A stretch of DNA of 64,000 bases from Candidatus Nanohalarchaeota archaeon (GTDB lineage: Archaea; Nanohalarchaeota; Nanosalinia; Nanosalinales; JAFCCC01), in NCBI GenBank assembly GCA_017610385.1, contig JAFCCC010000003.1, positions 1 to 64,000 on the forward strand, read 5' to 3'. The notes under the pieces are model-generated. The model saw only the letters and a program-made list of their open reading frames with translations. It was not told the DNA's origin and ran no database searches. This document shows, in pieces, positions 1 through 64,000 of this stretch; positions within the stretch are counted from its first letter, which is position 1, and every line of letters begins with the position of its first letter. The position numbers were made by a program, and so were the translations under genes.

Positions 1-196
1 AAAATGAGCTTTTCAGATAAAAGCTCACGGAAACTTGTTAAGTTTCCTAAATCGGAAATTAATGCATTTCCAATTCAAGCAAAATAAGCCTTTTAGTAAA
101 GGCTTAAGCGAAAAGAAAAAGCTGTTCAATAAGGTTTTAAGCAAAATACACCGAACTAAGAACCGTAACTTACAATAAACTTGCGTTAGAATGAAT
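1..196. repeat. String of short hairpins downstream of pus10
   Basis: Non-coding stretch made of four consecutive inverted repeats: GAGCTTTT/AAAAGCTC (6-13/19-26), GGAAACTT/AAGTTTCC (29-36/40-47), GGAAAT/ATTTCC (54-59/66-71) and AAGCCTTT/AAAGGCTT (86-93/98-105). The stems are joined by AAGCAAAA- and AAGCGAAAAG-like linkers. The same architecture recurs at 26.2, 27.0, 41.6-42.0 and 63.9 kb. It could act as a 3' end or terminator for pus10, or be a dispersed repeat. Confidence 0.6.
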
Positions 197-1435
197 TCAT
201 GGATAGAGAACCTTTAGAACATCTAGATTTTCCCATTCAACTTTTTGATTTAAAACTTCAGAAACATTTGGTTTTGTTCTTCCTTCGTCTCCTGTAATAA
301 ATTCTTTAACGTAAAATCCTGCTTCAGTTTTTAATGTTAACCTTAGTTTGTTATTTGAGAGCTTCTTCCAAGAAATACTTTTCAGTTTTCTTTTTCGTAT
401 TAAGTTCGCTCTTCGTTTTTCCACCCTTATCGGCGTTCTTTGTTTGATTACACCAACTAATTTATCTAGTTTTTTTAATTCGTTTCTAGAAATCTTTTTC
501 TCCAATTTTAAAATTATTCTATAAACTTTATCTGGTTTAGCCTCTTTTAATTTTCGGATTTCGTTTTTATTAGAAAATCTCAAATTAAAAATTTTAACTC
601 GCCCTTTGTTTTTTTTATTAATTTCTTTTTGCAATTTTTTCAAATTAATTTTTCTAATTTCCGGTTCTAAAATTTCCATCACAAAAGGTCTTTTTCCGAA
701 ACACCGCGCATCAACATCTTCTCTTCCGCAACCATGGAATTTCGTGTCTGTTCCTTTAGTAAATTTGAGGAACTTTTTTGCTAAAAGCTCTTGAACGCTT
801 TCTTTATAGAGTCTTCCTTCCCAGTTACATTTAGAACAGCCCCTTCCTTTACAAATTGGACAATATGTTCTAGTTTGAGCAATTCCGCGTTCTAATTTAT
901 TATATTTTCCAAAAATAAAAATCGAATTTATATATAAATTCAAATGCTCTTTTTCCAAATTAATTACTGCATTAATGTGTGGTCGCTTAAAATCAACTCT
1001 TTTTTTAATTAATGTGCTAACTTTTTTCCCAATTAATCTATTTATTTCTGATTTCATCGGTTCTGTTTCTTCAAAACCATATGTTTCCCAAAGCTCCTCC
1101 TCTTTTCTTTTTAATTCTAATGGAATTTTACAACCAATCAAAAATGTTTCAAAATCATATTTTTTTAATCCTATTGAAATAAACTCTGCGAAATACTCTA
1201 TTTTTTCAAAATAATCTCTGCATAGAAAACAATTCTTTTTTACTTCTAAATTTGGAATATTTTCTCTTTTGAATAATTTTTCTTTAATTTTCTTTTTTCC
1301 TTTCAAAGCAGTTCTAATAATTAAACCTCTTTCAAAATTTTCTAAACCGTGGCCTAATTGTGCAAATTGTCGTCCGAGACAATGGTCACAAAGCCCCAAT
1401 TTTAAAAGTGCCTTGGCTTTTTTTGTTAATTCCAT
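197..1435 (-). CDS. pus10: tRNA pseudouridine synthase Pus10
   Basis: Archaeal Pus10 makes pseudouridine 54 and 55 in the T loop of tRNA. The 412-residue length fits the family. The N-terminal part carries zinc-type Cys pairs (CDHC near residue 17, CFLC near 69, CPIC and CSKC near 193-203), followed by the catalytic-domain motif GREDVDARCFGKRPF near residues 237-251 with the presumed catalytic Asp. The stop codon is TGA. The gene stands alone, transcribed leftward, with hairpin repeats after its 3' end. Identification rests on the motif order and full length. Confidence 0.93.
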   Translation of the reverse strand: MELTKKAKALLKLGLCDHCLGRQFAQLGHGLENFERGLIIRTALKGKKKIKEKLFKRENIPNLEVKKNCFLCRDYFEKIEYFAEFISIGLKKYDFETFLIGCKIPLELKRKEEELWETYGFEETEPMKSEINRLIGKKVSTLIKKRVDFKRPHINAVINLEKEHLNLYINSIFIFGKYNKLERGIAQTRTYCPICKGRGCSKCNWEGRLYKESVQELLAKKFLKFTKGTDTKFHGCGREDVDARCFGKRPFVMEILEPEIRKINLKKLQKEINKKNKGRVKIFNLRFSNKNEIRKLKEAKPDKVYRIILKLEKKISRNELKKLDKLVGVIKQRTPIRVEKRRANLIRKRKLKSISWKKLSNNKLRLTLKTEAGFYVKEFITGDEGRTKPNVSEVLNQKVEWENLDVLKVLYP

Positions 1436-1512
1436 TTTAATCTAAATTAAGCGTATATTTCTTGGTAAATTTATTATAATAGTCAATTGTATTTTATGGT
1501 TCGTTTGTAGTT

Positions 1513-2328
1513 TTATAAATCATCTAAAGGACTTTGAATATTTTTTAATTTGCTGTTTGCAACATGAGTATAAATTTGGGTTGTTTGTAATCTTGAATGA
1601 CCCAACAAAGTTTGTATATATCTTATGTTTATTCCTTTTTCCAATAAATGGGTTGCGAAACTGTGTCTTAATGTGTGACAACTTACCTTCTTTTTAATGT
1701 TTGCTTTTTTTGCAGCATATTCAAATATTTTTTGAACAGCTTTTATAGAATATTTGTTATTTCTTCCTAAAAATAAATATTTTTGATGCTGTTCAAGCGC
1801 AATATAATTTCTAAGGTCTGGTTTTAGTTTTTCCGGAAGCATAACATACCTTTGTTTATTTCCCTTTCCTAATATTTTTACTACATTTCTTTCAAAATCT
1901 ATATTATTTACTTCTAGATTTACAAGTTCTGAAACCCTTAAACCCAAACCATAGAGACATTTTAATACTAATTTGTGTTTCGTGTTATTTGCAGAATTTA
2001 TTATCTTTTTTACTTCTTCTTTTGAAAGTACGGTTGGAAGTTTATTTTCCCGTTTTGGTCGTTTTATATTTTTACAAATATCTTTTTTTAAGACGTTCCC
2101 GAAAAAGAATTTTAGTGAACTTATGGCCAAATTTGCAGTGATATTGGTATAATGTTTTTTTATAATTAAATACCGAAGATATTTTTTAATATCTCTTTCT
2201 TGAATTTGTGGTATTTCTTTTTTGATAAATTTTAAGAAATCTTTTACAAAATAACTATAAGATTTTTTTGTTTTTTTGCTAAGGCCTCTACAATCCAATT
2301 CGAGTTCCAGTTTCTCAAGTTCGTCCAT
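1513..2328 (-). CDS. Tyrosine recombinase (XerA/IntI-like integrase of the cassette array)
   Basis: Site-specific tyrosine recombinase of 271 residues. An N-terminal SAM-like core-binding domain is followed by the catalytic domain with the full R-K-H-R-H-Y set: R131 (GLRVSEL), K155 (GKGNKQR), H218 and R221 (HTLRHSFATHL), H244 (GHSRLQTTQ), Y253 (IYTHV). It ends in SPLDDL, a C-terminal signature also common in integron integrases. The roughly 30-residue IntI-specific insertion before the HxxR box is not visible: only a short linker joins the LPEKLKPDLRNYI strand to the next helix. I chose the ATG at 2328 over the upstream ATG at 2367 because the TATA box lies at 2347-2358. It is divergent from the cassette array, the classical intI geometry. 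It could instead be the chromosomal XerA. Confidence 0.88.
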   Translation of the reverse strand: MDELEKLELELDCRGLSKKTKKSYSYFVKDFLKFIKKEIPQIQERDIKKYLRYLIIKKHYTNITANLAISSLKFFFGNVLKKDICKNIKRPKRENKLPTVLSKEEVKKIINSANNTKHKLVLKCLYGLGLRVSELVNLEVNNIDFERNVVKILGKGNKQRYVMLPEKLKPDLRNYIALEQHQKYLFLGRNNKYSIKAVQKIFEYAAKKANIKKKVSCHTLRHSFATHLLEKGINIRYIQTLLGHSRLQTTQIYTHVANSKLKNIQSPLDDL

Positions 2329-2346
2329 ACATACATTTTTAATTGA

Positions 2347-2358
2347 TTTATATATAAA
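2347..2358 (-). promoter_or_regulatory. TATA box of the integrase gene
   Basis: The sequence TTTATATATAAA is centred about 24 nt upstream of the ATG at 2328. That spacing predicts a leaderless mRNA and argues against the longer ORF starting at 2367, which would place the TATA box inside the coding region. Confidence 0.6.
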
Positions 2359-2370
2359 AATGTGCATATA

Positions 2371-2400
2371 AGTTGTTATGTCTAATTTTCTCGGGTGCCT
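2371..2400. other. attI-like site between integrase and first cassette
   Basis: GTTATGT at 2375-2381 resembles the G^TTRRRY core at which integron cassettes join. It is followed directly by TTTTCTCGGGTGCC (2386-2399), which is the exact reverse complement of the bases that begin the first cassette's attC (3088-3101). Position between the recombinase promoter and cassette 1 fits an attI site. The precise limits cannot be seen. Confidence 0.55.
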
Positions 2401-3044
2401 TATAGCTTTTCCATAAAGAAATAGTTCCCAATATGTTCTTTTTTGCCTGCAGTCATGGTAATCAATTTGGCTTCAATTATACGAAAATGCGACTCAAATA
2501 ATTGTTTCATTTCTTCAAATGAAGAATAATATAATTTTGTTCCAGCAGGCATTTTTGCACCTTCAGGAATTATTCTTAAATCTTTACCTTTCGCTCCGAA
2601 ATCAGGATTTTGATTATTGAAACAAATTGATAGATATTTTCCTTTTTCATTCAAAATCCTTTTAATATTCTCTAAATATTTGTTTCTTTGCTCAGGTGGT
2701 ATGTGGTGCAAAATTGCCCATTCCAATACAAAATCAAATTTATTATTTATTTCATCTAAATCAGCAACATCAAGAGACATAAATTTGATTTTTACATTAT
2801 GTTTCGCCGCATTTCCTTTTGCTAGTTTTATTGCATTTTCTGAGATGTCTATCCCTGTTACATCAAAACCTTTTGAAGCCAAATAAATAGCATAGAATCC
2901 TTCGCCACATCCAACATCGAGAACTTTACATGGTTTAATTTTTTCACTCTCAATTAGTTTTACTAATTCTTTTGGTGGCTCGGATTCTGTCCAGACTGCT
3001 CCTTCTTCATATATTTCTTCAAACATTTCTTTATCATTACTCAT
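2400..3044 (-). CDS. Class I SAM-dependent methyltransferase (cassette 1)
   Basis: A 214-residue Rossmann-fold methyltransferase. The SAM-binding motif I VLDVGCGEGFYAIYLA lies at residues 41-56, the acidic motif II GIDIS near 65, and a post-II segment FDFVLEWAILHHI near 104-116. The HH after the strand IV region is typical of small-molecule methyltransferases of the Tam/UbiG/tehB type. The substrate cannot be read from sequence. The gene is encoded opposite to the direction of the array, with its own TATA box about 27 nt upstream. Its stop codon abuts the cassette-start inverted repeat, so the cassette is almost nothing but gene plus recombination site. Confidence 0.87.
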   Translation of the reverse strand: MSNDKEMFEEIYEEGAVWTESEPPKELVKLIESEKIKPCKVLDVGCGEGFYAIYLASKGFDVTGIDISENAIKLAKGNAAKHNVKIKFMSLDVADLDEINNKFDFVLEWAILHHIPPEQRNKYLENIKRILNEKGKYLSICFNNQNPDFGAKGKDLRIIPEGAKMPAGTKLYYSSFEEMKQLFESHFRIIEAKLITMTAGKKEHIGNYFFMEKL

Positions 3045-3065
3045 AATTTAGTTAATTGTTCCATA

Positions 3066-3076
3066 TTATATAAAAT
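3066..3076 (-). promoter_or_regulatory. TATA box of cassette 1 gene
   Basis: On the minus strand TTTTATATAAT lies 22-32 nt upstream of the ATG at 3044, inside the cassette. It suggests leaderless transcription that does not depend on an external integron promoter. Confidence 0.55.
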
Positions 3077-3087
3077 TAGTGATTGAC

Positions 3088-3177
3088 GGCACCCGAGAAA
3101 ACTCTGCGGTTTTTTGCTACGCAAAAAATCCCCAAATTCTGACTTCGTCAGAACTTCAGATAATCGCGATGTTAGTT
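3088..3177. other. attC-like site 1
   Basis: About 90 bp. It starts with GGCACCCGAGAAAA (3088-3101), complementary to the start of its own cassette (2386-2399). Inner hairpins are TTTTTTGC/GCAAAAAA (3110-3128) and TTCTGAC/GTCAGAA (3137-3153), then ATAATCGCGATG and the core GTTAGTT (3171-3177). The part AAAACTCT..TTTTTTGCT.CGCAAAAA is shared with site 2. Confidence 0.65.
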
Positions 3178-3192
3178 GTAATTTTTGGGCAA

Positions 3193-3555
3193 TCAAATAT
3201 AGACTTCGATTTTTTGTTTAGAATATTCTTTCTTCAAAAAATCTAGTTTATCTTTATCTAGAACTTTTTTCCTTTTCATATCAAATAGCAATATGTTTAT
3301 AAAATCGTCAAGAAACGGTTCGGCAAATGCTATCTGAAATTGTTCACTATTTTCCAAAATTAATTCTTTTATAATATCAATAAAATTTTTTGGTTGTTCA
3401 ACCAGATGAACAATTTCAGGCAAAGCTCCTAATATTTGCTTTTCAAGCTCATCCATTAACTTTTTATCCGCATTTGCCATATCAATACGTTCTTGCAGTG
3501 TTGATCGCTCTACATATAGACCTACAACCTTCTTGACGATTTCTTTTGAACCCAT
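3193..3555 (-). CDS. Uncharacterised 120-residue protein (cassette 2)
   Basis: I do not recognise a family. The predicted protein is mostly alpha-helical and charged, without membrane segments or signal peptide; residues 20-45 contain a run with heptad-like spacing. A toxin-immunity, regulatory or structural role cannot be distinguished. The TGA stop codon lies inside the cassette-start inverted repeat (3182-3194), which shows how tight the cassette is. A TATA box 25-32 nt upstream of the ATG suggests an independent leaderless transcript. It is likely real because it fills the cassette exactly. Confidence 0.7.
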   Translation of the reverse strand: MGSKEIVKKVVGLYVERSTLQERIDMANADKKLMDELEKQILGALPEIVHLVEQPKNFIDIIKELILENSEQFQIAFAEPFLDDFINILLFDMKRKKVLDKDKLDFLKKEYSKQKIEVYI

Positions 3556-3579
3556 ATTATAATGTTAATTTTAAAGTTC

Positions 3580-3587
3580 TTATATAT
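3580..3587 (-). promoter_or_regulatory. TATA box of cassette 2 gene
   Basis: GATATATAAGAAC on the minus strand is centred about 28 nt upstream of the ATG at 3555, between the start codon and the end-repeat of the cassette. Confidence 0.55.
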
Positions 3588-3592
3588 CTGTC

Positions 3593-3797
3593 GATTGCCC
3601 AAAAACTCTTCGGGATTTTTTGCTTCGCAAAAATCGTTGCACTATCCCTCGGTCTTTTCTATGAAAAGACGCAACTAACAGGAATTTAACGGTTCCGAAA
3701 CCTTGCAGGTTTCTACACCCAAATTTGATTTTCCAGCTCTGTTCCGCCTTCGGCTCCACGAGGGAAAATCAAACTTCGCTTAATCCTGATGTTATAC
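3593..3797. other. attC-like site 2 (long form)
   Basis: The left part GATTGCCCAAAAA (3593-3605) is complementary to the start of cassette 2 (3182-3194). The core site runs from CAACTAAC (3672-3679), the inverse core R'', to GTTATAC (3791-3797), the R' core. CAACTAAC is the exact complement of GTTAGTTG at 3171-3178, the first bases of this same cassette, as expected if both come from one circular cassette. Inner pairing TAACAGGA...TTTAA with TTAATCCTG..GTTA resembles the paired R and L boxes with extrahelical bases. Confidence 0.7.
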
Positions 3798-3820
3798 GAC
3801 ATTCGCTCGCAGGCACAAAA

Positions 3821-3830
3821 TTATTAAATG
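3821..3830 (+). promoter_or_regulatory. TATA box of cassette 3 gene
   Basis: TTATTAAATG lies 21-30 nt before the ATG at 3851, right after the cassette-start repeat GCAGGCAC (3809-3816). Confidence 0.5.
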
Positions 3831-3850
3831 ATTTAAGTTAACTAATTTTT

Positions 3851-4369
3851 ATGGATGATAAAACTAGAAAAAAGATTGAAGAATATGCAAAATCAATGAG
3901 ATGGACACCTAAAGATTTTTATTGGAAACATGCATTTATGGTTAGAGAATTCGCTCTAATGATTCAAAAAAGAGTCGGCGGAGATAAAGATATTGTTGAA
4001 GTTTCAGCACTTTTACATGATATTGGAAAATCAAAATTGCTCGGTCCTAAACACGAGGAAATTAGCGCAAAATTAGCAAAGGAATTTCTTGAACAAGTAG
4101 GATTTGATATAAATAAAATCAAGAAAATTGTCGAGTGTATAGAGTATAAAAATTTTAAGTCTATTGAAGCAAGAATTTTGCGCTCCGCCGACTCTATGAG
4201 TCTACTCAGGGACAAGGAAGGTCAAAATTGGTATTTTAAGACTATCTTAAAGAATAATAATGAGCGAATTCTCAAAGAGCTAAAAAAATCTTATTCTGAA
4301 ATTGAGTTTGATTTTGCAAAGAAGTTTGTTGAAGAAAATTACAAAAAATTAGTTAAAAAATATGAATAG
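3851..4369 (+). CDS. HD-domain phosphohydrolase (cassette 3)
   Basis: A 172-residue metal-dependent HD-family protein. The signature is complete: H27 (WKHAFMVRE), H56-D57 (ALLHDIGKSK) and D114 (RSADSMSLL). Proteins of this size hydrolyse phosphate esters, often nucleotides or (p)ppGpp-like compounds; the substrate here is unknown. The gene reads rightward, in the direction expected from the integrase end. It has its own TATA box. The end repeat GTGCCTGC (4371-4378) begins one base after the stop codon. Confidence 0.88.
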   Translation: MDDKTRKKIEEYAKSMRWTPKDFYWKHAFMVREFALMIQKRVGGDKDIVEVSALLHDIGKSKLLGPKHEEISAKLAKEFLEQVGFDINKIKKIVECIEYKNFKSIEARILRSADSMSLLRDKEGQNWYFKTILKNNNERILKELKKSYSEIEFDFAKKFVEENYKKLVKKYE

Positions 4370-4370
4370 A

Positions 4371-4440
4371 GTGCCTGCTCGCGGACGCTGCGCTTAAAAT
4401 TCTTTCTGAATTTTACACTCGTATATCCCTAACGTTAGAC
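4371..4440. other. attC-like site 3
   Basis: About 70 bp from GTGCCTGC (4371-4378), complementary to GCAGGCAC at the start of its cassette (3809-3816), through the hairpin TAAAATTC/GAATTTTA to the core CTAACGTTAGAC with GTTAGAC at 4434-4440. GTTAGAC fits the GTTRRRY consensus fully. Confidence 0.6.
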
Positions 4441-4473
4441 GTAATCGTAAGAGATGCCTACAAGAAAGAAAGA

Positions 4474-4481
4474 TTTATTAA
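4474..4481 (+). promoter_or_regulatory. TATA box of cassette 4 gene
   Basis: TTTATTAA, preceded by the purine-rich GAAAGAAAGA that could serve as a BRE, is centred 26 nt before the ATG at 4503. Confidence 0.55.
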
Positions 4482-4502
4482 TGCCCCAATTTTACTAAAT
4501 TT

Positions 4503-4985
4503 ATGGAGAAAAAAACACTTTTAGATTTTATAGCAAGGGCACACAGACATACTTATGCCGCACCAAAAGAAGTCAGAAAACAACATAGGTGTGAGGTGCC
4601 CATTCAAGAAGGTCATAAAGATTATGAATTTGTAGAAGGAGATTTAAGATATCACGATTCCTATGCAGGAAGCCAGTGGGCACCTGGAAGAGAAGTTGTT
4701 TTCTTTCAAGGAAATCCTATTTGGTGTATGGCATATCAAGGACAGCATAATTCAAAATATAATGACGCTTTTTTCCACGAACAAGCATTTCCATTTTTGA
4801 AAAAAGCTTTAATGAATTTTGATGACAGCATGCCTTTTAGAGGTCCTAAAGAATTCTCAGATGGTGCTTTCAAATATACTTTTGAAATGGAAGGAAATTA
4901 TGATTATTTCAAAGGGCAAGAGAGAATTCTTTACAAAGGAGAAAGTGTTTTTTTCCAAGATGTTATGGGTTCATTAATAACATAG
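4503..4985 (+). CDS. DUF5680-like protein (cassette 4)
   Basis: A 160-residue soluble protein. The segment from 46 to 90 (FVEGDLRYHDSYAGSQ, GREVVFFQGNPIWCMAYQG) matches my memory of the DUF5680 family, small proteins of unknown function common on mobile elements in bacteria and archaea. No catalytic motif can be named. The gene is bounded by the 12-nt inverted repeat TCGTAAGAGATG (4445-4456) and CATCTCTTACGA (4991-5002), which defines the cassette. A TATA box lies 26 nt upstream. Confidence 0.72.
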   Translation: MEKKTLLDFIARAHRHTYAAPKEVRKQHRCEVPIQEGHKDYEFVEGDLRYHDSYAGSQWAPGREVVFFQGNPIWCMAYQGQHNSKYNDAFFHEQAFPFLKKALMNFDDSMPFRGPKEFSDGAFKYTFEMEGNYDYFKGQERILYKGESVFFQDVMGSLIT

Positions 4986-4989
4986 AACG

Positions 4990-5160
4990 ACATCTCTTAC
5001 GACTTCTTCGGAGTTTTTTCAAAACTCCTCGACCACGCCTTGCAGGCTCTCCTTCGGATCGGGGGCAATTAACAGCAATTAAGAGGAAAATCCCTTGCAG
5101 GAATTTTCCCAAATTTGCTCCACTCCGTTACGCAAACTTCTTATAATCATGATGTTATAC
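4990..5160. other. attC-like site 4 (long form)
   Basis: It begins with CATCTCTTACGA, complementary to the cassette start, then hairpins such as GGAGTTTT/AAAACTCC. The distal part from CAATTAAC (5066-5073) to GTTATAC (5154-5160) resembles site 2: both contain CCTTGCAGG, CCCAAATTTG and AAACTTC..TAATC.TGATGTTATACGA in the same order. The R'' CAATTAAC does not match the start of cassette 4 (GTTAGACG), so a second, gene-less cassette may be fused here. Confidence 0.62.
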
Positions 5161-5186
5161 GATATTTGTAATTGTGCATAGCAAAT

Positions 5187-5196
5187 TTTATAAAAT
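5187..5196 (+). promoter_or_regulatory. TATA box of cassette 5 gene
   Basis: TTTTATAAAA is centred about 26 nt before the GTG at 5217. This is the spacing seen in the other cassettes and supports GTG as the true start. Confidence 0.55.
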
Positions 5197-5216
5197 TAAT
5201 AAATAACTATATTTTT

Positions 5217-5477
5217 GTGAGACATGAAAAAAAAGTTTGGCCAGAATATTTTCAAAAAATCCTTGATGATAAAAAAACTTATGAGCTTCGTCTTGCTGAT
5301 TGGGAATGCAACGAAGGAGATATTTTAGTTTTGCGGGAATGGAATCCGGAAACTAAAGAATACACTGGAAGAGAAATTGAAAAGAAAGTTACTTATGTTG
5401 GCAAAACTAAAAATTTTACATTCTGGCCAAAAGAAGATGTTGAAAAATATGGTTATCAAATCATAGCTTTCAAGTAG
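5217..5477 (+). CDS. DUF3850/ASCH-like small protein (cassette 5)
   Basis: An 87-residue protein with the pattern of DUF3850 proteins, a PUA/ASCH-fold family thought to bind RNA: N-terminal RHEKKVWPEYFQKIL, then KKTYELRLADWECNEGD, then LVLREWNP and a C-terminal strand. I set the start at GTG 5217, because the family starts at this point, and an ATG at 5172 would place the TATA box inside the gene and add a cassette-repeat-encoded N-terminus. The end repeat GCACATTACAAA (5482-5493) follows the stop codon by four bases. Confidence 0.78.
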   Translation: MRHEKKVWPEYFQKILDDKKTYELRLADWECNEGDILVLREWNPETKEYTGREIEKKVTYVGKTKNFTFWPKEDVEKYGYQIIAFK

Positions 5478-5481
5478 AACG

Positions 5482-5545
5482 GCACATTACAAACGCTAAA
5501 GAGGACGCTACGCTCCAGAAACTTCTCATAAGCCTGGTGTTATAC
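5482..5545. other. attC-like site 5 (short form)
   Basis: GCACATTACAAA (5482-5493) is complementary, with one bulge, to TTTGTAATTGTGC (5165-5177) at the start of cassette 5. Then come ACGCTAAAGAGG, CGCTCCAGAAACTTCTC (5511-5527), and ATAAGCCTGGTGTTATAC with the core at 5539-5545. AACGCTAAAGAG and CTTCTCATAAGC form the imperfect arms next to AAC and GTT. Confidence 0.65.
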
Positions 5546-5566
5546 GCAATTTTTCGATGGGCGGAT

Positions 5567-5896
5567 CTAGTGTGGGAACAAAATCTCTGCAAGAATCCCT
5601 AGTAAAACAAAAAAACCTAAGATTGTAGATATAAATATCAAAACAGAATAATCTTTCTTTTTTGTAATGCCAATAATACCGCAAAAAAAAGCAGCAATAC
5701 CAGAAAAGAACCCGACTAACATCGGCAAGGCTATTCCAGGTCTAACTAGAATATCCTGTGGTATTGTTCTCCCAGCTGGAATAGATTCATAAAGATCTAC
5801 AAAGGATATGCCGATATAAATAAATATTGGCGTAAAAACAAGTAATGCAAATGATAATTTACCTAAATTACTCTTTGGTATAAACTTTATTTTCAT
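5567..5896 (-). CDS. Small three-span membrane protein (cassette 6)
   Basis: A 109-residue hydrophobic protein with three predicted transmembrane segments near residues 14-33, 51-74 and 82-106. No family is recognised. It reads leftward, with an AT-rich TATA-like element CTTAATAATATG on the minus strand 25-37 nt upstream of the ATG. The cassette is bounded by TTTTTCGATGGGCG (5550-5563) and CGTCCATCGAAAAA (5964-5977), a 13/14 inverted repeat. Confidence 0.7.
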   Translation of the reverse strand: MKIKFIPKSNLGKLSFALLVFTPIFIYIGISFVDLYESIPAGRTIPQDILVRPGIALPMLVGFFSGIAAFFCGIIGITKKKDYSVLIFISTILGFFVLLGILAEILFPH

Positions 5897-5920
5897 ATTC
5901 TAATAAGAAATATTAATGAG

Positions 5921-5933
5921 ACATATTATTAAG
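5921..5933 (-). promoter_or_regulatory. TATA-like element of cassette 6 gene
   Basis: CTTAATAATATG on the minus strand lies about 25-37 nt upstream of the ATG at 5896, the same placement as in the other cassettes though less canonical. Confidence 0.4.
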
Positions 5934-5960
5934 TAAATAACTGTTTGTTTTGATACTATC

Positions 5961-6006
5961 CCTCGTCCATCGAAAAACTTCTTCCGCTTCGCTCCAGAAA
6001 CTTCTC
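5961..6006. other. Degenerate attC at the distal end of the array
   Basis: It has the cassette 6 end repeat (5964-5977) and shares the 17-nt CGCTCCAGAAACTTCTC with site 5 (5990-6006 versus 5511-5527). After that the sequence diverges and no GTTATAC-like core follows, so the last site looks truncated or decayed and the array ends here. Confidence 0.55.
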
Positions 6007-6063
6007 TTCCAGATTTATTCATTTACCCTTTTAGATTTAATCAAACAAAGTAATAGTATACTT

Positions 6064-6495
6064 ATGTTGGCTAGAATTAAAAATTTCCTGAGTTTCCTGA
6101 ATGGCCTTTTGAATTTTATTCTTTATGGGCGTTATGACTGTGTAGCCGCGATTATACTTACAAAAGATAATTGTATTTGGCTTGTTAAGTTTGCAAAGGA
6201 ATATGGATTGCCTGGAGGAATCGTAAAACATGATGAATCTTTAGAAGAAGCCATTAAACGAGAAGTAAAAGAAGAAACTGGAATTATTGCAAACTCTGTA
6301 AAGTTATTTTATTCTGAAGAACGTTCTGGCATTTCTAAAACGTTCAATGTATATGAAATTACAAATTATGAATTAACCTTAAAATCTTCTCTAGAAGGTA
6401 AACCCGTGAAAGTAAATTTAGTTCATCTCCCTAAACGGATGAGAGGAAGTCATGAAAAAATAATTAAACTATGGTTAAATCAGGAAAAATCTTAA
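6064..6495 (+). CDS. Nudix hydrolase
   Basis: The protein carries a complete Nudix box, G-x5-E-x7-REV-x-EE-x-G-I, visible as GIVKHDESL, then REVKEETGI around residues 54-76 of the 143-residue form. Nudix enzymes hydrolyse nucleoside diphosphates linked to other moieties; the substrate is unknown. I chose the ATG at 6064 rather than the upstream ATG at 5950, because the extra 38 residues would be encoded by the decayed attC. No attC follows the gene, so it is probably a chromosomal neighbour rather than a cassette. Confidence 0.85.
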   Translation: MLARIKNFLSFLNGLLNFILYGRYDCVAAIILTKDNCIWLVKFAKEYGLPGGIVKHDESLEEAIKREVKEETGIIANSVKLFYSEERSGISKTFNVYEITNYELTLKSSLEGKPVKVNLVHLPKRMRGSHEKIIKLWLNQEKS

Positions 6496-6524
6496 AATAC
6501 TTGTTCTTAAAATAAATACTACAC

Positions 6525-7553
6525 ATGAAGAAATTAAAATATTCCCTATTCAGTTTTGGAATGGCAATTGCCCTTTTAGTATTTTTTATGAATTCTGTAG
6601 GTTGGGGAGAATTATTAAGAGTATATAGAAACACAAACCCGCACATTTTGTCTTTTGCATTACTTCTTTCTTGTTCTGGGTTTTTTCTAAACACCCATGT
6701 TTGGAAAAATATTTTGGAATTTTTAAAAGTTCACATGCCCTTTAGAACCCTTTTAAGGTTATTTTATATGAGTCTATTTGCAAATTATGTAACTCCCTTT
6801 GGTCAAGCTGGTGGAGAACCATTTATGGCTTATATTTTATCCAAAAAATCAAAAATACCTTATGGACAGGGTTTAGCTACAATTATGTCTGCTGATATTA
6901 TTGGCGCAATAGCACCCATATTTTTTTCAGCGATTGGATTAGTTTACTATATTTTAACACAGAATGTGACCACAGTAATGTTTGAAGTTATTCTTGCTTT
7001 AATTTGCCTTGGCATTTTAATTATTTTTGGAATCATTATTCTTCAAACCAAAAGGAAATTTATTGAAAAAATAATTATTGCTGTTTCAAGATGGATTAGA
7101 CGGGTCTTAAGAGCAATTAAGTGGGATAAAAAAAGAATTGATCGGTATTTTGGTTATAAGCCCACCGTAGAAAGAATAAATATATTTTATAAGACATTTA
7201 CTGCAGTTATTGCTGAAAAACGATGGAGTATTGTTTCTTTTACCTTACTTTCAACTCTTGCACAGGTTTTAGCATTGTATTATTGTGTTTTAGCTTTAGG
7301 ATATACTCCAAAATTATTAGTATTTTTAGCTGTTTTGCCATTGGCCTCTCTATCAAGTTATTTGCCTTTGCCAGGGGGATTAGGTGGTATGGAGATTTCA
7401 ATAGCTTATTTGTTGGTGCTGCTTTGTAATTTGCCTATTGGTATCGCCACCGGTTCTGCTTTGTTATTTCGAGTTATTACTTATTGGATTCCATTGGGAG
7501 TTGGTGGTACATTAATGGCATATACTCTAAGAAGACCAATAATTGAAATCTAA
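6525..7553 (+). CDS. Flippase-like integral membrane protein (LPG synthase TM / UPF0104 family)
   Basis: A 342-residue polytopic protein with about eight transmembrane segments. The segment NYVTPFGQAGGEPFMAYIL near residues 87-105 and the C-terminal segment SSYLPLPGGLGGMEIS near 276-291 are characteristic of the lysylphosphatidylglycerol synthetase TM / UPF0104 family, whose members are proposed to move lipids or lipid-linked glycans across the membrane. The gene is 30 nt downstream of the Nudix gene and may be co-transcribed with it. Its end overlaps srp54 by 4 nt in a tail-to-tail arrangement. Confidence 0.85.
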   Translation: MKKLKYSLFSFGMAIALLVFFMNSVGWGELLRVYRNTNPHILSFALLLSCSGFFLNTHVWKNILEFLKVHMPFRTLLRLFYMSLFANYVTPFGQAGGEPFMAYILSKKSKIPYGQGLATIMSADIIGAIAPIFFSAIGLVYYILTQNVTTVMFEVILALICLGILIIFGIIILQTKRKFIEKIIIAVSRWIRRVLRAIKWDKKRIDRYFGYKPTVERINIFYKTFTAVIAEKRWSIVSFTLLSTLAQVLALYYCVLALGYTPKLLVFLAVLPLASLSSYLPLPGGLGGMEISIAYLLVLLCNLPIGIATGSALLFRVITYWIPLGVGGTLMAYTLRRPIIEI

Positions 7554-8857
7554 TTTAATCCAAATTGTTTCATAAGTTTCTTCATTGGCCCTCTTCTCAA
7601 ATTTTTTCCAGAAAATTTATTAACCATATTTTTAACTTGACGATATGTCTTTAATAATTCTCTTACGTCTTTTTCAGAAGTTCCAGAACCTTTAGAAATT
7701 CGTAATACTCTATTTCTATTTATTAATGACGGATCAGCCCTTTCTTTTGTAGTCATAGATTCAATAATATATTTAAATTTCTCAATTTTATCTCCTTCCA
7801 AATCTAAGACATTTTCTGGCATTTTCATTCCACCAGGAAGCATATCCTTAATTTGTGAGAACATCCCTGATTTTTTAGCAGTTGCTAATTGATCATAGAA
7901 TTCTTCTATGCTAAAGGTTCCTTCTAATATTTTTTTAGCTTTATCTTCGTCAAAGTTTTCCTTTGCTTTTTCTAAAAGTGATTTTAAGTCTGGAATTCCA
8001 AGCATTTTGGAAACAAACGGAACTGAATCATAAATTTCAAGATTATCTATTTTTTCTCCAGTACCAACAAATAAAACTGGAACATTTGCATGAAAACATG
8101 ATGAAAAAACCCCACCCGCCTTCGCAGAAGAATCTGTTTTTGTTACAATAATTCCTGTTATATCAATAGCATCATTAAAAGCCTTTGCCTGATCTCCGGA
8201 GGTTTGTCCAAGATCTGCAGGAACAATCAAGTATTTTTCATCTGGCTTAAATTTTTTAGAAATCTCTTTTAATTCTTCTATCAAATTAGTGTTTAAAGAA
8301 TCTCTCCCGGCAGAATCTACAATTATTAAGTTGCACTTATTCTTCTTTAGAGTTTTTAAACCATTTTTTACTATTTTTATTGCGTCTTTTGATTTTTTTT
8401 CTCCGTAAAAATCAACTTTAATTTTATCTGCTAATTGTTTTAATTGATCATATGCACCAGCCCGATAAATATCACAAGAAATAACGCCTACTTTATTTCC
8501 CTTTTTTCTGTAAAAATTAGCTAATTTTGCGGTTGTGGTGGTTTTGCCTGAACCAAATAAACCACATAGTAAGATTAATCCCCTTTCTAATTTTATTTCA
8601 GGTTTTTTCCCTAAGAATTCAATTAATTTATCATAAACTAAATTTAAAACATATTCTTTTCTTGTTAAGCCCTTTGGTAATTCTTTTTTTAATGCTTCTT
8701 TTTTAATTTTATTACTTAATTCAAAAACTAATTCTACTTCAACGTCGGATTTTAAGAGTTCTCTTTGAAGATCTTTAATTAAGGCTTCAACTTCTTCTTT
8801 ATCTACTAAACTCAATCGAGAAAACTTTCTTATACCTTCTTTTAACTTTTCAAACAT
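7550..8857 (-). CDS. srp54: Signal recognition particle GTPase SRP54
   Basis: SRP54 binds signal sequences and SRP RNA and delivers ribosomes to FtsY at the membrane. The 435-residue protein has the N domain (1-85), the G domain with P-loop GLFGSGKTTTT (99-109), DSAGRD near 181 and TKTDSSAKAGG near 239, and a C-terminal Met-rich M domain from about 300, including MLPGGMKMPE and the RNA-binding segment NRNRVLRISKGSG. The M domain separates it from FtsY. No SRP RNA gene was recognised in the window. Confidence 0.95.
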   Translation of the reverse strand: MFEKLKEGIRKFSRLSLVDKEEVEALIKDLQRELLKSDVEVELVFELSNKIKKEALKKELPKGLTRKEYVLNLVYDKLIEFLGKKPEIKLERGLILLCGLFGSGKTTTTAKLANFYRKKGNKVGVISCDIYRAGAYDQLKQLADKIKVDFYGEKKSKDAIKIVKNGLKTLKKNKCNLIIVDSAGRDSLNTNLIEELKEISKKFKPDEKYLIVPADLGQTSGDQAKAFNDAIDITGIIVTKTDSSAKAGGVFSSCFHANVPVLFVGTGEKIDNLEIYDSVPFVSKMLGIPDLKSLLEKAKENFDEDKAKKILEGTFSIEEFYDQLATAKKSGMFSQIKDMLPGGMKMPENVLDLEGDKIEKFKYIIESMTTKERADPSLINRNRVLRISKGSGTSEKDVRELLKTYRQVKNMVNKFSGKNLRRGPMKKLMKQFGLN

Positions 8858-8954
8858 AAAAGTGAATTTGGGGCCAAAGAATAAAAAGATGAATTGAGTC
8901 TTTTTGTTAAGTTCGATGCGGCCATGGTCTAATGGCTATGACCCCGGCCTTCCA

Positions 8955-9054
8955 AGAAGCTGAATTATCAGCTTGCACTAAAAGACGTTTCGTTCGTAAA
9001 AACGAACTTAATCGCCTGCAAAAGTTTATACTTTTGTTTACCCTTTTCGAAGAA
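8955..9054 (+). other. tRNA-Gly intron 1 (37/38)
   Basis: BHB: outer helix CCGGC/GCCGG, 3-nt bulge AAA, central 4-bp helix CTTC/GAAG (8949-8952/9049-9052), 3-nt bulge CAA, inner helix GAAG/TTTTC. The intron body is a row of hairpins: AAGCTGA/TCAGCTT, GTTCGT/ACGAAC and CAAAAGT/ACTTTTG. Ends are placed by the usual cut after the second bulge base. Confidence 0.88.
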
Positions 9055-9075
9055 AGCCGGTGATGCGGGTTCGAT

Positions 9076-9161
9076 TTAGCCTTTACCCAAAGTGCGGAAG
9101 CTTAATTTCCGCTAACGCTTTTTTGCGTTTACTTTTGCGAAAAAAGGTTAGGTTACGAAAA
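9076..9161 (+). other. tRNA-Gly intron 2 in the T loop (59/60)
   Basis: BHB: outer helix GCGGG/CCCGC (the T stem), bulge AAT, central helix TTCG/CGAA (9070-9073/9156-9159), bulge ATT, inner helix TAGCC/GGTTA. The intron body again consists of hairpins, including GCGGAA/TTTCCGC and ACGC/GCGT, with the linker TTTACTTTTGCGAAAA seen in other hairpin blocks of the window. Confidence 0.87.
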
Positions 9162-9244
9162 TCCCGCTGGCCGCACTAATTTTTTTAAAATCAAAAATAC
9201 ATGGACTTTATAAAAAGCAGTAACTAAACCAAAATTGCATATTT

Positions 9245-9754
9245 TTAATCAAAAATCCCCTTCTTGGTAGAAACTGAAACTAAATTTCCCTTGATTGTGA
9301 GAAATTCAGTAGTTTTGAGAGGCAACCTTTGGATGAACTTTTCGGCGAAATTAATGTGCTCATTTTCTGGTAGGAAATTGGCCTTGTAGAGGTTAATAAT
9401 TCTGGCTCCGTCCTTGATTGATTTAAGAGCGCTTTCTGTAGCTTGAAATACTTTGATTGTCTCCAAGTTCACAGTATTAAACACAACATCAATATCTGTT
9501 ATTTGTTCCCAAACTGAATTCTCCATAGGGTTCCCGATTATAATTTCTAAATTTGGAATTTTACTTTTGAGTTGATCCAAATTCCTTTTGAATAAAGGAT
9601 TAATTTCAATTCCAATTATTTTTCCTTCCTTGATTTTTTCCGCAGCGTATTTTAAAGCAGAACCAGCTCTACAACCAACATTAACAAAATTTTTAGAATC
9701 TCTCAACAGTTTGAATTTCTCATCTAATTCTTTTAGAATATCATAAAGTTCCAT
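9245..9754 (-). CDS. Rossmann-fold methyltransferase-like protein
   Basis: A 169-residue protein whose middle has the layout of a class I methyltransferase: FVNVGCRAGSALKYAAEKI (23-41) in the motif I position, then IIGIEINPLFKR with the acidic residue of motif II near 51. The spacing resembles FtsJ/RlmE proteins, but the GxxxG of motif I is altered (GCRAGS) and the catalytic K-D-K-E set of FtsJ cannot be assigned. It may be a divergent RNA methyltransferase or an inactive relative. The small size is typical of reduced genomes. Confidence 0.55.
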   Translation of the reverse strand: MELYDILKELDEKFKLLRDSKNFVNVGCRAGSALKYAAEKIKEGKIIGIEINPLFKRNLDQLKSKIPNLEIIIGNPMENSVWEQITDIDVVFNTVNLETIKVFQATESALKSIKDGARIINLYKANFLPENEHINFAEKFIQRLPLKTTEFLTIKGNLVSVSTKKGIFD

Positions 9755-9812
9755 AATATTTTCTTTGCAAAGGAATGATAAATATTTAAATATATACTAC
9801 TACGAGAAGGTT

Positions 9813-10265
9813 ATGTTTGGAAATATGAACGATAAAGTTTATGCAACACTTGCTCCTTTTGCATATAATATTATAGAAACTTGTATTTTGGATCGCTCAG
9901 ATTATACGCCATTCTTAAGACGATCTCATGAGTCTATTATGAAAATTGATTATTTTTCTATGAATCTTCGCGCAATTAATTTAACTACTTCAAGAAGATA
10001 TTCTGTTTTAGAATCTGTTAAATCGTTATTGCATATAGATGCCGCGGATGTTTCTATTGTGCCTACATTTGGAAATAGAATTTATTTGAGGTACCGAAAG
10101 TACGAAAAGAACAGAGAAATACTTGATGAATTAGTAACTCTTTTATCTAATGATCCTACTACTATATTAACGATTCAAGAAGTAACTGGATTTCTTTCTA
10201 GAAAAAGAGAAATTCCATTAGATGAATTTAGCGTGCTTAGTAGAACAGAACAGACAAAAACCTAA
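9813..10265 (+). CDS. Uncharacterised protein, 150 residues
   Basis: No family recognised. The protein is soluble-looking, with a helical first half and a basic middle section around RYSVLESVKSLLHID. I chose the ATG at 9813: a TATA-like TTTAAATATATA (9785-9796) lies about 23 nt upstream, whereas the ORF could open at 9765 in front of this element. It is divergent from the methyltransferase-like gene, with about 58 nt between the start codons. Confidence 0.6.
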   Translation: MFGNMNDKVYATLAPFAYNIIETCILDRSDYTPFLRRSHESIMKIDYFSMNLRAINLTTSRRYSVLESVKSLLHIDAADVSIVPTFGNRIYLRYRKYEKNREILDELVTLLSNDPTTILTIQEVTGFLSRKREIPLDEFSVLSRTEQTKT

Positions 10266-10318
10266 TTGCTTGTGTGATGTTAAGCCCCAGGCGAGATTTG
10301 AACTCACGACCTTTACCT

Positions 10319-10334
10319 GATTGGCGCAACTGGT
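10319..10334 (-). other. tRNA-Thr intron 2 (37/38), 16 nt
   Basis: Outer helix TTACC/GGTAA (after the removal of intron 1), bulge TCA, central helix TTGG/CCAA, bulge TAA. The inner helix is minimal because the intron has only 16 nt. Confidence 0.82.
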
Positions 10335-10343
10335 TACCAAGGT

Positions 10344-10366
10344 CTAGCGGGATTGGGTCTTATCCT
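10344..10366 (-). other. tRNA-Thr intron 1 (28/29), 23 nt
   Basis: Central helix AGCG/CGCT, bulges TTA and AGA, inner helix GGAT/ATCC closing an 8-nt loop. The outer helix is weak, so this is a relaxed hBH-type motif. Cutting after the second bulge base on each side leaves a perfectly paired anticodon stem. Confidence 0.82.
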
Positions 10367-10597
10367 AACGCTCTACCAGCTGAGCTACTGGAGCAAATTT
10401 TTGAAAGATTAATTACATTTTAATTGATTATAACCTTTCACAATAAACAGACTATTAATAGAAATCTATAAAATGTTAGTGTCAGATTTTAGGTTTTTTA
10501 GAATAATCTAGAATTAAATAACGAGCAAATAAAATTAAATGAACACATTAGCGAATTAAATGAAACGAACACATTAGTTATCTTGAGAAGATATCTA

Positions 10598-10759
10598 TTA
10601 TGCTTTAAGATGCTTGTGCTTTAATCTTAAAGATTTGCTCTGGCATTTCCTACATTTAGCTCCTTTTAAGGTCTTTAGCCTATTTTTAGCATTACATCGT
10701 TGACAAATGTATACCTGACTAAAAAGTCTTTTATCTGCAATTTCGAATCGCTTTGCCAT
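10598..10759 (-). CDS. rpl40e: Large-subunit ribosomal protein eL40
   Basis: A 53-residue zinc-ribbon protein of the 50S subunit. From the ATG at 10759 it reads MAKRFEIADKRLFSQ with two Cys pairs, CQRC near 19-22 and CRKC near 36-39, and a basic C-terminus. Its length is that of free-standing archaeal eL40. An upstream in-frame ATG at 10855 would add 32 unrelated residues and overlap the preceding gene, so it was rejected. Confidence 0.92.
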   Translation of the reverse strand: MAKRFEIADKRLFSQVYICQRCNAKNRLKTLKGAKCRKCQSKSLRLKHKHLKA

Positions 10760-10827
10760 TTTAACCTCAGAATTTAATTGACCGTTACATTTATAAAATG
10801 TTTGACTGTTTGTTTTTAAGAATGCGT

Positions 10828-11367
10828 TTAGAAGTAAGATGAATAACCTGTCCAATCAATTTTTCCTGGTTTAAACGGTTCTCTTGATTCAGGTTCTTGA
10901 ATTATTTTAATTATATCTGCTGCAACAGTTCTAATCGGCCTTTTAGTTGAATCTACTTCATAAACGTCCTTATGCAATTGAACTGCTTCTTGAAGTATGA
11001 TATCTAAAATTTCTGCTTGGACATTTTCGATTATTTTTCCTTTGGCCCAACCCTTTGTTTCTAATCTTCTTCGTAAATCATTTGGATTTGTTCTAAGAAT
11101 AATAACTAAATCTAATTCTTTCAAAAAATGACCTAAATGCCCATCTAAAAGAACATTCTTGGTTTTTTTCAATTCTTTTTGAACTACTTCATTTAATTTT
11201 TCCGCATCCACAACATGAGTATCTCTTTTTTCATCATAATCCTCAAAAAGATCATTTTTTTCAGCTATGTCTGTCAAACTAATTAATTTATATTTCAATT
11301 TTTCAGAAACCATTTGCGATGCAGAGGTTTTACCAGTTCCGGGAGTTCCCGTAATTGCAACTTTCAT
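10828..11367 (-). CDS. fap7: Fap7/AK6-type NTPase
   Basis: A 179-residue P-loop kinase-fold protein. P-loop GTPGTGKTSAS at 7-17, then DGHLGHFL near 96 and RRLETKGW near 115. The family (Fap7, hCINAP, AK6) acts in the maturation of small ribosomal subunits by working with uS11 and has adenylate kinase or ATPase activity. It lies just upstream of eL40 in the same orientation, so the two may be expressed together. A conventional adenylate kinase is encoded separately at 46.7 kb. Confidence 0.88.
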   Translation of the reverse strand: MKVAITGTPGTGKTSASQMVSEKLKYKLISLTDIAEKNDLFEDYDEKRDTHVVDAEKLNEVVQKELKKTKNVLLDGHLGHFLKELDLVIILRTNPNDLRRRLETKGWAKGKIIENVQAEILDIILQEAVQLHKDVYEVDSTKRPIRTVAADIIKIIQEPESREPFKPGKIDWTGYSSYF

Positions 11368-11395
11368 ACTTTAGAATTAGTTTCTAATTTTAAAT

Positions 11396-12286
11396 TCATT
11401 TCTTTCTTTTAGGTTTTTTGTCAGTTTTAGTTTGTTTTTTAATTGGTTTCTTAATACGGGTATTCTTTTTTTTGTTGTAGTTCATATAGAATTTAGTATA
11501 AACTAATCCTTTAATTGGAGCGACTATAAACACAAAAATCAGAATAATAAAATTATCTAAATAAATAATTCTTGAAAATTGGTTCAATAGAATTGTTGCA
11601 ACAAAGAAAATTATAACCAGGCCTAAGAATTCAATAAAGTTCTTTTTTACTGTTTGGTAACTTAATAAAATCGCATTACGTGTGTTAGCATTGCTTACCG
11701 CTAAAGATTGTGCAGTTAGACTTAAGAACATTCTTAATAATATATTTCCAAGTATAACAAGTATAATTGTTGTAGTTATGATTCCAATTATATTTGTATA
11801 CGCAAAAGTGATGATTAACGCCAAAGAAACCACGATCGCAACAATGAAAATTAAGTAAAGCAATAACATAGTTCCTACAGAGCTTTTAAACTTTTCTTTA
11901 GCGTATTTAAACATTAAGTCGAGTTTAACTTTTTCACCTTTTAGTGCTTCTTGATACAGTTTTGTTAAGCCAACCTTAAGTGGAAATATTAACGCTCCTG
12001 CAATTGCTATTCCTAATATGATGAAAAATACCTTAAACATGAAGCCCCTCATTAATTCAAAATAGGGTTCAAATAGGTTGTTAGAAGGCATAGTTTGTTG
12101 TTGTTGTATTACTTTTCCTAATTGGGTTAGTGCTACGTTATTTGCTTGAGCATATTGTGCAAGAGGTATTCCAAATGGAAGTGCTATAATTGCTGCGACA
12201 ATTCCGATTATTATTATTCCCAAAATCAATGCCGGAAAATTTTTCTTATACGCTTTCCACGCACTTCCAAAACATTCAGAACGCAT
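11396..12286 (-). CDS. Polytopic membrane protein with a basic tail
   Basis: A 296-residue protein with about six hydrophobic segments (near residues 16-42, 83-108, 137-163, 165-190, 217-235, 243-265) and a Lys/Arg-rich C-terminal tail of about 30 residues. The N-terminus FGSAWKAYKKNFPALI resembles the amphipathic entry of DUF4013-like or glycerophosphodiester-type membrane domains, but I cannot assign a family with confidence. It is the first gene of a leftward group with fap7, 28 nt apart. Confidence 0.65.
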   Translation of the reverse strand: MRSECFGSAWKAYKKNFPALILGIIIIGIVAAIIALPFGIPLAQYAQANNVALTQLGKVIQQQQTMPSNNLFEPYFELMRGFMFKVFFIILGIAIAGALIFPLKVGLTKLYQEALKGEKVKLDLMFKYAKEKFKSSVGTMLLLYLIFIVAIVVSLALIITFAYTNIIGIITTTIILVILGNILLRMFLSLTAQSLAVSNANTRNAILLSYQTVKKNFIEFLGLVIIFFVATILLNQFSRIIYLDNFIILIFVFIVAPIKGLVYTKFYMNYNKKKNTRIKKPIKKQTKTDKKPKRKK

Positions 12287-12367
12287 AACCTAAAATTGAA
12301 TTTTATGATTTATAAGCGTTAGTCCCTATACTACTTTTTGGACAATTTACGATTCTTGGTGTAAAAT

Positions 12368-12433
12368 ATGATAGAAATTTGGACACAGAAATTAAAAATT
12401 TCTTATTCCAAATTCTATGGAGAAGCTAAATGA
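12368..12433 (+). CDS. Possible 21-codon upstream ORF duplicating the rfcS start
   Basis: ATG at 12368 opens a 21-codon ORF beginning MIEIWT, whose TGA (12431-12433) overlaps the ATG of rfcS (12430-12432) as ATGA. Its first 18 bases are identical to the first 18 bases of rfcS, 62 nt downstream. It could be a translationally coupled leader or just the footprint of a local duplication. Confidence 0.3.
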   Translation: MIEIWTQKLKISYSKFYGEAK

Positions 12434-13380
12434 TAGAAATTTGGACAGAAAAATACAGACCAAAAAGTCTTACAGAGGTTATAGGACAAGAAAAAATAGT
12501 TTCACGCCTGAAAGCGTTTGTAAAAACTAAAAGCGTTCCACATTGTTTATTTGCGGGTTCCGCAGGTATTGGTAAAACCACTTGTGCCCTTGCTCTAGCT
12601 AAAGATCTTTATGGAGAGCACTGGAAACAGAATTTTCTGGAAACAAATGCATCAGATGAACGAGGAATTAATGTTGTTAGGTCAAAAATCAAAGATTTTG
12701 CGAGAACTGCTCCGCTAAATGCACCTTTTAAGATAATATTTCTAGATGAAAGTGACGCATTAACTTCTGAAGCCCAGCAAGCGCTTAGAAGAACCATGGA
12801 AAAATATTCTAATACGTGTAGATTCATACTTTCTTGTAATTATAGTAGTAAGGTCTTAGAGCCTATTCAATCTAGAACCGCTGTTTTTCGATTTAATAGA
12901 TTAACTGATGACGATGTTCATAAGTATATCATGCGAATTGCTCAGGCAGAAGGATTTACTTTAACACCAGATGGATTAAATGCGGTAACAAAAATATCTT
13001 ATGGAGACTTGAGAAAAGCTACGAATGTATTACAAGCAGCATCTATTGTAACTGAAGAAATTAGCGAAAAAACAATATTTGATGTTTCTGCATCTCTAAG
13101 ACCAAAAGAAGTTAAAGCAATTTTAACTGATGCGTTGTCTGGCAAATTTCTAAGTGCTAGAAATAAATTAAATACTTTGATGATTGATCGTGGTTTGGAT
13201 GGTTTAGATATTATTAAAGCGATTCATAGAGAGGTTTACTCTTTAGAGATCCCTGAAAAGCAGAAATTAAAGTTTATTGAACTTTTAGGAGAATATGAGT
13301 TTAGAATTACTGAAGGAGGAACTCCGGATATCCAAATAGAAGCTTTGTTGGCGCAATTAACTTGCCTTTCTAAAACATAA
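12430..13380 (+). CDS. rfcS: Replication factor C small subunit
   Basis: The clamp-loader small subunit loads PCNA onto primed DNA. The 316-residue AAA+ protein has EKYRPKSLTEVIGQE at the start, Walker A AGSAGIGKTTCAL (42-54), Walker B IIFLDESDALT near 98-108, the arginine-finger SRC-type box with SRTA near 150, and a C-terminal collar domain. Length fits archaeal RFC-S. It is followed by rfcL after 14 nt, forming an operon. The start region is preceded by an 18-nt duplicate of its own first codons. Confidence 0.95.
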   Translation: MIEIWTEKYRPKSLTEVIGQEKIVSRLKAFVKTKSVPHCLFAGSAGIGKTTCALALAKDLYGEHWKQNFLETNASDERGINVVRSKIKDFARTAPLNAPFKIIFLDESDALTSEAQQALRRTMEKYSNTCRFILSCNYSSKVLEPIQSRTAVFRFNRLTDDDVHKYIMRIAQAEGFTLTPDGLNAVTKISYGDLRKATNVLQAASIVTEEISEKTIFDVSASLRPKEVKAILTDALSGKFLSARNKLNTLMIDRGLDGLDIIKAIHREVYSLEIPEKQKLKFIELLGEYEFRITEGGTPDIQIEALLAQLTCLSKT

Positions 13381-13394
13381 ATTAAGGTGTTTTT

Positions 13395-14600
13395 ATGAAT
13401 CAATTATGGACTGAAAAATACAGACCAAAAGATTTGAAATCATTTAAAGGAAATAAGAAGGCAATTGAAGAAATAATTCTTTGGATTCAAAATTGGAAAG
13501 AATCTAAAAATAAGGCCGTGTTATTACATGGTGCTCCGGGTGTTGGTAAAACGTCTCTATCTTTCTTATTGGCTAAATCCTTGAATTATGAACTTTTAGA
13601 TACAAATGCGTCAGATATTCGAACAAAGGATAAATTAAAAGAAAAAGTAGAACAAGCGGTCAAACAAAAATCATTGTTTAAAAAAGGAAAAATTATTTTG
13701 ATTGATGAAGTAGATGGAATGGGTTCCTCTGATAGGGGTGGCGGCGCAGAACTAGTTAGACTTATTTCTGAAACGAAATTCCCATTAATTTTCACTGCAA
13801 ATGATGCATATAATCCAAAATTATCTACTTTAAGAAATAAATGTAAAATAATAAAATTTAATTCAGTACACCAAAATTCAGTTGCTGCTCGACTAAAAGA
13901 GATTTGTGATATGGAAAAAATTAACTTTGACCCGGAGGCATTAAAGGCAATCGCAAGAAGAGCTTCTGGGGACCTTAGATCTGCAATAAACGATCTTGAA
14001 TCTTTATTTTCAAATAATCACGAAATAACATTAGAAATTGTCAATGAATTAAATTTTAGAGATTTAGATCAAAATATTTTTCAGGCATTACTTATTATTT
14101 TCAAAACTAAAACATATTCTACTGCATTAGATGCCACCAATAATCTAAGTGAAAATTTTGATATGTTATTTAATTGGATTCGCGAAAATGTTCCATTAGA
14201 ATATGAAAAAAATGAGGAGATCGCGTTAGCTTACAATTTTGTTTCCAAAGCGAATATTTTCAAGGGCAGGATACGAAGAAGACAGAATTGGAGTTTATTA
14301 AAGTACGCGTATGAATTATTGTGTGCCGGCGTTGCAATTTCTAAAGATGAAAAATATTCCAAATTTACTCGATATAGGTTTCCAACTATAATTAAAAAAA
14401 TGTCTTTAGCGAGGTCTAAAAAATCAATAAGAATTTCTATGTGTTCTAAGTTCTCTAAAAAATTACATATTTCTTCTAAACACATAATGAAAGATATAAA
14501 ATTCTTTAAAATTTTAATAAATAATCCAGAAACCCGTAATAATTTAATAGAGCAGTTATATCTTGAAAAAGAAGAAATTAAATATTTAGAAGATTTTTAG
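13395..14600 (+). CDS. rfcL: Replication factor C large subunit
   Basis: A 401-residue AAA+ protein, the large clamp-loader subunit. EKYRPKDLKSFKGN at the start, Walker A LHGAPGVGKTSLS near 44-56, DTNASDIRTKD, Walker B IILIDEVDGMGSSDRGG near 101-117. The C-terminal half is shorter than in many archaea and lacks a long acidic tail and an obvious PIP box. An AAGGTG Shine-Dalgarno-like element precedes the ATG. Its 3' end overlaps the pilin-like gene on the opposite strand by 4 nt. Confidence 0.94.
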   Translation: MNQLWTEKYRPKDLKSFKGNKKAIEEIILWIQNWKESKNKAVLLHGAPGVGKTSLSFLLAKSLNYELLDTNASDIRTKDKLKEKVEQAVKQKSLFKKGKIILIDEVDGMGSSDRGGGAELVRLISETKFPLIFTANDAYNPKLSTLRNKCKIIKFNSVHQNSVAARLKEICDMEKINFDPEALKAIARRASGDLRSAINDLESLFSNNHEITLEIVNELNFRDLDQNIFQALLIIFKTKTYSTALDATNNLSENFDMLFNWIRENVPLEYEKNEEIALAYNFVSKANIFKGRIRRRQNWSLLKYAYELLCAGVAISKDEKYSKFTRYRFPTIIKKMSLARSKKSIRISMCSKFSKKLHISSKHIMKDIKFFKILINNPETRNNLIEQLYLEKEEIKYLEDF

Positions 14601-14935
14601 CAAATTTCTTTTTCTAATTCGAAATATACTGATTTTAGTTTTATTTGATCACAAGAACTTAAATTAACCTCTAATAAATATCCTCTTTGGAAAGCCCAAT
14701 CTTCTAGATGTTTTTTTAGTTCTTTTTCTTGATTTGACGGTGTATTTGGCGTTTCTCTAAATGTTTTAGCTTCGGAAAATTTATTTTCTATGTTGTGAAT
14801 AGTAAAACCGACTCCAAATCTTTTTACTTCGTTTAAATCAAAATTAGAATATGCTATAAAGACTTTGGCTGTGGAGAAAAGTACAGAGATTATCATAACC
14901 GCGGTTATTATGAAAAACTGACCTTTTCTTATCAT
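14597..14935 (-). CDS. Pilin-like protein with class III signal peptide
   Basis: A 112-residue protein that starts MIRKGQFFIITAVMIISVLF, a short basic stretch, KG and a hydrophobic helix as in class III signal peptides cut by the archaeal prepilin peptidase. The rest is a small soluble domain with two Cys residues near the end. It is the last gene of the pilus operon; its ATG (14935) overlaps the TGA of the gene before it as ATGA. I prefer this start to the ATG at 14947. Confidence 0.7.
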   Translation of the reverse strand: MIRKGQFFIITAVMIISVLFSTAKVFIAYSNFDLNEVKRFGVGFTIHNIENKFSEAKTFRETPNTPSNQEKELKKHLEDWAFQRGYLLEVNLSSCDQIKLKSVYFELEKEIC

Positions 14936-16590
14936 AAATACCACCACACAGTATTTATAGTATATGGCAAATAAATGCCTTCATTAAAAGTTCCTAAATA
15001 CGGAACACCTACTGCTTCTGAACTAATTAATGTACTTTTTATTGAGCTTTCTTTTGTGCCTAAATATAATATTATTCCCCTTAATAAAGAATAATCTTCT
15101 GCATAGAATTCTTTTTTTGGAATTTGTACTACAATTCCGCTGCCATTATATACTCTTGTATTGGCATTGATCGTATAAACATTAGGATCCTCTGAGTCAT
15201 GATAAAAGTAATTTTTTCTTTTTAATATTCCATAATCAGAGCTAATATTTTTAAAATAATAATCCGAGAAATAATACGGTTTCTTTGGTTTCAATTCTAG
15301 TGGATAAATTTTTATAATTTCATAGGAATTTTTTCCAGAGGTTATAGTACCTCCTACACCATATCCAGAATTATTATCAAATATAGAATTTTCTGAGAAG
15401 TAGGCTTCATTGTAATTTGTTGATTTATTGGCTAAAACGATATTGTATGTTCTATTTCCTATATTTATGCTCTGTGTTAAATAAAAATTATCATAAGAAT
15501 TTATTCCTGAAACATTCCATCCCGCATAATACAAGATATCCGACCCTGATGTAAAATCTGTGTTAAAAGTATCTACTTTAATTGGAATATCATAAAAATA
15601 TTTGCTAACATAATATCCTATTTGTTCTGGATCCTCTGACGAAACAAATATATTTTCAGTATCTCCGAATCCCAATATTTGCTTTTCAACATTAGTGAAA
15701 TTAAATATTTCTTGAATTGGTTCATTCATTTGTGTCTCATTAATATTCTTAATTTCAATAATTGATTTATCTTGTAATAAAAAGTTCTTGATAGTTTCTA
15801 CATGAGAAGTTAATTCAGATAATGGAATTTCATCAATTAATAAAATGTCTTGATTAGAAAGTCCTTCATAATTGAGATTTAAGTTATCAATGGTATAAAA
15901 TACATTAAAATATGGTGAAATAATTGATTTTAAATTATTACTTAATTCTTTTGAATATGTGGCATTAAAAAGAACCAATTTGTCTGTAATCGGGCCGATT
16001 TCATAATAATTACCATAGCATGAGTCATTGCTTACCCCAAATGTTTTTTTACATTTGAATACACCATTAAATTCATAGGGTCCTTCAAAAACGTCATTAA
16101 ATTCTGTATCGTTATTCAAGTCAAAATTAACTGTATCATATTTTTCTTTATTATCTATTTGTGTATCTGAAACCACAAATCTAATTCCAAATATTTCTCC
16201 TTTGCGATACCATTCATTTTCTGAAGGTGGAAATCCTGTTCCTTCCCACGTACCTGCTACAGTATCTGCTATTTGAACTTGTTCTTCACGTATTAAATTC
16301 CCGATTTTGATAGATCTCTTTGGAACACCTCTAATATTTATATAATGTCCTGTGTTTGGAACCAAATCTGAAAATAAAGTTCCTAAAACGTCTAAATCCT
16401 TACTGACTATGACTTTTCCCAAAATTCCTGAATGATCTAAAGCAGTTAATAAATCTTCAGCTTCTTTTTGAATATGAACCCCCTTCCAATCGATAGTCTT
16501 GGGATTTGGGAAAATTGTTGATAGAAATACTAATAACAGTAAACTTCCAATAACAGCGTCTGTTGCATGTAGAAAGCCCTTTCTTACCAT
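14932..16590 (-). CDS. Large pilin-like surface protein
   Basis: A 552-residue protein. The N-terminus MVRKGFLHATDAVIGSLLLL has a basic stretch, KG and a hydrophobic helix, like a class III signal peptide with an unusual polar start after the KG. The long remainder is Asn-, Tyr- and Ser-rich, typical of extracellular beta-rich domains, with a Cys pair near 180-190. It could be a pilus tip or an adhesin assembled by the same machine. It overlaps the gene before it by 7 nt. Confidence 0.68.
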   Translation of the reverse strand: MVRKGFLHATDAVIGSLLLLVFLSTIFPNPKTIDWKGVHIQKEAEDLLTALDHSGILGKVIVSKDLDVLGTLFSDLVPNTGHYINIRGVPKRSIKIGNLIREEQVQIADTVAGTWEGTGFPPSENEWYRKGEIFGIRFVVSDTQIDNKEKYDTVNFDLNNDTEFNDVFEGPYEFNGVFKCKKTFGVSNDSCYGNYYEIGPITDKLVLFNATYSKELSNNLKSIISPYFNVFYTIDNLNLNYEGLSNQDILLIDEIPLSELTSHVETIKNFLLQDKSIIEIKNINETQMNEPIQEIFNFTNVEKQILGFGDTENIFVSSEDPEQIGYYVSKYFYDIPIKVDTFNTDFTSGSDILYYAGWNVSGINSYDNFYLTQSINIGNRTYNIVLANKSTNYNEAYFSENSIFDNNSGYGVGGTITSGKNSYEIIKIYPLELKPKKPYYFSDYYFKNISSDYGILKRKNYFYHDSEDPNVYTINANTRVYNGSGIVVQIPKKEFYAEDYSLLRGIILYLGTKESSIKSTLISSEAVGVPYLGTFNEGIYLPYTINTVWWYL

Positions 16591-17402
16591 AATGTAAATA
16601 TCACCTCAACCATCTGATTTTCCATTTCTGCAAATCTCCTAAAAACATATATTCTTTCATTTACTATGGTTGTTGTTCCTCCATAATCAAAATACGGTCT
16701 TTCTAAAATTAGTAATTTTCCATTTGAATTTTTGATGGTTTTCCCATTTTTTACATTAAACGTTAAGGAATTAAATGATATTTCAGAAGATGTCCAAGAA
16801 GGATCATATTCTGTGAAGGCACTAAAATTAGAATATTGGCTTACAAATACTCTATAATCTTGATTTTGTGTAGCAACTAAGAAATAAAATGTTGTCCCAT
16901 TGATGATTTTAGTTCCAAAATGAATCAGGGATTCCGCATTAGCATAAAAACCACTGTTTGGTTCACCTGAAATTATAACTCCTTCTAGATCTCCCTTTTC
17001 AAAAAATCGCAGTGTTTCAATTATCACATATTCTTTTATATTGATCTGAAAATTTTCTTTTAAACCCAAGAGATACCGCAGTTGATTGTAATTTAAAGAA
17101 CCTAATGCATTAATTTTGTTCGGATCTAATTGTTGAAATTCTTTAACTAAACCCACTACCTTTATATGATTTATATGGTTTTCCCAATCTGTTCCATTTG
17201 TGCTACTATTTTTCCAGTAACCAGAATCACTTAAAAGTACATCGGTCAATGCCCAGCCAAGATTTTCCATTTTATTTTGTTCTGTTGTAGCAACATATTT
17301 TGGTAATATTGAAAATGCAGTTGTAATTACGAAAATCAATGTCAGGAAAAAAAGAACTGCCCCTGCTGTAAATTCTATATTAATTTGCCCTTTTTTGTAC
17401 AT
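16584..17402 (-). CDS. Pilin-like protein with class III signal peptide
   Basis: A 272-residue protein starting MYKKGQINIEFTAGAVLFFL. The KGQINIEF start with Glu at about +5 after the presumed cleavage matches the key feature of type IV pilins, in which that Glu helps subunit packing. The extracellular part is mixed alpha/beta and aromatic-rich. It sits between the two membrane-platform genes and the large pilin-like protein in one operon. Confidence 0.75.
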   Translation of the reverse strand: MYKKGQINIEFTAGAVLFFLTLIFVITTAFSILPKYVATTEQNKMENLGWALTDVLLSDSGYWKNSSTNGTDWENHINHIKVVGLVKEFQQLDPNKINALGSLNYNQLRYLLGLKENFQINIKEYVIIETLRFFEKGDLEGVIISGEPNSGFYANAESLIHFGTKIINGTTFYFLVATQNQDYRVFVSQYSNFSAFTEYDPSWTSSEISFNSLTFNVKNGKTIKNSNGKLLILERPYFDYGGTTTIVNERIYVFRRFAEMENQMVEVIFTLW

Positions 17403-17454
17403 GAATATAACCCTACAAATTAATTGCTCTTTTTAGTTTATGTAATTTTCAAGA

Positions 17455-18357
17455 TTAGACAATTAAAAGATAAATTAGAACTCCTATTGTGGCCATTATA
17501 AAGGAATGTTTAAATCCTGCTGAAATTTTTCCAGAACCAACCTGACCTCCAACTAACCCATTAAATATACCTTGAATTAAAACCATCATTAGGAATAAGA
17601 CCTTATAATAACAAAGTTTGTTTGCGGCGTTACCAAAGCCGAAAGTAGGACATAAATTACACATTGGTTTCGCAACACTCAAAGAACACATATTTATATT
17701 TGCACCGAACATTCCGTTAGAACCCAGACTTGCTCCCAACATTTTTTCTATACCTAGCTTATATAGCACAATAATTATTATAACAAATACAAAATATATT
17801 ACATAGATAATAACAACTTGCTGACTTAACATCGCTTTTCTTTGAACTTCTGCTTCTTTGATGCTAAGAACGTCCCTTGAAATTGTTTCTATTGTTTTAC
17901 TAATATTTCCTCCTGAATTATATGATTGAAGTAAAACCGCCAGAGAACGTTTAATTAATGCACTATCTTCCATTTTTTTTGCCAGACGCTCTAAAACTTC
18001 TGGTAATGGAATTCCCCATGAAATTTGATTTGCACTTTTAACAATTAAGGGAGTTAATCTCCCATATGTTCTTTCTGAGGCCGCTTGAAATGCTTGTGGA
18101 ATTGTTAGTCCACTTTTAATGGATTCTGACAAATCTCTTAAAAACGCTGGAAAGTTCTTTTCAATATTTTCAATTTTTCTTTGTTTGAAATATATATAAA
18201 ATCCATAAGGTAGTGCCCCACAAACAATTGCAGCTAAGAATAATGTTGAGCCAATACTTCCTAAACCCACTGATGATAAAACTATTGACAATATTATTAA
18301 AATGCCTCCGGCCCCAAAACTTCCGTATTTAATTTTTTGATCTTTTGTCAATTGCAT
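17455..18357 (-). CDS. Type IV pilus membrane platform protein, T2SF domain (second of a pair)
   Basis: A 300-residue membrane protein with two N-terminal TM helices, a cytoplasmic T2SSF/GspF domain (FLRDLSESIKSGLTIPQAF near 67-85; LLQSYNSGGNISKTIETIS near 141-159) and a C-terminal group of TM segments. It would form the inner-membrane platform on which the ATPase acts. Most archaeal FlaJ/TadC homologues carry two such domains in one protein; here the two halves are separate genes, back to back, as in bacterial TadB/TadC. Confidence 0.85.
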   Translation of the reverse strand: MQLTKDQKIKYGSFGAGGILIILSIVLSSVGLGSIGSTLFLAAIVCGALPYGFYIYFKQRKIENIEKNFPAFLRDLSESIKSGLTIPQAFQAASERTYGRLTPLIVKSANQISWGIPLPEVLERLAKKMEDSALIKRSLAVLLQSYNSGGNISKTIETISRDVLSIKEAEVQRKAMLSQQVVIIYVIYFVFVIIIIVLYKLGIEKMLGASLGSNGMFGANINMCSLSVAKPMCNLCPTFGFGNAANKLCYYKVLFLMMVLIQGIFNGLVGGQVGSGKISAGFKHSFIMATIGVLIYLLIV

Positions 18358-19251
18358 TTAATCCACCGGTGATATACTTTTTACTAGTAAAATAAACATG
18401 AGAGAGGCTAATGGTAGTAATATAAAAATACCTACCAATTGAATTGATAAAATTGTAGCATAACTTCCTAATACCATTGTGCCCATTATTGCAGATAAAA
18501 CCATCATGAATACTGAACCCACAATGACTAATGTAATGTAAATTTCTACAAATAAAGAAAGTGTTCTAGAAAATTTTTCTAAATCTCTCATATACCCATT
18601 CATTAAATTTCTAGAGTGTTCATATAAAAAATCTCGTAAATTCCCCCCAGAACTTAAAATATTGTGTATACCCCATAATAATTCTCGGAATTTAATACTA
18701 GGTGTTCTTTGTGCAGCTCTTTTTAATGCGGTATTAATATCTTCTCCAAATGAAGTTATATCTCGTGAAATTCTTTTACATTCCTTTGAAACTTCGCCGT
18801 ATTGCTCAAATTGTGCTAATAGGTTAAAAATCGCTGCTGGGGGAGTTCCTGTTCCAGCTAATGTAGATAAATACATTGTAGCAAATGGCAGGCTATTGTC
18901 TATTTTTTTACGTCTATTGCTTATTTTTAAAGAAGGATAAATATAAAATCCCATAAACGTAAGTGACGCTAAAACTATGCTTATGAATAGACCAGCAATT
19001 AATCCTGAAATAATTCCAGATAATCCTCCAACAATAATTCCTACAATTACACTTATAATTGGAACTAGAACTACAAAAGAAAACGCACTACTCACGATTG
19101 CAGTTGAAATATACTCTATTAAAGATAATTTAATGTCTGCTTGTTTTAATTCTTCTTTAATATCTTGAAAAAGAGGCACAAGCTTTTCTGAAATTCCTTT
19201 CGTTGTCTTATAAGCAAATTTTGTATAAAAACTACTTTTCAAAGCTCTCAC
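18358..19251 (-). CDS. Type IV pilus membrane platform protein, T2SF domain (first of a pair)
   Basis: A 297-residue membrane protein with two TM helices near 50-105, a T2SSF domain (TMYLSTLAGTGTPPAAIF near 124-141; LLWGIHNILSSGGNLRDFL near 190-208) and C-terminal TM segments. It directly precedes the second platform gene with no gap, and follows the ATPase gene after 3 nt. The pair would correspond to the two halves of a normal FlaJ-like protein. Confidence 0.85.
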   Translation of the reverse strand: MRALKSSFYTKFAYKTTKGISEKLVPLFQDIKEELKQADIKLSLIEYISTAIVSSAFSFVVLVPIISVIVGIIVGGLSGIISGLIAGLFISIVLASLTFMGFYIYPSLKISNRRKKIDNSLPFATMYLSTLAGTGTPPAAIFNLLAQFEQYGEVSKECKRISRDITSFGEDINTALKRAAQRTPSIKFRELLWGIHNILSSGGNLRDFLYEHSRNLMNGYMRDLEKFSRTLSLFVEIYITLVIVGSVFMMVLSAIMGTMVLGSYATILSIQLVGIFILLPLASLMFILLVKSISPVD

Positions 19252-19254
19252 CTC

Positions 19255-21123
19255 TTATGCGTTATTAACAACGTCCATGACTCTTTTTGGATCCTGATAA
19301 TAATAACTCAAAATTTTTCCAACTTGGGTATATTCTTGAATCCCTTGTTGTTTCATCCATTCTAATACCTTTTTTCTTCTAACAAGTTCTCCTTGTAATT
19401 TGGCAGCAGCAACACCGGTTTCATGAGAGATTTTAGATAATAATCTACTTTCTTTTCGAGCTCTGAACGTATCTGTAATTGGATCCCATTTAAAAACAGT
19501 ATTTGTAACTGGCACATTTTTATTTCTATCGTATTTTATAATTTCCATAATATTATGAACTTTTCTTACTTGCTTTTGGTTTCGTCTAACTGAGCCAATA
19601 AATATGATTAGATCCAAACTTGCGATTAATGAAGGTGATAATTCAATTGGTTTTGTGGTTAATCTATTCATAACCTTATCAATAGAGGATGCGTGAATCG
19701 TTGAGAGTCCAGGATGACCTGTAGCGATCTGTTGAAATAGAACGTATGCTTCTGAACCTCTTACTTCTCCCACAATAATGTAATCTGGTCTTTGTCTTAA
19801 ACTTTCTTTTAATAAATCATCTAGGGTTACTTCTCCCTCTCTTTCTCCACCGAAACCAAATCCAGATCGTGCTACTTCTGGAACCCAATTTGGGTGTGGT
19901 AATCTTAATTCAGGAGTGTCTTCTATGGAAATGATTTTAGATTCTGGTCTTATAAACAGAGAAAGTGCGTTTAATAAGGTTGTTTTGCCTGATGCAGTTG
20001 GTCCCGCAATCATAATTGATTTTCCTTTATCAATTGCAATCCATAAATACGCCAACATAGTAGCGCTAATTCCTCTATAATTCAGTAAATGAATGGGGGT
20101 TAGTGGTTTTTCTGTAAATTTTCGTATTGTAAAATTAGAACCCCGTCTAGCGATATCTGTTCCCAGAGTCGCTTGTACTCTTGAACCATTTGGGAGTGCT
20201 CCATCTAATAGCGGATTCGCAACAGAGATAGATCTTCCACATCTTTGAGCTAGTTTGATTACAAAAGAGTCCAATCGTTTATTATCCGTAAACATTATGT
20301 TTGTTTTTACTGAGGATATAATTGGATTTCTATGATAAACATATACTGGTATTCCAGTTCCATCACAGCTGATATCTTCTAAGTTAGAATCATTCATTAT
20401 TGGCTCTATTTTGCCCAACCCAATAAAGTCTCTGAATGCATAATAGATAAGAACTTCTTTATCTTTCTCAGTAATTTTGAATCCATAATAATCTAAAATT
20501 TTGTTGATTCTTTCCTCTAAAAACTTTTTAGATTCACTCTTTTTTAGTTCACCGAAATCTACATCAAGTGTTTCTTTTAAAATTTCCTCTACTTGTTCTA
20601 GTAATTTTTTGTTCTTTTCAGAAAGATTCGGTTCAACTAAAAAATAATTTAATTCATTTTTTTTAGAATTATATTTAATCTCAGTATACGCTTGAATTTT
20701 TTCCCCATCTTTTGGTTTCTTTGGTATTAACGGGTATTTTAAATTAACAGGGATTCTTTTAGGGAGTTTTAATTCTGGAACATCTACATTTATTTTAGTT
20801 TCAGAAGGAATTTCTATTCCTTTTACATATTCTTCTTCATAATAATTTTCAAAAAACTCTTCTTCTTCTTTTTCGCTGGGCGATTGTTTTGTAGGTGATG
20901 AAATAGGTGTTGGAGTGTGCTTTTGTTTTTTTGGTGGGGTTTTTACAGATTTTTCTCTAATTGCGGTTTTTTGAATGTTTCTTTCGACTGGTGGCGCTTC
21001 CATAATAATTGTATGCGGAACCGTGAGTGTTTCTTCAGAACTCATCAATTTAGATTTTCTTAATTCATTACTCCTTCTCAATTTTTTAATTAAAATACCG
21101 ATATCAAAAGTACTTTCTATCAT
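19255..21123 (-). CDS. Type IV pilus assembly ATPase (GspE/FlaI family)
   Basis: A 622-residue secretion ATPase that powers pilus assembly. The first about 130 residues are basic, Pro-rich and probably disordered. The core has Walker A IMIAGPTASGKTTLLNAL near 373-390, ISIEDTPELRLPHPNW near 399, the His-box/Walker B region RQRPDYIIVGEVRG near 449-462, and TGHPGLSTIHASS near 469. The gene sits between the pilin-like genes and the two platform genes. It is the only ATPase in the cluster, and no retraction ATPase is present. Confidence 0.93.
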   Translation of the reverse strand: MIESTFDIGILIKKLRRSNELRKSKLMSSEETLTVPHTIIMEAPPVERNIQKTAIREKSVKTPPKKQKHTPTPISSPTKQSPSEKEEEEFFENYYEEEYVKGIEIPSETKINVDVPELKLPKRIPVNLKYPLIPKKPKDGEKIQAYTEIKYNSKKNELNYFLVEPNLSEKNKKLLEQVEEILKETLDVDFGELKKSESKKFLEERINKILDYYGFKITEKDKEVLIYYAFRDFIGLGKIEPIMNDSNLEDISCDGTGIPVYVYHRNPIISSVKTNIMFTDNKRLDSFVIKLAQRCGRSISVANPLLDGALPNGSRVQATLGTDIARRGSNFTIRKFTEKPLTPIHLLNYRGISATMLAYLWIAIDKGKSIMIAGPTASGKTTLLNALSLFIRPESKIISIEDTPELRLPHPNWVPEVARSGFGFGGEREGEVTLDDLLKESLRQRPDYIIVGEVRGSEAYVLFQQIATGHPGLSTIHASSIDKVMNRLTTKPIELSPSLIASLDLIIFIGSVRRNQKQVRKVHNIMEIIKYDRNKNVPVTNTVFKWDPITDTFRARKESRLLSKISHETGVAAAKLQGELVRRKKVLEWMKQQGIQEYTQVGKILSYYYQDPKRVMDVVNNA

Positions 21124-21546
21124 TTAAATCTCCAAAGTTATTTGTTCTCCTTTTAAACTCAATGTAGCCTTTTTAACTGTGCTTTCTACAGACCCCTGTA
21201 GATTATATTTGTTTTCTAAACCAAAAACTGAGCTTATATAGGTTTTATTGTTTTTTGTTTGTATAAATATCCCCTTGGAATTTAGTTTCAAAAGATATTC
21301 ATTTCCACCAATAGACGGTGGAAGGCTAAATTCAATTTTACCTGTTGTATTTGTCTCAACTAATTCAAGTATATTTGAAGAGACAATTTGTCCTAGTATT
21401 CTTAGTTGTTCATCTCCTGTCTGATTTTTCGCTTCTTTTTCAAATACCTGAAATACTGCTAAAAAACTAAATGCAATTATTAAGCCCAGCGAAAATAATA
21501 TTATTTCCTCAACAACCAAGTATTGGCCTTTTCTTTTTTTTATCAT
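21124..21546 (-). CDS. Pilin-like protein
   Basis: A 140-residue protein with an N-terminal basic patch (MIKKRKGQYLVVEEII) and hydrophobic helix, then a beta-rich domain. KGQ followed by VVEE resembles the class III signal motif with a Glu near +5. The ATG overlaps the TGA-type end of the gene before it (21543-21546), so translation is probably coupled. Its stop codon is directly adjacent to the start of the ATPase gene. Confidence 0.72.
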   Translation of the reverse strand: MIKKRKGQYLVVEEIILFSLGLIIAFSFLAVFQVFEKEAKNQTGDEQLRILGQIVSSNILELVETNTTGKIEFSLPPSIGGNEYLLKLNSKGIFIQTKNNKTYISSVFGLENKYNLQGSVESTVKKATLSLKGEQITLEI

Positions 21547-22172
21547 AACATCTGAATCGAAACCCTAATCTTTCTTAAATCTCCTTGTGTTTTAGAAGCT
21601 GACGGAACGATTTCCTCCCCCTCATACTTAATAACTATTCGATATTTGCCACCAGTTTTCTCTGTATCGCCCACTGCTTCTAATGAAATTATTTGTCCTT
21701 TATTCGAATTTACATCTTCTAGTTCTCTGAATTCTAATCTAAACTCATTTTGGTATTGATTTGTGATTAGTCTGGCTTTGGCAAGCAAAACTCCTGGACG
21801 ATCTTCTCCTAAAAGTCCATATCCTTCTGGTAAAATGAAGGTTCCCTGAGTATCATCTTCATTTAATGCAACCCAATCTGTTGTTGCGACATACGCTGCT
21901 TTCGAATTTGTAATATAATTTATGCTGTTATTTTCTGTATCCAATCTTAAAAACCCATCTACCTTAAATTCAACAGTTCGAGAACCTTTATTTATTGAAA
22001 CGGTTTCAATCTCATTCGCAAGTTCCTTCAGACTCGAAATTGCGATATTAATACCATTTACATCTTGGTTTTTTTGAAGTAGCGGTACACCCCACAAATA
22101 TGCAGATGCGATGCCCGCAGCTAAAATACCAACTAAAAGAATTGCACTAACAACTTGAACTTGCCCTTTCAT
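21543..22172 (-). CDS. Pilin-like protein with class III signal peptide
   Basis: A 209-residue protein starting MKGQVQVVSAILLVGILAAG. The MKGQ start and hydrophobic helix fit a prepilin-like signal, though the conserved Glu at +5 is missing. The external domain is beta-rich (about residues 35-209). It is the third gene of the operon, between the main pilin candidate and the smaller pilin-like gene. Confidence 0.7.
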   Translation of the reverse strand: MKGQVQVVSAILLVGILAAGIASAYLWGVPLLQKNQDVNGINIAISSLKELANEIETVSINKGSRTVEFKVDGFLRLDTENNSINYITNSKAAYVATTDWVALNEDDTQGTFILPEGYGLLGEDRPGVLLAKARLITNQYQNEFRLEFRELEDVNSNKGQIISLEAVGDTEKTGGKYRIVIKYEGEEIVPSASKTQGDLRKIRVSIQML

Positions 22173-22220
22173 AGTGTAAATTTAACTTATCTAGCATAAA
22201 AACGTTATCTTTCTACTTCT

Positions 22221-22697
22221 TTATTGTGCCTGGCAAGTTGTTTCAATTTCATAATCTGCTTCTGGGAATCTCAATAAAATAGAAGAATAATATTCTCCCT
22301 CAATAAAATCATCATTCATAGTTATGGTAACTTCACCAGTATATCCTCCTGGCGTTTGAGCCTCTTTCCAAGCAGCTGAATCACTTATATACGTTTCATT
22401 TACCCTAGTTCTGGTTAACGAAGTTACTTTTCCACCAGAATTATAAACAATAATGTCGAATGGGATCATATCTACAGGTCTTTTTCCAGAATTAATTAAG
22501 ATTAAGTTTAGATTAGGAGTTCCCGCCTCACAATCACTCTGTAAAACTTCTAATTTAGTTTCAAGTCGCTTTATGGTGGTTGTTTTTAAATCGTTTTGAA
22601 TATGCATTATCCAAACACCCGCAGCACCGGCTCCGGCCACGGTTATCATTAGTAAAAGAATAATTGCTATTACCGGCGTTATACCTTTTCTGTTCAT
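22221..22697 (-). CDS. Archaeal type IV pilin/archaellin-type protein
   Basis: A 158-residue protein with the textbook archaeal pilin N-terminus MNRKGITPVIAIILLLMITV: cleavage would follow RKG, and the mature protein would start ITPVIA (archaeal type IV pilin, N-terminal domain family). The remainder is a beta-rich domain with two Cys residues (about 56 and 155) that could form a disulfide. As the best match to a major pilin, it is the likely main filament subunit of the system. Confidence 0.85.
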   Translation of the reverse strand: MNRKGITPVIAIILLLMITVAGAGAAGVWIMHIQNDLKTTTIKRLETKLEVLQSDCEAGTPNLNLILINSGKRPVDMIPFDIIVYNSGGKVTSLTRTRVNETYISDSAAWKEAQTPGGYTGEVTITMNDDFIEGEYYSSILLRFPEADYEIETTCQAQ

Positions 22698-22716
22698 TTT
22701 TGCCCCTTCCTTCCTT

Positions 22717-23283
22717 TCAGATTAATTGATTTCCTATGGGTTTTTGAGGAACTTCTCTATGTTTTTGTAATGTAGTAGGTTTAAAGAAATCTCCTCGTCT
22801 TTGAGTTGCATAAAGTCGTCTTAGTCTTTTATCTAGTTTTTCTAAACCAGAAGCCATATTTGTATTAGATTCTTTTATGCCATCTACCATTTTTTCAATG
22901 TGATCTGAAACCTCTGTTAATTTATCTGCAATTGGATTAATTATATTTGTTCCTAGCTCTGAAGTAACTTCTGATTCTAAAGACGTTTCAGACGCTTCTT
23001 TTAATAGATCCATAAATGAATTAAGATTATCTACAACAGAATCCATTTTTGCAGTCAGGTTTTCCACATTATTTCTTAATTGAGTGTTGCTTTCGACCAT
23101 ATCATTAACAATCTTCTGATTGGATTTCATTATGTCTAAAATATCTCTTATAAGAGATTCATCTCTAGAAAGAGAATTACCACTTTCCAATTTTGTTAAC
23201 CGATTTTCTATGCGTCTTAAGGGACCTAAAGGAACTACTTCGTATTCCTCTGAATCTAAATTGAGCTCCACTTCTTTTGCCAT
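22717..23283 (-). CDS. Coiled-coil protein heading the pilus operon
   Basis: A 188-residue, acidic, mostly helical soluble protein. Residues 25-155 have heptad-like hydrophobic spacing. The C-terminal 35 residues are basic. It resembles FlaC/D/E-type or chemotaxis-like coiled-coil proteins of archaellum clusters only in general shape; no conserved FlaD/E domain was recognised. First gene of the operon, 19 nt before the pilin gene, so it may be a cytoplasmic scaffold of the machine. Confidence 0.65.
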   Translation of the reverse strand: MAKEVELNLDSEEYEVVPLGPLRRIENRLTKLESGNSLSRDESLIRDILDIMKSNQKIVNDMVESNTQLRNNVENLTAKMDSVVDNLNSFMDLLKEASETSLESEVTSELGTNIINPIADKLTEVSDHIEKMVDGIKESNTNMASGLEKLDKRLRRLYATQRRGDFFKPTTLQKHREVPQKPIGNQLI

Positions 23284-23412
23284 AAATATCTTTCTCCGAA
23301 TAGAGTTATGTAAAAATCTTGGTTAGCGTGGTATAAATATCTTTGCTCCAAACTTCGAGAATTTAGTTACCATAGCGCGTTGTAAATAACCCAATAGCCT
23401 TTGTTTAATGGG

Positions 23413-24084
23413 TTACTTGATTATTTTCTCGACATGGCTCCAAATCTCTGAAAAAATTTCTTCTTTGCTTTTTAGAGTCCCATTTGCATTCATACATGCA
23501 ATAACGACCCAATTTGCTCTTTCTTGTGCAATCTCTAAATAATTTTCATTTGCATTTATTTGAAAATTTAATGATTCCTCATGTATATCTCTTTTTAATC
23601 CTTTAAGATATGCTCTTAGATCTTTGTGAGCATTAAGTTCAAATGCTGTTGAAGGAGATACATTTAGAACAAAAACCAGATCTGCTTGAGGCAATCTTTC
23701 TTCCACCTTTTCAATCCAAGACACAGCAACTTTTCTTTCTTGACCAAAATACTCTAATGGTTGAAAACCCATATTTGATTGAGTAAATCTATTAGAAACT
23801 ACGATTTTTCCTTCTGCAATGGCTTCTTGATATTCATTTTTGAACTGATAACGGTCTATTGCATAAAGTAAACATCTTATTTCAAATGGAATTTCATCTT
23901 TTTTCCCAAAATCTCCTCTCAAATAGGCTGCAACCAATTTACCGAATTTTGTTTCATAAGATGGAAAATCCGCATAAATTACACTTTTATTTAATTCTTG
24001 CAGTTTTGTTATCAGCTTCTTGGCTTGAACTGTTTTACCAGATGCGTCAATTCCTTCAATAACGATAAATGTTCCCTTTCCCAA
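23413..24084 (-). CDS. tmk: Thymidylate kinase
   Basis: A 223-residue kinase that phosphorylates dTMP to dTDP. The P-loop EGIDASGKTVQ is at 8-18, the DR(Y/H) motif as YAIDRYQFKNE near 74-84, and VVSNRFTQSNMGFQ near 96-109. The LID region is slightly long, and ends with the segment NFQINANENYLEIAQ. Length is typical. A 64-nt gap separates it from the thermosome gene upstream, in the same orientation. Confidence 0.9.
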   Translation of the reverse strand: MGKGTFIVIEGIDASGKTVQAKKLITKLQELNKSVIYADFPSYETKFGKLVAAYLRGDFGKKDEIPFEIRCLLYAIDRYQFKNEYQEAIAEGKIVVSNRFTQSNMGFQPLEYFGQERKVAVSWIEKVEERLPQADLVFVLNVSPSTAFELNAHKDLRAYLKGLKRDIHEESLNFQINANENYLEIAQERANWVVIACMNANGTLKSKEEIFSEIWSHVEKIIK

Positions 24085-24148
24085 CTCGAAATCCCTCTAT
24101 TTTCTTACTTGTTTTAAAAGAATAAAAAGTTAAAGTCCATTGCAGACT

Positions 24149-25792
24149 TTAATATTCTGGAGGCATTCCGCCAGGACCCATATTGGGTGGCATTCCTCCA
24201 GCACCACGAGAACCAGAAGCTGCGATGATATCATCTATCCTCAATATTAATTCTGACGCTTCTGCTGAACTTTGGATTGCCTGTACTTTAATTTGCAATG
24301 GTTCAACAACCCCTTGGGCATATAAGTCTTCCGCCTTTCCTGTAAACACATTTACACCAGCCCAAAGCATTCCTGATCCATGTTTAGCTCTTAAATCCAC
24401 CAATAGATCAATAGGATCTAAACCAGCGTTCTCTGCTAAAGTTCTTGGAATAATTTCTAAAGCGTCTGCAAATGCATTAATTGCTAGTTGTTCTCTTCCT
24501 CCAATTGAATCTGCAAAAGATCTTAATCTACGTGACAATTCAATTTCAACTGCCCCGCCACCCCCAACAATCTTTCCTATTCTTAATGAAGAAACAACTC
24601 CACCAATTGCATCTTCCATTGCACGTTTCACTTCATCAACAACATGTTCTGTACTTCCTCTAACTAAGATAGTTACTGCTTTTGCATTTTTGCAACCCTT
24701 TACAAAAATCATATTATCTCCAGAAACTTTTTTCTGCTCAACAACGCCCGCGTATCCCAAGTCCGTTGGATTAATTGGCTCAGATAAAGATGTTAAAATA
24801 GAACCGCCAGTTGCTCTTGACAATCTTTCCATATCCGATTTTTTAACCCTTCTAACAGCCAAAACGTTATGTTTAGACAGGTAGTGCTGCGCTAGTTCAT
24901 CAATTCCTTTTTGACATAATACCACGTTTGCTCCAGAGGAAACAATTTTCCCTGTTAATTCTTTCAGAGTTTTTTCTTCTTGATCTAAAAATTCTTGTAA
25001 TCTAGATGGATCTGTAATCTGAATTTGTGTGTCTGTTTCAGTATCTTTAATTTCTATAGGAACATTTAATAGTGCTACTTTGGCGTCTTTAATCAAATTT
25101 GGCATTCCCGGATGCACTTTTTCTTTATCTATAACAACACCATCAATTAATTCTGTATTTTCTGTTGATTCACCTTGTTTTTTCTCTAATTTTATATTGT
25201 CCATATCAAATTCATAACCATTTTCTGTTTGTTCTGAAACTTGTTTTACAGCCTTAACTGCAATCTGTGCCAAGTGAGTTTTGGACGTCTCTGCATTTTT
25301 TCCAGTCATAGCTGTAATCGCAACATTAACTAAGGTTTGATCATCATTAAACGTTACTTTTGTACTAATTTCTTCCAGAATCTGTAAAGTTTTTTCTTTT
25401 GCTAGTCTATATCCGGAAGCGATAACTGTTGGATGTATCTTTTGTTCTAACAATCCTTCTGCTTTTTTTAGTAATTCTCCCGCAATAATAACAACTGTAG
25501 TTGTTCCATCACCAACTTCTTCATCTTGTGTTTTTGCAATATTTACCATCATTTTAGCTGCAGGATGTTCGACTTCCATTTCTTCTAATATGGTTACCCC
25601 GTCATTTGTTACAACAACATCACCAATTGAATCCACCATCATTTTGTCCATTCCTCTTGGACCTAGTGTGGTTCTAATTGCATCTGCAATTGCTTTACAG
25701 GCTGAAATATTATTTATTTGTGCATCTTGACCGGTTTGCCGTAATGCATCTTTGTCTAAAATAAAAATAGGTTGTCCACCAACTTGTGCCAT
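24149..25792 (-). CDS. thsA: Thermosome (group II chaperonin) subunit
   Basis: A 547-residue CCT-type chaperonin subunit that folds proteins inside a two-ring complex. N-terminal [15 protein letters not shown] near 45-59, ATP-binding [15 protein letters not shown] near 97-111, [18 protein letters not shown] near 474-491, and a Gly/Met/Pro-rich C-terminal tail typical of thermosomes. A strong Shine-Dalgarno sequence GAGGTGAT lies 7 nt upstream of the ATG. Only one subunit gene is in the window. Confidence 0.97.
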
Positions 25793-26085
25793 AATTTAAT
25801 CACCTCTTAGATTAAGCATAAATTTTATTTTTGTATGAGAATAACTCGTGCGCAAATTTTTAAAGATATCCTTTTCTTTACGTTATACCTTTCGGTAATT
25901 TCTAAATAATACTTTAATCATAAAAATATTTAAAGTAGTAGTACTATTCTAATGCTTCTTGATTTTTGGTTTTATTTAAAAACGATTAATCTTTTTCTTT
26001 CTTTGGCGCCTTTAATATAAATTACACATTTAAATCTTATTCTTTGTATAAATTTTAATGATGGACCCGTAGCTCAGCTGGTTAG

Positions 26086-26106
26086 AAATCTTTAGAGATT
26101 AGCTAG
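26086..26106 (+). other. tRNA-Ile intron 1 in the D arm (22/23), 21 nt
   Basis: Central helix GGTT/AGCT (with two G-U pairs), bulges AGA and AGA, inner helix AATC/GATT. Cutting after the second bulge base joins AGCTGGTTAG to AGCG and restores the D stem exactly. Confidence 0.8.
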
Positions 26107-26121
26107 AGCGCCAGTCTTATA

Positions 26122-26149
26122 TGGCTTCGTTTTGTATGTTGCCGAAGTA
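26122..26149 (+). other. tRNA-Ile intron 2 (37/38), 28 nt
   Basis: Outer helix CCAGT/GCTGG, bulge TAA, central helix CTTA/GAAG with one A-G mismatch, bulge TAT, inner helix GGC/GCC. The canonical position and 3-nt bulges make the assignment firm despite the mismatch. Confidence 0.82.
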
Positions 26150-26185
26150 AGCTGGAGGCCGTGGGTTCAAATCCCATCGGGTCCA

Positions 26186-26262
26186 ATTAAGTAAGCTTTT
26201 TAGATAAAAGCCCAAGCGAAAAGGAGTCTCACTCGTTTGAGTTTATTAAATAAGTTAATTTG
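26186..26262 (+). repeat. Hairpin block downstream of tRNA-Ile
   Basis: AAGCTTTT/AAAAGC followed by the linker CCAAGCGAAAAG and a second weak inverted repeat GAGTCTCACTCGTTTGAGTTT. The linker AAGCGAAAAG equals the one at 105-115. This probably contains the tRNA 3' trailer and a terminator-like structure. Confidence 0.5.
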
Positions 26263-26306
26263 AATTTAGGGATATATTCAGGTCCTTGCATAAGCAGGTA
26301 ATTGAA

Positions 26307-26939
26307 ATGAAAATTTTTGCGGTAGGAGATCTTCATGATCAGGAAAAAGTAGAAAAAGGAATTTTAAAGGAGTTAGAGACTGGTGACTATGAGCTTTTTA
26401 TTGGTTTAGGGGATTATACAAAGAAAAAGTATTTTGAAGACCTAATGAAAAAAATTAAAATCCAAAAAGCTTGTTTAACTGGTAATTGGGATTTTAATTT
26501 TAAAATGCCGGAAAATGGATCTATTCCAAATTTGTTTAATTTTGTGAAAGTTAATTTAAAAGCAAAAGACGGAGAATACAAAATAGTTTTATTAGGAGCA
26601 CAAATTCCACCGGATTTCCAAAAGGACATTAAGGACTGGTTAGATGATTTTGATCGCTCTAAATTAATTATTTGTTCACATTATCCTCCCTATTTATTAA
26701 GAGATCTTGCTGAGAATGGAGATCATGCTGGCATTAAAGAATTTCGGGACACTATCCTAAGATTAAAGCCTGCATTGTGGTTGTGTGGACATATCCATGA
26801 AGCTTCTGGATTCACTAAATTTTTGAGAACAACAATATTAAATGCTTCAGCATGTGATATAAATTATAAGCCAATTCGAGCAGGATATTCCATTGATATA
26901 AGTGAGAATGGCATTACGATTCAGGAGATTAAACTTTAG
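26307..26939 (+). CDS. Calcineurin-like metallophosphoesterase
   Basis: A 210-residue two-metal phosphoesterase. All metal-binding blocks are present in order: GDLHD (7-11), GLGDYTK near 35, TGNWDFNF near 57 (N of GNxD/H), SHYPPY near 125 and CGHIHEASG near 160. The family hydrolyses phosphomono- or diesters; the substrate is unknown. I chose the ATG at 26307 over 26286 because the beta-strand MKIFAVGDLHD should start the domain. The TAG stop codon shares its last base with tRNA-Ala. Confidence 0.87.
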   Translation: MKIFAVGDLHDQEKVEKGILKELETGDYELFIGLGDYTKKKYFEDLMKKIKIQKACLTGNWDFNFKMPENGSIPNLFNFVKVNLKAKDGEYKIVLLGAQIPPDFQKDIKDWLDDFDRSKLIICSHYPPYLLRDLAENGDHAGIKEFRDTILRLKPALWLCGHIHEASGFTKFLRTTILNASACDINYKPIRAGYSIDISENGITIQEIKL

Positions 26940-27012
26940 GGCCTGTAGATCAGTCTGGTAGATCGCTACCTCGGCATGGTAGAGGCCTCGGGTTCGAATC
27001 CCGACAGGTCCA
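26939..27012 (+). tRNA. tRNA-Ala(GGC), intronless
   Basis: A 74-nt cloverleaf. Acceptor GGGCCTG pairs with CAGGTCC and includes the G3-U70 pair that marks tRNA-Ala. Anticodon stem CTACC/GGTAG, loop TCGGCAT with anticodon GGC (26973-26975), T stem TCGGG/CCCGA, discriminator A. Position 33 is C instead of the nearly universal U. The first base is the last base of the TAG of the preceding gene. Confidence 0.93.
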
Positions 27013-27015
27013 TTT

Positions 27016-27105
27016 GAGCTTTCACAAAGCTCAAGCAAACAGCGAGTTACGAGTGTAACTCACTAAGCCTTTTTAATAAAAGACGTAAGCCAAAAGAATA
27101 ACTAG
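27016..27105 (+). repeat. Hairpin block downstream of tRNA-Ala
   Basis: GAGCTTT/AAAGCTC, linker AAGCAAACAGC, GAGTTAC/GTAACTC, then GCCTTTTTAATAAAAGAC and AAGCCAAAAG. The stems differ from those of the other blocks but the AAGC(A/C/G)AAA linkers recur. GAGTTA./.TAACTC is also present at 41.72 kb. Confidence 0.5.
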
Positions 27106-27139
27106 TTAACTTTACTTAACTCATTTCACAATGATCATC

Positions 27140-27355
27140 ATGTCAGAGGATATTTTTGATGAAGTAATGAAAGAATTTGAACAGGAAATAGAATGGAAAA
27201 AAGAGAAAAAACCATTAAATGTTGAATTTACACCTGTTGAAACGGACGGTGATGAGGAGAACAAGTTTCATAAGCACAATCTAATCTTAGCTAAGGTTAA
27301 TATAATCAAAAAGCAACTCAATGAATTAAGAGAGCTTTTAAGCGCTGTTAAATAA
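27140..27355 (+). CDS. Small acidic protein, 71 residues
   Basis: No family recognised. An acidic N-terminal half (EDIFDEVMKEFEQEIEWKK) is followed by a helical, leucine-rich C-terminal segment KHNLILAKVNIIKKQLNEL with coiled-coil character. I prefer the ATG at 27140 to the one at 27131 because it starts MSEDIFDEV. It is isolated between the tRNA-Ala hairpins and herA (tail to tail). It may be a partner of an adjacent DNA-repair gene, but nothing in the sequence proves this. Confidence 0.55.
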   Translation: MSEDIFDEVMKEFEQEIEWKKEKKPLNVEFTPVETDGDEENKFHKHNLILAKVNIIKKQLNELRELLSAVK

Positions 27356-27395
27356 CACTTTAATAACGCTTAAACGAATCAGAATAAATTCTCAA

Positions 27396-28901
27396 TTAAA
27401 TAAACGCTTCTGTGTCTTTGTTCAAATTCGCTTTTTTCTGGGCGTAGTCTTTAGCGACCTGTTCTAGATTTCTACCGGTTTCAAATTCTTTAGAACGCCG
27501 TTTTCTTACAGAAACGAAGATTGGATTTGTTACGGCCTCTCCAACAACAATACAATCTCCAACCCGTAATCCTGGAATGCTTTTTCGTACATCCGCGGTT
27601 ATGCCTTCAGAACTTTCTTCTATATGTTTTAAATCATAGGGATTTGTTACTCTCAAAAAAATGTGTGTATTACATTGAGAAAGCGCGGTTGTTGATAATC
27701 CTGCAGGTCTTTGAGAAATCAACCCCAAACACGCTCCGAATTTCCTTCCTTCTCTTGCAATTTTTATTATAATCCCTCTACTTATTGCAGAAGCTCTATT
27801 GATTCCTTCTGGGGCAAAATTATGCGCTTCTTCCACAAGCACAAAAAACGGAGGTATTTTATTTTTTTGACGTGCTCTAAATAGCCTTTTCATGAATTGA
27901 TCCACTATAATTTGTTTTTTAGTTTGATCTGTAGTATTTGATAAATCTAAAACAATCATCTTGCCTGCTTCAATTTTTTCCAAAGACGGATTGTCATATT
28001 TTCCAAATAAATAAAGCCTTTGTAATCTATCAAGTTTGTCTAAGAGGATTTCTTTTGTTTTTGTGTTAATATTAGAATCCATTAATTTATTTTCAATATC
28101 CTTTAAACCAAATGGTCCAGAATTCTCCTTGCTGTTGTGCTTTAGTTCATTTAAAATTCTTCCTAATTCTCTTTTTTGAGCTGGTTTCAAATCTGGAAAA
28201 ATATGTTCAAATTCCTGGGCACTTAATTCCATAGCACTTAATTTGATATCTCTTGCAGAATAAACTAAGATTTTATTCATATATTTTTCATCTTTTGCAA
28301 AACCAGAATACTCTCCATGTGGATCTATCGCAATTATCGCAATTTGCCCTTTTTCTGGTTCCCGGTCTAGTAATTCCTCTAATAAAACAGATGCAAGATA
28401 TGATTTGCCTGCACCAGATTTCGCCAAAATTGCAATGTGTTTTTGTAAAGTTTTTGTTAAATTTAAAACAGCTTCTAATTTGTGGTGTTGTAATGTACCA
28501 ATATTTAATCCGTAGGCCGGATCTAAACCCAAAAATTTAGATAATCTTTGCGGTTCCGCCATATAAATTTTAGTTCCTGGAGATGGCGGAAAGCAAGATC
28601 TTCTTTGAATTTTATTATCATAAATTCCTAAGATTATGCCATCACCTACTAAATATTCCCAATCTTGAGTTGGGAATAAATTTTCCATTGTTAACCCGCT
28701 TTTTTCATATTCATTGACGCTCTCTGCTTGCATAAAATACCTGTTTGTTTTCGTAATTTCAGAAACACGCGCAATTGCCTTTCCTTCTTCTGTATCAAAC
28801 TCAACAAATTGATCTTTTCGAATTGGACCTCTTATAATAAATTTAAATCTGTCTGTCGTAGGACTATCAAATGTAGAAATTATTGTTCCAACTTCTTCCA
28901 T
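27396..28901 (-). CDS. herA: DNA translocase/helicase HerA
   Basis: HerA pumps DNA for end resection together with NurA, Mre11 and Rad50. The 501-residue form begins MEEVGTIISTFDSPTT, the HAS barrel (about 1-100), followed by the RecA-like ATPase with Walker A ILAKSGAGKSYLAS near 158-171, Walker B FFVLVEEAHNFAPEG near 323-337, and the arginine-finger region near 420. The ATG at 28901 starts at the HAS barrel; the upstream ATG at 28946 adds 15 residues. No nurA, mre11 or rad50 is in this window. Confidence 0.93.
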   Translation of the reverse strand: MEEVGTIISTFDSPTTDRFKFIIRGPIRKDQFVEFDTEEGKAIARVSEITKTNRYFMQAESVNEYEKSGLTMENLFPTQDWEYLVGDGIILGIYDNKIQRRSCFPPSPGTKIYMAEPQRLSKFLGLDPAYGLNIGTLQHHKLEAVLNLTKTLQKHIAILAKSGAGKSYLASVLLEELLDREPEKGQIAIIAIDPHGEYSGFAKDEKYMNKILVYSARDIKLSAMELSAQEFEHIFPDLKPAQKRELGRILNELKHNSKENSGPFGLKDIENKLMDSNINTKTKEILLDKLDRLQRLYLFGKYDNPSLEKIEAGKMIVLDLSNTTDQTKKQIIVDQFMKRLFRARQKNKIPPFFVLVEEAHNFAPEGINRASAISRGIIIKIAREGRKFGACLGLISQRPAGLSTTALSQCNTHIFLRVTNPYDLKHIEESSEGITADVRKSIPGLRVGDCIVVGEAVTNPIFVSVRKRRSKEFETGRNLEQVAKDYAQKKANLNKDTEAFI

Positions 28902-29085
28902 ACTTTTCAATTGTTGAAAAAAGTTAAATAAACAACGAATATGCATTACAAAACCGAAAATGCACTACGTAAAAACTACGCATTACACTTAAATTCGGAA
29001 AAAGCTTATAAACCTTGTCCTTATAGCCGAAATCTTTTTATATTATGCGTTTAATTTTGAATTAAACTCACAGAGATGATTTTAT

Positions 29086-29316
29086 ATGAGTGTTAAACAA
29101 GAGATTACTAACCTTCAAAAAGGGTTTTTGAACGCCTACATTGATGAAGCAACTTCTATGGACAAATTAAAAGAACTTTTCGAAGATTTAATCGAAGACT
29201 ATGAGGTAGAAGATATTCAAGCACTTTTAACTGGTATGAAATTGGATCCAGAGTTCAAAGATGTGGTACTTCATGCTTTTGAAGAATTTGAGGAAACTTT
29301 AGCAATTGTAATGTAA
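29086..29316 (+). CDS. Small helical protein, 76 residues
   Basis: No family recognised. The whole protein is acidic and predicted helical (MSVKQEITNLQKGFLNAYID; LKELFEDLIEDYEVEDIQAL). A TATA-like element TTTTTATATTAT at about 29036 lies some 45 nt upstream of the ATG. It could be a small regulator or adaptor. Real coding is supported by the strong start context and codon usage like that of its neighbours. Confidence 0.55.
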   Translation: MSVKQEITNLQKGFLNAYIDEATSMDKLKELFEDLIEDYEVEDIQALLTGMKLDPEFKDVVLHAFEEFEETLAIVM

Positions 29317-29364
29317 TTGGTTGCTGAACTTATTACTCATTTAGAAGTTACCTTTCTCCTGCAA

Positions 29365-29958
29365 TTAAGAATCAAGCGCTAATAATGTTTTATATGCTTC
29401 TTCAATATTTTCTTTTGCATTTTCTATAACAACATCATCATGTCCTGGATATATGGTGCTTATATCCAGTTTTCTTAATTTTCTGATTGATTCTATAAGA
29501 TCCACCCGTGATCCTCCGTTCAAATCGAAACGACCGAAATTTCCATTTGAAAAGATAGTATCTCCTGAAAACAAGATTTTACTTTTTCTATCATAAAGAC
29601 AGATTCCTCCTGAAGTGTGACCTGGCGTAGGTATTACTTCCAAATATTCAAAATCACCTAGTTGAATTCGATTCCCAATTTTTTCAGCAGGGAAACGTAA
29701 TGAGGATAAATCTAGTTCGTGAATATAGACTGGGCATTCGTATTTCTGGCTCAATTTATATGCTCCACCAGCATGATCTGGGTGATTGTGCGTTAGAACA
29801 ATTGCAGATAATCTGCCTGTGATTTTGTCTATTTCCGATATAATTTTGTGCCCGGATTTATAGCCTGAATCTATTAATACAGGATTTTCTGCTTCAATCA
29901 AGTATATATTAGTCTTCATTCCAAAGAAAGTGCGATCCACTATCTTGTGAATTTTCAT
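29365..29958 (-). CDS. Metallo-beta-lactamase fold hydrolase
   Basis: A 197-residue MBL-fold enzyme with the full metal site: THNHPDHAG near 56-64, TPGHTSGGICLYD near 112-124, FSGDTIF near 131, YPGHDDVV near 173. The size and the compact layout are those of glyoxalase II-like or small thioesterase enzymes. The specific substrate is not evident. It is a single-gene unit, convergent with the gene before it. Confidence 0.88.
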   Translation of the reverse strand: MKIHKIVDRTFFGMKTNIYLIEAENPVLIDSGYKSGHKIISEIDKITGRLSAIVLTHNHPDHAGGAYKLSQKYECPVYIHELDLSSLRFPAEKIGNRIQLGDFEYLEVIPTPGHTSGGICLYDRKSKILFSGDTIFSNGNFGRFDLNGGSRVDLIESIRKLRKLDISTIYPGHDDVVIENAKENIEEAYKTLLALDS

Positions 29959-30069
29959 ATCATTGTTTTGATTTTATAAGATAAATATGCTATGAGATAT
30001 TATCTAAAAATCCAGATTTTTACTGAATTTACATATTAATTTTTATTTAACCGCACTTTGACCGAAACA

Positions 30070-30137
30070 TTTATATAGTTATTATGAATATATATGCAGT
30101 ATCTGTTATGAATAAAAATTCATAATAGTTGAGGTGA
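30070..30137 (+). promoter_or_regulatory. Promoter, operator-like palindrome and RBS of the DUF5320-DUF134 operon
   Basis: TATA box TTTATATA (30070-30077), the perfect palindrome TTATGAAT-AAAA-ATTCATAA (30106-30125), an additional half-site TTATGAAT (30082-30089), and the Shine-Dalgarno GAGGTG (30131-30136) before the ATG at 30144. The palindrome lies just downstream of the expected transcription start, a good place for repression, perhaps by the DUF134 helix-turn-helix protein. Confidence 0.6.
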
Positions 30138-30143
30138 ATAAGA

Positions 30144-30455
30144 ATGCCAAGAGGCGATCGGACAGGACCAGATGGATTTGGTTCAAGAACAGGAAGAGGA
30201 TTAGGTTACTGCTCAGGATATAATAGTCCTGGGTTTACAAGAGGAACTCCTAGAGGTGGAGGATTTTTTGGAGGTCGAGGCCGAAATTTTGGTCAAGGGC
30301 GCGGTTTTGGGTTTCAGAGAAATTTGAGTCCACAAACCGTCTATGATCCCCTGACTCTAACAAAAGAAGAACAGAAGAAAATTCTTCAAGAAGATAAGAA
30401 AGAATTAGAAGAAGAATTAAAAAGAATAGATGATAAACTTAAAGAGTTAAAGTAG
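30144..30455 (+). CDS. DUF5320-like Gly/Arg-rich protein
   Basis: A 103-residue protein. The first 65 residues are rich in Gly, Arg and Phe (MPRGDRTGPDGFGSRTGRG), and the last 35 form a charged helix (EEQKKILQEDKKELEEELKR). This matches DUF5320 proteins, which in archaea and bacteria often accompany DUF134 regulators and NifX/NifB-type iron-molybdenum cofactor proteins. The function is unknown. A strong RBS precedes it, and DUF134 follows after 10 nt. Confidence 0.8.
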   Translation: MPRGDRTGPDGFGSRTGRGLGYCSGYNSPGFTRGTPRGGGFFGGRGRNFGQGRGFGFQRNLSPQTVYDPLTLTKEEQKKILQEDKKELEEELKRIDDKLKELK

Positions 30456-30465
30456 GAGGTATAAA

Positions 30466-30774
30466 ATGCCAAGACCAAGAAGGTGCAGGAGGGTGTGGGG
30501 AGAACCCCGATTTAATACATTTAAACCCTCCGGAATTCCTTCTAATATGTTAGAACAAGTAATTTTAACAGTAAATGAGTACGAAGCAATTAGATTAAAA
30601 GATCTTGAAAACTTAGATCAAGAAAGAGCTGCTGAAAAGATGAATATTTCTCAGCCAACCTTTCACAGGCTTTTAACTTCTGCGCGTAAGAAAATTACAG
30701 AGGCCATTGTCAACGGAAAGTCAATTAGAATTGAGGGCGGAAATTATGAAATTCAAAAAAGAAAATTAATATGA
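30466..30774 (+). CDS. DUF134 helix-turn-helix regulator
   Basis: A 102-residue DNA-binding protein. The start MPRPRRCRRVWGEPRFNTFK is the family signature, followed by VNEYEAIRLKDLENLDQE and the helix-turn-helix AAEKMNISQPTFHRLLTSAR at about 61-80, similar to sigma-70 region 4. The family is often near nitrogenase-like accessory proteins. Preceded by a GGAGGT RBS (30452-30459 region). It may bind the palindrome upstream of the operon. Confidence 0.9.
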   Translation: MPRPRRCRRVWGEPRFNTFKPSGIPSNMLEQVILTVNEYEAIRLKDLENLDQERAAEKMNISQPTFHRLLTSARKKITEAIVNGKSIRIEGGNYEIQKRKLI

Positions 30775-30825
30775 ATTTTATATTTATTTTGCCTATGTGT
30801 AATGCTTTTGGAATTACTAGAAAAG

Positions 30826-31179
30826 TTATCTGCTTAGAACTATTTTATATGTTAAGTCAGTTTCATCTCCTGTAAGATATGGCAATATTCTTCCAGCAAC
30901 TTCGGTGCCGTAGTGTATAGAACCAGGATAGCGAGGTAGATTAAAATAACCATTTAAAATATCTTCTAATTCGTTAGGAGAGTTTGGAACCCCATTTTCC
31001 TCAAGATACTCTGCAATCTTTAAACAAGTTTCTTCAAAGCCAGGTCTAACTATTGTTAGTGATTTAAGACTTAACCACAAGGTTCGGGCGACGTCATTTT
31101 CAAATACTTCTCTGATATTTTCATCAGCACCTTTAGGATCAAAAGCTAAAGGAACTGGATTTGGAATGCCTAATCTCAT
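30826..31179 (-). CDS. Uncharacterised protein, 117 residues
   Basis: No family recognised. It is a soluble protein starting MRLGIPNPVPLAFDPKGADE, with a helical centre and the segment PGSIHYGTEVAGRILPYLTG near 84-103. No metal or nucleotide motif is visible. It is convergent with the DUF134 gene and upstream of nothing on its own strand, so context gives no clue. Confidence 0.55.
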   Translation of the reverse strand: MRLGIPNPVPLAFDPKGADENIREVFENDVARTLWLSLKSLTIVRPGFEETCLKIAEYLEENGVPNSPNELEDILNGYFNLPRYPGSIHYGTEVAGRILPYLTGDETDLTYKIVLSR

Positions 31180-31395
31180 TTTTGGTCACAAAGCAATTAT
31201 GTTCTTAAAATTATTTAACTTCGCGTAGTGGTTGTTAAGTATTTACTCTAAATTTATAAAATTTCATTATAAATAAAAAACATGATAATTATAAATGCGG
31301 ATTGCATTTCTAATTGATAATACACATTTTTTATAGTTTCAACTGTTTTCTAAAAACCCATTTAAAATAATGCGTTCAATTAAATTGTGGAAGTT

Positions 31396-32862
31396 ATGAA
31401 AAAAACTGTAAAAGAATTCAAAATTAGCAAAGAGAAAAATTTTAATGATTGGTTTAATTCAGTTGTTAAACGATCAGATTTAGTAGATCAAGATTATGGT
31501 GCAAAAGGCTTCGTAGTTAAAAAACCAATGACCATGATGATTGTTGAGACGATTAGGAATATGTATGAAGCAGAATACAAAAATACAGGACATTTGCCAG
31601 TTCATTTTCCTACAGTGGTTCCTGAAAAGAATTTTGAAAAAGAGAAAGACCATGTAGAAGGATTTGCTCCAAATGTATTTTGGGTTACAGAAGCTGGTGC
31701 AGAAGGTAAAAAATTAGAGGAACGATTAGCTTTGAAACCAACTGGTGAAACTGCTATTTATCCATCTTATTCAAAATGGGTTCGTTCTTATCGAGATTTA
31801 CCTATTAAATACTATCAATTTGGTACTGTTTTTAGATATGAAACAAAGGCGACTAAGCCATATATGCGAGAACGTGAATTTCTTTGGTTTGAGTCTCACA
31901 ACGTTTATGAAACCAAAAAAGAAATGAAAGCTCAAATTAAAGAGGATCTTAAAATTACAGAAAAGATTGTTCATCAAAAGTTAGGTGTGCCGTTTTTGTA
32001 TGTTAAAAGACCACAATGGGATAAATTTCCTGGCGCAGATAACACGTATGTTGCTGATGTTCCTTTAGTTAATGGGCACGTTGTACAAATTGCTTCTACT
32101 CATGAATTAGGACAAGGATTTGCCAAAGCTTTTGATATAAAATTTACAGATAAAAACGAGAAAGTTAAATACGCTTGGCAAACATGTTATGGTCCTGGAA
32201 TTGCTCGGATGGTGGCTTCCTTAGTTTGTGTTCATGGAGATGATAAGGGGTTAGTTTTACCTTTTGAGGTGGCTGCCACACAAATTGTTATAATTCCTAT
32301 TTTGTTCGGAAAAAATAATGAAAAAGTTTTGAAGAAAGGTATAGAATTAAAGAAAAAATTAAAGAAATTTAGAACAGTTTTTGATAATTCTGATGCATCT
32401 CCAGGAGAAAAATACAATGAATGGGAATTAAAAGGAGTTCCAATTAGAATTGAGATTGGTCCAAGAGAGGTTGAAAACAAAGAATTAACATTAGTTCGCA
32501 GGGATACAAAAGAAAAAATTAAAATTAAAGAAAAAGATCTTCTGATTGAAATTAATAAATTAAAAAAAGATATTTTACAAAATATTAAAAAGACCGCAGA
32601 AAAATTGATGGAATCCAAGATTGTAACTGCGGAAAATTACAAAGATATTGTTAAAAAACTCAAAGAAGGTAAAATTGTCAAAGCACCATTTTGTTCAACT
32701 GATTTCGAAGGAGAAGATTGTGCAGACAAAATTAAAGAAGATAGTTCCGCGTTAGTTCGAGGAACCGCATTAAACGTAAAAGACAAATTAAATAAAAATT
32801 CTAAGTGTATTGTTTGCGGTAGGCCAGCAAAGGAATTGGTTTATATTGCAAAGGATTACTAG
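31396..32862 (+). CDS. proS: Prolyl-tRNA synthetase (archaeal/eukaryotic type)
   Basis: Charges tRNA-Pro. The 488-residue class II synthetase has motif 2 FRYETKATKPYMREREFLW near 145-163, the substrate loop near HELGQGFAKAF, motif 3 CYGPGIARMVASLV near 263-276, an anticodon-binding domain (about 290-390) and a C-terminal zinc-type domain with FCSTDFEGEDC and CIVCGRPAKE. This form lacks the bacterial editing insertion. I favour the ATG at 31396 (MKKTVKEF) over 31387. Confidence 0.96.
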   Translation: MKKTVKEFKISKEKNFNDWFNSVVKRSDLVDQDYGAKGFVVKKPMTMMIVETIRNMYEAEYKNTGHLPVHFPTVVPEKNFEKEKDHVEGFAPNVFWVTEAGAEGKKLEERLALKPTGETAIYPSYSKWVRSYRDLPIKYYQFGTVFRYETKATKPYMREREFLWFESHNVYETKKEMKAQIKEDLKITEKIVHQKLGVPFLYVKRPQWDKFPGADNTYVADVPLVNGHVVQIASTHELGQGFAKAFDIKFTDKNEKVKYAWQTCYGPGIARMVASLVCVHGDDKGLVLPFEVAATQIVIIPILFGKNNEKVLKKGIELKKKLKKFRTVFDNSDASPGEKYNEWELKGVPIRIEIGPREVENKELTLVRRDTKEKIKIKEKDLLIEINKLKKDILQNIKKTAEKLMESKIVTAENYKDIVKKLKEGKIVKAPFCSTDFEGEDCADKIKEDSSALVRGTALNVKDKLNKNSKCIVCGRPAKELVYIAKDY

Positions 32863-33043
32863 GGTACTTCTAATTTATTTAGAAATAGCCCTATAAAATC
32901 TAAGATAAATTTTATTTAAACATAAGAATTATTTTTTAAAACTGTAAATCTGTTTAATAAAGAAAAAGATCATATTAAAAAAACACGATTGAAACTAACT
33001 ACTAACTCTCTATTTTAAAAGAATAATCTATTAAATAAGATAT

Positions 33044-33580
33044 ATGAAAAACGCAATAAATGTTTCAGAAGGAATAATGACAGAAAATTACAAACGTTTT
33101 GCATCAATAATATTTATTATAATTACCTTTATTTTTTTAGTGACCTTTGTCTCCTTTTATATAAAAGAATATTCTCCGGGTTTTTGCTATTGTGGCCTAC
33201 CTTTGTGGGTTATTGTACTTGTTATTTCTTCCTCAGGACTTTTTATCGGAGGATTTGTTTACTATCTATTCAATAAAGATCACATCAAAGAAAAAAATAA
33301 GATCGTAAAAGGAATAAAAAAGACATTATGTTTTCTAGAAAGAGAGGAAAAAAACATTATTACAGCCCTAATTGAGCATTCTGGAGAAATAACCCAAAAA
33401 AATCTTTCTGATCAAACTGGTTTTAATAAAGTGAAAATATCACGAGTGATCAACAAACTTGAGGTTAAGGGATTAATCAAAAAAATGAAATACGGAATGA
33501 CTAATAAGATTGTTTTAAATGAAGACTTGAAAAATTTATTTGAGAAAGTGACTGTTTCAAAATCTGAAACCAATGTTTAA
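33044..33580 (+). CDS. Membrane-anchored winged-helix regulator
   Basis: A 178-residue protein. Two hydrophobic segments (about 19-43 and 56-81) flank a short loop containing CYCG. A basic linker leads to a C-terminal winged helix with EKNIITALIEHSGEITQ, then SDQTGFNKVKISRVINKLE as recognition helix, a MarR/ArsR-type layout. Such architecture suggests sensing at the membrane and direct DNA control. It overlaps the thioredoxin-like ORF region and leads a thiol-disulfide operon. Confidence 0.75.
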   Translation: MKNAINVSEGIMTENYKRFASIIFIIITFIFLVTFVSFYIKEYSPGFCYCGLPLWVIVLVISSSGLFIGGFVYYLFNKDHIKEKNKIVKGIKKTLCFLEREEKNIITALIEHSGEITQKNLSDQTGFNKVKISRVINKLEVKGLIKKMKYGMTNKIVLNEDLKNLFEKVTVSKSETNV

Positions 33581-33662
33581 AAGGAGTTTCATACAAAAAA
33601 CAAGTATGAAATTTAAACAAAATCAAAATAGAAGTTCGTATAAGAGAACAAGGTGTCAGTAT

Positions 33663-34214
33663 ATGAAAATAGTATTCTTGAGTGCAGTATTATTATTAGC
33701 AATTATTTCATTTACTTTGCCAAAAGTTTCTGCATTGGAAAATGAAAGCAAAGTAATATTGTATCTTTTTTGGGGAAACGGATGCCCTCACTGCGCGCAG
33801 ATGGATCGTTTTTTGAATGGCCTAGAAGAAAAATACCCCGTATTTGAGGTTAAAAAATTTGAAGTCTATTCTAACCAGACAAACAGGGAATTATTTGAGA
33901 GCATTGCTAAAGCACATCATTCAAAAATTCAAGGAGTTCCAACCGCGTTTATTGATAAAAAAATTTTTGTAGGATATAGTAATGAGATCGGAATTGAATT
34001 AGAAAATAGAGTTATAGACTGTATAAAAAATGGTTGTGTTTCTCCACAAGAGATTTCAAATGACAATGAAAGTGCGAGTGGAAATATAAGTAGTTTTTCT
34101 TCGTATGAAAATACAAAATCTGGGTTAACTATCTTTATTGTTATGGTCGTTTTATTTGTAAGTTTAATAGTGTCACTAGGTTTCTTAAAAAAAATAAGGG
34201 GCATTAAAAAATGA
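33663..34214 (+). CDS. Membrane-anchored thioredoxin-like protein
   Basis: A 183-residue exported thioredoxin-fold protein. Residues 1-24 form a signal peptide or anchor (MKIVFLSAVLLLAIISFTLP). The active site WGNGCPHCAQMDRFL with CPHC is near 38-52, the cis-Pro loop IQGVPTAFID near 90, and a TM helix lies near 157-178. It would exchange disulfides outside the cell. I chose the ATG at 33663 rather than 33573, which would add 30 basic residues before the signal. The TGA overlaps the ATG of the CcdA-like gene (ATGA). Confidence 0.85.
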   Translation: MKIVFLSAVLLLAIISFTLPKVSALENESKVILYLFWGNGCPHCAQMDRFLNGLEEKYPVFEVKKFEVYSNQTNRELFESIAKAHHSKIQGVPTAFIDKKIFVGYSNEIGIELENRVIDCIKNGCVSPQEISNDNESASGNISSFSSYENTKSGLTIFIVMVVLFVSLIVSLGFLKKIRGIKK

Positions 34215-34912
34215 TCGTAGGTGGTCTTACCTGGACAACGCTTATAGGCGCAGCAGCAGTTGATTCAATTAATCCTTGTACTTTAGCTATTTTATTGATG
34301 TTATTGACAACTCTAATACTGGCTGAAAATAAGAATAAAATTTTAGGAGTTGGAATTGTATTTTCATTAGCGATATATATTTCTTATTTTCTTATGGGTT
34401 TAGGACTTTATTCTGCTGTTCAAATGGCAGGAAATTTACACATATTTTATTATTTTGTAATTGGAATCGCCATACTTGTTGGCTTGCTAAGTATCAAAGA
34501 TTATTTCAATTATCAACCAGGAGTTTTGGCTGTAGAAATTCCTATGAAGTGGAGATCAACATTAAAAAGCTTAATCGGACGAGTTACGTCTATTCCGGGA
34601 GCGGCAGTAATTGGATTTTTTTGTTCTTTATTTTTAATCCCTTGTTCTTCTGGCCCATATCTCGTAATCCTTGGATTATTAGCAAAAACATCAACAAGAC
34701 TTGTAGCTATGCCTTTATTATTATTTTATAATTTTATTTTTATTTTGCCTATGCTTATAATGACGTTGTTAGTTTATTTTGGAACGACTAGTGTTGAACA
34801 AATCTCTGCATGGAGAGAAAAATACATAAAACTAATTCACTTAGTATCTGGTGTTATAATGCTTGCATTAGCAAGTCTTCTAGTTTATGCTATATGTGCA
34901 GGATGGGTTTAG
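34211..34912 (+). CDS. CcdA/DsbD-like transmembrane electron transporter
   Basis: A 233-residue protein with six TM helices. SINPCTLAILLMLLTTL near 18-34 and FLIPCSSGPYLVILGLL near 144-160 hold the two Cys residues that carry electrons across the membrane in CcdA/DsbD proteins. It overlaps the thioredoxin-like gene by 4 nt, so the two are coupled: CcdA would reduce the outer CPHC thioredoxin. Confidence 0.9.
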   Translation: MIVGGLTWTTLIGAAAVDSINPCTLAILLMLLTTLILAENKNKILGVGIVFSLAIYISYFLMGLGLYSAVQMAGNLHIFYYFVIGIAILVGLLSIKDYFNYQPGVLAVEIPMKWRSTLKSLIGRVTSIPGAAVIGFFCSLFLIPCSSGPYLVILGLLAKTSTRLVAMPLLLFYNFIFILPMLIMTLLVYFGTTSVEQISAWREKYIKLIHLVSGVIMLALASLLVYAICAGWV

Positions 34913-35015
34913 TGGCATATGGTTAAAACAATTTATAAAATAAAAATGATTGCCATTTGGATTTAACAGGATTGCTTGTAATTTATTTGTGGCTTATTGT
35001 AGGCTTAACGCAATC

Positions 35016-35048
35016 GCTTTGTATCATATTCTTAATAAGGTACAAAGC
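35016..35048. promoter_or_regulatory. Inverted repeat upstream of psmB
   Basis: GCTTTGTA (35016-35023) and TACAAAGC (35041-35048) form an 8-bp hairpin with a 17-nt loop, about 20 nt before a TATA-like TTTTTATATATG (35065-35076). It could end the CcdA transcript or act as an operator for psmB. The flanking CGCAATC appears on both sides in direct orientation. Confidence 0.4.
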
Positions 35049-35128
35049 CGCAATCAGAGAAATCTTTTTATATATGCTACTGTAAGAAATATGTATAGAT
35101 TCTATAGATCCTTTCTGAGGTTTTATAA

Positions 35129-35752
35129 ATGGAAAAAGATATGAAAAAATTTAATACAGGAACGACAACTATAGGGCTTGTCGGAAAAAATGCAGTTGTT
35201 TTGGCTGCAGATAAGCAAGCGACTATGGGATACTTGAAAGCGTCAAAAAACGCTCAAAAAATATTTCAACTAGACGAGCATATTGGACTTACTATTGCAG
35301 GTTCTGTTGGAGATGCTCAACGTTTAATTCGATGGGTTAAATCTGAATTAAAATTACGAAAGTTAGAAGTTGGAGAAATGAGTGTTAAAGGCGTTTCAAC
35401 ATTGTTAGCCAATGTATTGCAATCAAATAAATTTACACCCTTTTTTAATCAGTTTATAACCGCGGGAGTAGATAAAAACGGACCAGTTTTATATGATTTA
35501 GATATGGCTGGGGGATTAATAGAGCACAGAAAATTTGTTTCAACTGGGTCTGGTTCTGTAATTGCATATGGTGTTTTAGAAGATGCATTTAGAGAAAACA
35601 TGAAAAATGAAGATTTAATATCTTTAGCAATTAGGTCCGTTAAAGCAGCTAGTCAAAGAGATGTGAATTCTGGTGAAGGTTTCAATATTTCCTTGATTAC
35701 TAAAACCGGTTATAAAGCATTATCTCCCAAAGAAATTGGAACTTATTTGTAA
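35129..35752 (+). CDS. psmB: Proteasome beta subunit
   Basis: Catalytic subunit of the 20S proteasome. A short propeptide (MEKDMKKFNTG) is followed by the catalytic Thr in TTTIGLVGKNAVVLAADK. The Lys of the active site is in this AADKQAT segment and Asp/Ser residues occur in GSGSVIAYGVLE near 142. At 207 residues it matches archaeal psmB. The ATG at 35141 could also be the start, giving a very short propeptide. No alpha subunit is in the window. Confidence 0.93.
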   Translation: MEKDMKKFNTGTTTIGLVGKNAVVLAADKQATMGYLKASKNAQKIFQLDEHIGLTIAGSVGDAQRLIRWVKSELKLRKLEVGEMSVKGVSTLLANVLQSNKFTPFFNQFITAGVDKNGPVLYDLDMAGGLIEHRKFVSTGSGSVIAYGVLEDAFRENMKNEDLISLAIRSVKAASQRDVNSGEGFNISLITKTGYKALSPKEIGTYL

Positions 35753-35786
35753 CTTAATTGTAAATTGAATTCTTAAAAGGACAAAA

Positions 35787-37649
35787 ATGAAAGAACTTGA
35801 AGACTTAAAGAAGGAGTTACCTGCTGACGCAATGCTTGTTGAGGCATGTTATGAAGGATGTAATGTTGTTTTTTACACTAAAAATAAGAACTTCTTTATA
35901 AAAAACGAACAAGTTGTAAGGCAATTAGTTTCAAAGCTAAGAAAACGTGTTGAAATTAGACCTGCTTCTACAATAACCACGGAACCAGACAAAGCCAAGA
36001 TAAAAATTAAGAAAATTATTCCTACGGATGCGGGATTATCTGAATTAATTTTTCAACCAGAATTCGGTAAAGTTATTCTTAGAGCGAAAAAGCCTGGTTT
36101 AGTTATTGGTAGAAATGGCGAAACACTAGATAAAATTAAAAAAGAAACCTATTGGTTGCCTGTTGTTGAAAGAGTTCCCGCAATTGATTCTAAAATTGTG
36201 GATAAAGCAAGAGAATTAACTGTAGGAAATCCCTCCTTCAGAAAAAAGTTTTTGAATTCTGTAGGCAAGAAAATCAGATTAACTAAAAGCGTCGGAAACG
36301 AATGGGTAAGAATAACTGCGTTGGGGGGTTATAGAGAAGTAGGTAGATCTTGTACTTTGTTACAAACAAAAGGAAGCAAAGTCATGTTAGATTGCGGAAC
36401 AGGATATGGTTCTAAAACATCTTATCCTTATTTGGATGCCCCTGAATTTAATTTACAAGATTTAGATGCAGTCATTATTTCTCACGCGCATTCAGATCAC
36501 TGCATTTTTTTACCATATTTGTATGAATACGGGTATACTGGTCCAGTGTATTGTACAGAACCAACAAGAGATTTAATGATTTTAATGCAATTAGATTTTT
36601 TAGATGTTATTAAACGTGACGGCAGAAAAGCGCCATATTCTAGCCAAGCAATAAAAAAATCAATAGAACATTGTATTCCTTTAGGTTACGGAGAAGTTTC
36701 AGATATTACCGATGATATGCGTTTGACTTTGAATAATGCGGGACATATTCTAGGTTCAGCTTCTGCTCATTTGCATATTGGAGAAGGATTGCATAATATA
36801 GTATATACCGGAGATATTAAATTCGGCAAATCTGAGTTATTAGACTCTGCAGATCCTAATTTTAATAGAGTTGAAACATTAATTTTGGATAGTACTTATG
36901 GAGCACAAAGAAATCCGATGCCACCAAAAAAGGAGTCTAATGCAGGATTTATTAAGTCTGTAAAAGATACCTTAGATAAAAAAGGAAAAGTAATTGTTCC
37001 TGCTTTTTCTATTGGAAGATCTCAAGAAGCAATGTTAGTTTTGTATGATCACTTGGAACAATTCAATGTTCCTGTTTATTTAGATGGTATGATATGGGAT
37101 GCAACTGCATTACATACTGCATATCCTGAATACTTATCCAAGTCTTTACAAAAAAGGATTTTTCATCAAGGAGAAAATCCGTTTTTATCTGAACATTTTA
37201 AAAGAGTCGGTAGTAGTACCGAAAGAGAAAATGTAATTAATGGTGAGTCTTGTATTGTGATTACTACGTCTGGTATGTTGTCTGGTGGACCAGTTTTATC
37301 TTATTTAGAAAGATTAGGCGAAGATTCTAAAAATAAATTAATATTTACAGGATATCAGGCTTCAGGAACTCTTGGGAGAAAAATCCAGAGAGGGTGGAAA
37401 GAAATTCCAATCAATGGTAACAAAACAGTTCGGTTGAATCTAGAAATCGGAGCAGTTGAAGGATTTGGAGGACATAGTGATAGAGCTCAAACTATAAATT
37501 ATGTTGGAAAATTAGGTAGCAGACCAAAGAAAATCATTTGTCAACATGGCGATGATGCAGCAACCTTTAATTTAGCTTCCACGTTACACAAAATTTATAA
37601 CGTAGACACGTGTGCACCACAGAATCTAGAAACAGTGAGATTAGTCTAA
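35787..37649 (+). CDS. fttA: KH/MBL/beta-CASP ribonuclease FttA (aCPSF1)
   Basis: The archaeal factor that cuts transcripts and ends transcription. Two N-terminal KH domains (to about 145; GLVIGRNGETLDKIKKETY), then an MBL core with IISHAHSDHCIFLPYLYEYG near 231, NNAGHILGSASAHL near 318, YTGDIKFG near 345 and the beta-CASP insert with VPAFSIGRSQEAM near 407, ending with GGHSDRAQTI near 565. At 620 residues it is full length. It follows psmB by 34 nt. Confidence 0.96.
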   Translation: MKELEDLKKELPADAMLVEACYEGCNVVFYTKNKNFFIKNEQVVRQLVSKLRKRVEIRPASTITTEPDKAKIKIKKIIPTDAGLSELIFQPEFGKVILRAKKPGLVIGRNGETLDKIKKETYWLPVVERVPAIDSKIVDKARELTVGNPSFRKKFLNSVGKKIRLTKSVGNEWVRITALGGYREVGRSCTLLQTKGSKVMLDCGTGYGSKTSYPYLDAPEFNLQDLDAVIISHAHSDHCIFLPYLYEYGYTGPVYCTEPTRDLMILMQLDFLDVIKRDGRKAPYSSQAIKKSIEHCIPLGYGEVSDITDDMRLTLNNAGHILGSASAHLHIGEGLHNIVYTGDIKFGKSELLDSADPNFNRVETLILDSTYGAQRNPMPPKKESNAGFIKSVKDTLDKKGKVIVPAFSIGRSQEAMLVLYDHLEQFNVPVYLDGMIWDATALHTAYPEYLSKSLQKRIFHQGENPFLSEHFKRVGSSTERENVINGESCIVITTSGMLSGGPVLSYLERLGEDSKNKLIFTGYQASGTLGRKIQRGWKEIPINGNKTVRLNLEIGAVEGFGGHSDRAQTINYVGKLGSRPKKIICQHGDDAATFNLASTLHKIYNVDTCAPQNLETVRLV

Positions 37650-37697
37650 TTCTTTTAGAAAGAAACGCTAGAATACAAAAAATAATTTAGGGTAAAA

Positions 37698-38045
37698 TCA
37701 CCTATGAACTCTGGCAAAAGATGGGCATGCAACAATCCAATCTTCGTCAACACCCGCAATATCTCCATTCAGTGCAGAAACAGTCTTCTTTAATCTATCA
37801 ATTGCTCTTTTTAAATCAGTCATATCCTTGTCTTTTAATGGTTTGATCTTAATCCAAACGATATTATTCTCTCTTAACATATTTTGAACACGTTCGACAT
37901 CACCAAATTCATTTAAAGTAGCAACTCGGATTTTAACAGTCTTTTCTCCACTATCTGTTACTGCATCTAATTCCACATATTCTTCTTCATTAGAATCATA
38001 TTCCCTAGAAGCTTTTGAGGTGCCAGTTAACCATTTTAAACCCAT
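37698..38045 (-). CDS. sepF: Archaeal SepF (FtsZ membrane anchor)
   Basis: A 115-residue protein whose core YVELDAVTDSGEKTVKIRVA, LRENNIVWIKIKPL and DMTDLKRAIDRLKK followed by LNGDIAGVDEDWIVACP matches archaeal SepF, which binds FtsZ and the membrane at the division site. The N-terminal MGLKWLTG could form the short amphipathic membrane anchor. It ends the leftward gene group starting at rrp4; ftsZ itself is at 51.9 kb. Confidence 0.88.
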   Translation of the reverse strand: MGLKWLTGTSKASREYDSNEEEYVELDAVTDSGEKTVKIRVATLNEFGDVERVQNMLRENNIVWIKIKPLKDKDMTDLKRAIDRLKKTVSALNGDIAGVDEDWIVACPSFARVHR

Positions 38046-38101
38046 CGAAAATCACTAATAATCTAATTATTTCGAACATATTTAATATTATTGTTTAGTT
38101 A

Positions 38102-38341
38102 CTATACCGTCTCTAATAAAGACGCTATACTCCAAATTTCTGTTCTAGAATATTGTGTTAAATTTGGATCATTACTAGCATCATCTAAAATAGAAATAAC
38201 AGTATTTACTCTGACTGAAACTTCCTCTGTTTCATCCTTTAATGAGATTAAGGCTTCTTTCATCATTTTCTTTACGTTGCTTGGAACTGCTCGGTCTTCG
38301 CAAAGTAAATCCAATTTTTCAGTAATGATTTGTACAGTCAT
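38102..38341 (-). CDS. UPF0147 family protein
   Basis: A 79-residue helical protein. The line LLCEDRAVPSNVKKMMKEA and EEVSVRVNTVISILDDASND, then TRTEIW-like YSRTEIWSIASLLE, match the UPF0147 family, widespread in archaea, of unknown function. It often lies next to prefoldin beta and Pcc1, as it does here (21 nt after pfdB). Confidence 0.85.
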   Translation of the reverse strand: MTVQIITEKLDLLCEDRAVPSNVKKMMKEALISLKDETEEVSVRVNTVISILDDASNDPNLTQYSRTEIWSIASLLETV

Positions 38342-38362
38342 TTTAATTTTCCTCAGTTCTAC

Positions 38363-38656
38363 TTAGCTATCGTTTTTTAATTTATCTTGCAATTGTTTTT
38401 CTCTTAATTCAAGTGATTTGATTTTAGAATCAAAATCTTCTACTTGATCTTTTAGTTCTTTAGATATTTCTATATAATTCTTTTTAATTATTAACATTCC
38501 TATTGCTTTGTAGATTTCATCTTTTTCTTTTATAGAATTTAAAGATTCCTCTAATTCTGCTTTTTGGACTTTCAAATTTTCTTTTTGTAATAGAATGTTT
38601 TGTACTTGTTGATTTAATAGCTGAATATGCATTGTTTTTTGTTCGTCATTTTTCAT
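38363..38656 (-). CDS. pfdB: Prefoldin beta subunit
   Basis: A 97-residue coiled-coil protein: two long helices (about 5-45 and 62-95) joined by the beta-hairpin segment DEIYKAIGMLIIKKNYIEIS, the hallmark of prefoldin beta. Prefoldin hands unfolded proteins to the thermosome. I set the start at ATG 38656, directly after the pcc1 stop codon; the alternative start at 38665 is TTG and would overlap pcc1. Confidence 0.88.
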   Translation of the reverse strand: MKNDEQKTMHIQLLNQQVQNILLQKENLKVQKAELEESLNSIKEKDEIYKAIGMLIIKKNYIEISKELKDQVEDFDSKIKSLELREKQLQDKLKNDS

Positions 38657-38657
38657 T

Positions 38658-38867
38658 TTAATCAAATTCCATAATTTTTGAGCTCATTTTTGCTAATCTA
38701 ATTGCCGTGTTAACATATGCCCGTAACAAGGAAAGAGTTTCACTTTTAGTTTCTATTATAATTTTATTTTTTTTAACTGTGATTCTATGTGATTCTAAAC
38801 TTGGTTGAATTGCCTTTGCAATTTGCCCAGCATTTTTCACATCTAATTCTATTTTAGCAATATGCAT
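38658..38867 (-). CDS. pcc1: KEOPS complex subunit Pcc1
   Basis: A 69-residue protein, the dimerisation subunit of the KEOPS complex that makes t6A37 in ANN-decoding tRNAs. MHIAKIELDVKNAGQIAKAI, LESHRITVKKNKIIIETKSE and the C-terminal helix LRAYVNTAIRLAKMSSKI fit the Pcc1 fold and length. It lies 2 nt after rpoP and 1 nt before pfdB in the superoperon. Confidence 0.88.
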   Translation of the reverse strand: MHIAKIELDVKNAGQIAKAIQPSLESHRITVKKNKIIIETKSETLSLLRAYVNTAIRLAKMSSKIMEFD

Positions 38868-38869
38868 AA

Positions 38870-39010
38870 TTATCTTGCTTTAATTGTTTTAGCTATTTCA
38901 GGTCTTTTTTTAAGTAATATTCTTCCTGAACAGTTTGGGCAAATTATTCGATCCACCTTCGGATCAATTTCGATTTCTTTTTCACATTTCGCACAAATAT
39001 ATCCTGCCAT
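38870..39010 (-). CDS. rpoP: RNA polymerase subunit P (Rpb12-like)
   Basis: A 46-residue zinc-ribbon subunit found by translating the gap between L37Ae and pcc1: MAGYICAKCEKEIEIDPKVD, then IICPNCSGRILLKKRPE. CAKC and CPNC form the zinc site and the basic end is typical of archaeal RpoP. ATG at 39010, TAA at 38870-38872. It is too short for simple ORF cut-offs, but the order L37Ae-rpoP-pcc1 is a conserved archaeal arrangement. Confidence 0.95.
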   Translation of the reverse strand: MAGYICAKCEKEIEIDPKVDRIICPNCSGRILLKKRPEIAKTIKAR

Positions 39011-39011
39011 T

Positions 39012-39260
39012 TTATGCCTCCCTATGTAATCTAGCTAGTAATTTTTCTGAACCAGTATCCACCTGATATGCCCCGCCAATCATTTTGGCACCACAAGACT
39101 TACAAATCCAAATGCCTGCAGCATATCTTTTAAACGCCAACTTTCCGCATTTTGGACATTTCTTTTTTGAGTTCTGTAACTTACTTACCGTAATAACAGC
39201 ATCTCTAACTTTTTTCCCATACTTAGATCCAAACCGTCCAGCACCTTTCTTTTTTGCCAT
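39012..39260 (-). CDS. rpl37ae: Large-subunit ribosomal protein eL43 (L37Ae)
   Basis: An 82-residue zinc-ribbon ribosomal protein. From ATG 39260 it reads MAKKKGAGRFGSKYGKKVRD and has the C4 zinc site CPKCGKLAFKR and CKSCGAKM. An upstream start at 39275 would overlap rrp42 and add five non-conserved residues. One nt separates its stop codon from the rpoP start. Confidence 0.95.
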   Translation of the reverse strand: MAKKKGAGRFGSKYGKKVRDAVITVSKLQNSKKKCPKCGKLAFKRYAAGIWICKSCGAKMIGGAYQVDTGSEKLLARLHREA

Positions 39261-39264
39261 AATC

Positions 39265-40062
39265 TCACTTATCAATCTTTATGTTTTTAAGTTTTTTCCT
39301 TATTATCTTGCTCTGATCTGAACTTTTTTTCATTAAATCTAGAATTTCATCTTTCGTTATTGGCTCAGAACCACCCTTTTGCATTGCACAAATATTTCCG
39401 TTTTCTTTAAATGCAAAGGTTAATCTTGAGTCCACAAGTTCTTCTTCCTCTGCATTAGGATCAAAAACTATTTTTCCACTAATTTTTCTCGCAGTAATTG
39501 AAATTGGAACTTCATTTAACTCTAGTTTTCCAGAATACTTTTCGAAATCGATTTTTTCCGTTTTTAAATCATATGTTGGAATTTTAGTATTCATTAATGC
39601 TACAACAGCACCCAGTGCTGCGGCATCAAAGAGATTTCCGTCATAATCTAATATCTGAATATCTAAAAATACCAGCCAAACTGCTTCGCGTTCTTTAATA
39701 CATAGAGCTTTTGTATTAATCATTTTTGATTCTCTAATGCCTCTATCAACAACACGAGCTAATTCAATTGCTGCTTCTCTTGGTGGCCCAGATTCAAATT
39801 CTGGAGCCGCAATAGGAGATAACTCCGCACCAGTCATTAATACTCCTTCATCAGGACTGTCTTGATATGGTTTACCAACACCCATTTTTACCCCAACCAA
39901 AACCTTTGTTTTTCCTATTTTTACTAGTGCACAACCTTCTGGATTTTTGTTAATATAATTCGGAATAATTTCAATATCTCTAAATTCCTCTAATTTTCTG
40001 CCATCTAATCTTATTCCTTTTTGAATGGAATTGATAATAACACTTTTATTTATCTTCATCAT
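39265..40062 (-). CDS. rrp42: Exosome subunit Rrp42
   Basis: A 265-residue RNase PH-fold subunit, the non-catalytic partner of Rrp41 in the hexameric exosome ring. RLDGRKLEEFRDIEI near 18-32, GKTKVLVGVKMGVGKPY and REAVWLVFLDIQILDYDGNL are family features. Its ATG overlaps the rrp41 TGA (ATGA), so translation is coupled and the 1:1 ratio is favoured. Confidence 0.95.
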   Translation of the reverse strand: MMKINKSVIINSIQKGIRLDGRKLEEFRDIEIIPNYINKNPEGCALVKIGKTKVLVGVKMGVGKPYQDSPDEGVLMTGAELSPIAAPEFESGPPREAAIELARVVDRGIRESKMINTKALCIKEREAVWLVFLDIQILDYDGNLFDAAALGAVVALMNTKIPTYDLKTEKIDFEKYSGKLELNEVPISITARKISGKIVFDPNAEEEELVDSRLTFAFKENGNICAMQKGGSEPITKDEILDLMKKSSDQSKIIRKKLKNIKIDK

Positions 40063-40787
40063 TTTTGATCACCTACTTTATACGTATTTTTTAATACGTT
40101 CTTTTGCTGATCGAATAATATCTTACAACCTTTCTGCGCGAGATCTAAAGCGGGTTTCATTTCTTTTTGATTAAGATCCCCATCCAGTTGTAATAAGGTA
40201 ATTTCGTCGCCTCCGTTTATCATCGCAATCGGAAAATCAGCACCACCATAAGAATCTTCTGCTCCCGCAACATCTAAAATTAATTTATCCTGAATTTTAC
40301 CAACTGCGCAAGCAGAAATTAAACCTTTCATTGGAATTCCTGCATCAGCTAATGCTAATGATGCTGCAGTTAATCCAGTTACTCTTGTAGATGCATTTGC
40401 TTGTATAACTTCAATTTCAATTTGAATATCTGCTCTTGGAAATTCTTCTAAAAATATAATTGGTTCCAATGCTTTTTTAATTACCAATCCGATTTCAATT
40501 GATCTTCTGTTTGGTCCTGGTCTGCACCTATCTGTTGTTGAAAATGGCAACATTTGATACCTAACACTTAAAACCGCTTTTTTAGGTTGTTGTCTGTGTT
40601 GAGGATGTAATTTAGTTGGTCCGTAAACCGCGGCTATAACCTTTGTTTCTCCTAGTTCAATTGCTGCTGAACCATCTGCCCGGTCTAAAACCCCTAGTTC
40701 CATTTTTAATGGTCTCATTTCTTCCATATCGCGACCATCTAGTCTTTTTCCATTTTTTATTAATTTAATATCTAATCCCTTTGCCAT
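40059..40787 (-). CDS. rrp41: Exosome subunit Rrp41 (catalytic)
   Basis: A 242-residue RNase PH-fold phosphorolytic exoribonuclease. RLDGRDMEEMRPLKMELGVL, then ADGSAAIELGETKVIAAVYGP, and RCRPGPNRRSIEIGLVIKKAL with the RNA-binding Arg pair. The catalytic Asp is in GGADFPIAMINGGDEITLLQ. Full length, directly after rrp4. Confidence 0.96.
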   Translation of the reverse strand: MAKGLDIKLIKNGKRLDGRDMEEMRPLKMELGVLDRADGSAAIELGETKVIAAVYGPTKLHPQHRQQPKKAVLSVRYQMLPFSTTDRCRPGPNRRSIEIGLVIKKALEPIIFLEEFPRADIQIEIEVIQANASTRVTGLTAASLALADAGIPMKGLISACAVGKIQDKLILDVAGAEDSYGGADFPIAMINGGDEITLLQLDGDLNQKEMKPALDLAQKGCKILFDQQKNVLKNTYKVGDQK

Positions 40788-41480
40788 TTATTTCACCTTT
40801 TTTGATTCCTCATCTAACCAATGAGTTATTTTATCTGTTAAACCAGAAGTATGTGCTTCAGCTTCAACCTTTTTAATGGCCCGAACTGCCAATTCTTCGT
40901 TATTTCCTTTTAACCACACTCTTCCATTTTGACCCACAATAATTACACAACCAGTCTTGTCTTTTATTGTACCAACCATTGTACCACTTTTACCAATTAA
41001 TCTGGGAACCTTTGTATGAGAAATTTCAATTATTCGTCCTCCAATTAACTTCTTGGCTCTTCTATCTTTCATAGTTAATTGAACATCTTTCGTTTGTGTT
41101 ACTTTTTTAATTTTTACAACAATCGTGTCGTCTATATCGTAGAAATCCTCTAAAGATTTCTCATTTAAATCAATAAACTCTTCAGTTCCCTCACTCAATG
41201 GCAAAATTCCTTCATATGGTGAATTTAAATCCACCTGCCAAATCGCGTGAGATACCCTACTAATGTAACCAATAACAAAATCATTCTCTCGTGGAATGTA
41301 TTTCCCTTTTAACGGAATTACTCTTACTAATCTATTATTCTTAAATTCTGCGACTCCCAAATATTTGGAGACAATTTTTTTATCATTTCTATAAGTTCCT
41401 GGTCCCGGCAAATAATCCATTCCCTCGAATAGAGCTTCACCAGGTATAACCAAACTTTTATCTTTTACTAATTCTGACAT
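40788..41480 (-). CDS. rrp4: Exosome RNA-binding cap subunit Rrp4
   Basis: A 230-residue protein with the N-terminal domain (IPGEALFEGMDYLPGPGTYR), the S1 domain (DFVIGYISRVSHAIWQVDLN) and the KH domain (KVPRLIGKSGTMVGTIKDKT). It forms the cap that guides RNA into the exosome. It is the first gene of the leftward superoperon rrp4-rrp41-rrp42-L37Ae-rpoP-pcc1-pfdB-UPF0147-sepF. SBDS and proteasome alpha genes, often upstream in archaea, are absent; a repeat block lies there instead. Confidence 0.95.
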   Translation of the reverse strand: MSELVKDKSLVIPGEALFEGMDYLPGPGTYRNDKKIVSKYLGVAEFKNNRLVRVIPLKGKYIPRENDFVIGYISRVSHAIWQVDLNSPYEGILPLSEGTEEFIDLNEKSLEDFYDIDDTIVVKIKKVTQTKDVQLTMKDRRAKKLIGGRIIEISHTKVPRLIGKSGTMVGTIKDKTGCVIIVGQNGRVWLKGNNEELAVRAIKKVEAEAHTSGLTDKITHWLDEESKKVK

Positions 41481-41559
41481 ATTATCACTTTATTAAGAAT
41501 CGAGGTTACCTAAAATCATTCTTTATCAACGGTCTGAACTCAATTCTATTTTTCCTTTT

Positions 41560-42020
41560 TCACTTACTACTAAGAATCGAAAGCTTTATTAACGTAACGG
41601 CCAGCTTCGTTGATGTGCTTGTTGAAGTAATTTATAGTTTATTTTATTTTGTATGTGTATAAGTGAGGGGACTTTCGAAGGGCTGTTACCTAACAGCTGA
41701 AATGCCAGCTGGCACCAACAGCGAGTTAACTGAATGTTAACTCACTTCACTTTTTGCATAATTAAATAAAGAGTGCTTTATAAAGTGCGTATAGCCTAAA
41801 GCGTTGATTAACTTGACCGGAAAATATAATTTAAGGTTAAGTTAGCCCAATCACGTTAATCAATTAACCGGTTTCGCGGTTAATTTTGCTTGAGCTTTTA
41901 CTAAAAAGCTCACGCGTTAACCGATTTCCCGGTTACTTTTGTGAAGGGAACTTCTGAAGGAACGTCGCATAAAGTGCTGCCTGATTTTGCAGGCATCCGA
42001 GCGCTCGGAGTTAAACACAA
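41560..42020. repeat. Hairpin-rich non-coding block between rrp4 and the DNA ligase gene
   Basis: The gap between the divergent genes holds no ORF but at least eight inverted repeats: GCTGTT/AACAGC (41692-), TGCCA/TGGCA, GAGTTAAC/GTTAACTC, GTGCTTTA/TAAAGTGC, TTAACCG/CGGTTAA, GAGCTTTT/AAAAGCTC-like, GTTAACCG/CGGTTAC and TGCC/GGCA closed by GATTTTGCA. GTGA(A/G)GGG..CTT.(T/C)GAAGG occurs twice (41663-41682, 41941-41960) and twice again at the right window edge. No SRP, RNase P or other known RNA could be recognised. Confidence 0.6.
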
Positions 42021-42051
42021 CTTTAATAGAATATACTTCTAAAAATTATTT

Positions 42052-43758
42052 ATGAAATATTCTAAATTAGCTAAAATTTATGAAAAATTAGAAAGTAATG
42101 GTTCAAGTTTAAAGAAAACAGAAATATTAGCTAATTTTTTAAAAGATAAGAATGCGGAAGTTTTAGATAAATTAATTCTTTTAGCAATGGGACGACCTTT
42201 TCCAGAATGGAGTGAACTTGATTTAGGAATTGCAGCTCAATTAATGATTGAAGCAATTTCAAAGGTAAGCGGTATTTCTAAAAAAAAGCTTAATAATTAC
42301 TGGAGGGAACAAGGAGACTTAGGTTTAGTCGCTGAAAAAGTTTTACAAAATAAAACTCAAAGAACCTTATTTTCCCGGTCTTTAAACATTGAAGAAGTTC
42401 ACAGAAATTTTCAAAAAATTGCAGTAACAGAAGGTTTAAATTCACAATCTCGAAAAATTGCATACATTTCAGAGTTGTTGGCCAATGCAGAACCCTATGA
42501 AGCAAAATATCTTGTAAGAACGATTTTACAAACTCTACGAATTGGTGTAGGTTCGGGAGTTGTTCGAGATGCCATTGTACAGGCATTTGATGTTGAAAAG
42601 GATTTAGTTGAAAGAGCCCACGAGGTTAGTAATGATTTTTCGAAAGTGGCAGTAATTGCAAAAGAAAAAGGAAATGAGGGATTAAAAAAAGTCAAAATGG
42701 AGCTTTTTAAGCCGGTTAGATCCATGGATGCTCAAAAAGTTAGAGATGTAGAAGAAGGATTCAAACGCGTTCAGAATAAAGATGGATTTTTGGTTGTAGA
42801 ACATAAATTAGATGGAATGCGTTGCCAAATACATAAAAACAAAGATAAAATACGTATATTTACAAGACGCCTGGAAAATGTTACAAAACAGTTCCCAGAA
42901 ATTACTAACTTTATTAGAGATCATGTTTCTGCTGAAAAATGTATTATAGATTCAGAACTTACTGCGTATGATCCACAAACAGGGAATAACTTGCCTTTTC
43001 AAGAACTCTCAAAGCGCATTAAAAGAAAATATGATATTGAATTAATAGTAAAAGCGATTCCCGTTTTTATCAACGCATTTGATCTCTTATTCTTAAATGG
43101 AAAAAATTTGATTACGAAACCATACAAAAAGAGATGGAATGAATTAAACGAGATTGTTGAAGAAAAAGAAAAAGAATTTGTTTTAGTTACTCATTTAGAA
43201 ACAGATAAGCCCGAAAACGTTAAAAAATTTTACAAAAGATCTTTAGAACTTAAAAATGAGGGTATTATGTTCAAAAATCTAGATGCAGAGTATAAGCCTG
43301 GTTCTAGAGTTGGTCATATGGTTAAATTAAAGCCGATTATGGAAACATTGGATTTAATAATAGTTGAAGCCGAATGGGGTGAAGGAAAACGATCTAATTG
43401 GCTATCTTCTTTTAAATTAGCGTGTCAGAATGAAACAGGAACCCCCGTAACTATTGGTAAAATGGCTACCGGATTGACAGAAGAACAATTTAGTGAAATA
43501 ACAGAAAAACTAAAACCGCTAATTCTTGAAGAAAGTGGTCGAACAGTTAAGTTAAAACCTCAAATTGTGTTAGAGGTGGCTTATGAAGAGATTCAAAGAA
43601 GTCCAACTTATGAATCGAGGTTTGCATTGAGATTTCCTCGGTTAGTACAATTCAGAGACGATCTAAGCCCAGAAGAGATAGATGACATTAAAAAAGTGAA
43701 AAATTTGTATGATGCACAGAAGCAACACAGAAGTATGGGGGTTAAGAAACGCATTTAA
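42052..43758 (+). CDS. lig: ATP-dependent DNA ligase
   Basis: A 568-residue replicative ligase. N-terminal DNA-binding domain (1-215), adenylation motif I EHKLDGMRCQIHK with the nucleotide-accepting K252, motif III TRRLENVT, motif IIIa, ELTAYDP, motif IV EGIMFKNLD near 406 and motif V MVKLKP near 427, then an OB-fold with TYESRFALRFPR. This is the archaeal length and type. It starts directly after the hairpin block. Confidence 0.96.
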   Translation: MKYSKLAKIYEKLESNGSSLKKTEILANFLKDKNAEVLDKLILLAMGRPFPEWSELDLGIAAQLMIEAISKVSGISKKKLNNYWREQGDLGLVAEKVLQNKTQRTLFSRSLNIEEVHRNFQKIAVTEGLNSQSRKIAYISELLANAEPYEAKYLVRTILQTLRIGVGSGVVRDAIVQAFDVEKDLVERAHEVSNDFSKVAVIAKEKGNEGLKKVKMELFKPVRSMDAQKVRDVEEGFKRVQNKDGFLVVEHKLDGMRCQIHKNKDKIRIFTRRLENVTKQFPEITNFIRDHVSAEKCIIDSELTAYDPQTGNNLPFQELSKRIKRKYDIELIVKAIPVFINAFDLLFLNGKNLITKPYKKRWNELNEIVEEKEKEFVLVTHLETDKPENVKKFYKRSLELKNEGIMFKNLDAEYKPGSRVGHMVKLKPIMETLDLIIVEAEWGEGKRSNWLSSFKLACQNETGTPVTIGKMATGLTEEQFSEITEKLKPLILEESGRTVKLKPQIVLEVAYEEIQRSPTYESRFALRFPRLVQFRDDLSPEEIDDIKKVKNLYDAQKQHRSMGVKKRI

Positions 43759-43891
43759 AACTAAAAAGTAATAATATCAAAAGAACTAATTAATAATACA
43801 AGACATAGGAAAGGTTTATATCTAATGAATAACTTATTTTAATTAGGTCGAAACAGTAATAACGCTAAAAAATTTTTTGGTGAAATAAAAA

Positions 43892-44704
43892 ATGGTCGCT
43901 TCAAAAGAAACATTAGATGCATTAGGGTCCATTGGACTAAATATGTATCAAAGGAAGATTTATTCTGCCCTTTTAAGTCGGGGTGTTTCAACTGCAGGAG
44001 AATTAAGTGAAATGACTGGTGTTCCTAGGTCCAGATCCTATGATGTTCTAGAATCTCTGGCCGATATGGGCTTTGCAATTTTAAAACCATCTAAACCTAG
44101 AGAATATGTCGCAATTCCACCTTATGAAGCTTTGGAGAATGTAAAGGAACTACAAAAAGGAAAATTAAAAGATAAATTGGCTAAGATCGAAAAATTGAGA
44201 AACAGCGAAGCTGTTCAGGAGTTAAACATTTTATATAATGAAGGAGTCAGTTTAGTGGATCCAGCAGATCTGTCTGGTGCTTTGAAAGGGCGTTATAATC
44301 TCTATCAGCATTTAGGAAATCTAATTAAGTCTGCTGAACAAGAAGTTAAATTGCTTACAACCGAAACCGGATTAAAAGAATTAGCAGAGAATTATTCAGA
44401 TATTCTGAGTAAAGCAAAAGCAAGAGGGGTACGTATTAAAATTATTGCGCCGATTACATCGGAAAATAAAGAATCCTATTTAACTCTCAAAGACTTTGCG
44501 GATGTAAGATTACCTGAAAGAGAAAATTTAAGTAGAATCTCTATTATAGATGGAAAAAGAACAACAATGGCTTTAACACATGAGAAAGTACATCCAACTC
44601 AAGATACAGCTTTTTGGACAGATTCTTCTCATCTAGCTTCAGGAACCCTAAATCCACTATTTGATATGCTTTGGAATTCTGGAAAGATCCCTGAAAAACC
44701 TTAA
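43892..44704 (+). CDS. TrmB-family transcriptional regulator
   Basis: A 270-residue regulator. The N-terminal winged helix (LGLNMYQRKIYSALLSRGVS; GVPRSRSYDVLESLADMGFA) is typical of TrmB, followed by a coiled dimerisation helix (about 88-115) and a C-terminal domain with a phospholipase-D-like segment (LTTETGLKELAENYSDI; ARGVRIKIIAPIT). TrmB proteins often bind sugars; the C-terminal sugar-binding domain of classical TrmB is not obvious, so the ligand is unknown. Confidence 0.85.
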   Translation: MVASKETLDALGSIGLNMYQRKIYSALLSRGVSTAGELSEMTGVPRSRSYDVLESLADMGFAILKPSKPREYVAIPPYEALENVKELQKGKLKDKLAKIEKLRNSEAVQELNILYNEGVSLVDPADLSGALKGRYNLYQHLGNLIKSAEQEVKLLTTETGLKELAENYSDILSKAKARGVRIKIIAPITSENKESYLTLKDFADVRLPERENLSRISIIDGKRTTMALTHEKVHPTQDTAFWTDSSHLASGTLNPLFDMLWNSGKIPEKP

Positions 44705-44839
44705 AAAGTTTTCGGGGGAAACTATTTTATTCTAATTACCTAAATCAGACTAAAATTGATTATTTCAGTTTTAGAACTCAATCTAAAAACGAGTTTATTT
44801 TAATAGCTCAAATCAAATTATATTTCCTAGAGTGATTTC

Positions 44840-45862
44840 ATGTTAACACAAAAACAAATAATTCAGATTAGAGCGTTATTGGAAAAAGCAAAAACCCCAT
44901 TTTATTTTTTCGATGGGGATCCTGATGGACTATGTTCTTTTCTATTACTAATGAAAAAATATGAGAAAGGGGATTTTGAATGTGCAAATTTTCCTGTTGA
45001 TGATGAAAGACCTTATTTGGAAAAATCAAAGGAAATCTATTCTGATCTTATTGTTATTCTAGATCGTGCGTATATGACTCAAAAGGCAATTAATTCATTC
45101 AGAACAAAAGTTCTGTGGATTGATCATCATCCACCACTTAAACGAAATAATGTATTTTATTTTAATTCGCGTTTAAATAGAAAAGAAGTTCCGACAACGT
45201 ATATGGCATATCAAATTACTAGAGAAAATGAATGGTTGGCCACTGTGGGTACTATTGCAGATTATCATCTTCCAGCCTTTTCTAATAATTTTTCCAGACA
45301 ATATCCTGAAATTCTTCCAAAAAAGATTATTAATCTCGATGAAATCTTGTTCGATACGAAAATGGGCCAATTAATTGATGTATTTAATTTTAATTTGCAT
45401 GGCGCGGAAAATTCCATAAGAAAAAATGTGAATTATCTCTTAAAAATTAAAGATCCCTTGGAAATTTTAGAACAGAAAAATAAAGCAGGGAAATTACTTT
45501 ACAAAAATTATCAAAAGTTAAATAAAAAATATCAAAGACTCTTGAAACTGGCTTTGAAAGAAGAAAATGAAAAATTTATGTTTTTTACATACTCTGGAAA
45601 AGTTGGATTTACTGGAAAATTGAGTATGGAACTAATGTATAGAAAAGATCCAGAAGTGTCTATAGTCGCTAAAGAAGAAAAAGATTCTAATATAATTTCT
45701 ATGAGCCTGAGATCTAGGACTAAAGATGTATCCAAATTGTTAAAACAAGCTTTAGTTGGTTTAGAAGGAGGAGGAGGGGGTCACGAGCATGCTTGTGGCG
45801 CACATATTAAAAAAGAAGATTTTGAGAAGTTTATTAATACTTTTAGAGAGCTTGTTTCGTAA
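44840..45862 (+). CDS. DHH-family phosphoesterase (RecJ-like)
   Basis: A 340-residue protein with the four DHH motifs: FDGDPDGLCSFLLL near 24-37, VILDRAYM near 74, IDHHPPLK near 94, and the DHHA1 signature GGGGGHEHACGAHI near 312-325. Archaeal relatives include RecJ-like exonucleases and nanoRNases. The short DHHA1 layout leaves both possible. It may be co-transcribed with the membrane-protein gene 35 nt downstream. Confidence 0.87.
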   Translation: MLTQKQIIQIRALLEKAKTPFYFFDGDPDGLCSFLLLMKKYEKGDFECANFPVDDERPYLEKSKEIYSDLIVILDRAYMTQKAINSFRTKVLWIDHHPPLKRNNVFYFNSRLNRKEVPTTYMAYQITRENEWLATVGTIADYHLPAFSNNFSRQYPEILPKKIINLDEILFDTKMGQLIDVFNFNLHGAENSIRKNVNYLLKIKDPLEILEQKNKAGKLLYKNYQKLNKKYQRLLKLALKEENEKFMFFTYSGKVGFTGKLSMELMYRKDPEVSIVAKEEKDSNIISMSLRSRTKDVSKLLKQALVGLEGGGGGHEHACGAHIKKEDFEKFINTFRELVS

Positions 45863-45897
45863 AAAGTTATATAAACAAAATCAGACAAAAGTAAACT

Positions 45898-46437
45898 ATG
45901 ATAAAATGGTCTAAAGCAATATTATTGGAACTTGTTCTGTATATTTTATTTTTTGTTGAGATGGTTTTGATAAGTTTAATTGGACTTACAGTTACAGGCT
46001 ATATAATTGTATATTTAGCAATTTCGCCATTAATTGTCTTGTTTTGTGCCCACAGTTATTTTAATAACCGTAAATTCAATATCCAAGAAGCCTTTTACTT
46101 AGGACTTTTCTGGGCAATTAGTACATTACTTTTAGATTCTTTGTTTACTACGATGGTATTTAAATTGCCACTAATTTATGAATTTTTAAGTTGGGTTATC
46201 TGGTTCTCCTTATTTGAAATTTTAATATTCACCACATTTTCAGGTTCTTTGATGAAAGAAGTAATTCGAGATATTCATGCAGTTAAGGAAAAACCTTCAA
46301 AGAAAACAGTTGTTAAAAAACAGATTCGAAGAACAATTAAAAAACCTGCGAAAAAGACAATCGCAAAGAAAACCAAATCTAAATCAAATTCTGTTAAAAA
46401 ACCTGCGAAAAAGAATAAATCAACAAAGAAAAAATAA
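45898..46437 (+). CDS. Membrane protein with histone-like lysine-rich tail
   Basis: A 179-residue protein with four hydrophobic segments (about 8-30, 33-53, 65-83, 93-118) followed by a tail of about 50 residues rich in Lys, Thr and Pro with repeated KKPAKK-type units, similar to tails of histone H1-like proteins. The tail would lie in the cytoplasm and could bind nucleic acid or acidic partners. No family was recognised. The gene at 11.4 kb has a comparable tail. Confidence 0.65.
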   Translation: MIKWSKAILLELVLYILFFVEMVLISLIGLTVTGYIIVYLAISPLIVLFCAHSYFNNRKFNIQEAFYLGLFWAISTLLLDSLFTTMVFKLPLIYEFLSWVIWFSLFEILIFTTFSGSLMKEVIRDIHAVKEKPSKKTVVKKQIRRTIKKPAKKTIAKKTKSKSNSVKKPAKKNKSTKKK

Positions 46438-46438
46438 A

Positions 46439-46693
46439 TTAATCTACGACAAAGTCGATTTTCAAATGAAATATATGTGGATAATTCGGATTTTGCCTTG
46501 AACCCTTGATTCTTGGATCCTTAACACAGATTCGAATATCTCTTTTCTTTTCTAATAAATAATCTCTGAAACTTTTCCCACCGAAAATTTCTCTATTTAA
46601 AAAATGACCAACAGCTTTTTCAGCTGAAATATCTATAAAGTGAAATCGATGATATTTTCCATAACCATACTCCCAAACTTCAAAATTTTTCAT
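46439..46693 (-). CDS. Uncharacterised protein, 84 residues
   Basis: No family recognised. A small protein rich in aromatic and basic residues (MKNFEVWEYGYGKYHRFHF; NPNYPHIFHLKIDF). Its ATG overlaps the end of adk by 4 nt, so it is translationally coupled to adk. A nucleotide- or RNA-related role is possible from context only. Confidence 0.6.
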   Translation of the reverse strand: MKNFEVWEYGYGKYHRFHFIDISAEKAVGHFLNREIFGGKSFRDYLLEKKRDIRICVKDPRIKGSRQNPNYPHIFHLKIDFVVD

Positions 46694-47319
46694 TTTATTT
46701 TATTCACGATTTCTTGAATATCTTTCCAAACCTCCTTAAGTTCTCTATTGGCATCAATCCTTTTCAAAATACTTCTTTTTTCATAGTATTTTATAACTGG
46801 TTTGAGACTTTTATTAAAAACTCTAGTTCTTTTTCTGATAATTTTTGGTCTATCATCCTCTCTTTGAGTTAATTTTTCTCCACATACGTCACAAATACCT
46901 TCTTTTTTTGGAGGTTTTAATTTAATGTGATAGGTGATATCACAGTTTCTACAAATCCATCGGCCAGAAATTCTTTCTATTAATTCTTTTTGATTCACTT
47001 CTAAATAAAGTGCAATATCAATTGCTGTAATTTTCTCTAAAAGTTTAACTTGTTTTAAACTTCGCGGAAATCCGTCTAAAATGAAATTTTGTTTGGCGGC
47101 CCGTTTAATGAATGGTAAAATAAATTCTATGACAATGTAGTCTGGGACTAATATCCCTTTTTTAATGTATTTGTGTGGAGTTCCTTTTTTTGTTTTAGTG
47201 TTCTCATTTTTTCTTAAAATTCCGCCAGTATCAATATATTGCAATTTATATTTTCTACTGATTTTTTCTGCTTGTGTACCTTTACCTGCGCCCGGTGGAC
47301 CTAATAGTACAATTTTCAA
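46690..47319 (-). CDS. adk: Adenylate kinase (zinc-LID type)
   Basis: Converts AMP and ATP into two ADP. The 209-residue protein has the P-loop GPPGAGKGTQAEKIS at 7-21, DGFPRSLKQ near 79-87, and a LID with CRNC and CDVC forming a zinc site. This bacterial-type Adk is typical of many small archaea and differs from the trimeric AdkA of methanogens. It follows cca directly, in the same orientation. Confidence 0.94.
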   Translation of the reverse strand: MKIVLLGPPGAGKGTQAEKISRKYKLQYIDTGGILRKNENTKTKKGTPHKYIKKGILVPDYIVIEFILPFIKRAAKQNFILDGFPRSLKQVKLLEKITAIDIALYLEVNQKELIERISGRWICRNCDITYHIKLKPPKKEGICDVCGEKLTQREDDRPKIIRKRTRVFNKSLKPVIKYYEKRSILKRIDANRELKEVWKDIQEIVNKIK

Positions 47320-48687
<1,368 letters not shown>

Positions 48688-48750
48688 AATTAATAAAGGT
48701 GTTTCTCTTAATTTATAAGTTAAGCTTGAGTAGAGTAAATTGTGATATAA

Positions 48751-49440
48751 ATGCCTAAATTCCAAGTAATTTTAGATTTAGATAATACTCTTTACCCTTT
48801 TCGGGAGAATTTAACACAACTTATGCAGAAGCATTTTGTAGGAAAGGATTTAATGAAGGATTATGTGCACTCTAAACACTATCTCAACGGATCTTTTTTT
48901 GAGTGGGCATTTAGAACTGGTTATGGAAAATTAAATAAACTTCCTAGTTGGAGTCAAAACTTAAGAGAATTAGGGAATACAAGACTTTTTACTCATGGAA
49001 AGCCATACGACGGTGCGCAAGAATTAACTGACAAAATAAGTTCTTTGGATGGGCTTGTTTTCATTTTAACACACAGAGGCACCATAGATTCTCCAGACAT
49101 TTATTTTGATAATGGATTTGAAAAAACCAAACAATGGCTTGCAAATTATAATATTAAACATCATCGGCTGATTTTTACTCAGAAAAAAGTTGAAACCATG
49201 AGAAAATTGGAACAAGAATATAATTTGCCAATTTTAATTAGTTTAGAAGACGCAAAAGAAAATGCAGTGCAGATGGCTCAAGCAGGATTTACAACTTTGC
49301 TTTTAGAAAAAACTTACAATAATATAAACTCTGACTCTCTTGCTCAAGAGTTAATTTCAAACGGAAAATTAATTCTTGTTAAAGATTTGCATGAAGCCCG
49401 CGAAAAATTAGAAGAAATAGCTCATAAATTCGAAAACTAG
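48751..49440 (+). CDS. HAD-superfamily hydrolase
   Basis: A 229-residue HAD phosphatase with motif I LDLDNTLYPF near 8-17, motif II ILTHRGT near 104-110, a Lys in QKKVET near 143 as motif III candidate and motif IV SLEDAKENA near 163-171. The cap is inserted after motif I. It could be a 5'(3')-nucleotidase or a phosphatase of unknown substrate. It is divergent from cca, with 63 nt between the start codons. Confidence 0.82.
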   Translation: MPKFQVILDLDNTLYPFRENLTQLMQKHFVGKDLMKDYVHSKHYLNGSFFEWAFRTGYGKLNKLPSWSQNLRELGNTRLFTHGKPYDGAQELTDKISSLDGLVFILTHRGTIDSPDIYFDNGFEKTKQWLANYNIKHHRLIFTQKKVETMRKLEQEYNLPILISLEDAKENAVQMAQAGFTTLLLEKTYNNINSDSLAQELISNGKLILVKDLHEAREKLEEIAHKFEN

Positions 49441-49477
49441 GAAAATTAAAAGAAAAAATGAATGAGTTAATTATAAC

Positions 49478-49846
49478 TTATTCTAATAATTTTCTACCTT
49501 CTATATCCCAGAAAGTAATTTCCTCTCCCGCACTTACTTTTTTATCACCTATTTCTAGATCCATCATTTCATAGGTCTTCAGATCCATTACCTGAGCGAC
49601 GGCTCCACTAATAGAAACTACTTGACCAACCTTTTTTACGACATCTGGAGCCATAAATGGTGTGTGGCCTGGTTTTAAAAGATTTCTAGTTCTTTTATCA
49701 AAGAGACCTTCTGCCATAATTCTATATTTTGCATGTCCGTGTTTTCCCGGTGCGGATCTCTCGATTTTCTTGATTTTGCACGGTTCATTTTCCAAAATAA
49801 CATAAGATCCCACCTTTAAATCTCCAATATCTATTTGTGTAGCCAT
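49478..49846 (-). CDS. eif5A: Translation factor aIF5A
   Basis: A 122-residue protein, homologue of eIF5A and EF-P, that helps ribosomes over difficult stretches. The hypusine loop is seen as SAPGKHGHAKYRI near 31-43, with the Lys in GKHGHAK expected to be modified. An SH3-like N-domain and an OB-fold follow. It is full length. Confidence 0.95.
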   Translation of the reverse strand: MATQIDIGDLKVGSYVILENEPCKIKKIERSAPGKHGHAKYRIMAEGLFDKRTRNLLKPGHTPFMAPDVVKKVGQVVSISGAVAQVMDLKTYEMMDLEIGDKKVSAGEEITFWDIEGRKLLE

Positions 49847-49945
49847 AATTTCACCTTAATTTACTTTATAATATTTGAAGTATATTTAAAAGAGTTTCTA
49901 TCAGCTCGTATTTGTTTTATATATAAATTTACCTAAATTTAATGA

Positions 49946-50677
49946 ATGCCTTCTGAGGAACAAGTAAAAGATTATATTTTACAACAACTTGCTACAGGAA
50001 AGAATATTTTAAAGATCAGGCAAAATCTCATTAATGCAAACTGGTCACCTGCGGCTGTAGATAAACTTTTAGATGAAGTTCTTACTGTAAAAAAATCTCA
50101 GACAAAGTCTAAACCAAATACTGATAATTTTATTCATTTTTGGTTGCATTCAATTAGTGGAATTATCTTGCATCCAAATGAATTTTTCCAGAATCTTCCA
50201 GAATTAAAATTTGGCAAAATTATTTTAATTTCTCTTTTAAATTTTCTTGTACCGATTTTAGTTAATGTGGCAATAACTTCTCTTTATGTGTTGCTTTTAC
50301 CATTTTTAGCTTTCTTTGTTGGTTTTGGCATTGGTATAAGTTTGTTATATGTTTTAGTTGTTGGAATTCCAACTGCAATTCTTAGCCTTTTTGTTGGAGC
50401 AGCATACTTACATTTATTTGTCAAATTATTCAAAGGAAAAGGTACGTATAAAAAGAGCTTAGAAATTGTGGCGTTTTCATCTGCTGCGTCCCTATTGGGA
50501 TTAATTCCAATTTTAGGGGTTATCGCAGCCATTATTTTTACAATTCGCGCGCAAATAAAAGGTATTGCAACTTTACATCAAATGACTTCAAAGAAAGCGG
50601 CAATAGTTTTACTTACTTCCTGGATTTTACCAACTATTCTTATAGGGATTTATTTACTTTTTGTATTTTTAGCCTAA
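49946..50677 (+). CDS. Yip1-like membrane protein
   Basis: A 243-residue protein. A soluble N-terminal region (1-60; helix EEQVKDYILQQLATGKNILK, similar to small helical membrane-trafficking domains) is followed by the Yip1-type entry HPNEFFQNLPE and five hydrophobic segments. Yip1 proteins of prokaryotes have no clear function. It is a single gene divergent from aIF5A. Confidence 0.75.
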   Translation: MPSEEQVKDYILQQLATGKNILKIRQNLINANWSPAAVDKLLDEVLTVKKSQTKSKPNTDNFIHFWLHSISGIILHPNEFFQNLPELKFGKIILISLLNFLVPILVNVAITSLYVLLLPFLAFFVGFGIGISLLYVLVVGIPTAILSLFVGAAYLHLFVKLFKGKGTYKKSLEIVAFSSAASLLGLIPILGVIAAIIFTIRAQIKGIATLHQMTSKKAAIVLLTSWILPTILIGIYLLFVFLA

Positions 50678-50726
50678 AATTTTGTCGAGTTTTTTTGTTT
50701 AAATTTTTTTAAGTACACACTCTTAT

Positions 50727-51197
50727 TTACAATTCTTTCTCAAAAACTAAAGTTTTGTGTCCTTTTCCGTTGCGCACATCATCTAAAAACTCAGTTTTAA
50801 TCCTCGTGTCAAATTTTTTACTGAGATGTTTAACGATTTCATTAGCATCTTCACATACATAATTAACTTTCTTGTAACCTTCTGATCGAAGTTTTTGCAA
50901 TGCAATTCTAAACAATTTTGTTCCAATACCTCTATTTCTTTGTTGTTTTTGAACTGCTTCATTGGTTATGACCCCTGTGTCTGAATTTTCATCATCTTTT
51001 TTCCACGCCACGAACCCAATAATTTTTTTATTTTCAATAACTAGAACTGCACGTTCTTTTCTATTAAGAAGATCTTCAATCTCAGTTTCTTGTTTTTCAT
51101 CTGAAAAAGGTGGCGAATAGTTTTCTCTAACTTCTATTAAAAATGTATTCAGTTCTTTCGCGTTTTCAGGAAAAAAGCTTTGAAATTCTATTGTCAT
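50727..51197 (-). CDS. GNAT-family N-acetyltransferase
   Basis: A 156-residue protein with motif A of GNAT enzymes, QKQQRNRGIGTKLFRIALQKL near 86-106 with the acetyl-CoA loop RNRGIG, and motif B YVCEDANEIVKHL. The substrate is unknown. I chose the ATG at 51197 over 51218. It shares orientation with the broken Nudix gene 35 nt upstream. Confidence 0.85.
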   Translation of the reverse strand: MTIEFQSFFPENAKELNTFLIEVRENYSPPFSDEKQETEIEDLLNRKERAVLVIENKKIIGFVAWKKDDENSDTGVITNEAVQKQQRNRGIGTKLFRIALQKLRSEGYKKVNYVCEDANEIVKHLSKKFDTRIKTEFLDDVRNGKGHKTLVFEKEL

Positions 51198-51232
51198 ATT
51201 CTTACTTTGTGCCACCAAGATAAAAAGAACTA

Positions 51233-51669
51233 TTATTTTTTATAATAACTCTTGATAGCTTCCTTAATCGCATCTGGTCCACAGTTTACCCAAATTTTTT
51301 TAATAGCTTCATCAAAATCCATCCATTTATATCCTATATGCTCCTTTTCTCATAGTTTAACAGCTCCAGAAATGTAGTCACATGCATAAGCGACAGCGCG
51401 AATTTTTAAAAAACCATCTTTGACGGGTTTTCATCCCAATAAACTTTAAGAACTTTTCCAAGAATTTTTACTTTTATTCCTACTTCCTCATCAACTTCTT
51501 TAAGTACCGCTTGCTCTTCTGTCTCTTCGAAATGCATGGCACCTTTAATAAACTCCCAACCTGTTTCCTAATCTTCTCCCCGTCGATCAAACATGAGAAT
51601 TTTATTTTCTTTAAAAACAATAGCAGTTATAGCGTGTTGCATTCCGTCAATTATTTTGTTATTTTCCAT
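51233..51669 (-). pseudogene. Broken Nudix hydrolase gene
   Basis: Translation from ATG 51669 gives MENNKIIDGMQHAITAIVFK and a Nudix box (GAMHFEETEEQAVLKEVDEE, with K for the usual R). The frame is interrupted by TAG before ETGWEF, a frameshift near 51425, and TGA before EKEHIGYKWMDFDEA; it ends at TAA 51233-51235. Homology of both parts to Nudix proteins is clear, so this is a decayed gene rather than spacer. Confidence 0.8.
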
Positions 51670-51850
51670 GATTAAATTTTGATTTCAAGAAATAAAAAAG
51701 AAAGAAAAGAGAAGCTCCCAATAATTTAGCTAATTAAAGCCAAATCATTGAGGAAAGTGAACTCGAAGGTATTGGGGGAAGGGTTAGATTGTGAGTTCAC
51801 TAACGAAGCACCGATAACGGTTACGCTTCAGCACCTCCTTCAGCATGAAT

Positions 51851-52909
51851 TCAGCGAATGACTTTTAAGCCTAAATCGCTGATATTTGTGATTTTAGTAG
51901 GACTGTCCTCTAATTTTCCAAGTATGTACGGAGAATTAACTCCTGTGATAATTGATATTACTTGGATTCGTCCTTCTAATTCTGGATCAACTCTAGCGCC
52001 CCAGATAACTTGAGCTTGTGCATCTAGTTTTTCAATGACTGCTTGACCTACGTCATTGATTTCTCTTAAGGTCATGTCATTTCCTCCGGAAATATGTAGT
52101 AAAGCGCCATTTGCTCCTTCGATGTCCACATCTAATAACGGATTTGTCAACGCTTCAACAATCGCTTCTTTACCTCTGTTTCTCGTATTAGATTCACCAT
52201 ATCCTACAACTGCTACTCCACCAGAGTGCATAACTGCTTTTACATCAGCATAGTCTAAATTGACTAAGGATGGTTTGGAAATAGTTTCTGTAATTCCTTT
52301 AATCATGGTTGTAACTAATTCATCCGCAACGCCAAAGGCTTGTTCTAATGGTAAATCTCCTGCAATACCTAACAAACGGTCATTTTCAATTACAATTACT
52401 GTGTCAGCGTATTTTCTTAATTTATAAAGACCTTCTTCTGCTTTTGATATTCTGGCGCCTTCAATTTTAAATGGCATCGTAACGCTAGCAATAACAATAC
52501 AATTTTCTTCCTTAGCAATTCGTGCGACTACTGGAATCGAACCTGTACCGGTTCCACCACCCAAACCACATACTACAAAGACCATGTCAGCTTGTTTAAA
52601 AAGTTCCTTTAATTCTGAACGACTTTCTTCCGCGGCTTTAGCACCAATTTCAGGATGCCCTCCAGCACCCAAACCTTTAGTTAGGTCCTGTCCAATTAAT
52701 ATCCTTTTATCTGCACTTGAAATTAATAAATGTTGTTTATCTGTGTTTATTGCGACGGTTTCTGCGCCAGCAATTCCTTTTCGATACATTCTCGTAACGA
52801 TGTTGTTACCGCCGCCTCCGCAGCCCACGACGAGAATTCTCGCATCTTTAACATCAGCAAAATCTTGCTCATGATTATTTTCTATGACATTTCGAATGAA
52901 TGATTCCAT
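51851..52909 (-). CDS. ftsZ: Cell division protein FtsZ
   Basis: A 352-residue tubulin-like GTPase. VVGCGGGGNNIVTRMYRKG near 27-45, the GTP-binding GLGGGTGTGSIPVVA near 114-128, and the T7 synergy region after NLDYADVKAVMHSGG near 219-233. There is no long C-terminal tail. It would build the division ring anchored by SepF (37.7 kb). Whether it is FtsZ1 or FtsZ2 cannot be decided without a tree. Confidence 0.95.
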   Translation of the reverse strand: MESFIRNVIENNHEQDFADVKDARILVVGCGGGGNNIVTRMYRKGIAGAETVAINTDKQHLLISSADKRILIGQDLTKGLGAGGHPEIGAKAAEESRSELKELFKQADMVFVVCGLGGGTGTGSIPVVARIAKEENCIVIASVTMPFKIEGARISKAEEGLYKLRKYADTVIVIENDRLLGIAGDLPLEQAFGVADELVTTMIKGITETISKPSLVNLDYADVKAVMHSGGVAVVGYGESNTRNRGKEAIVEALTNPLLDVDIEGANGALLHISGGNDMTLREINDVGQAVIEKLDAQAQVIWGARVDPELEGRIQVISIITGVNSPYILGKLEDSPTKITNISDLGLKVIR

Positions 52910-53083
52910 ATTATCTCCTCTGATTTATATTTTGTAGGAACATAATGCTTTTTTAATACTGAAAGCAAATACATCTATAGAACTAGATTTAAGCGCCAAC
53001 TTAAACTGGTTTCATTCGATATTACTTCGAATACTTGAGAATTCAAATACATACAATATGGATTTACTCGATAACAACTTACT

Positions 53084-53146
53084 CTTAGTTCGCCAAAACT
53101 AAGTTTTGTTTATAAAGTTGTTTTGTAGCGTATGTCGCCAAACATA
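53084..53146. other. Two hairpins with the same loop in the ftsZ-asnS spacer
   Basis: The 459-nt spacer 52910-53368 has no convincing gene. It contains CTTAGTT-CGCCAA-AACTAAG (53084-53103) and TATGT-CGCCAA-ACATA (53131-53146): two stems of different sequence with identical 6-nt loops CGCCAA. A weaker ATTCG/CGAAT repeat precedes them at about 53017. They could be protein-binding RNA hairpins or DNA operators. Confidence 0.5.
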
Positions 53147-53368
53147 AGTGACTACAAATGAGTTAATTTACAATCCATAATTAGTTATTTCTGAATATAT
53201 AAAGATTTTCATAACCTCTTTTTCTTATGGAGAAATTCTGCTCCAGTGGAAATGTGGGTTCTGTTCAAAAGAAATAAAGGTTATTCCATAGGAAATAATG
53301 TAGATCAAATTCTAAATATTAGTGACAATAAATTAACTTTTTTAATTGTGCGGGTTTAATTAGTTATT

Positions 53369-54649
53369 ATGAAAATTGCAGATATTGAAAAAATGAAAGA
53401 AGGCCAAAAAGTTGAGCTTAAGGGCTGGATATACAGACAAAGAGCTTCTAAAAATGTTGCCTTTATTGTTCTAAGAGATTCAACAGGAATAATTCAGATA
53501 GTTTATGGAAAAGAAGTTGGAAATAAGATTTTTGAAAAAGCATCCACAATTTTAATTGAAAGTTCTATTAAGATTAAAGGCATAATTAAAAAAGATGCAC
53601 GTGCTCCTAGCGGATTTGAAATCGAGGGAACTGATTTTGAAATTATTAATAAAGCTGAACGATTTCCAATTACAAAAGATCAAAGTACTGAATTTTTATT
53701 AAATATGAGGCATCTATGGATTAGATCCCAAAAATTAACTAATGTTTTTAAAATTAAAGATACTCTATTCTATGCTGCTCGAGACTACTTACGAAAAGAT
53801 GGCTGGTATGAAACACAGAGTCCTATGATTACTGCTTGTGCAGGGGAGGGTGGTTCTACATTATTTAAAATGGATTACTTTGGACACAAGGCATATTTAG
53901 CTCAAACAGGTCAATTATATTCTGAAGCACTCATTTTTGCTCTAGAAAAAGTTTACTGTTTTGCTCCCTCTTTCAGAGCTGAAAAATCTAAGACAAGAAA
54001 GCATTTAACTGAATATTGGCATTTAGAGCCAGAAGGTGCTTGGATAACTCATGAACAAAACATGAAAATTCAAGAGGGATTAATTTCTTATATTTGTCAA
54101 ACGGTTGCAAAAAAGTATCCGAAAGAACTTTTGGCATTGGGCCGGGATCCAAAAGACCTTTTATTAGTTAAACCGCCTTTTAAAAGAATTACGTATGAAG
54201 AAGCGATTAAACAATTGCAAAAACGTGGTAGCAAAATAAAATATGGTGAAGATTTTGGAGTCGCAGAAGAAAAATTATTAATGAAAGGAGAAAAAGCGCC
54301 CATGTTTGTTGAGCGATGGCCTGCTGAAATGAAGGCGTTTTATATGAAAAGAGACCCAAAAGACAAGAAAATTGTTCTTTGTGATGATTTATTTGCTCCA
54401 GAAGGATACGGAGAAATTATTGGAGCTAGCGAAAGAGAAACTGATAATTCTATTCTAATTAAAATGCTAAAGAAAGAAGGTGCAAATTTAGATGATTATA
54501 AATGGTATTTGGAACTAAGAAAATTTGGATCAGTTCCGCATTCTGGATTCGGCGTTGGAATGGAAAGAGTTCTTAGTTGGATCTGCAAATTAGATCATAT
54601 TAGAGACGCGATTCCCTTTCCACGATTAACAAACAGATTTTATCCTTAG
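53369..54649 (+). CDS. asnS: Asparaginyl-tRNA synthetase
   Basis: A 426-residue class IIb synthetase. OB-fold anticodon-binding domain (1-105; VELKGWIYRQRASKNVAFIV), catalytic core with motif 2 FRAEKSKTRKHLTEYWHLE near 207-225 and motif 3 GFGVGMERVLSWIC near 396-409. The loop AQTGQLYSEA has the GQLY-E pattern of AsnRS rather than the SPQLYKQ of AspRS. This suggests direct Asn-tRNA formation. Confidence 0.9.
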   Translation: MKIADIEKMKEGQKVELKGWIYRQRASKNVAFIVLRDSTGIIQIVYGKEVGNKIFEKASTILIESSIKIKGIIKKDARAPSGFEIEGTDFEIINKAERFPITKDQSTEFLLNMRHLWIRSQKLTNVFKIKDTLFYAARDYLRKDGWYETQSPMITACAGEGGSTLFKMDYFGHKAYLAQTGQLYSEALIFALEKVYCFAPSFRAEKSKTRKHLTEYWHLEPEGAWITHEQNMKIQEGLISYICQTVAKKYPKELLALGRDPKDLLLVKPPFKRITYEEAIKQLQKRGSKIKYGEDFGVAEEKLLMKGEKAPMFVERWPAEMKAFYMKRDPKDKKIVLCDDLFAPEGYGEIIGASERETDNSILIKMLKKEGANLDDYKWYLELRKFGSVPHSGFGVGMERVLSWICKLDHIRDAIPFPRLTNRFYP

Positions 54650-54683
54650 AACTATTTATATATTGTAAAGAGAAATTTATAGC

Positions 54684-55229
54684 ATGTACAATCCAAAAGA
54701 GAAAATTCTGTCATTGGCTATTGCATTTATTTTAGTTTTCTTTTTTATTTACGGAATAGATGTTTTTTATAGTGCACCAAGCCGAGAAGATTATTGTACT
54801 GATAAAATTTATGAACGAATCATAATAAATCAAACAGATTGTGTTCTAATGGGTGGTAAATGGAATACTTATGGCGGGCTTGCCAAACCCCTCCCAATTG
54901 AAAACGAAACAAATGGTTGGTGTATTCCTAGTTATAAGTGTGATCAAAATTATAACTTGGCTAGAACGGCTTATTACAGAGTTTTTTTTATTGTAATGAT
55001 TTTTCTTGGAACTCTTTGTCTTGTAGTGGGTGCAATAATGAAAATAGAAAGTATTGGTGTTGGTATAATGATAAGTGGTTTAATCACAACTATTTATGGT
55101 TTTATACGCTCTTGGAAGTTTTTATCTGATTCTGGTAAAGTTATAGCTCTTATACCCCTTATGCTGCTATCCTTAGTGGCCTTATTCTGGATCGGAACAA
55201 AAAAACTAAACCCAAAGAAGAAAAAGTAG
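54684..55229 (+). CDS. Membrane protein with a small outer domain
   Basis: A 181-residue protein: one N-terminal TM helix (8-27), an outer loop of about 75 residues with four Cys residues (YCTDK, DCVLMGGKWN, GWCIP, YKCDQ), probably two disulfides, and three further TM segments (105-128, 130-150, 155-173). No family recognised. It is 35 nt downstream of asnS. Confidence 0.62.
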   Translation: MYNPKEKILSLAIAFILVFFFIYGIDVFYSAPSREDYCTDKIYERIIINQTDCVLMGGKWNTYGGLAKPLPIENETNGWCIPSYKCDQNYNLARTAYYRVFFIVMIFLGTLCLVVGAIMKIESIGVGIMISGLITTIYGFIRSWKFLSDSGKVIALIPLMLLSLVALFWIGTKKLNPKKKK

Positions 55230-55262
55230 CACAAGAATCTATTCGTTTGCTAAAACGAACAG

Positions 55263-56549
55263 TTACTTTTTAGAAAAATAGTCAGCTAATTTCTTTGTTT
55301 CAATAGTCTTTTCTTTTCCAGTCCCCAAATCTTTTACTTTTACTTTTTTGTCTTGAATTTCTTTTTCACCTAAAACAATTAAGTACTTAAAATCTTTAGA
55401 AACAGCGTATTTAATTTGCTTGCTTAAACTTCTTTTAATCAAAGCCATTGCTGATTTTATATTTGAATTTCTTAATTTTTGAACAAGTGCAATTCCACTT
55501 TCTTCTAATTCATTATTTTGAAGGGCTATGAAAACACCTTCATTTTTCAATTTAATTTTTTCCTTTAATATTTCACACAATCTATCAACGCCAAAAGAAA
55601 AACCTACTGCATGAGTTTTCAATGAACCATATGTTTCTATTAAATTATCATATCTTCCTCCTCCTGCACAAGAAAGTTCTAATCCCTCTCCTAAAATTTT
55701 TAGTTCCATGATAAATCCTGTATAGTAATTCATTCCCCGAATTAAACTCAAATCTATTTTAATTTTATCTTGTATGCCATAGGCTTTTGATAACTTTATA
55801 ATTCTTTCAACTTCCCAGATTCCTTCGATTCCAATTTCATTCTTAATTCTTTCTTTTAAAGCTGAAATAATAGTTTCATTTTGCCCTATGATTTTAATAA
55901 ACTCTAAAATCTGTTTGATTTTTTTTAGAGGGATTTTTTTGCTTATTAATTCTTTTTCAACGCCAGATTTACCTATTTTTTCTAATTTGTCTAATGAACG
56001 GAAGATATCTTCTTTTCTATCTTCTAATTCTAATTCAGTAATAATCCCATCAGCGATTTTTCTAGAATTAATTTTAATTACGTATTTATTCACTCCTAAT
56101 TCTTTCATACAATCACATAAAACACCTATTAATTCTGTATCTGCGCTCTGATCAGAAACTCCTAATATATCAACATCTGCTTGTGTAAATTCTCTATAAC
56201 GGCCTTTTCCAGGTCTATCGTATCGCCATACTTGTCCTATTTGAAATCTTTTATATGGTTTTGGAAGCGTGGGATTGCAAGCAAACATTCTTGCTAAAGG
56301 GACAGTAAAATCAAATCGCAAGCCTAGTTCTCTTTTACTTTTATCTTGAAAATAGTAAATTTCGTCTTTAATCGCGGTTCCTCCGCCACCTTTCATAGCT
56401 AAAACATCGAAATTTTCAAAAGCAGGAGTTCTAGCTTCCTCGAAACCATATTTTTCAAAACTTTTCCTAATTTTGCTTAAAACCAAAGTCATCAGTTTCA
56501 TATCTTTTCCTAATAAATCTCTTGTTCCTCGCGGTGTTTGTACTTTCAT
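55263..56549 (-). CDS. hisS: Histidyl-tRNA synthetase
   Basis: A 428-residue class II synthetase. TPRGTRDLLGKDM at the start, motif 2 region RFQIGQVWRYDRPGKGRYRE near 102-121 with FTQADVDILG, the HisA-type motif LIRGMNYYTGFIMEL near 269-283, and motif 3 AVGFSFGVDRLCE near 316. A C-terminal anticodon-binding domain completes it. Its ATG overlaps the TGA of the AbrB-like gene (ATGA). Confidence 0.95.
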   Translation of the reverse strand: MKVQTPRGTRDLLGKDMKLMTLVLSKIRKSFEKYGFEEARTPAFENFDVLAMKGGGGTAIKDEIYYFQDKSKRELGLRFDFTVPLARMFACNPTLPKPYKRFQIGQVWRYDRPGKGRYREFTQADVDILGVSDQSADTELIGVLCDCMKELGVNKYVIKINSRKIADGIITELELEDRKEDIFRSLDKLEKIGKSGVEKELISKKIPLKKIKQILEFIKIIGQNETIISALKERIKNEIGIEGIWEVERIIKLSKAYGIQDKIKIDLSLIRGMNYYTGFIMELKILGEGLELSCAGGGRYDNLIETYGSLKTHAVGFSFGVDRLCEILKEKIKLKNEGVFIALQNNELEESGIALVQKLRNSNIKSAMALIKRSLSKQIKYAVSKDFKYLIVLGEKEIQDKKVKVKDLGTGKEKTIETKKLADYFSKK

Positions 56550-56734
56550 TTTCGCTCCTTCTTACTATTTGAAATATTATTCTTGTTAGTTAAATAAATG
56601 TTCTGTGGTTCAATTAAAACAAAAACTTCACTATTTTCTTTGAGTTTTAGTTTTTTGCGAATAGAACCTGGAATCAAAAGCCGTCCTTTGCGATCCATCT
56701 TAGAACTAAAGCTAACTGAGATGAACTGAATCAT
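56546..56734 (-). CDS. AbrB/SpoVT-type DNA-binding protein
   Basis: A 62-residue swapped-hairpin protein. FSSKMDRKGRLLIPGSIRKK and LKENSEVFVLIEPQN are the two beta-hairpin elements of AbrB, followed by a basic tail. Such proteins regulate transcription or act as antitoxins. I chose ATG 56734 over 56761. It overlaps the hisS start by 4 nt, so it is translationally coupled with hisS and could regulate it. Confidence 0.8.
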   Translation of the reverse strand: MIQFISVSFSSKMDRKGRLLIPGSIRKKLKLKENSEVFVLIEPQNIYLTNKNNISNSKKERK

Positions 56735-56824
56735 CTGTGTATCTTTTGATGATGAACGCAACCACTTTTCATTTTGATCAACTTAGAAATAACAAACGAG
56801 ATATTTAAAGATAGGTGGGATTTA

Positions 56825-56870
56825 GCATTACAGAAGCTTTACAAAGTCCTTAGGTTTATAAGGGTTTAAT
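56825..56870 (+). promoter_or_regulatory. Duplicated promoter region, copy 1
   Basis: GCATTACAGAAGCTTTACAA followed by AGTCCTTAGGTTTATAAG. It is nearly identical to 57376-57420. TTTATAA lies about 26-30 nt before the ATG at 56885, so a TATA box is probably included. AGCTT and its surroundings form a small palindrome. Confidence 0.5.
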
Positions 56871-56884
56871 TCAAACTAGTTTTT

Positions 56885-57298
56885 ATGGCTGTTGCTGAAT
56901 TCAAAACAGAACAAGAATTCCGAAGACATTTATCTGCAACAGAGTATGGAAAAAGAATTCTAGATATTTTTGATAAGTATGCAGAAGGACACGAAACAAA
57001 ATACAATACAGACAACTTGGGCGATTTAGTTGTTCTAGAGGGAGATGATTCTTCATTATCCCTTTCTCTGATGGATGAAGGAAAAAGAGCACAAATTTTA
57101 TTTGATCTTTATGGTTGTTTAGCAGAACCACATTTTAAATTGTGGGTTAACTTAGAAACTGGGCATGCACGTTACGGTGTAGGCAGAGAAGTTGACCCCG
57201 AACTAGACTATGTAACCGGTTTTTTAGACCGTGTTACTCGACTTGGCGGATTAAAAGCTGAGCTTTTAGGATTTGCTTCTGATGAAGACGTATTTTAG
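56885..57298 (+). CDS. Uncharacterised protein, tandem paralogue A
   Basis: A 137-residue soluble protein of unknown family. The first third (FKTEQEFRRHLSATEYGKRI, then FDKYAEGHET) and the end (AELLGFASDEDVF) are shared with the next gene. The middle has beta-rich character with LYGCLAEPHFKLWVNLETGH. The two genes arose from a tandem duplication that included the promoter. Function is unknown. Confidence 0.7.
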   Translation: MAVAEFKTEQEFRRHLSATEYGKRILDIFDKYAEGHETKYNTDNLGDLVVLEGDDSSLSLSLMDEGKRAQILFDLYGCLAEPHFKLWVNLETGHARYGVGREVDPELDYVTGFLDRVTRLGGLKAELLGFASDEDVF

Positions 57299-57375
57299 TC
57301 TATTCATAATGCAATACAGCTTCCTGATTTGTTAGTTTTTATAACAACACACTCTGTAAGCTTTTTTACTTTCTT

Positions 57376-57420
57376 GCATTACAGAAGCTTTACAAAGTCT
57401 TTAGGTTTATAACGTTTTAA
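57376..57420 (+). promoter_or_regulatory. Duplicated promoter region, copy 2
   Basis: GCATTACAGAAGCTTTACAA followed by AGTCTTTAGGTTTATAAC, nearly identical to 56825-56870. Its TTTATAA lies about 26 nt before the ATG at 57435. Confidence 0.5.
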
Positions 57421-57434
57421 TCTAATTTATTTTT

Positions 57435-57839
57435 ATGGCTGACGAGCTAATACAACCTAAAACAGAACAAGACTTTCGAGAACAATTGGCTGCAACACCG
57501 TATGGAGAAAAAATTATAGATTTTTTTGATAAGTATGCAGAAGGTTATGAAACACGATGGTCTGACGATGAGATTCTATTTGCTCTAGAAAACAATAGAG
57601 AGTCATTATCAATGTACTTAATGGGTGATGAGAAACAAGTTCTGCTTTCGTTTTATCTTTTTACGCCTTTAGCCGGTCCGGAGTTAACTATTCAGCTTGA
57701 TTTAAATACTGGACATACTCTCTATGGTGTAGACGGAAAATTTCCTTCAGATCCAACGCGTTTTTTAGATCACGTTGAAAAAATAGCGGAATTAAAAGAT
57801 GAGCTTTTAGGATTTGCTTCTGATGAAGACATACTTTAA
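57435..57839 (+). CDS. Uncharacterised protein, tandem paralogue B
   Basis: A 134-residue paralogue of the gene before it: PKTEQDFREQLAATPYGEKI, FDKYAEGYETR and DELLGFASDEDIL correspond segment by segment, while the middle (LMGDEKQVLLSFYLFTPLAG) has diverged more. Conserved ends with a variable centre suggest selection on a shared interaction surface. It is convergent with the KH-domain gene, with 1 nt between the stop codons. Confidence 0.7.
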   Translation: MADELIQPKTEQDFREQLAATPYGEKIIDFFDKYAEGYETRWSDDEILFALENNRESLSMYLMGDEKQVLLSFYLFTPLAGPELTIQLDLNTGHTLYGVDGKFPSDPTRFLDHVEKIAELKDELLGFASDEDIL

Positions 57840-57840
57840 C

Positions 57841-58344
57841 TTACTCAAAATGTAAAACAGCCTCTTGATTTGTTAGTTTTTTTACAACGGTTCTGAAAGA
57901 AACCTCATTAAACGGAATCCGGCCTTTATCTTTTTGAGAAATCATAATCTTTTTCTTTTCACCGTCTTTAGAAAATAATGTATTGACGCCCAGAAGTTTT
58001 ACTGGGAAAACGAGGCTTTTTACGATCTCTTCAAACTTAGGAGATTTTTCTATAATTCTAATTGATTTTCCTGTTTTTTTAGCTAAAAGTTTGACGATTT
58101 TTCCGTTTTTACCAACTACCTTTGCCCCATCACCCTCTTCTGTTAGGATTACAATAGAATCTGAAGTTGGGATGATTTCGTGAATAGTCGCGCTTTTAAG
58201 TGAAGGAATTTCTTCACCGAGCCTAAATAATGTTCTTGAAACGTCAATTATGCTTTCTGTGAGTTCTCCTTTTAACAATTTTTGACTGCAACCACTACAC
58301 AAAAAATCAGATTTTAAACAAACAGAACAAAGCGGTGTTTTCAT
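57841..58344 (-). CDS. NusA-like KH-domain RNA-binding protein
   Basis: A 167-residue protein. An N-terminal zinc motif with CSVCLKSDFLCSGC is followed by a KH domain with GDGAKVVGKNGKIVKLLAKK (GKNG loop) and a second KH-like half. It resembles the archaeal NusA-like or zinc-KH proteins near RNA polymerase genes. I chose ATG 58344 (MKTPLCSVC) over 58383, which lies in the divergent gene's promoter. Confidence 0.8.
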   Translation of the reverse strand: MKTPLCSVCLKSDFLCSGCSQKLLKGELTESIIDVSRTLFRLGEEIPSLKSATIHEIIPTSDSIVILTEEGDGAKVVGKNGKIVKLLAKKTGKSIRIIEKSPKFEEIVKSLVFPVKLLGVNTLFSKDGEKKKIMISQKDKGRIPFNEVSFRTVVKKLTNQEAVLHFE

Positions 58345-58406
58345 AATTCTAATTTCGAAACTAAAACATAAATAAATGTTCAATTATGTTTATATTGGAG
58401 GAAAAG

Positions 58407-59588
58407 ATGAAAGTAGGAATCATCGGAAAACCCAGTGCAGGAAAATCAACATTATTCAAAGCAATAACTCAAAAAGATGTAGAAATTGCAAATTATCCAT
58501 TCACGACCATCCAACCAAATCTGGGCGTTGCATTTGTTACTCAGGAATGTCCCTGTAAAGAATTAAATGTAATTTGTTCTCCCCAAAATTCTAAGTGCTT
58601 AAACCACATCAGATTAATTCCCATCAATGTTTTAGATGTTGCGGGGTTAGTTCCAGGCGCTTCAGAAGGCAAGGGTTTAGGAAATCAATTTTTAGACACT
58701 CTCCGAGAGGCTTCTGTATTAATTCACGTTCTAGATCTAAGTGGAAAAACAGATGAAAAAGGAGAGCAAACAGAAAACCATGATCCTGCTATAGATAAAG
58801 AATTTGTTGAACAAGAAATTGACGCATGGTTTTTAAACATTTTTCAAAAGAACTGGAGTGAATATTCAAAAAAAATTCACATGCAACACTTAAAATTAGA
58901 TGAATTTCTTGCGGAAAAAATGTCTGGATTAGGAATAACAAAAGAGTTAGTTCAAAATGCACTAAGAAATTTAAAATTAGATTCAGATCCGCTAACATGG
59001 ACTAAAGAAGACTTTCCAAAATTTATTTTACACATGAGAAAAGAATCAAAACCTATGATTTATGCATGTAATAAAATGGATTTAGACGGAGCAAATGAAC
59101 GATTTGAAGACTTAAAGAAAAAATACCCAAATGATTTGTTTATCCCAACAAGCGCAGAATGTGAATTGGCATTAAAGAATGCTGCAGATCACGGGTTTAT
59201 TTCTTATATCCCCGGAGCAGACACTTTTGAAATTACTCACGAGTTGAATGAAAAGCAAAAACACGCATTAGGAATAATCAATGATAAAATTTTGAAAAAA
59301 TATGGGAGTACCGGAATACAAGAGGCATTAAACAGAGCGGTTTTTGATTTATTAGATTATATTGTAGTTTATCCTGTAGAAGATGAAACTCATTACAAAA
59401 GCAAAAAAGGCAATATCCTTCCAGACGCAATTTTATTAAAAAACAAATCAACCGCCTTAGATTTAGCTTTCAAAATTCATACAGAAATCGGAGAGAAGTT
59501 CGTGAAAGCCATTGATGTTAGAACACATAGAATTATTGCAAAAGATCATGTTCTAAAGAACAGAGATATAATTAAAATTGTTGTCTAA
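58407..59588 (+). CDS. OBG-family GTPase/ATPase, YchF-like
   Basis: A 393-residue TRAFAC NTPase. G1 GIIGKPSAGKSTLFKAI near 4-20, G2 region YPFTTIQPN, G3 LDVAGLVPGASEGKGLG near 80-96, NKMDL near 218 (G4), a coiled-coil insert in the middle, and a C-terminal TGS domain (about 330-393). This matches archaeal YchF relatives, ribosome-associated NTPases. I chose the ATG at 58407 (MKVGIIGK) over 58386. Confidence 0.9.
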   Translation: MKVGIIGKPSAGKSTLFKAITQKDVEIANYPFTTIQPNLGVAFVTQECPCKELNVICSPQNSKCLNHIRLIPINVLDVAGLVPGASEGKGLGNQFLDTLREASVLIHVLDLSGKTDEKGEQTENHDPAIDKEFVEQEIDAWFLNIFQKNWSEYSKKIHMQHLKLDEFLAEKMSGLGITKELVQNALRNLKLDSDPLTWTKEDFPKFILHMRKESKPMIYACNKMDLDGANERFEDLKKKYPNDLFIPTSAECELALKNAADHGFISYIPGADTFEITHELNEKQKHALGIINDKILKKYGSTGIQEALNRAVFDLLDYIVVYPVEDETHYKSKKGNILPDAILLKNKSTALDLAFKIHTEIGEKFVKAIDVRTHRIIAKDHVLKNRDIIKIVV

Positions 59589-60139
59589 ATATCAAAGTGC
59601 CTTGTGCTACTGAGAAATGCATTTATGTCAAATTCCTCAAGATTTTCATTTCCAAACACCCATTCGATAGGCCATTTAGCCATATTTACAATTGAAAATA
59701 ATAATGGTCTGCTCCTATGTTTTCGATATCTCTCACCAATACTTCTAGCAAGTTCAAATACTGTTGGATATTCTGGAGCAGTATATCCTGTGTCCGAGTA
59801 TTGGCTTTTACCTACTGAGCCCCACCCCTCTTCAGTTCTAAATATTGCATTAACGTGACCTGGACCCCAAAGTACAAGATTTATTAATAATGGTGGATAA
59901 CCTAATTTAGAAAGAAAATACGCACCAACCAATGCTCCATCCACACACAATGCGTTACCTTCTTTTAATGTTCTTTCAACACTATTTACATAATAATTCC
60001 TATCTATTTTACAATAGCGATATTCTAATGTATCTAATACTGATTGTATTTCTTCAGGCGTGCTTAGTTTTAAATCAGGTATCATACTCATCACAGAATA
60101 TGCTTTAAGATTCTCTTTGAAGCGTGAACTTACCTTCAA
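59585..60139 (-). CDS. Transglutaminase-like protein
   Basis: A 184-residue protein. NALCVDGALVGAYFLSKLGY near 63-82 and GPGHVNAIFRTEEGWGSVGK near 92-111 have the Cys and His spacing of transglutaminase-like cysteine hydrolases, with an Asp in YSDTGY as a possible third residue. The reaction is unknown. The start is uncertain: only TTG at 60139 fits the beginning of the frame, which stays open upstream toward the broken ORF at 60169-60522. The genes could once have formed one unit. Confidence 0.55.
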   Translation of the reverse strand: MKVSSRFKENLKAYSVMSMIPDLKLSTPEEIQSVLDTLEYRYCKIDRNYYVNSVERTLKEGNALCVDGALVGAYFLSKLGYPPLLINLVLWGPGHVNAIFRTEEGWGSVGKSQYSDTGYTAPEYPTVFELARSIGERYRKHRSRPLLFSIVNMAKWPIEWVFGNENLEEFDINAFLSSTRHFDI

Positions 60140-60168
60140 GAAAATCTGTTCAGGTTTTTGTAGCTTCT

Positions 60169-60522
60169 TTATTCTTCCAAGTGAGCTGCGATTATTCGTG
60201 CCACATCTTCTTTATTTTCTTCTAAATAGGCCTTTACAGCTTCTCCAACTTCTTTTTTAAAAACCGATTCCATTGCGGCATCCAAGAAATGTTCTCTTTT
60301 TTTATACTGTTCTCACGCACTGTCATTACATTCTCGCATACTCTGGTATGGAGATCCAGAACTTACTAGGCTATTTACGTACGTTTCTCTTAACCATATT
60401 GAGAGGTGTATAAGTTCTGTATAACTGCGCTCTTCAAGATTCTCTGGTAAAGTACCAACTGGCATATAATTTTCTTTAGAACAACTTAATTTAAACCTAG
60501 GTAATGCGCACTACCAGTCCAT
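60169..60522 (-). pseudogene. ORF with two in-frame stop codons, 117 codons
   Basis: One reading frame from ATG 60522 to TAA 60169 is intact except for TAG at codon 4 and TGA at codon 70. It reads MDW-stop-CALPRFKLSCSKEN, then ENLEERSYTELIHLSIWLRE, and after the TGA EQYKKREHFLDAAMESVFKK. Codon use looks coding. Both stops could come from TGG by one G-to-A change. TGA and TAG serve as normal stops elsewhere in the window, so decay is more likely than recoding. Family unknown. Confidence 0.55.
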
Positions 60523-60595
60523 TATTTATTTAACTCTTGCAAGGTCAGGTTTATTTAATGTGTTTAGAAAGCAAATTATCTTAAATATCTAATGT

Positions 60596-61690
60596 TTATT
60601 TGAAATGAAGTTCCAAAACATCCTCATCTAATAAAATATGATGTCGGCCTTTATTTTGTCCTTCGAATTTTGCACTTTTACCCCAAACGCGTGCATAATT
60701 AAAATTCTTTTGGAATTCTTTGTGGATTTTTTCACAAACTTGATCTACTGTTGAACCAATTTTAATGATTAATGGCGCTTTTCGATCTGGTTCTTTTCCA
60801 ATTCTTTTCATGTATACTCTCATTAATTCTAGATTATTCCATAATTGTTCTACGAATCTATTCAAATTCCAAGATTTATCTGCTGAAATAAACGTCATTT
60901 TTGGGAAATCTTTTTTAATTTTTATTAATTCCCCTTTTGAGAGTTCATCAATTTTATTTAGAATTTCTATAAAATGAATATAAACCCGATTCCCTGCTAA
61001 AAAATCAATTAAAGTATCTATTGTTATGTTTTCGCGAATTAAAACATCCGCATTTGCTATTCCATATTCTCTAAAGAGTTCCTTTATTGTATCTTCATCT
61101 AAATCTAATTTGAGTGGCGTTAATAGATTAATACCTCCAGAAACCTTCTTTTTAAGTCTAATTAGCGGTGGTTGTTGATTTAATCTGATACCAGAGTTAT
61201 AAAGTTCTTGTTCTAGTTGTTTGACATCTTTTAATCTTTTATAATCTGTTATTAAAACAATCAAATCAGTATTTCTAATAACACTTAAAACTTCTTTACC
61301 TCTTCCTTTTCCTTTTGAAGCACCGATAATTAATCCAGGGACATCTAATATCTGTATTTGTGCTCCTTTGTAGTTTAAAACTCCTGGAATGACTTTGAGC
61401 GTAGTAAATTCATAATAACCTATTTCTGATTCTGCATTTGTTAATTTATTCAATAAAGTAGACTTGCCTGCAGATGGTGGACCCACTAGAGAAATGCTAG
61501 CATCTCCAGATTTTCTTAAACCATATCCTAGACCTTTTTTACCTGAAATTTTAGATTCATGTGATTCTTTTTTATCTTCTAATTTTGCTATATTAGCCTT
61601 TAATTTCGCTCTTTCCTTTTCTGTTCCTTTATTTACTGGTGTTTTACTCAATTTCAGTTTTAATTCATCTAGTCTATCTTGAATGCTCAT
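60596..61690 (-). CDS. drg: DRG-type GTPase
   Basis: A 364-residue OBG/DRG GTPase. An N-terminal helical region (1-60), G1 LVGPPSAGKSTLLNKL near 68-83, G2 YEFTTLKVIPG, G3 LDVPGLIIGASKGKGRG near 115-131, G4 as NKID near 240 and a C-terminal TGS domain with VWGKSAKFEGQNKGRHH near 335. DRG proteins bind translating ribosomes. It is the second TGS GTPase in this neighbourhood. Confidence 0.93.
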   Translation of the reverse strand: MSIQDRLDELKLKLSKTPVNKGTEKERAKLKANIAKLEDKKESHESKISGKKGLGYGLRKSGDASISLVGPPSAGKSTLLNKLTNAESEIGYYEFTTLKVIPGVLNYKGAQIQILDVPGLIIGASKGKGRGKEVLSVIRNTDLIVLITDYKRLKDVKQLEQELYNSGIRLNQQPPLIRLKKKVSGGINLLTPLKLDLDEDTIKELFREYGIANADVLIRENITIDTLIDFLAGNRVYIHFIEILNKIDELSKGELIKIKKDFPKMTFISADKSWNLNRFVEQLWNNLELMRVYMKRIGKEPDRKAPLIIKIGSTVDQVCEKIHKEFQKNFNYARVWGKSAKFEGQNKGRHHILLDEDVLELHFK

Positions 61691-61743
61691 AGTGTATTAA
61701 GAGAAACCTTGTGTTTAAATTACTTTAGTTCCGTAGTCTTTTC

Positions 61744-62397
61744 ATGGAACGAAAAATTCAGAGAGTTATTGAAATCTGTGAAAATAATTATGGAAAACCA
61801 AAACCATTTAGATTAAGTAACTCATTAGATCTTTTAGTAGAAACAATTCTTTCTCAGAATACCAATGATAAAAATACGTTTAAAGCATTCTCTGCTTTGA
61901 AAAAATATTATGTAAATTACGAAGAAGTACTTGCGGCAAATGAAACAAAATTAGCAAAAATAATTTACAGTTCAGGATTTTATAATTTAAAAGCTAAAAG
62001 AATTCAAGAGGCTCTTCGAGCAATTAAGGAAGATCGAGGGTCTTTAAATTTAGATTTTTTAAAAAATAAGAGCAAATCTGTCGCGTTTAATTATCTAATT
62101 AAACTTCCAGGAATTGGTCCAAAAACCGCTGCCATTGTTCTTACTTTTGGTTTAAATCACGAAAGTATTCCAGTAGATACACATGTTTATAGGGTTTCTC
62201 AGAGATTGGGCTTAGTTCCTAAAACTTTTGACAGAACAAAAACTCAGGAATTTTTAGAGAACAACACAAAAAGAGGATTAAAAAATGCGCTACATTATTA
62301 TTTAATTAAGCACGGAAGAGAAGTATGTCGTGCTAGAAAACCATCTTGTTCTGAGTGTTTTTTAAAAAAAGAATGCAAGCATTTTAAAAATAAATAA
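61744..62397 (+). CDS. nth: Endonuclease III
   Basis: A 217-residue base-excision repair DNA glycosylase/AP lyase. The helix-hairpin-helix KLPGIGPKTAAIVLTFG near 120-136 contains the catalytic Lys, IPVDTHVYRVSQRLG the catalytic Asp, and CRARKPSCSECFLKKEC the C-x6-C-x2-C-x5-C iron-sulfur loop. Divergent from drg. Confidence 0.95.
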   Translation: MERKIQRVIEICENNYGKPKPFRLSNSLDLLVETILSQNTNDKNTFKAFSALKKYYVNYEEVLAANETKLAKIIYSSGFYNLKAKRIQEALRAIKEDRGSLNLDFLKNKSKSVAFNYLIKLPGIGPKTAAIVLTFGLNHESIPVDTHVYRVSQRLGLVPKTFDRTKTQEFLENNTKRGLKNALHYYLIKHGREVCRARKPSCSECFLKKECKHFKNK

Positions 62398-62403
62398 GAT
62401 ATT

Positions 62404-63795
62404 TCAAAAGTAAGTAATAGCATGTTCAGAATTTCTTATTCTGTCTCTTTTTCTAAAGAAAAATTCAAATTGTGCTTTTGGCAATTTTACAGTACCTTCT
62501 ACTTTTAATATTGGTCTAAATTTATAACTCAAAATTCGTTCTTCACCAGGATTCAGATTTCCGATTTTCCATTCTATTTCTATGCCGCCTTTTTTATTTT
62601 TTATTGAAGTTGGCTTGGCCGCCTCAAATTTATTAGATAATTTCACGATTTCTGGAACATGGTCTATAACCCTAACTTTTGTTAGAAGTTCTTTGGTGTT
62701 GTTTTTAATATAAATGTAAATGGTATGTTCTCCTTTGGATATACGAGCAACTTTCATGATTTTTGGCACCTGAAACTCATACATCGCAAAGTATCCTGTT
62801 CCAAATACAAAAAGCGCAATTAAGAATAAAATCCAATAATTTATTCTGTATTTTACTAAAATTGTTTCACCAGGTTCTAAGTCTTTTATTACCCAATTGT
62901 ATTTTATTCCGCCACCAATTTTCTCTTTTGAGGCTATTTTCAAATTTGATTTCATTAAATACGATTTTAATCTGTTAATAGATCCACTAACTATCTGAGA
63001 CTCTTTCTTGACGTTTCCGGTATTTTTAATTTCAATTTTGTATGTATGCCAGAAAAAAAAACTTTTGTCTGATTTGTCAATACTTATGCTTTGTATTGGT
63101 GGAATATTAATTCTAATAGACTTTGAACTTTCGATTTCTCCTTCTGTGTTTATCACATTCAAAATAATGTTTTGAACGCCAACTAATTTTTCATCAACTC
63201 TTATAGGAATATTAAAATAAAATGTGCTTCCCGGTTTTAACATAGGAATTGAAACAGAATTATTTGTGTTATTTAATGTTCCCATTAAAGAATAACTTCC
63301 TATCTCATATGCTGCAACATTTTTTATTTGCCCAGTAAGATTAATTATTTCTCCTGGAACATAACTTGTTTTAGTTGTTCTAAGACCGGAAACTGATAAT
63401 TTTTCATCTCTTACGACGGTTATGAAAGCTTCTAATTTAAGATAATTCTCTAAATCGCTTTTAGGGTATATGTAAATAAAGAATCCTCTATTGCCTGCTT
63501 CTGCATTTTCATCTGGCGTTACATAAATTTTAGTAGTTTTTGTAGTATTTGGTAAAAGATCTAAAGAATAATCTTGTTGATAAAACCAACCAGGTTTCAT
63601 GCTTTGTGTGTAAATCGTAAATCTATCTGCTGTTGGCATTTCGTTTGTAACTTCTACTCTAAATTCCCCGACCTCTCCAGGGTAAACATTTTGTTTAATT
63701 GCATAAATGGTTCCCTTAAATCCTTCTACACATAGGCCAAAGGAAGATAATAAGACAAATAGAATTAATGGAACCAGAATTAATGATTTTCTCAT
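62404..63795 (-). CDS. Cell-surface protein with CARDB-like domains
   Basis: A 463-residue protein. Signal peptide (MRKSLILVPLILFVLLSSFG), three or more beta-sandwich segments typical of CARDB/NPCBM-like adhesive domains up to about 310, one TM helix near 318-336 (WILFLIALFVFGTGYF), and a further beta domain on the other side (KNNTKELLTKVRVIDHVPE). The topology with a large domain after the TM helix is odd for an anchor. I chose the ATG at 63795 over 63813. Confidence 0.68.
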   Translation of the reverse strand: MRKSLILVPLILFVLLSSFGLCVEGFKGTIYAIKQNVYPGEVGEFRVEVTNEMPTADRFTIYTQSMKPGWFYQQDYSLDLLPNTTKTTKIYVTPDENAEAGNRGFFIYIYPKSDLENYLKLEAFITVVRDEKLSVSGLRTTKTSYVPGEIINLTGQIKNVAAYEIGSYSLMGTLNNTNNSVSIPMLKPGSTFYFNIPIRVDEKLVGVQNIILNVINTEGEIESSKSIRINIPPIQSISIDKSDKSFFFWHTYKIEIKNTGNVKKESQIVSGSINRLKSYLMKSNLKIASKEKIGGGIKYNWVIKDLEPGETILVKYRINYWILFLIALFVFGTGYFAMYEFQVPKIMKVARISKGEHTIYIYIKNNTKELLTKVRVIDHVPEIVKLSNKFEAAKPTSIKNKKGGIEIEWKIGNLNPGEERILSYKFRPILKVEGTVKLPKAQFEFFFRKRDRIRNSEHAITYF

Positions 63796-63878
63796 ATTCC
63801 CCCAAAACAGCATTATTCGGTAATTTTTATAAGTTTATGTGCTGAATGATGTCGTTAATATTGCCGCGAATTATAAGG

Positions 63879-64000
63879 AACTCACTTCACTTTTTCGTAT
63901 TTGCGTGAAGGGGGCTTCTGAAGGAATTTCACATAGAGCATTAACCGATTTTGCAGTTATTTGAGTGAAGGTTGCCTTAAGAAGTGCTTGCCGCCTGAGT
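63879..64000. repeat. Copy of the 41.6-42.0 kb repeat at the right edge
   Basis: AACTCACTTCACTTTTT (63879-63895) is identical to 41739-41755. GTGAAGGGGGCTTCTGAAGG (63905-63924) matches 41941-41960, and TTAACCGATTTTGCAGTTA has the same loop as TGCCTGATTTTGCAGGCA with a different stem. A further partial unit starts at 63965. The block is cut by the window end. Confidence 0.6.

Follow-up and report, generated by a model that had tools for sequence, protein, structure and literature searches.

Palindromic elements that insert at many sites, and that have been reported in RNA genes too, are known from Rickettsia. The units described here are not in-frame coding insertions. Bacterial REP/BIME sequences and REPINs consist of short palindromic units, intergenic and covarying, that make up mosaic arrays (PMC3116915), while archaeal and bacterial MITEs are small, non-coding, multi-copy elements, mostly intergenic and rich in inverted repeats (review PMC10969869). 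For archaeal tRNA genes, transposition of introns in Thermoproteales was the subject of a 2010 study (summarised in PMC4090602), and a mobile-element model derived from Caldiarchaeum treats tRNA genes as landing sites of a 1.8-kb element with a recombinase gene, the disruption leading to intron gain and scattered fragments (PMC3293823).

The structured block between rrp4 and the ATP-dependent DNA ligase gene of a Nanohalarchaeota archaeon shares the properties listed above with REP/BIME sequences and REPINs (PMC3116915). However, it is archaeal, its relatives are found mainly in tRNA transcripts and introns, and no REP-associated Y1 transposase (PF01797, the one class searched for) was found in the assembly, which is 93.5% complete. 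Likewise, the block is MITE-like in its general character, but differs in its variable mosaic composition and in that no terminal inverted repeats were found (PMC10969869). As in the Caldiarchaeum model, tRNA genes appear as landing sites, although the present units are non-coding hairpin arrays of about 30-470 nt rather than a 1.8-kb element (PMC3293823). Relative to the Thermoproteales introns, as far as they are covered by that summary, the recurring units are short hairpin modules and not whole introns, and they extend to the 5' and 3' flanks of tRNAs and to spacers with no tRNA nearby (PMC4090602). In the open-access literature, no description was found of palindromic repeats common to tRNA introns, tRNA flanks and spacers.

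Structure of the rrp4-ligase spacer

In the analysed stretch of 64,000 nt (hereafter the window), rrp4 (minus strand, ATG at 41480) and the ligase gene (plus strand, ATG at 42052) form a divergent pair. The gap between them, 571 nt in length (41481-42051) with a GC content of 0.36 and no ORF of 60 aa or more, is the longest non-coding gap in the window, and its folding score is among the strongest there. Folding of 41640-42020 gives -126 kcal/mol against a mean of -90.6 for dinucleotide shuffles (z -6.45), the minus strand gives z -5.84, and none of 100 shuffles was as stable on either strand. The preliminary description of a long and stem-rich spacer is thus borne out, albeit within narrower limits than the 41560-42020 proposed: the structured element spans about 41663-42009 (~350 nt), whereas the first 100 nt (41560-41660) are without match to other copies, matches elsewhere starting at query position 107. 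Strong folding of both strands is as observed with DNA palindromes. The nearest tRNA found is 14.6 kb away; searches for a hidden or split tRNA in the block gave no match, and no T-loop was recognized by eye.

The element is a mosaic of hairpin modules, which in our own reading of the copies comprise types A, B, C and D plus an H-type hairpin. Module A has the consensus GTGA + AGG...CCT + AAAG, module B is TGCCTG/CAGGCA or TAACCG/CGGTTA, module C is the best conserved core of the family, and module D is a twin hairpin with the linker GCACCAACAGC. From rrp4 to the ligase gene the features are as follows, with the basis of each assignment in brackets.

41663-41691: diverged copy of module A, GTGA followed by the hairpin AGGGGAC...GTTACCT (sequence, other copies, covariation)
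41694-41756: module D, twin hairpin of CAGCTG/CAGCTG, the linker GCACCAACAGC and GAGTTAAC/GTTAACTC (copies, covariation)
41771-41801: degenerate copy of module A, ending in GCCTAAAG (comparison with loci L010 and L013)
41804-41863: module C, stem TTGATTAAC...GTTAATCAA with the best conserved inner sequence CTTGACCGGAAAATATAATTTAA (own-genome copies)
41864-41883: module B hairpin, TTAACCG gtttcg CGGTTAA (sequence, covariation)
41888-41915: H-family hairpin GCTTGAGCTTTTACTAAAAAGCTCACGC, of the type that fills tRNA introns (sequence comparison)
41917-41935: module B hairpin, TTAACCG atttcc CGGTTA (sequence, covariation)
41941-41974: module A, GTGAAGGGAACTTCTGAAGGAACGTCGCATAAAG (sequence comparison)
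41978-41995: module B hairpin, TGCCTG attttg CAGGCA (sequence, covariation)
41996-42009: 14-bp palindrome TCCGAGCGCTCGGA, closing the array on the ligase side, 43 bp upstream of the ligase ATG
42022-42035, plus strand: TATA-like stretch TTTAATAGAATATA of the ligase gene, predicted from the sequence alone

The motif earlier noted at both ends of the block is indeed a copy of the same module, but a diverged one, as GTGAGGGGACTTTCGAAGGG at 41663 is only 14/20 identical to the sequence at 41941. The copy proposed at 63.9 kb is confirmed: GTGAAGGGNNCTTCTGAAGG occurs exactly at both 41941 and 63905, with 0.03 chance matches expected at up to 3 mismatches. The inner sequence CTTGACCGGAAAATATAATTTAA of module C is 95% identical in contig C8 and is present also in C10 and at 126 kb in C13, and module D adjoins the 5' end of tRNA genes at other loci.

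The compensatory differences between hairpin copies that had been pointed out are real. The stem at 41978-41995 (TGCCTG/CAGGCA) differs in its letters from TAACCG/CGGTTA yet pairs equally well; in another family, hairpins of this type occur within an intron of tRNA-Arg and in the 3' flank of a tRNA-Pro. In modules A, B, D1, D2 and H, pairing holds in 86-96% of cells across the copies, a proportion favoured by the choice of the stem arms by hand as hairpins, which was made because MAFFT did not align modules D and A in keeping with their structure. Each stem has 2-3 pairs altered on both sides, which exceeds nearly all column shuffles in the five module types. Since the arms were hand-picked and the copies are related, these data demonstrate conserved palindromy rather than proving an RNA function.

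The strong fold (z -6.45) and the covarying hairpins would also be expected if the spacer held a gene for a structured non-coding RNA, as had been suggested. However, the two strands fold about equally well, and the order of the modules is different in every copy. Moreover, nothing relevant came from Rfam 15 at gathering or relaxed thresholds: with the cutoff relaxed to E 1, the block gave a single hit, a meaningless one of 14 bits (E 0.66) that falls well short of the gathering score. We consider such a gene very unlikely.

Module copies at tRNA genes

The genome assembly comprises 788,277 bases in 18 contigs, and copies were counted by similarity searches, in which diverged copies and some tRNAs may have gone unnoticed. 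At E <=0.001 the block has matches at 17 places of its own genome, the best partial copies being those in C13 (197 nt, 90% identical), C10 (242 nt, 81%) and C8 (99 nt, 95%). Altogether, module copies are found at 12 further loci, or 13 clusters with the focal block. A search with one tRNA intron as query revealed a sister family of H hairpins at 36 places, corresponding to ~20 further loci beyond the query. By our reading, every copy is a different combination or order of the common hairpin modules. The block is consequently a dispersed-repeat array and not a one-off RNA gene or replication site; neither the genome-wide dispersal nor the link to tRNAs featured in the preliminary description.

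The copies are strongly associated with tRNA genes. With tRNA zones (gene plus 150 nt) covering about 2.1% of the genome as the expected fraction, 5 of the 13 focal-family clusters, the focal block being counted among the 13, are either inside a tRNA gene or no more than 150 nt from one (binomial P 4.5e-6), as are 14 of the 21 H-family clusters, the query included (P 3e-19). The conclusion is the same when the self-matches are left out (5/12 and 13/20 loci, respectively). Modules abut tRNA 5' ends in C10, C11 and C9 and tRNA 3' ends in C9, C11 and C3 (at 64 kb), and they fill introns of tRNA-Pro(GGG) (276 nt), tRNA-Trp (177 nt), tRNA-Pro(CGG) (151 nt) and tRNA-Gly(GCC) (79 nt). The orientation is also maintained: the focal minus strand corresponds to the tRNA sense strand in all five tRNA-linked clusters of the focal family, and 11 of the 14 H-family clusters (query counted) are oriented towards their tRNA as the query intron is. 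As the other copies mostly flank or interrupt tRNA genes, the focal block is read as an array of this dispersed repeat standing away from any tRNA. Unlike archaeal tRNA introns it is not within a tRNA gene, but its modules occur in introns elsewhere. Related arrays and hairpins within the window are the following.

1-125: H-family hairpin array at the contig start, the assembly breaking in the repeat
8916-9128, plus strand: tRNA-Gly gene that by our own reading has one intron in the anticodon loop and another in the T loop, with hairpin modules in the introns and an H-family search match at 9120-9150
26192-26221, plus strand: H-family hairpin 6 nt 3' of tRNA-Arg (26062-26186)
27013-27098, plus strand: hairpins of both H and D type flanking tRNA-Ala (26939-27012) on its 3' side
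63879-64000: second A/B-type array, 3' of the tRNA-Pro at C3:64012-64084 (minus strand, just past the window end)

The tRNA-Gly and tRNA-Arg genes of this list seemingly have two introns each (one T loop, one D arm; our own reading), and neither is called by default tRNA finders. Minimum-energy folds of the module-filled pre-tRNAs do not clearly resolve the intron junctions as bulge-helix-bulge motifs. Folding scores of tRNA flanks in six genomes gave weak averages (z -0.9 for the 3' flanks of the own genome, near 0 in genome G004), and hairpins at all tRNA flanks are therefore not a general rule of the order. A lack of RNase P as the cause of hairpin leaders was rejected, the RNase P RNA being present.

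H-family arrays are located at several contig ends (C3:1, C6:1, C12:2, C9:1, C9:42590 and C11:176423), and these repeats thus probably break the assembly. Close to the array at the contig start, the window encodes a tyrosine recombinase of the phage-integrase family (1513-2367, minus strand). Exact-pattern scans of viral contigs for the conserved core and the H hairpins gave no match, and neither did a scan for the core in public genome contigs, from which records of the own genome may be omitted.

Searched against the other 27 genomes of the order, the block yields a single match at E <0.001, located in a tRNA-Arg(CCU) intron of G001, which belongs to another family; a weaker match in G007 consists of the end palindrome alone. 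The tRNA-Pro(GGG) 3' flank in G001 contains TGCCTGCAATCAGGCAGCACTTGAGCGTCC..GGACGCTC, that is a B hairpin and its linker followed by a hairpin in place of A. By our reading, D-like twin hairpins occur in introns and flanks of the same genome, with linkers such as CGATCATCACG that are present also in the own genome. Long introns are found in families f3 and f5 as well, and few in the f4 genome examined. A separate observation concerns three loci in G007 and G005 (L200, L204 and L209): downstream of some tRNAs, a hairpin is followed by another T arm and acceptor, a second copy of the tRNA 3' half that looks like the product of a duplication around an insert.

The earlier comparison with MITEs came closest, in that the block is non-coding, palindrome-rich, multi-copy and dispersed, with mostly intergenic copies. 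A classical MITE would be a DNA transposon that is non-autonomous, bears terminal inverted repeats and depends on a transposase for its mobility, and one array, C13:126373-126652, does lie exactly between two TCCGANNNNTCGGA palindromes (these have different centres). Still, the mosaic copies vary in length, order and ends and stop at different modules, and the block has internal inverted repeats only, with none at constant termini. The dense occupation of tRNA introns is untypical of MITEs, and no Y1 transposase was found in the assembly. A MITE in the strict sense is in our judgement quite improbable.

The end palindrome

The TCCGANNNNTCGGA pattern, of which TCCGAGCGCTCGGA is the form at the ligase-side end, has 21 genomic sites, compared with a single one for the reversed control, and 15 of the 21 have exactly the GCGC form. 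The sites are spread over eight contigs without clustering, and most are intergenic by our ORF criterion, many of them 31-64 bp upstream of start codons. Genes downstream of the palindrome include those for the ligase, an HhH-GPD DNA glycosylase, a KaiC-like ATPase, a Crp-type regulator, NAC and PolD DP2, with no clear common theme. At array-bearing loci the palindrome is on the gene side.

These properties are in part those of a regulatory element, in which the array, above all TCCGAGCGCTCGGA, would serve as an operator or upstream activating site of the ligase gene, and perhaps of rrp4, within a regulon defined by the shared palindrome. The excess of sites over the control and their positions before start codons argue for it, as does an exact copy 41 bp before a gene in G007, from another family. 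On the other hand, the downstream genes lack a common theme, and the palindrome is found also inside the introns of tRNA-Trp and tRNA-Gly(CCC) and in two coding regions. Moreover, most sites are without a hairpin array, so that regulation would cover the palindrome and not the array. This explanation retains some weight but is, on balance, unlikely. The palindrome itself may be a protein-binding site beside which arrays settle, or the end of a repeat unit; the latter is favoured by the copies inside the two tRNA introns.

The coding regions with an exact copy (L102 and L111) were identified by eye as genes for a PolD small-subunit-like protein and a Trm1-like methyltransferase. At the loci in C12 (L106/L128) and C13 (L107/L129), TCCGAGTACTCGGA lies inside a T-loop intron of a tRNA-Gly(CCC), and TCCGAGCGCTCGGA follows just after a different tRNA-like gene, which has a probable T-loop intron of its own. 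In C14, a LAGLIDADG-domain gene (L126:2782-3750, Pfam E 7e-13) that runs into a tRNA gene has TCCGAGCGCTCGGA about 64 bp upstream; it is a possible homing endonuclease and is mentioned as a lead only.

A perfect 14-bp palindrome in many copies also recalls partition sites, and a replication origin or segregation site had been among the first suggestions. The GC skew shows no turn near 41.8 kb, however, and an origin was rejected on this count; the sites and the array copies are scattered round the genome, and related modules reside in tRNA introns. Such a role appears extremely improbable.

A probable passenger of tRNA transcripts

The explanation that we favour, and hold to be fairly probable, is that the block is a REP/BIME-like mosaic array of palindromes, a near-neutral passenger housed mainly in the leaders, introns and trailers of pre-tRNAs that has spread to spacers upstream of promoters. 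In tRNA transcripts the hairpins would be cut out by RNase P, the 3' processing enzyme and the splicing endonuclease, and insertions would cost little because this processing removes them. Units could therefore accumulate in the removable parts, leader, intron and trailer, with an orientation that tracks the tRNA in most loci, the focal minus strand being equivalent to tRNA sense. They would pass from one locus to another, recombining in cassettes, and a few arrays would reach non-coding DNA directly upstream of promoters, as may have happened here between rrp4 and the ligase gene, beside a 14-bp palindrome common before genes. The array is most likely non-autonomous, spread via recombination or transposition at the DNA level, and probably without a function specific to rrp4 or the ligase gene. 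As a counter-point, selection for function could underlie both the covariation, seen in every module, and the unvarying position of the end palindrome.

A further and rather doubtful possibility is that the hairpin units of the order's tRNA introns, leaders and trailers constitute a new class of tRNA-linked mobile repeats, which move between pre-tRNAs, perhaps via excised (circular) intron RNA or endonuclease-driven recombination, and escape to promoter-upstream sites.

In practical terms, tRNA finders miss tRNA genes in this genome and assemblies break at these repeats, and the notion of a mystery RNA or origin in the spacer gives way to a dispersed-repeat reading that can be tested. The exchange of modules among tRNA loci could be followed, together with the related modules in the second family of the order. 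If the mobile tRNA-linked class is real, it would be a source of intron gain. For the question of how archaeal tRNA genes gain introns, modules common to introns, tRNA ends and spacers provide an intermediate that lends itself to tracing.
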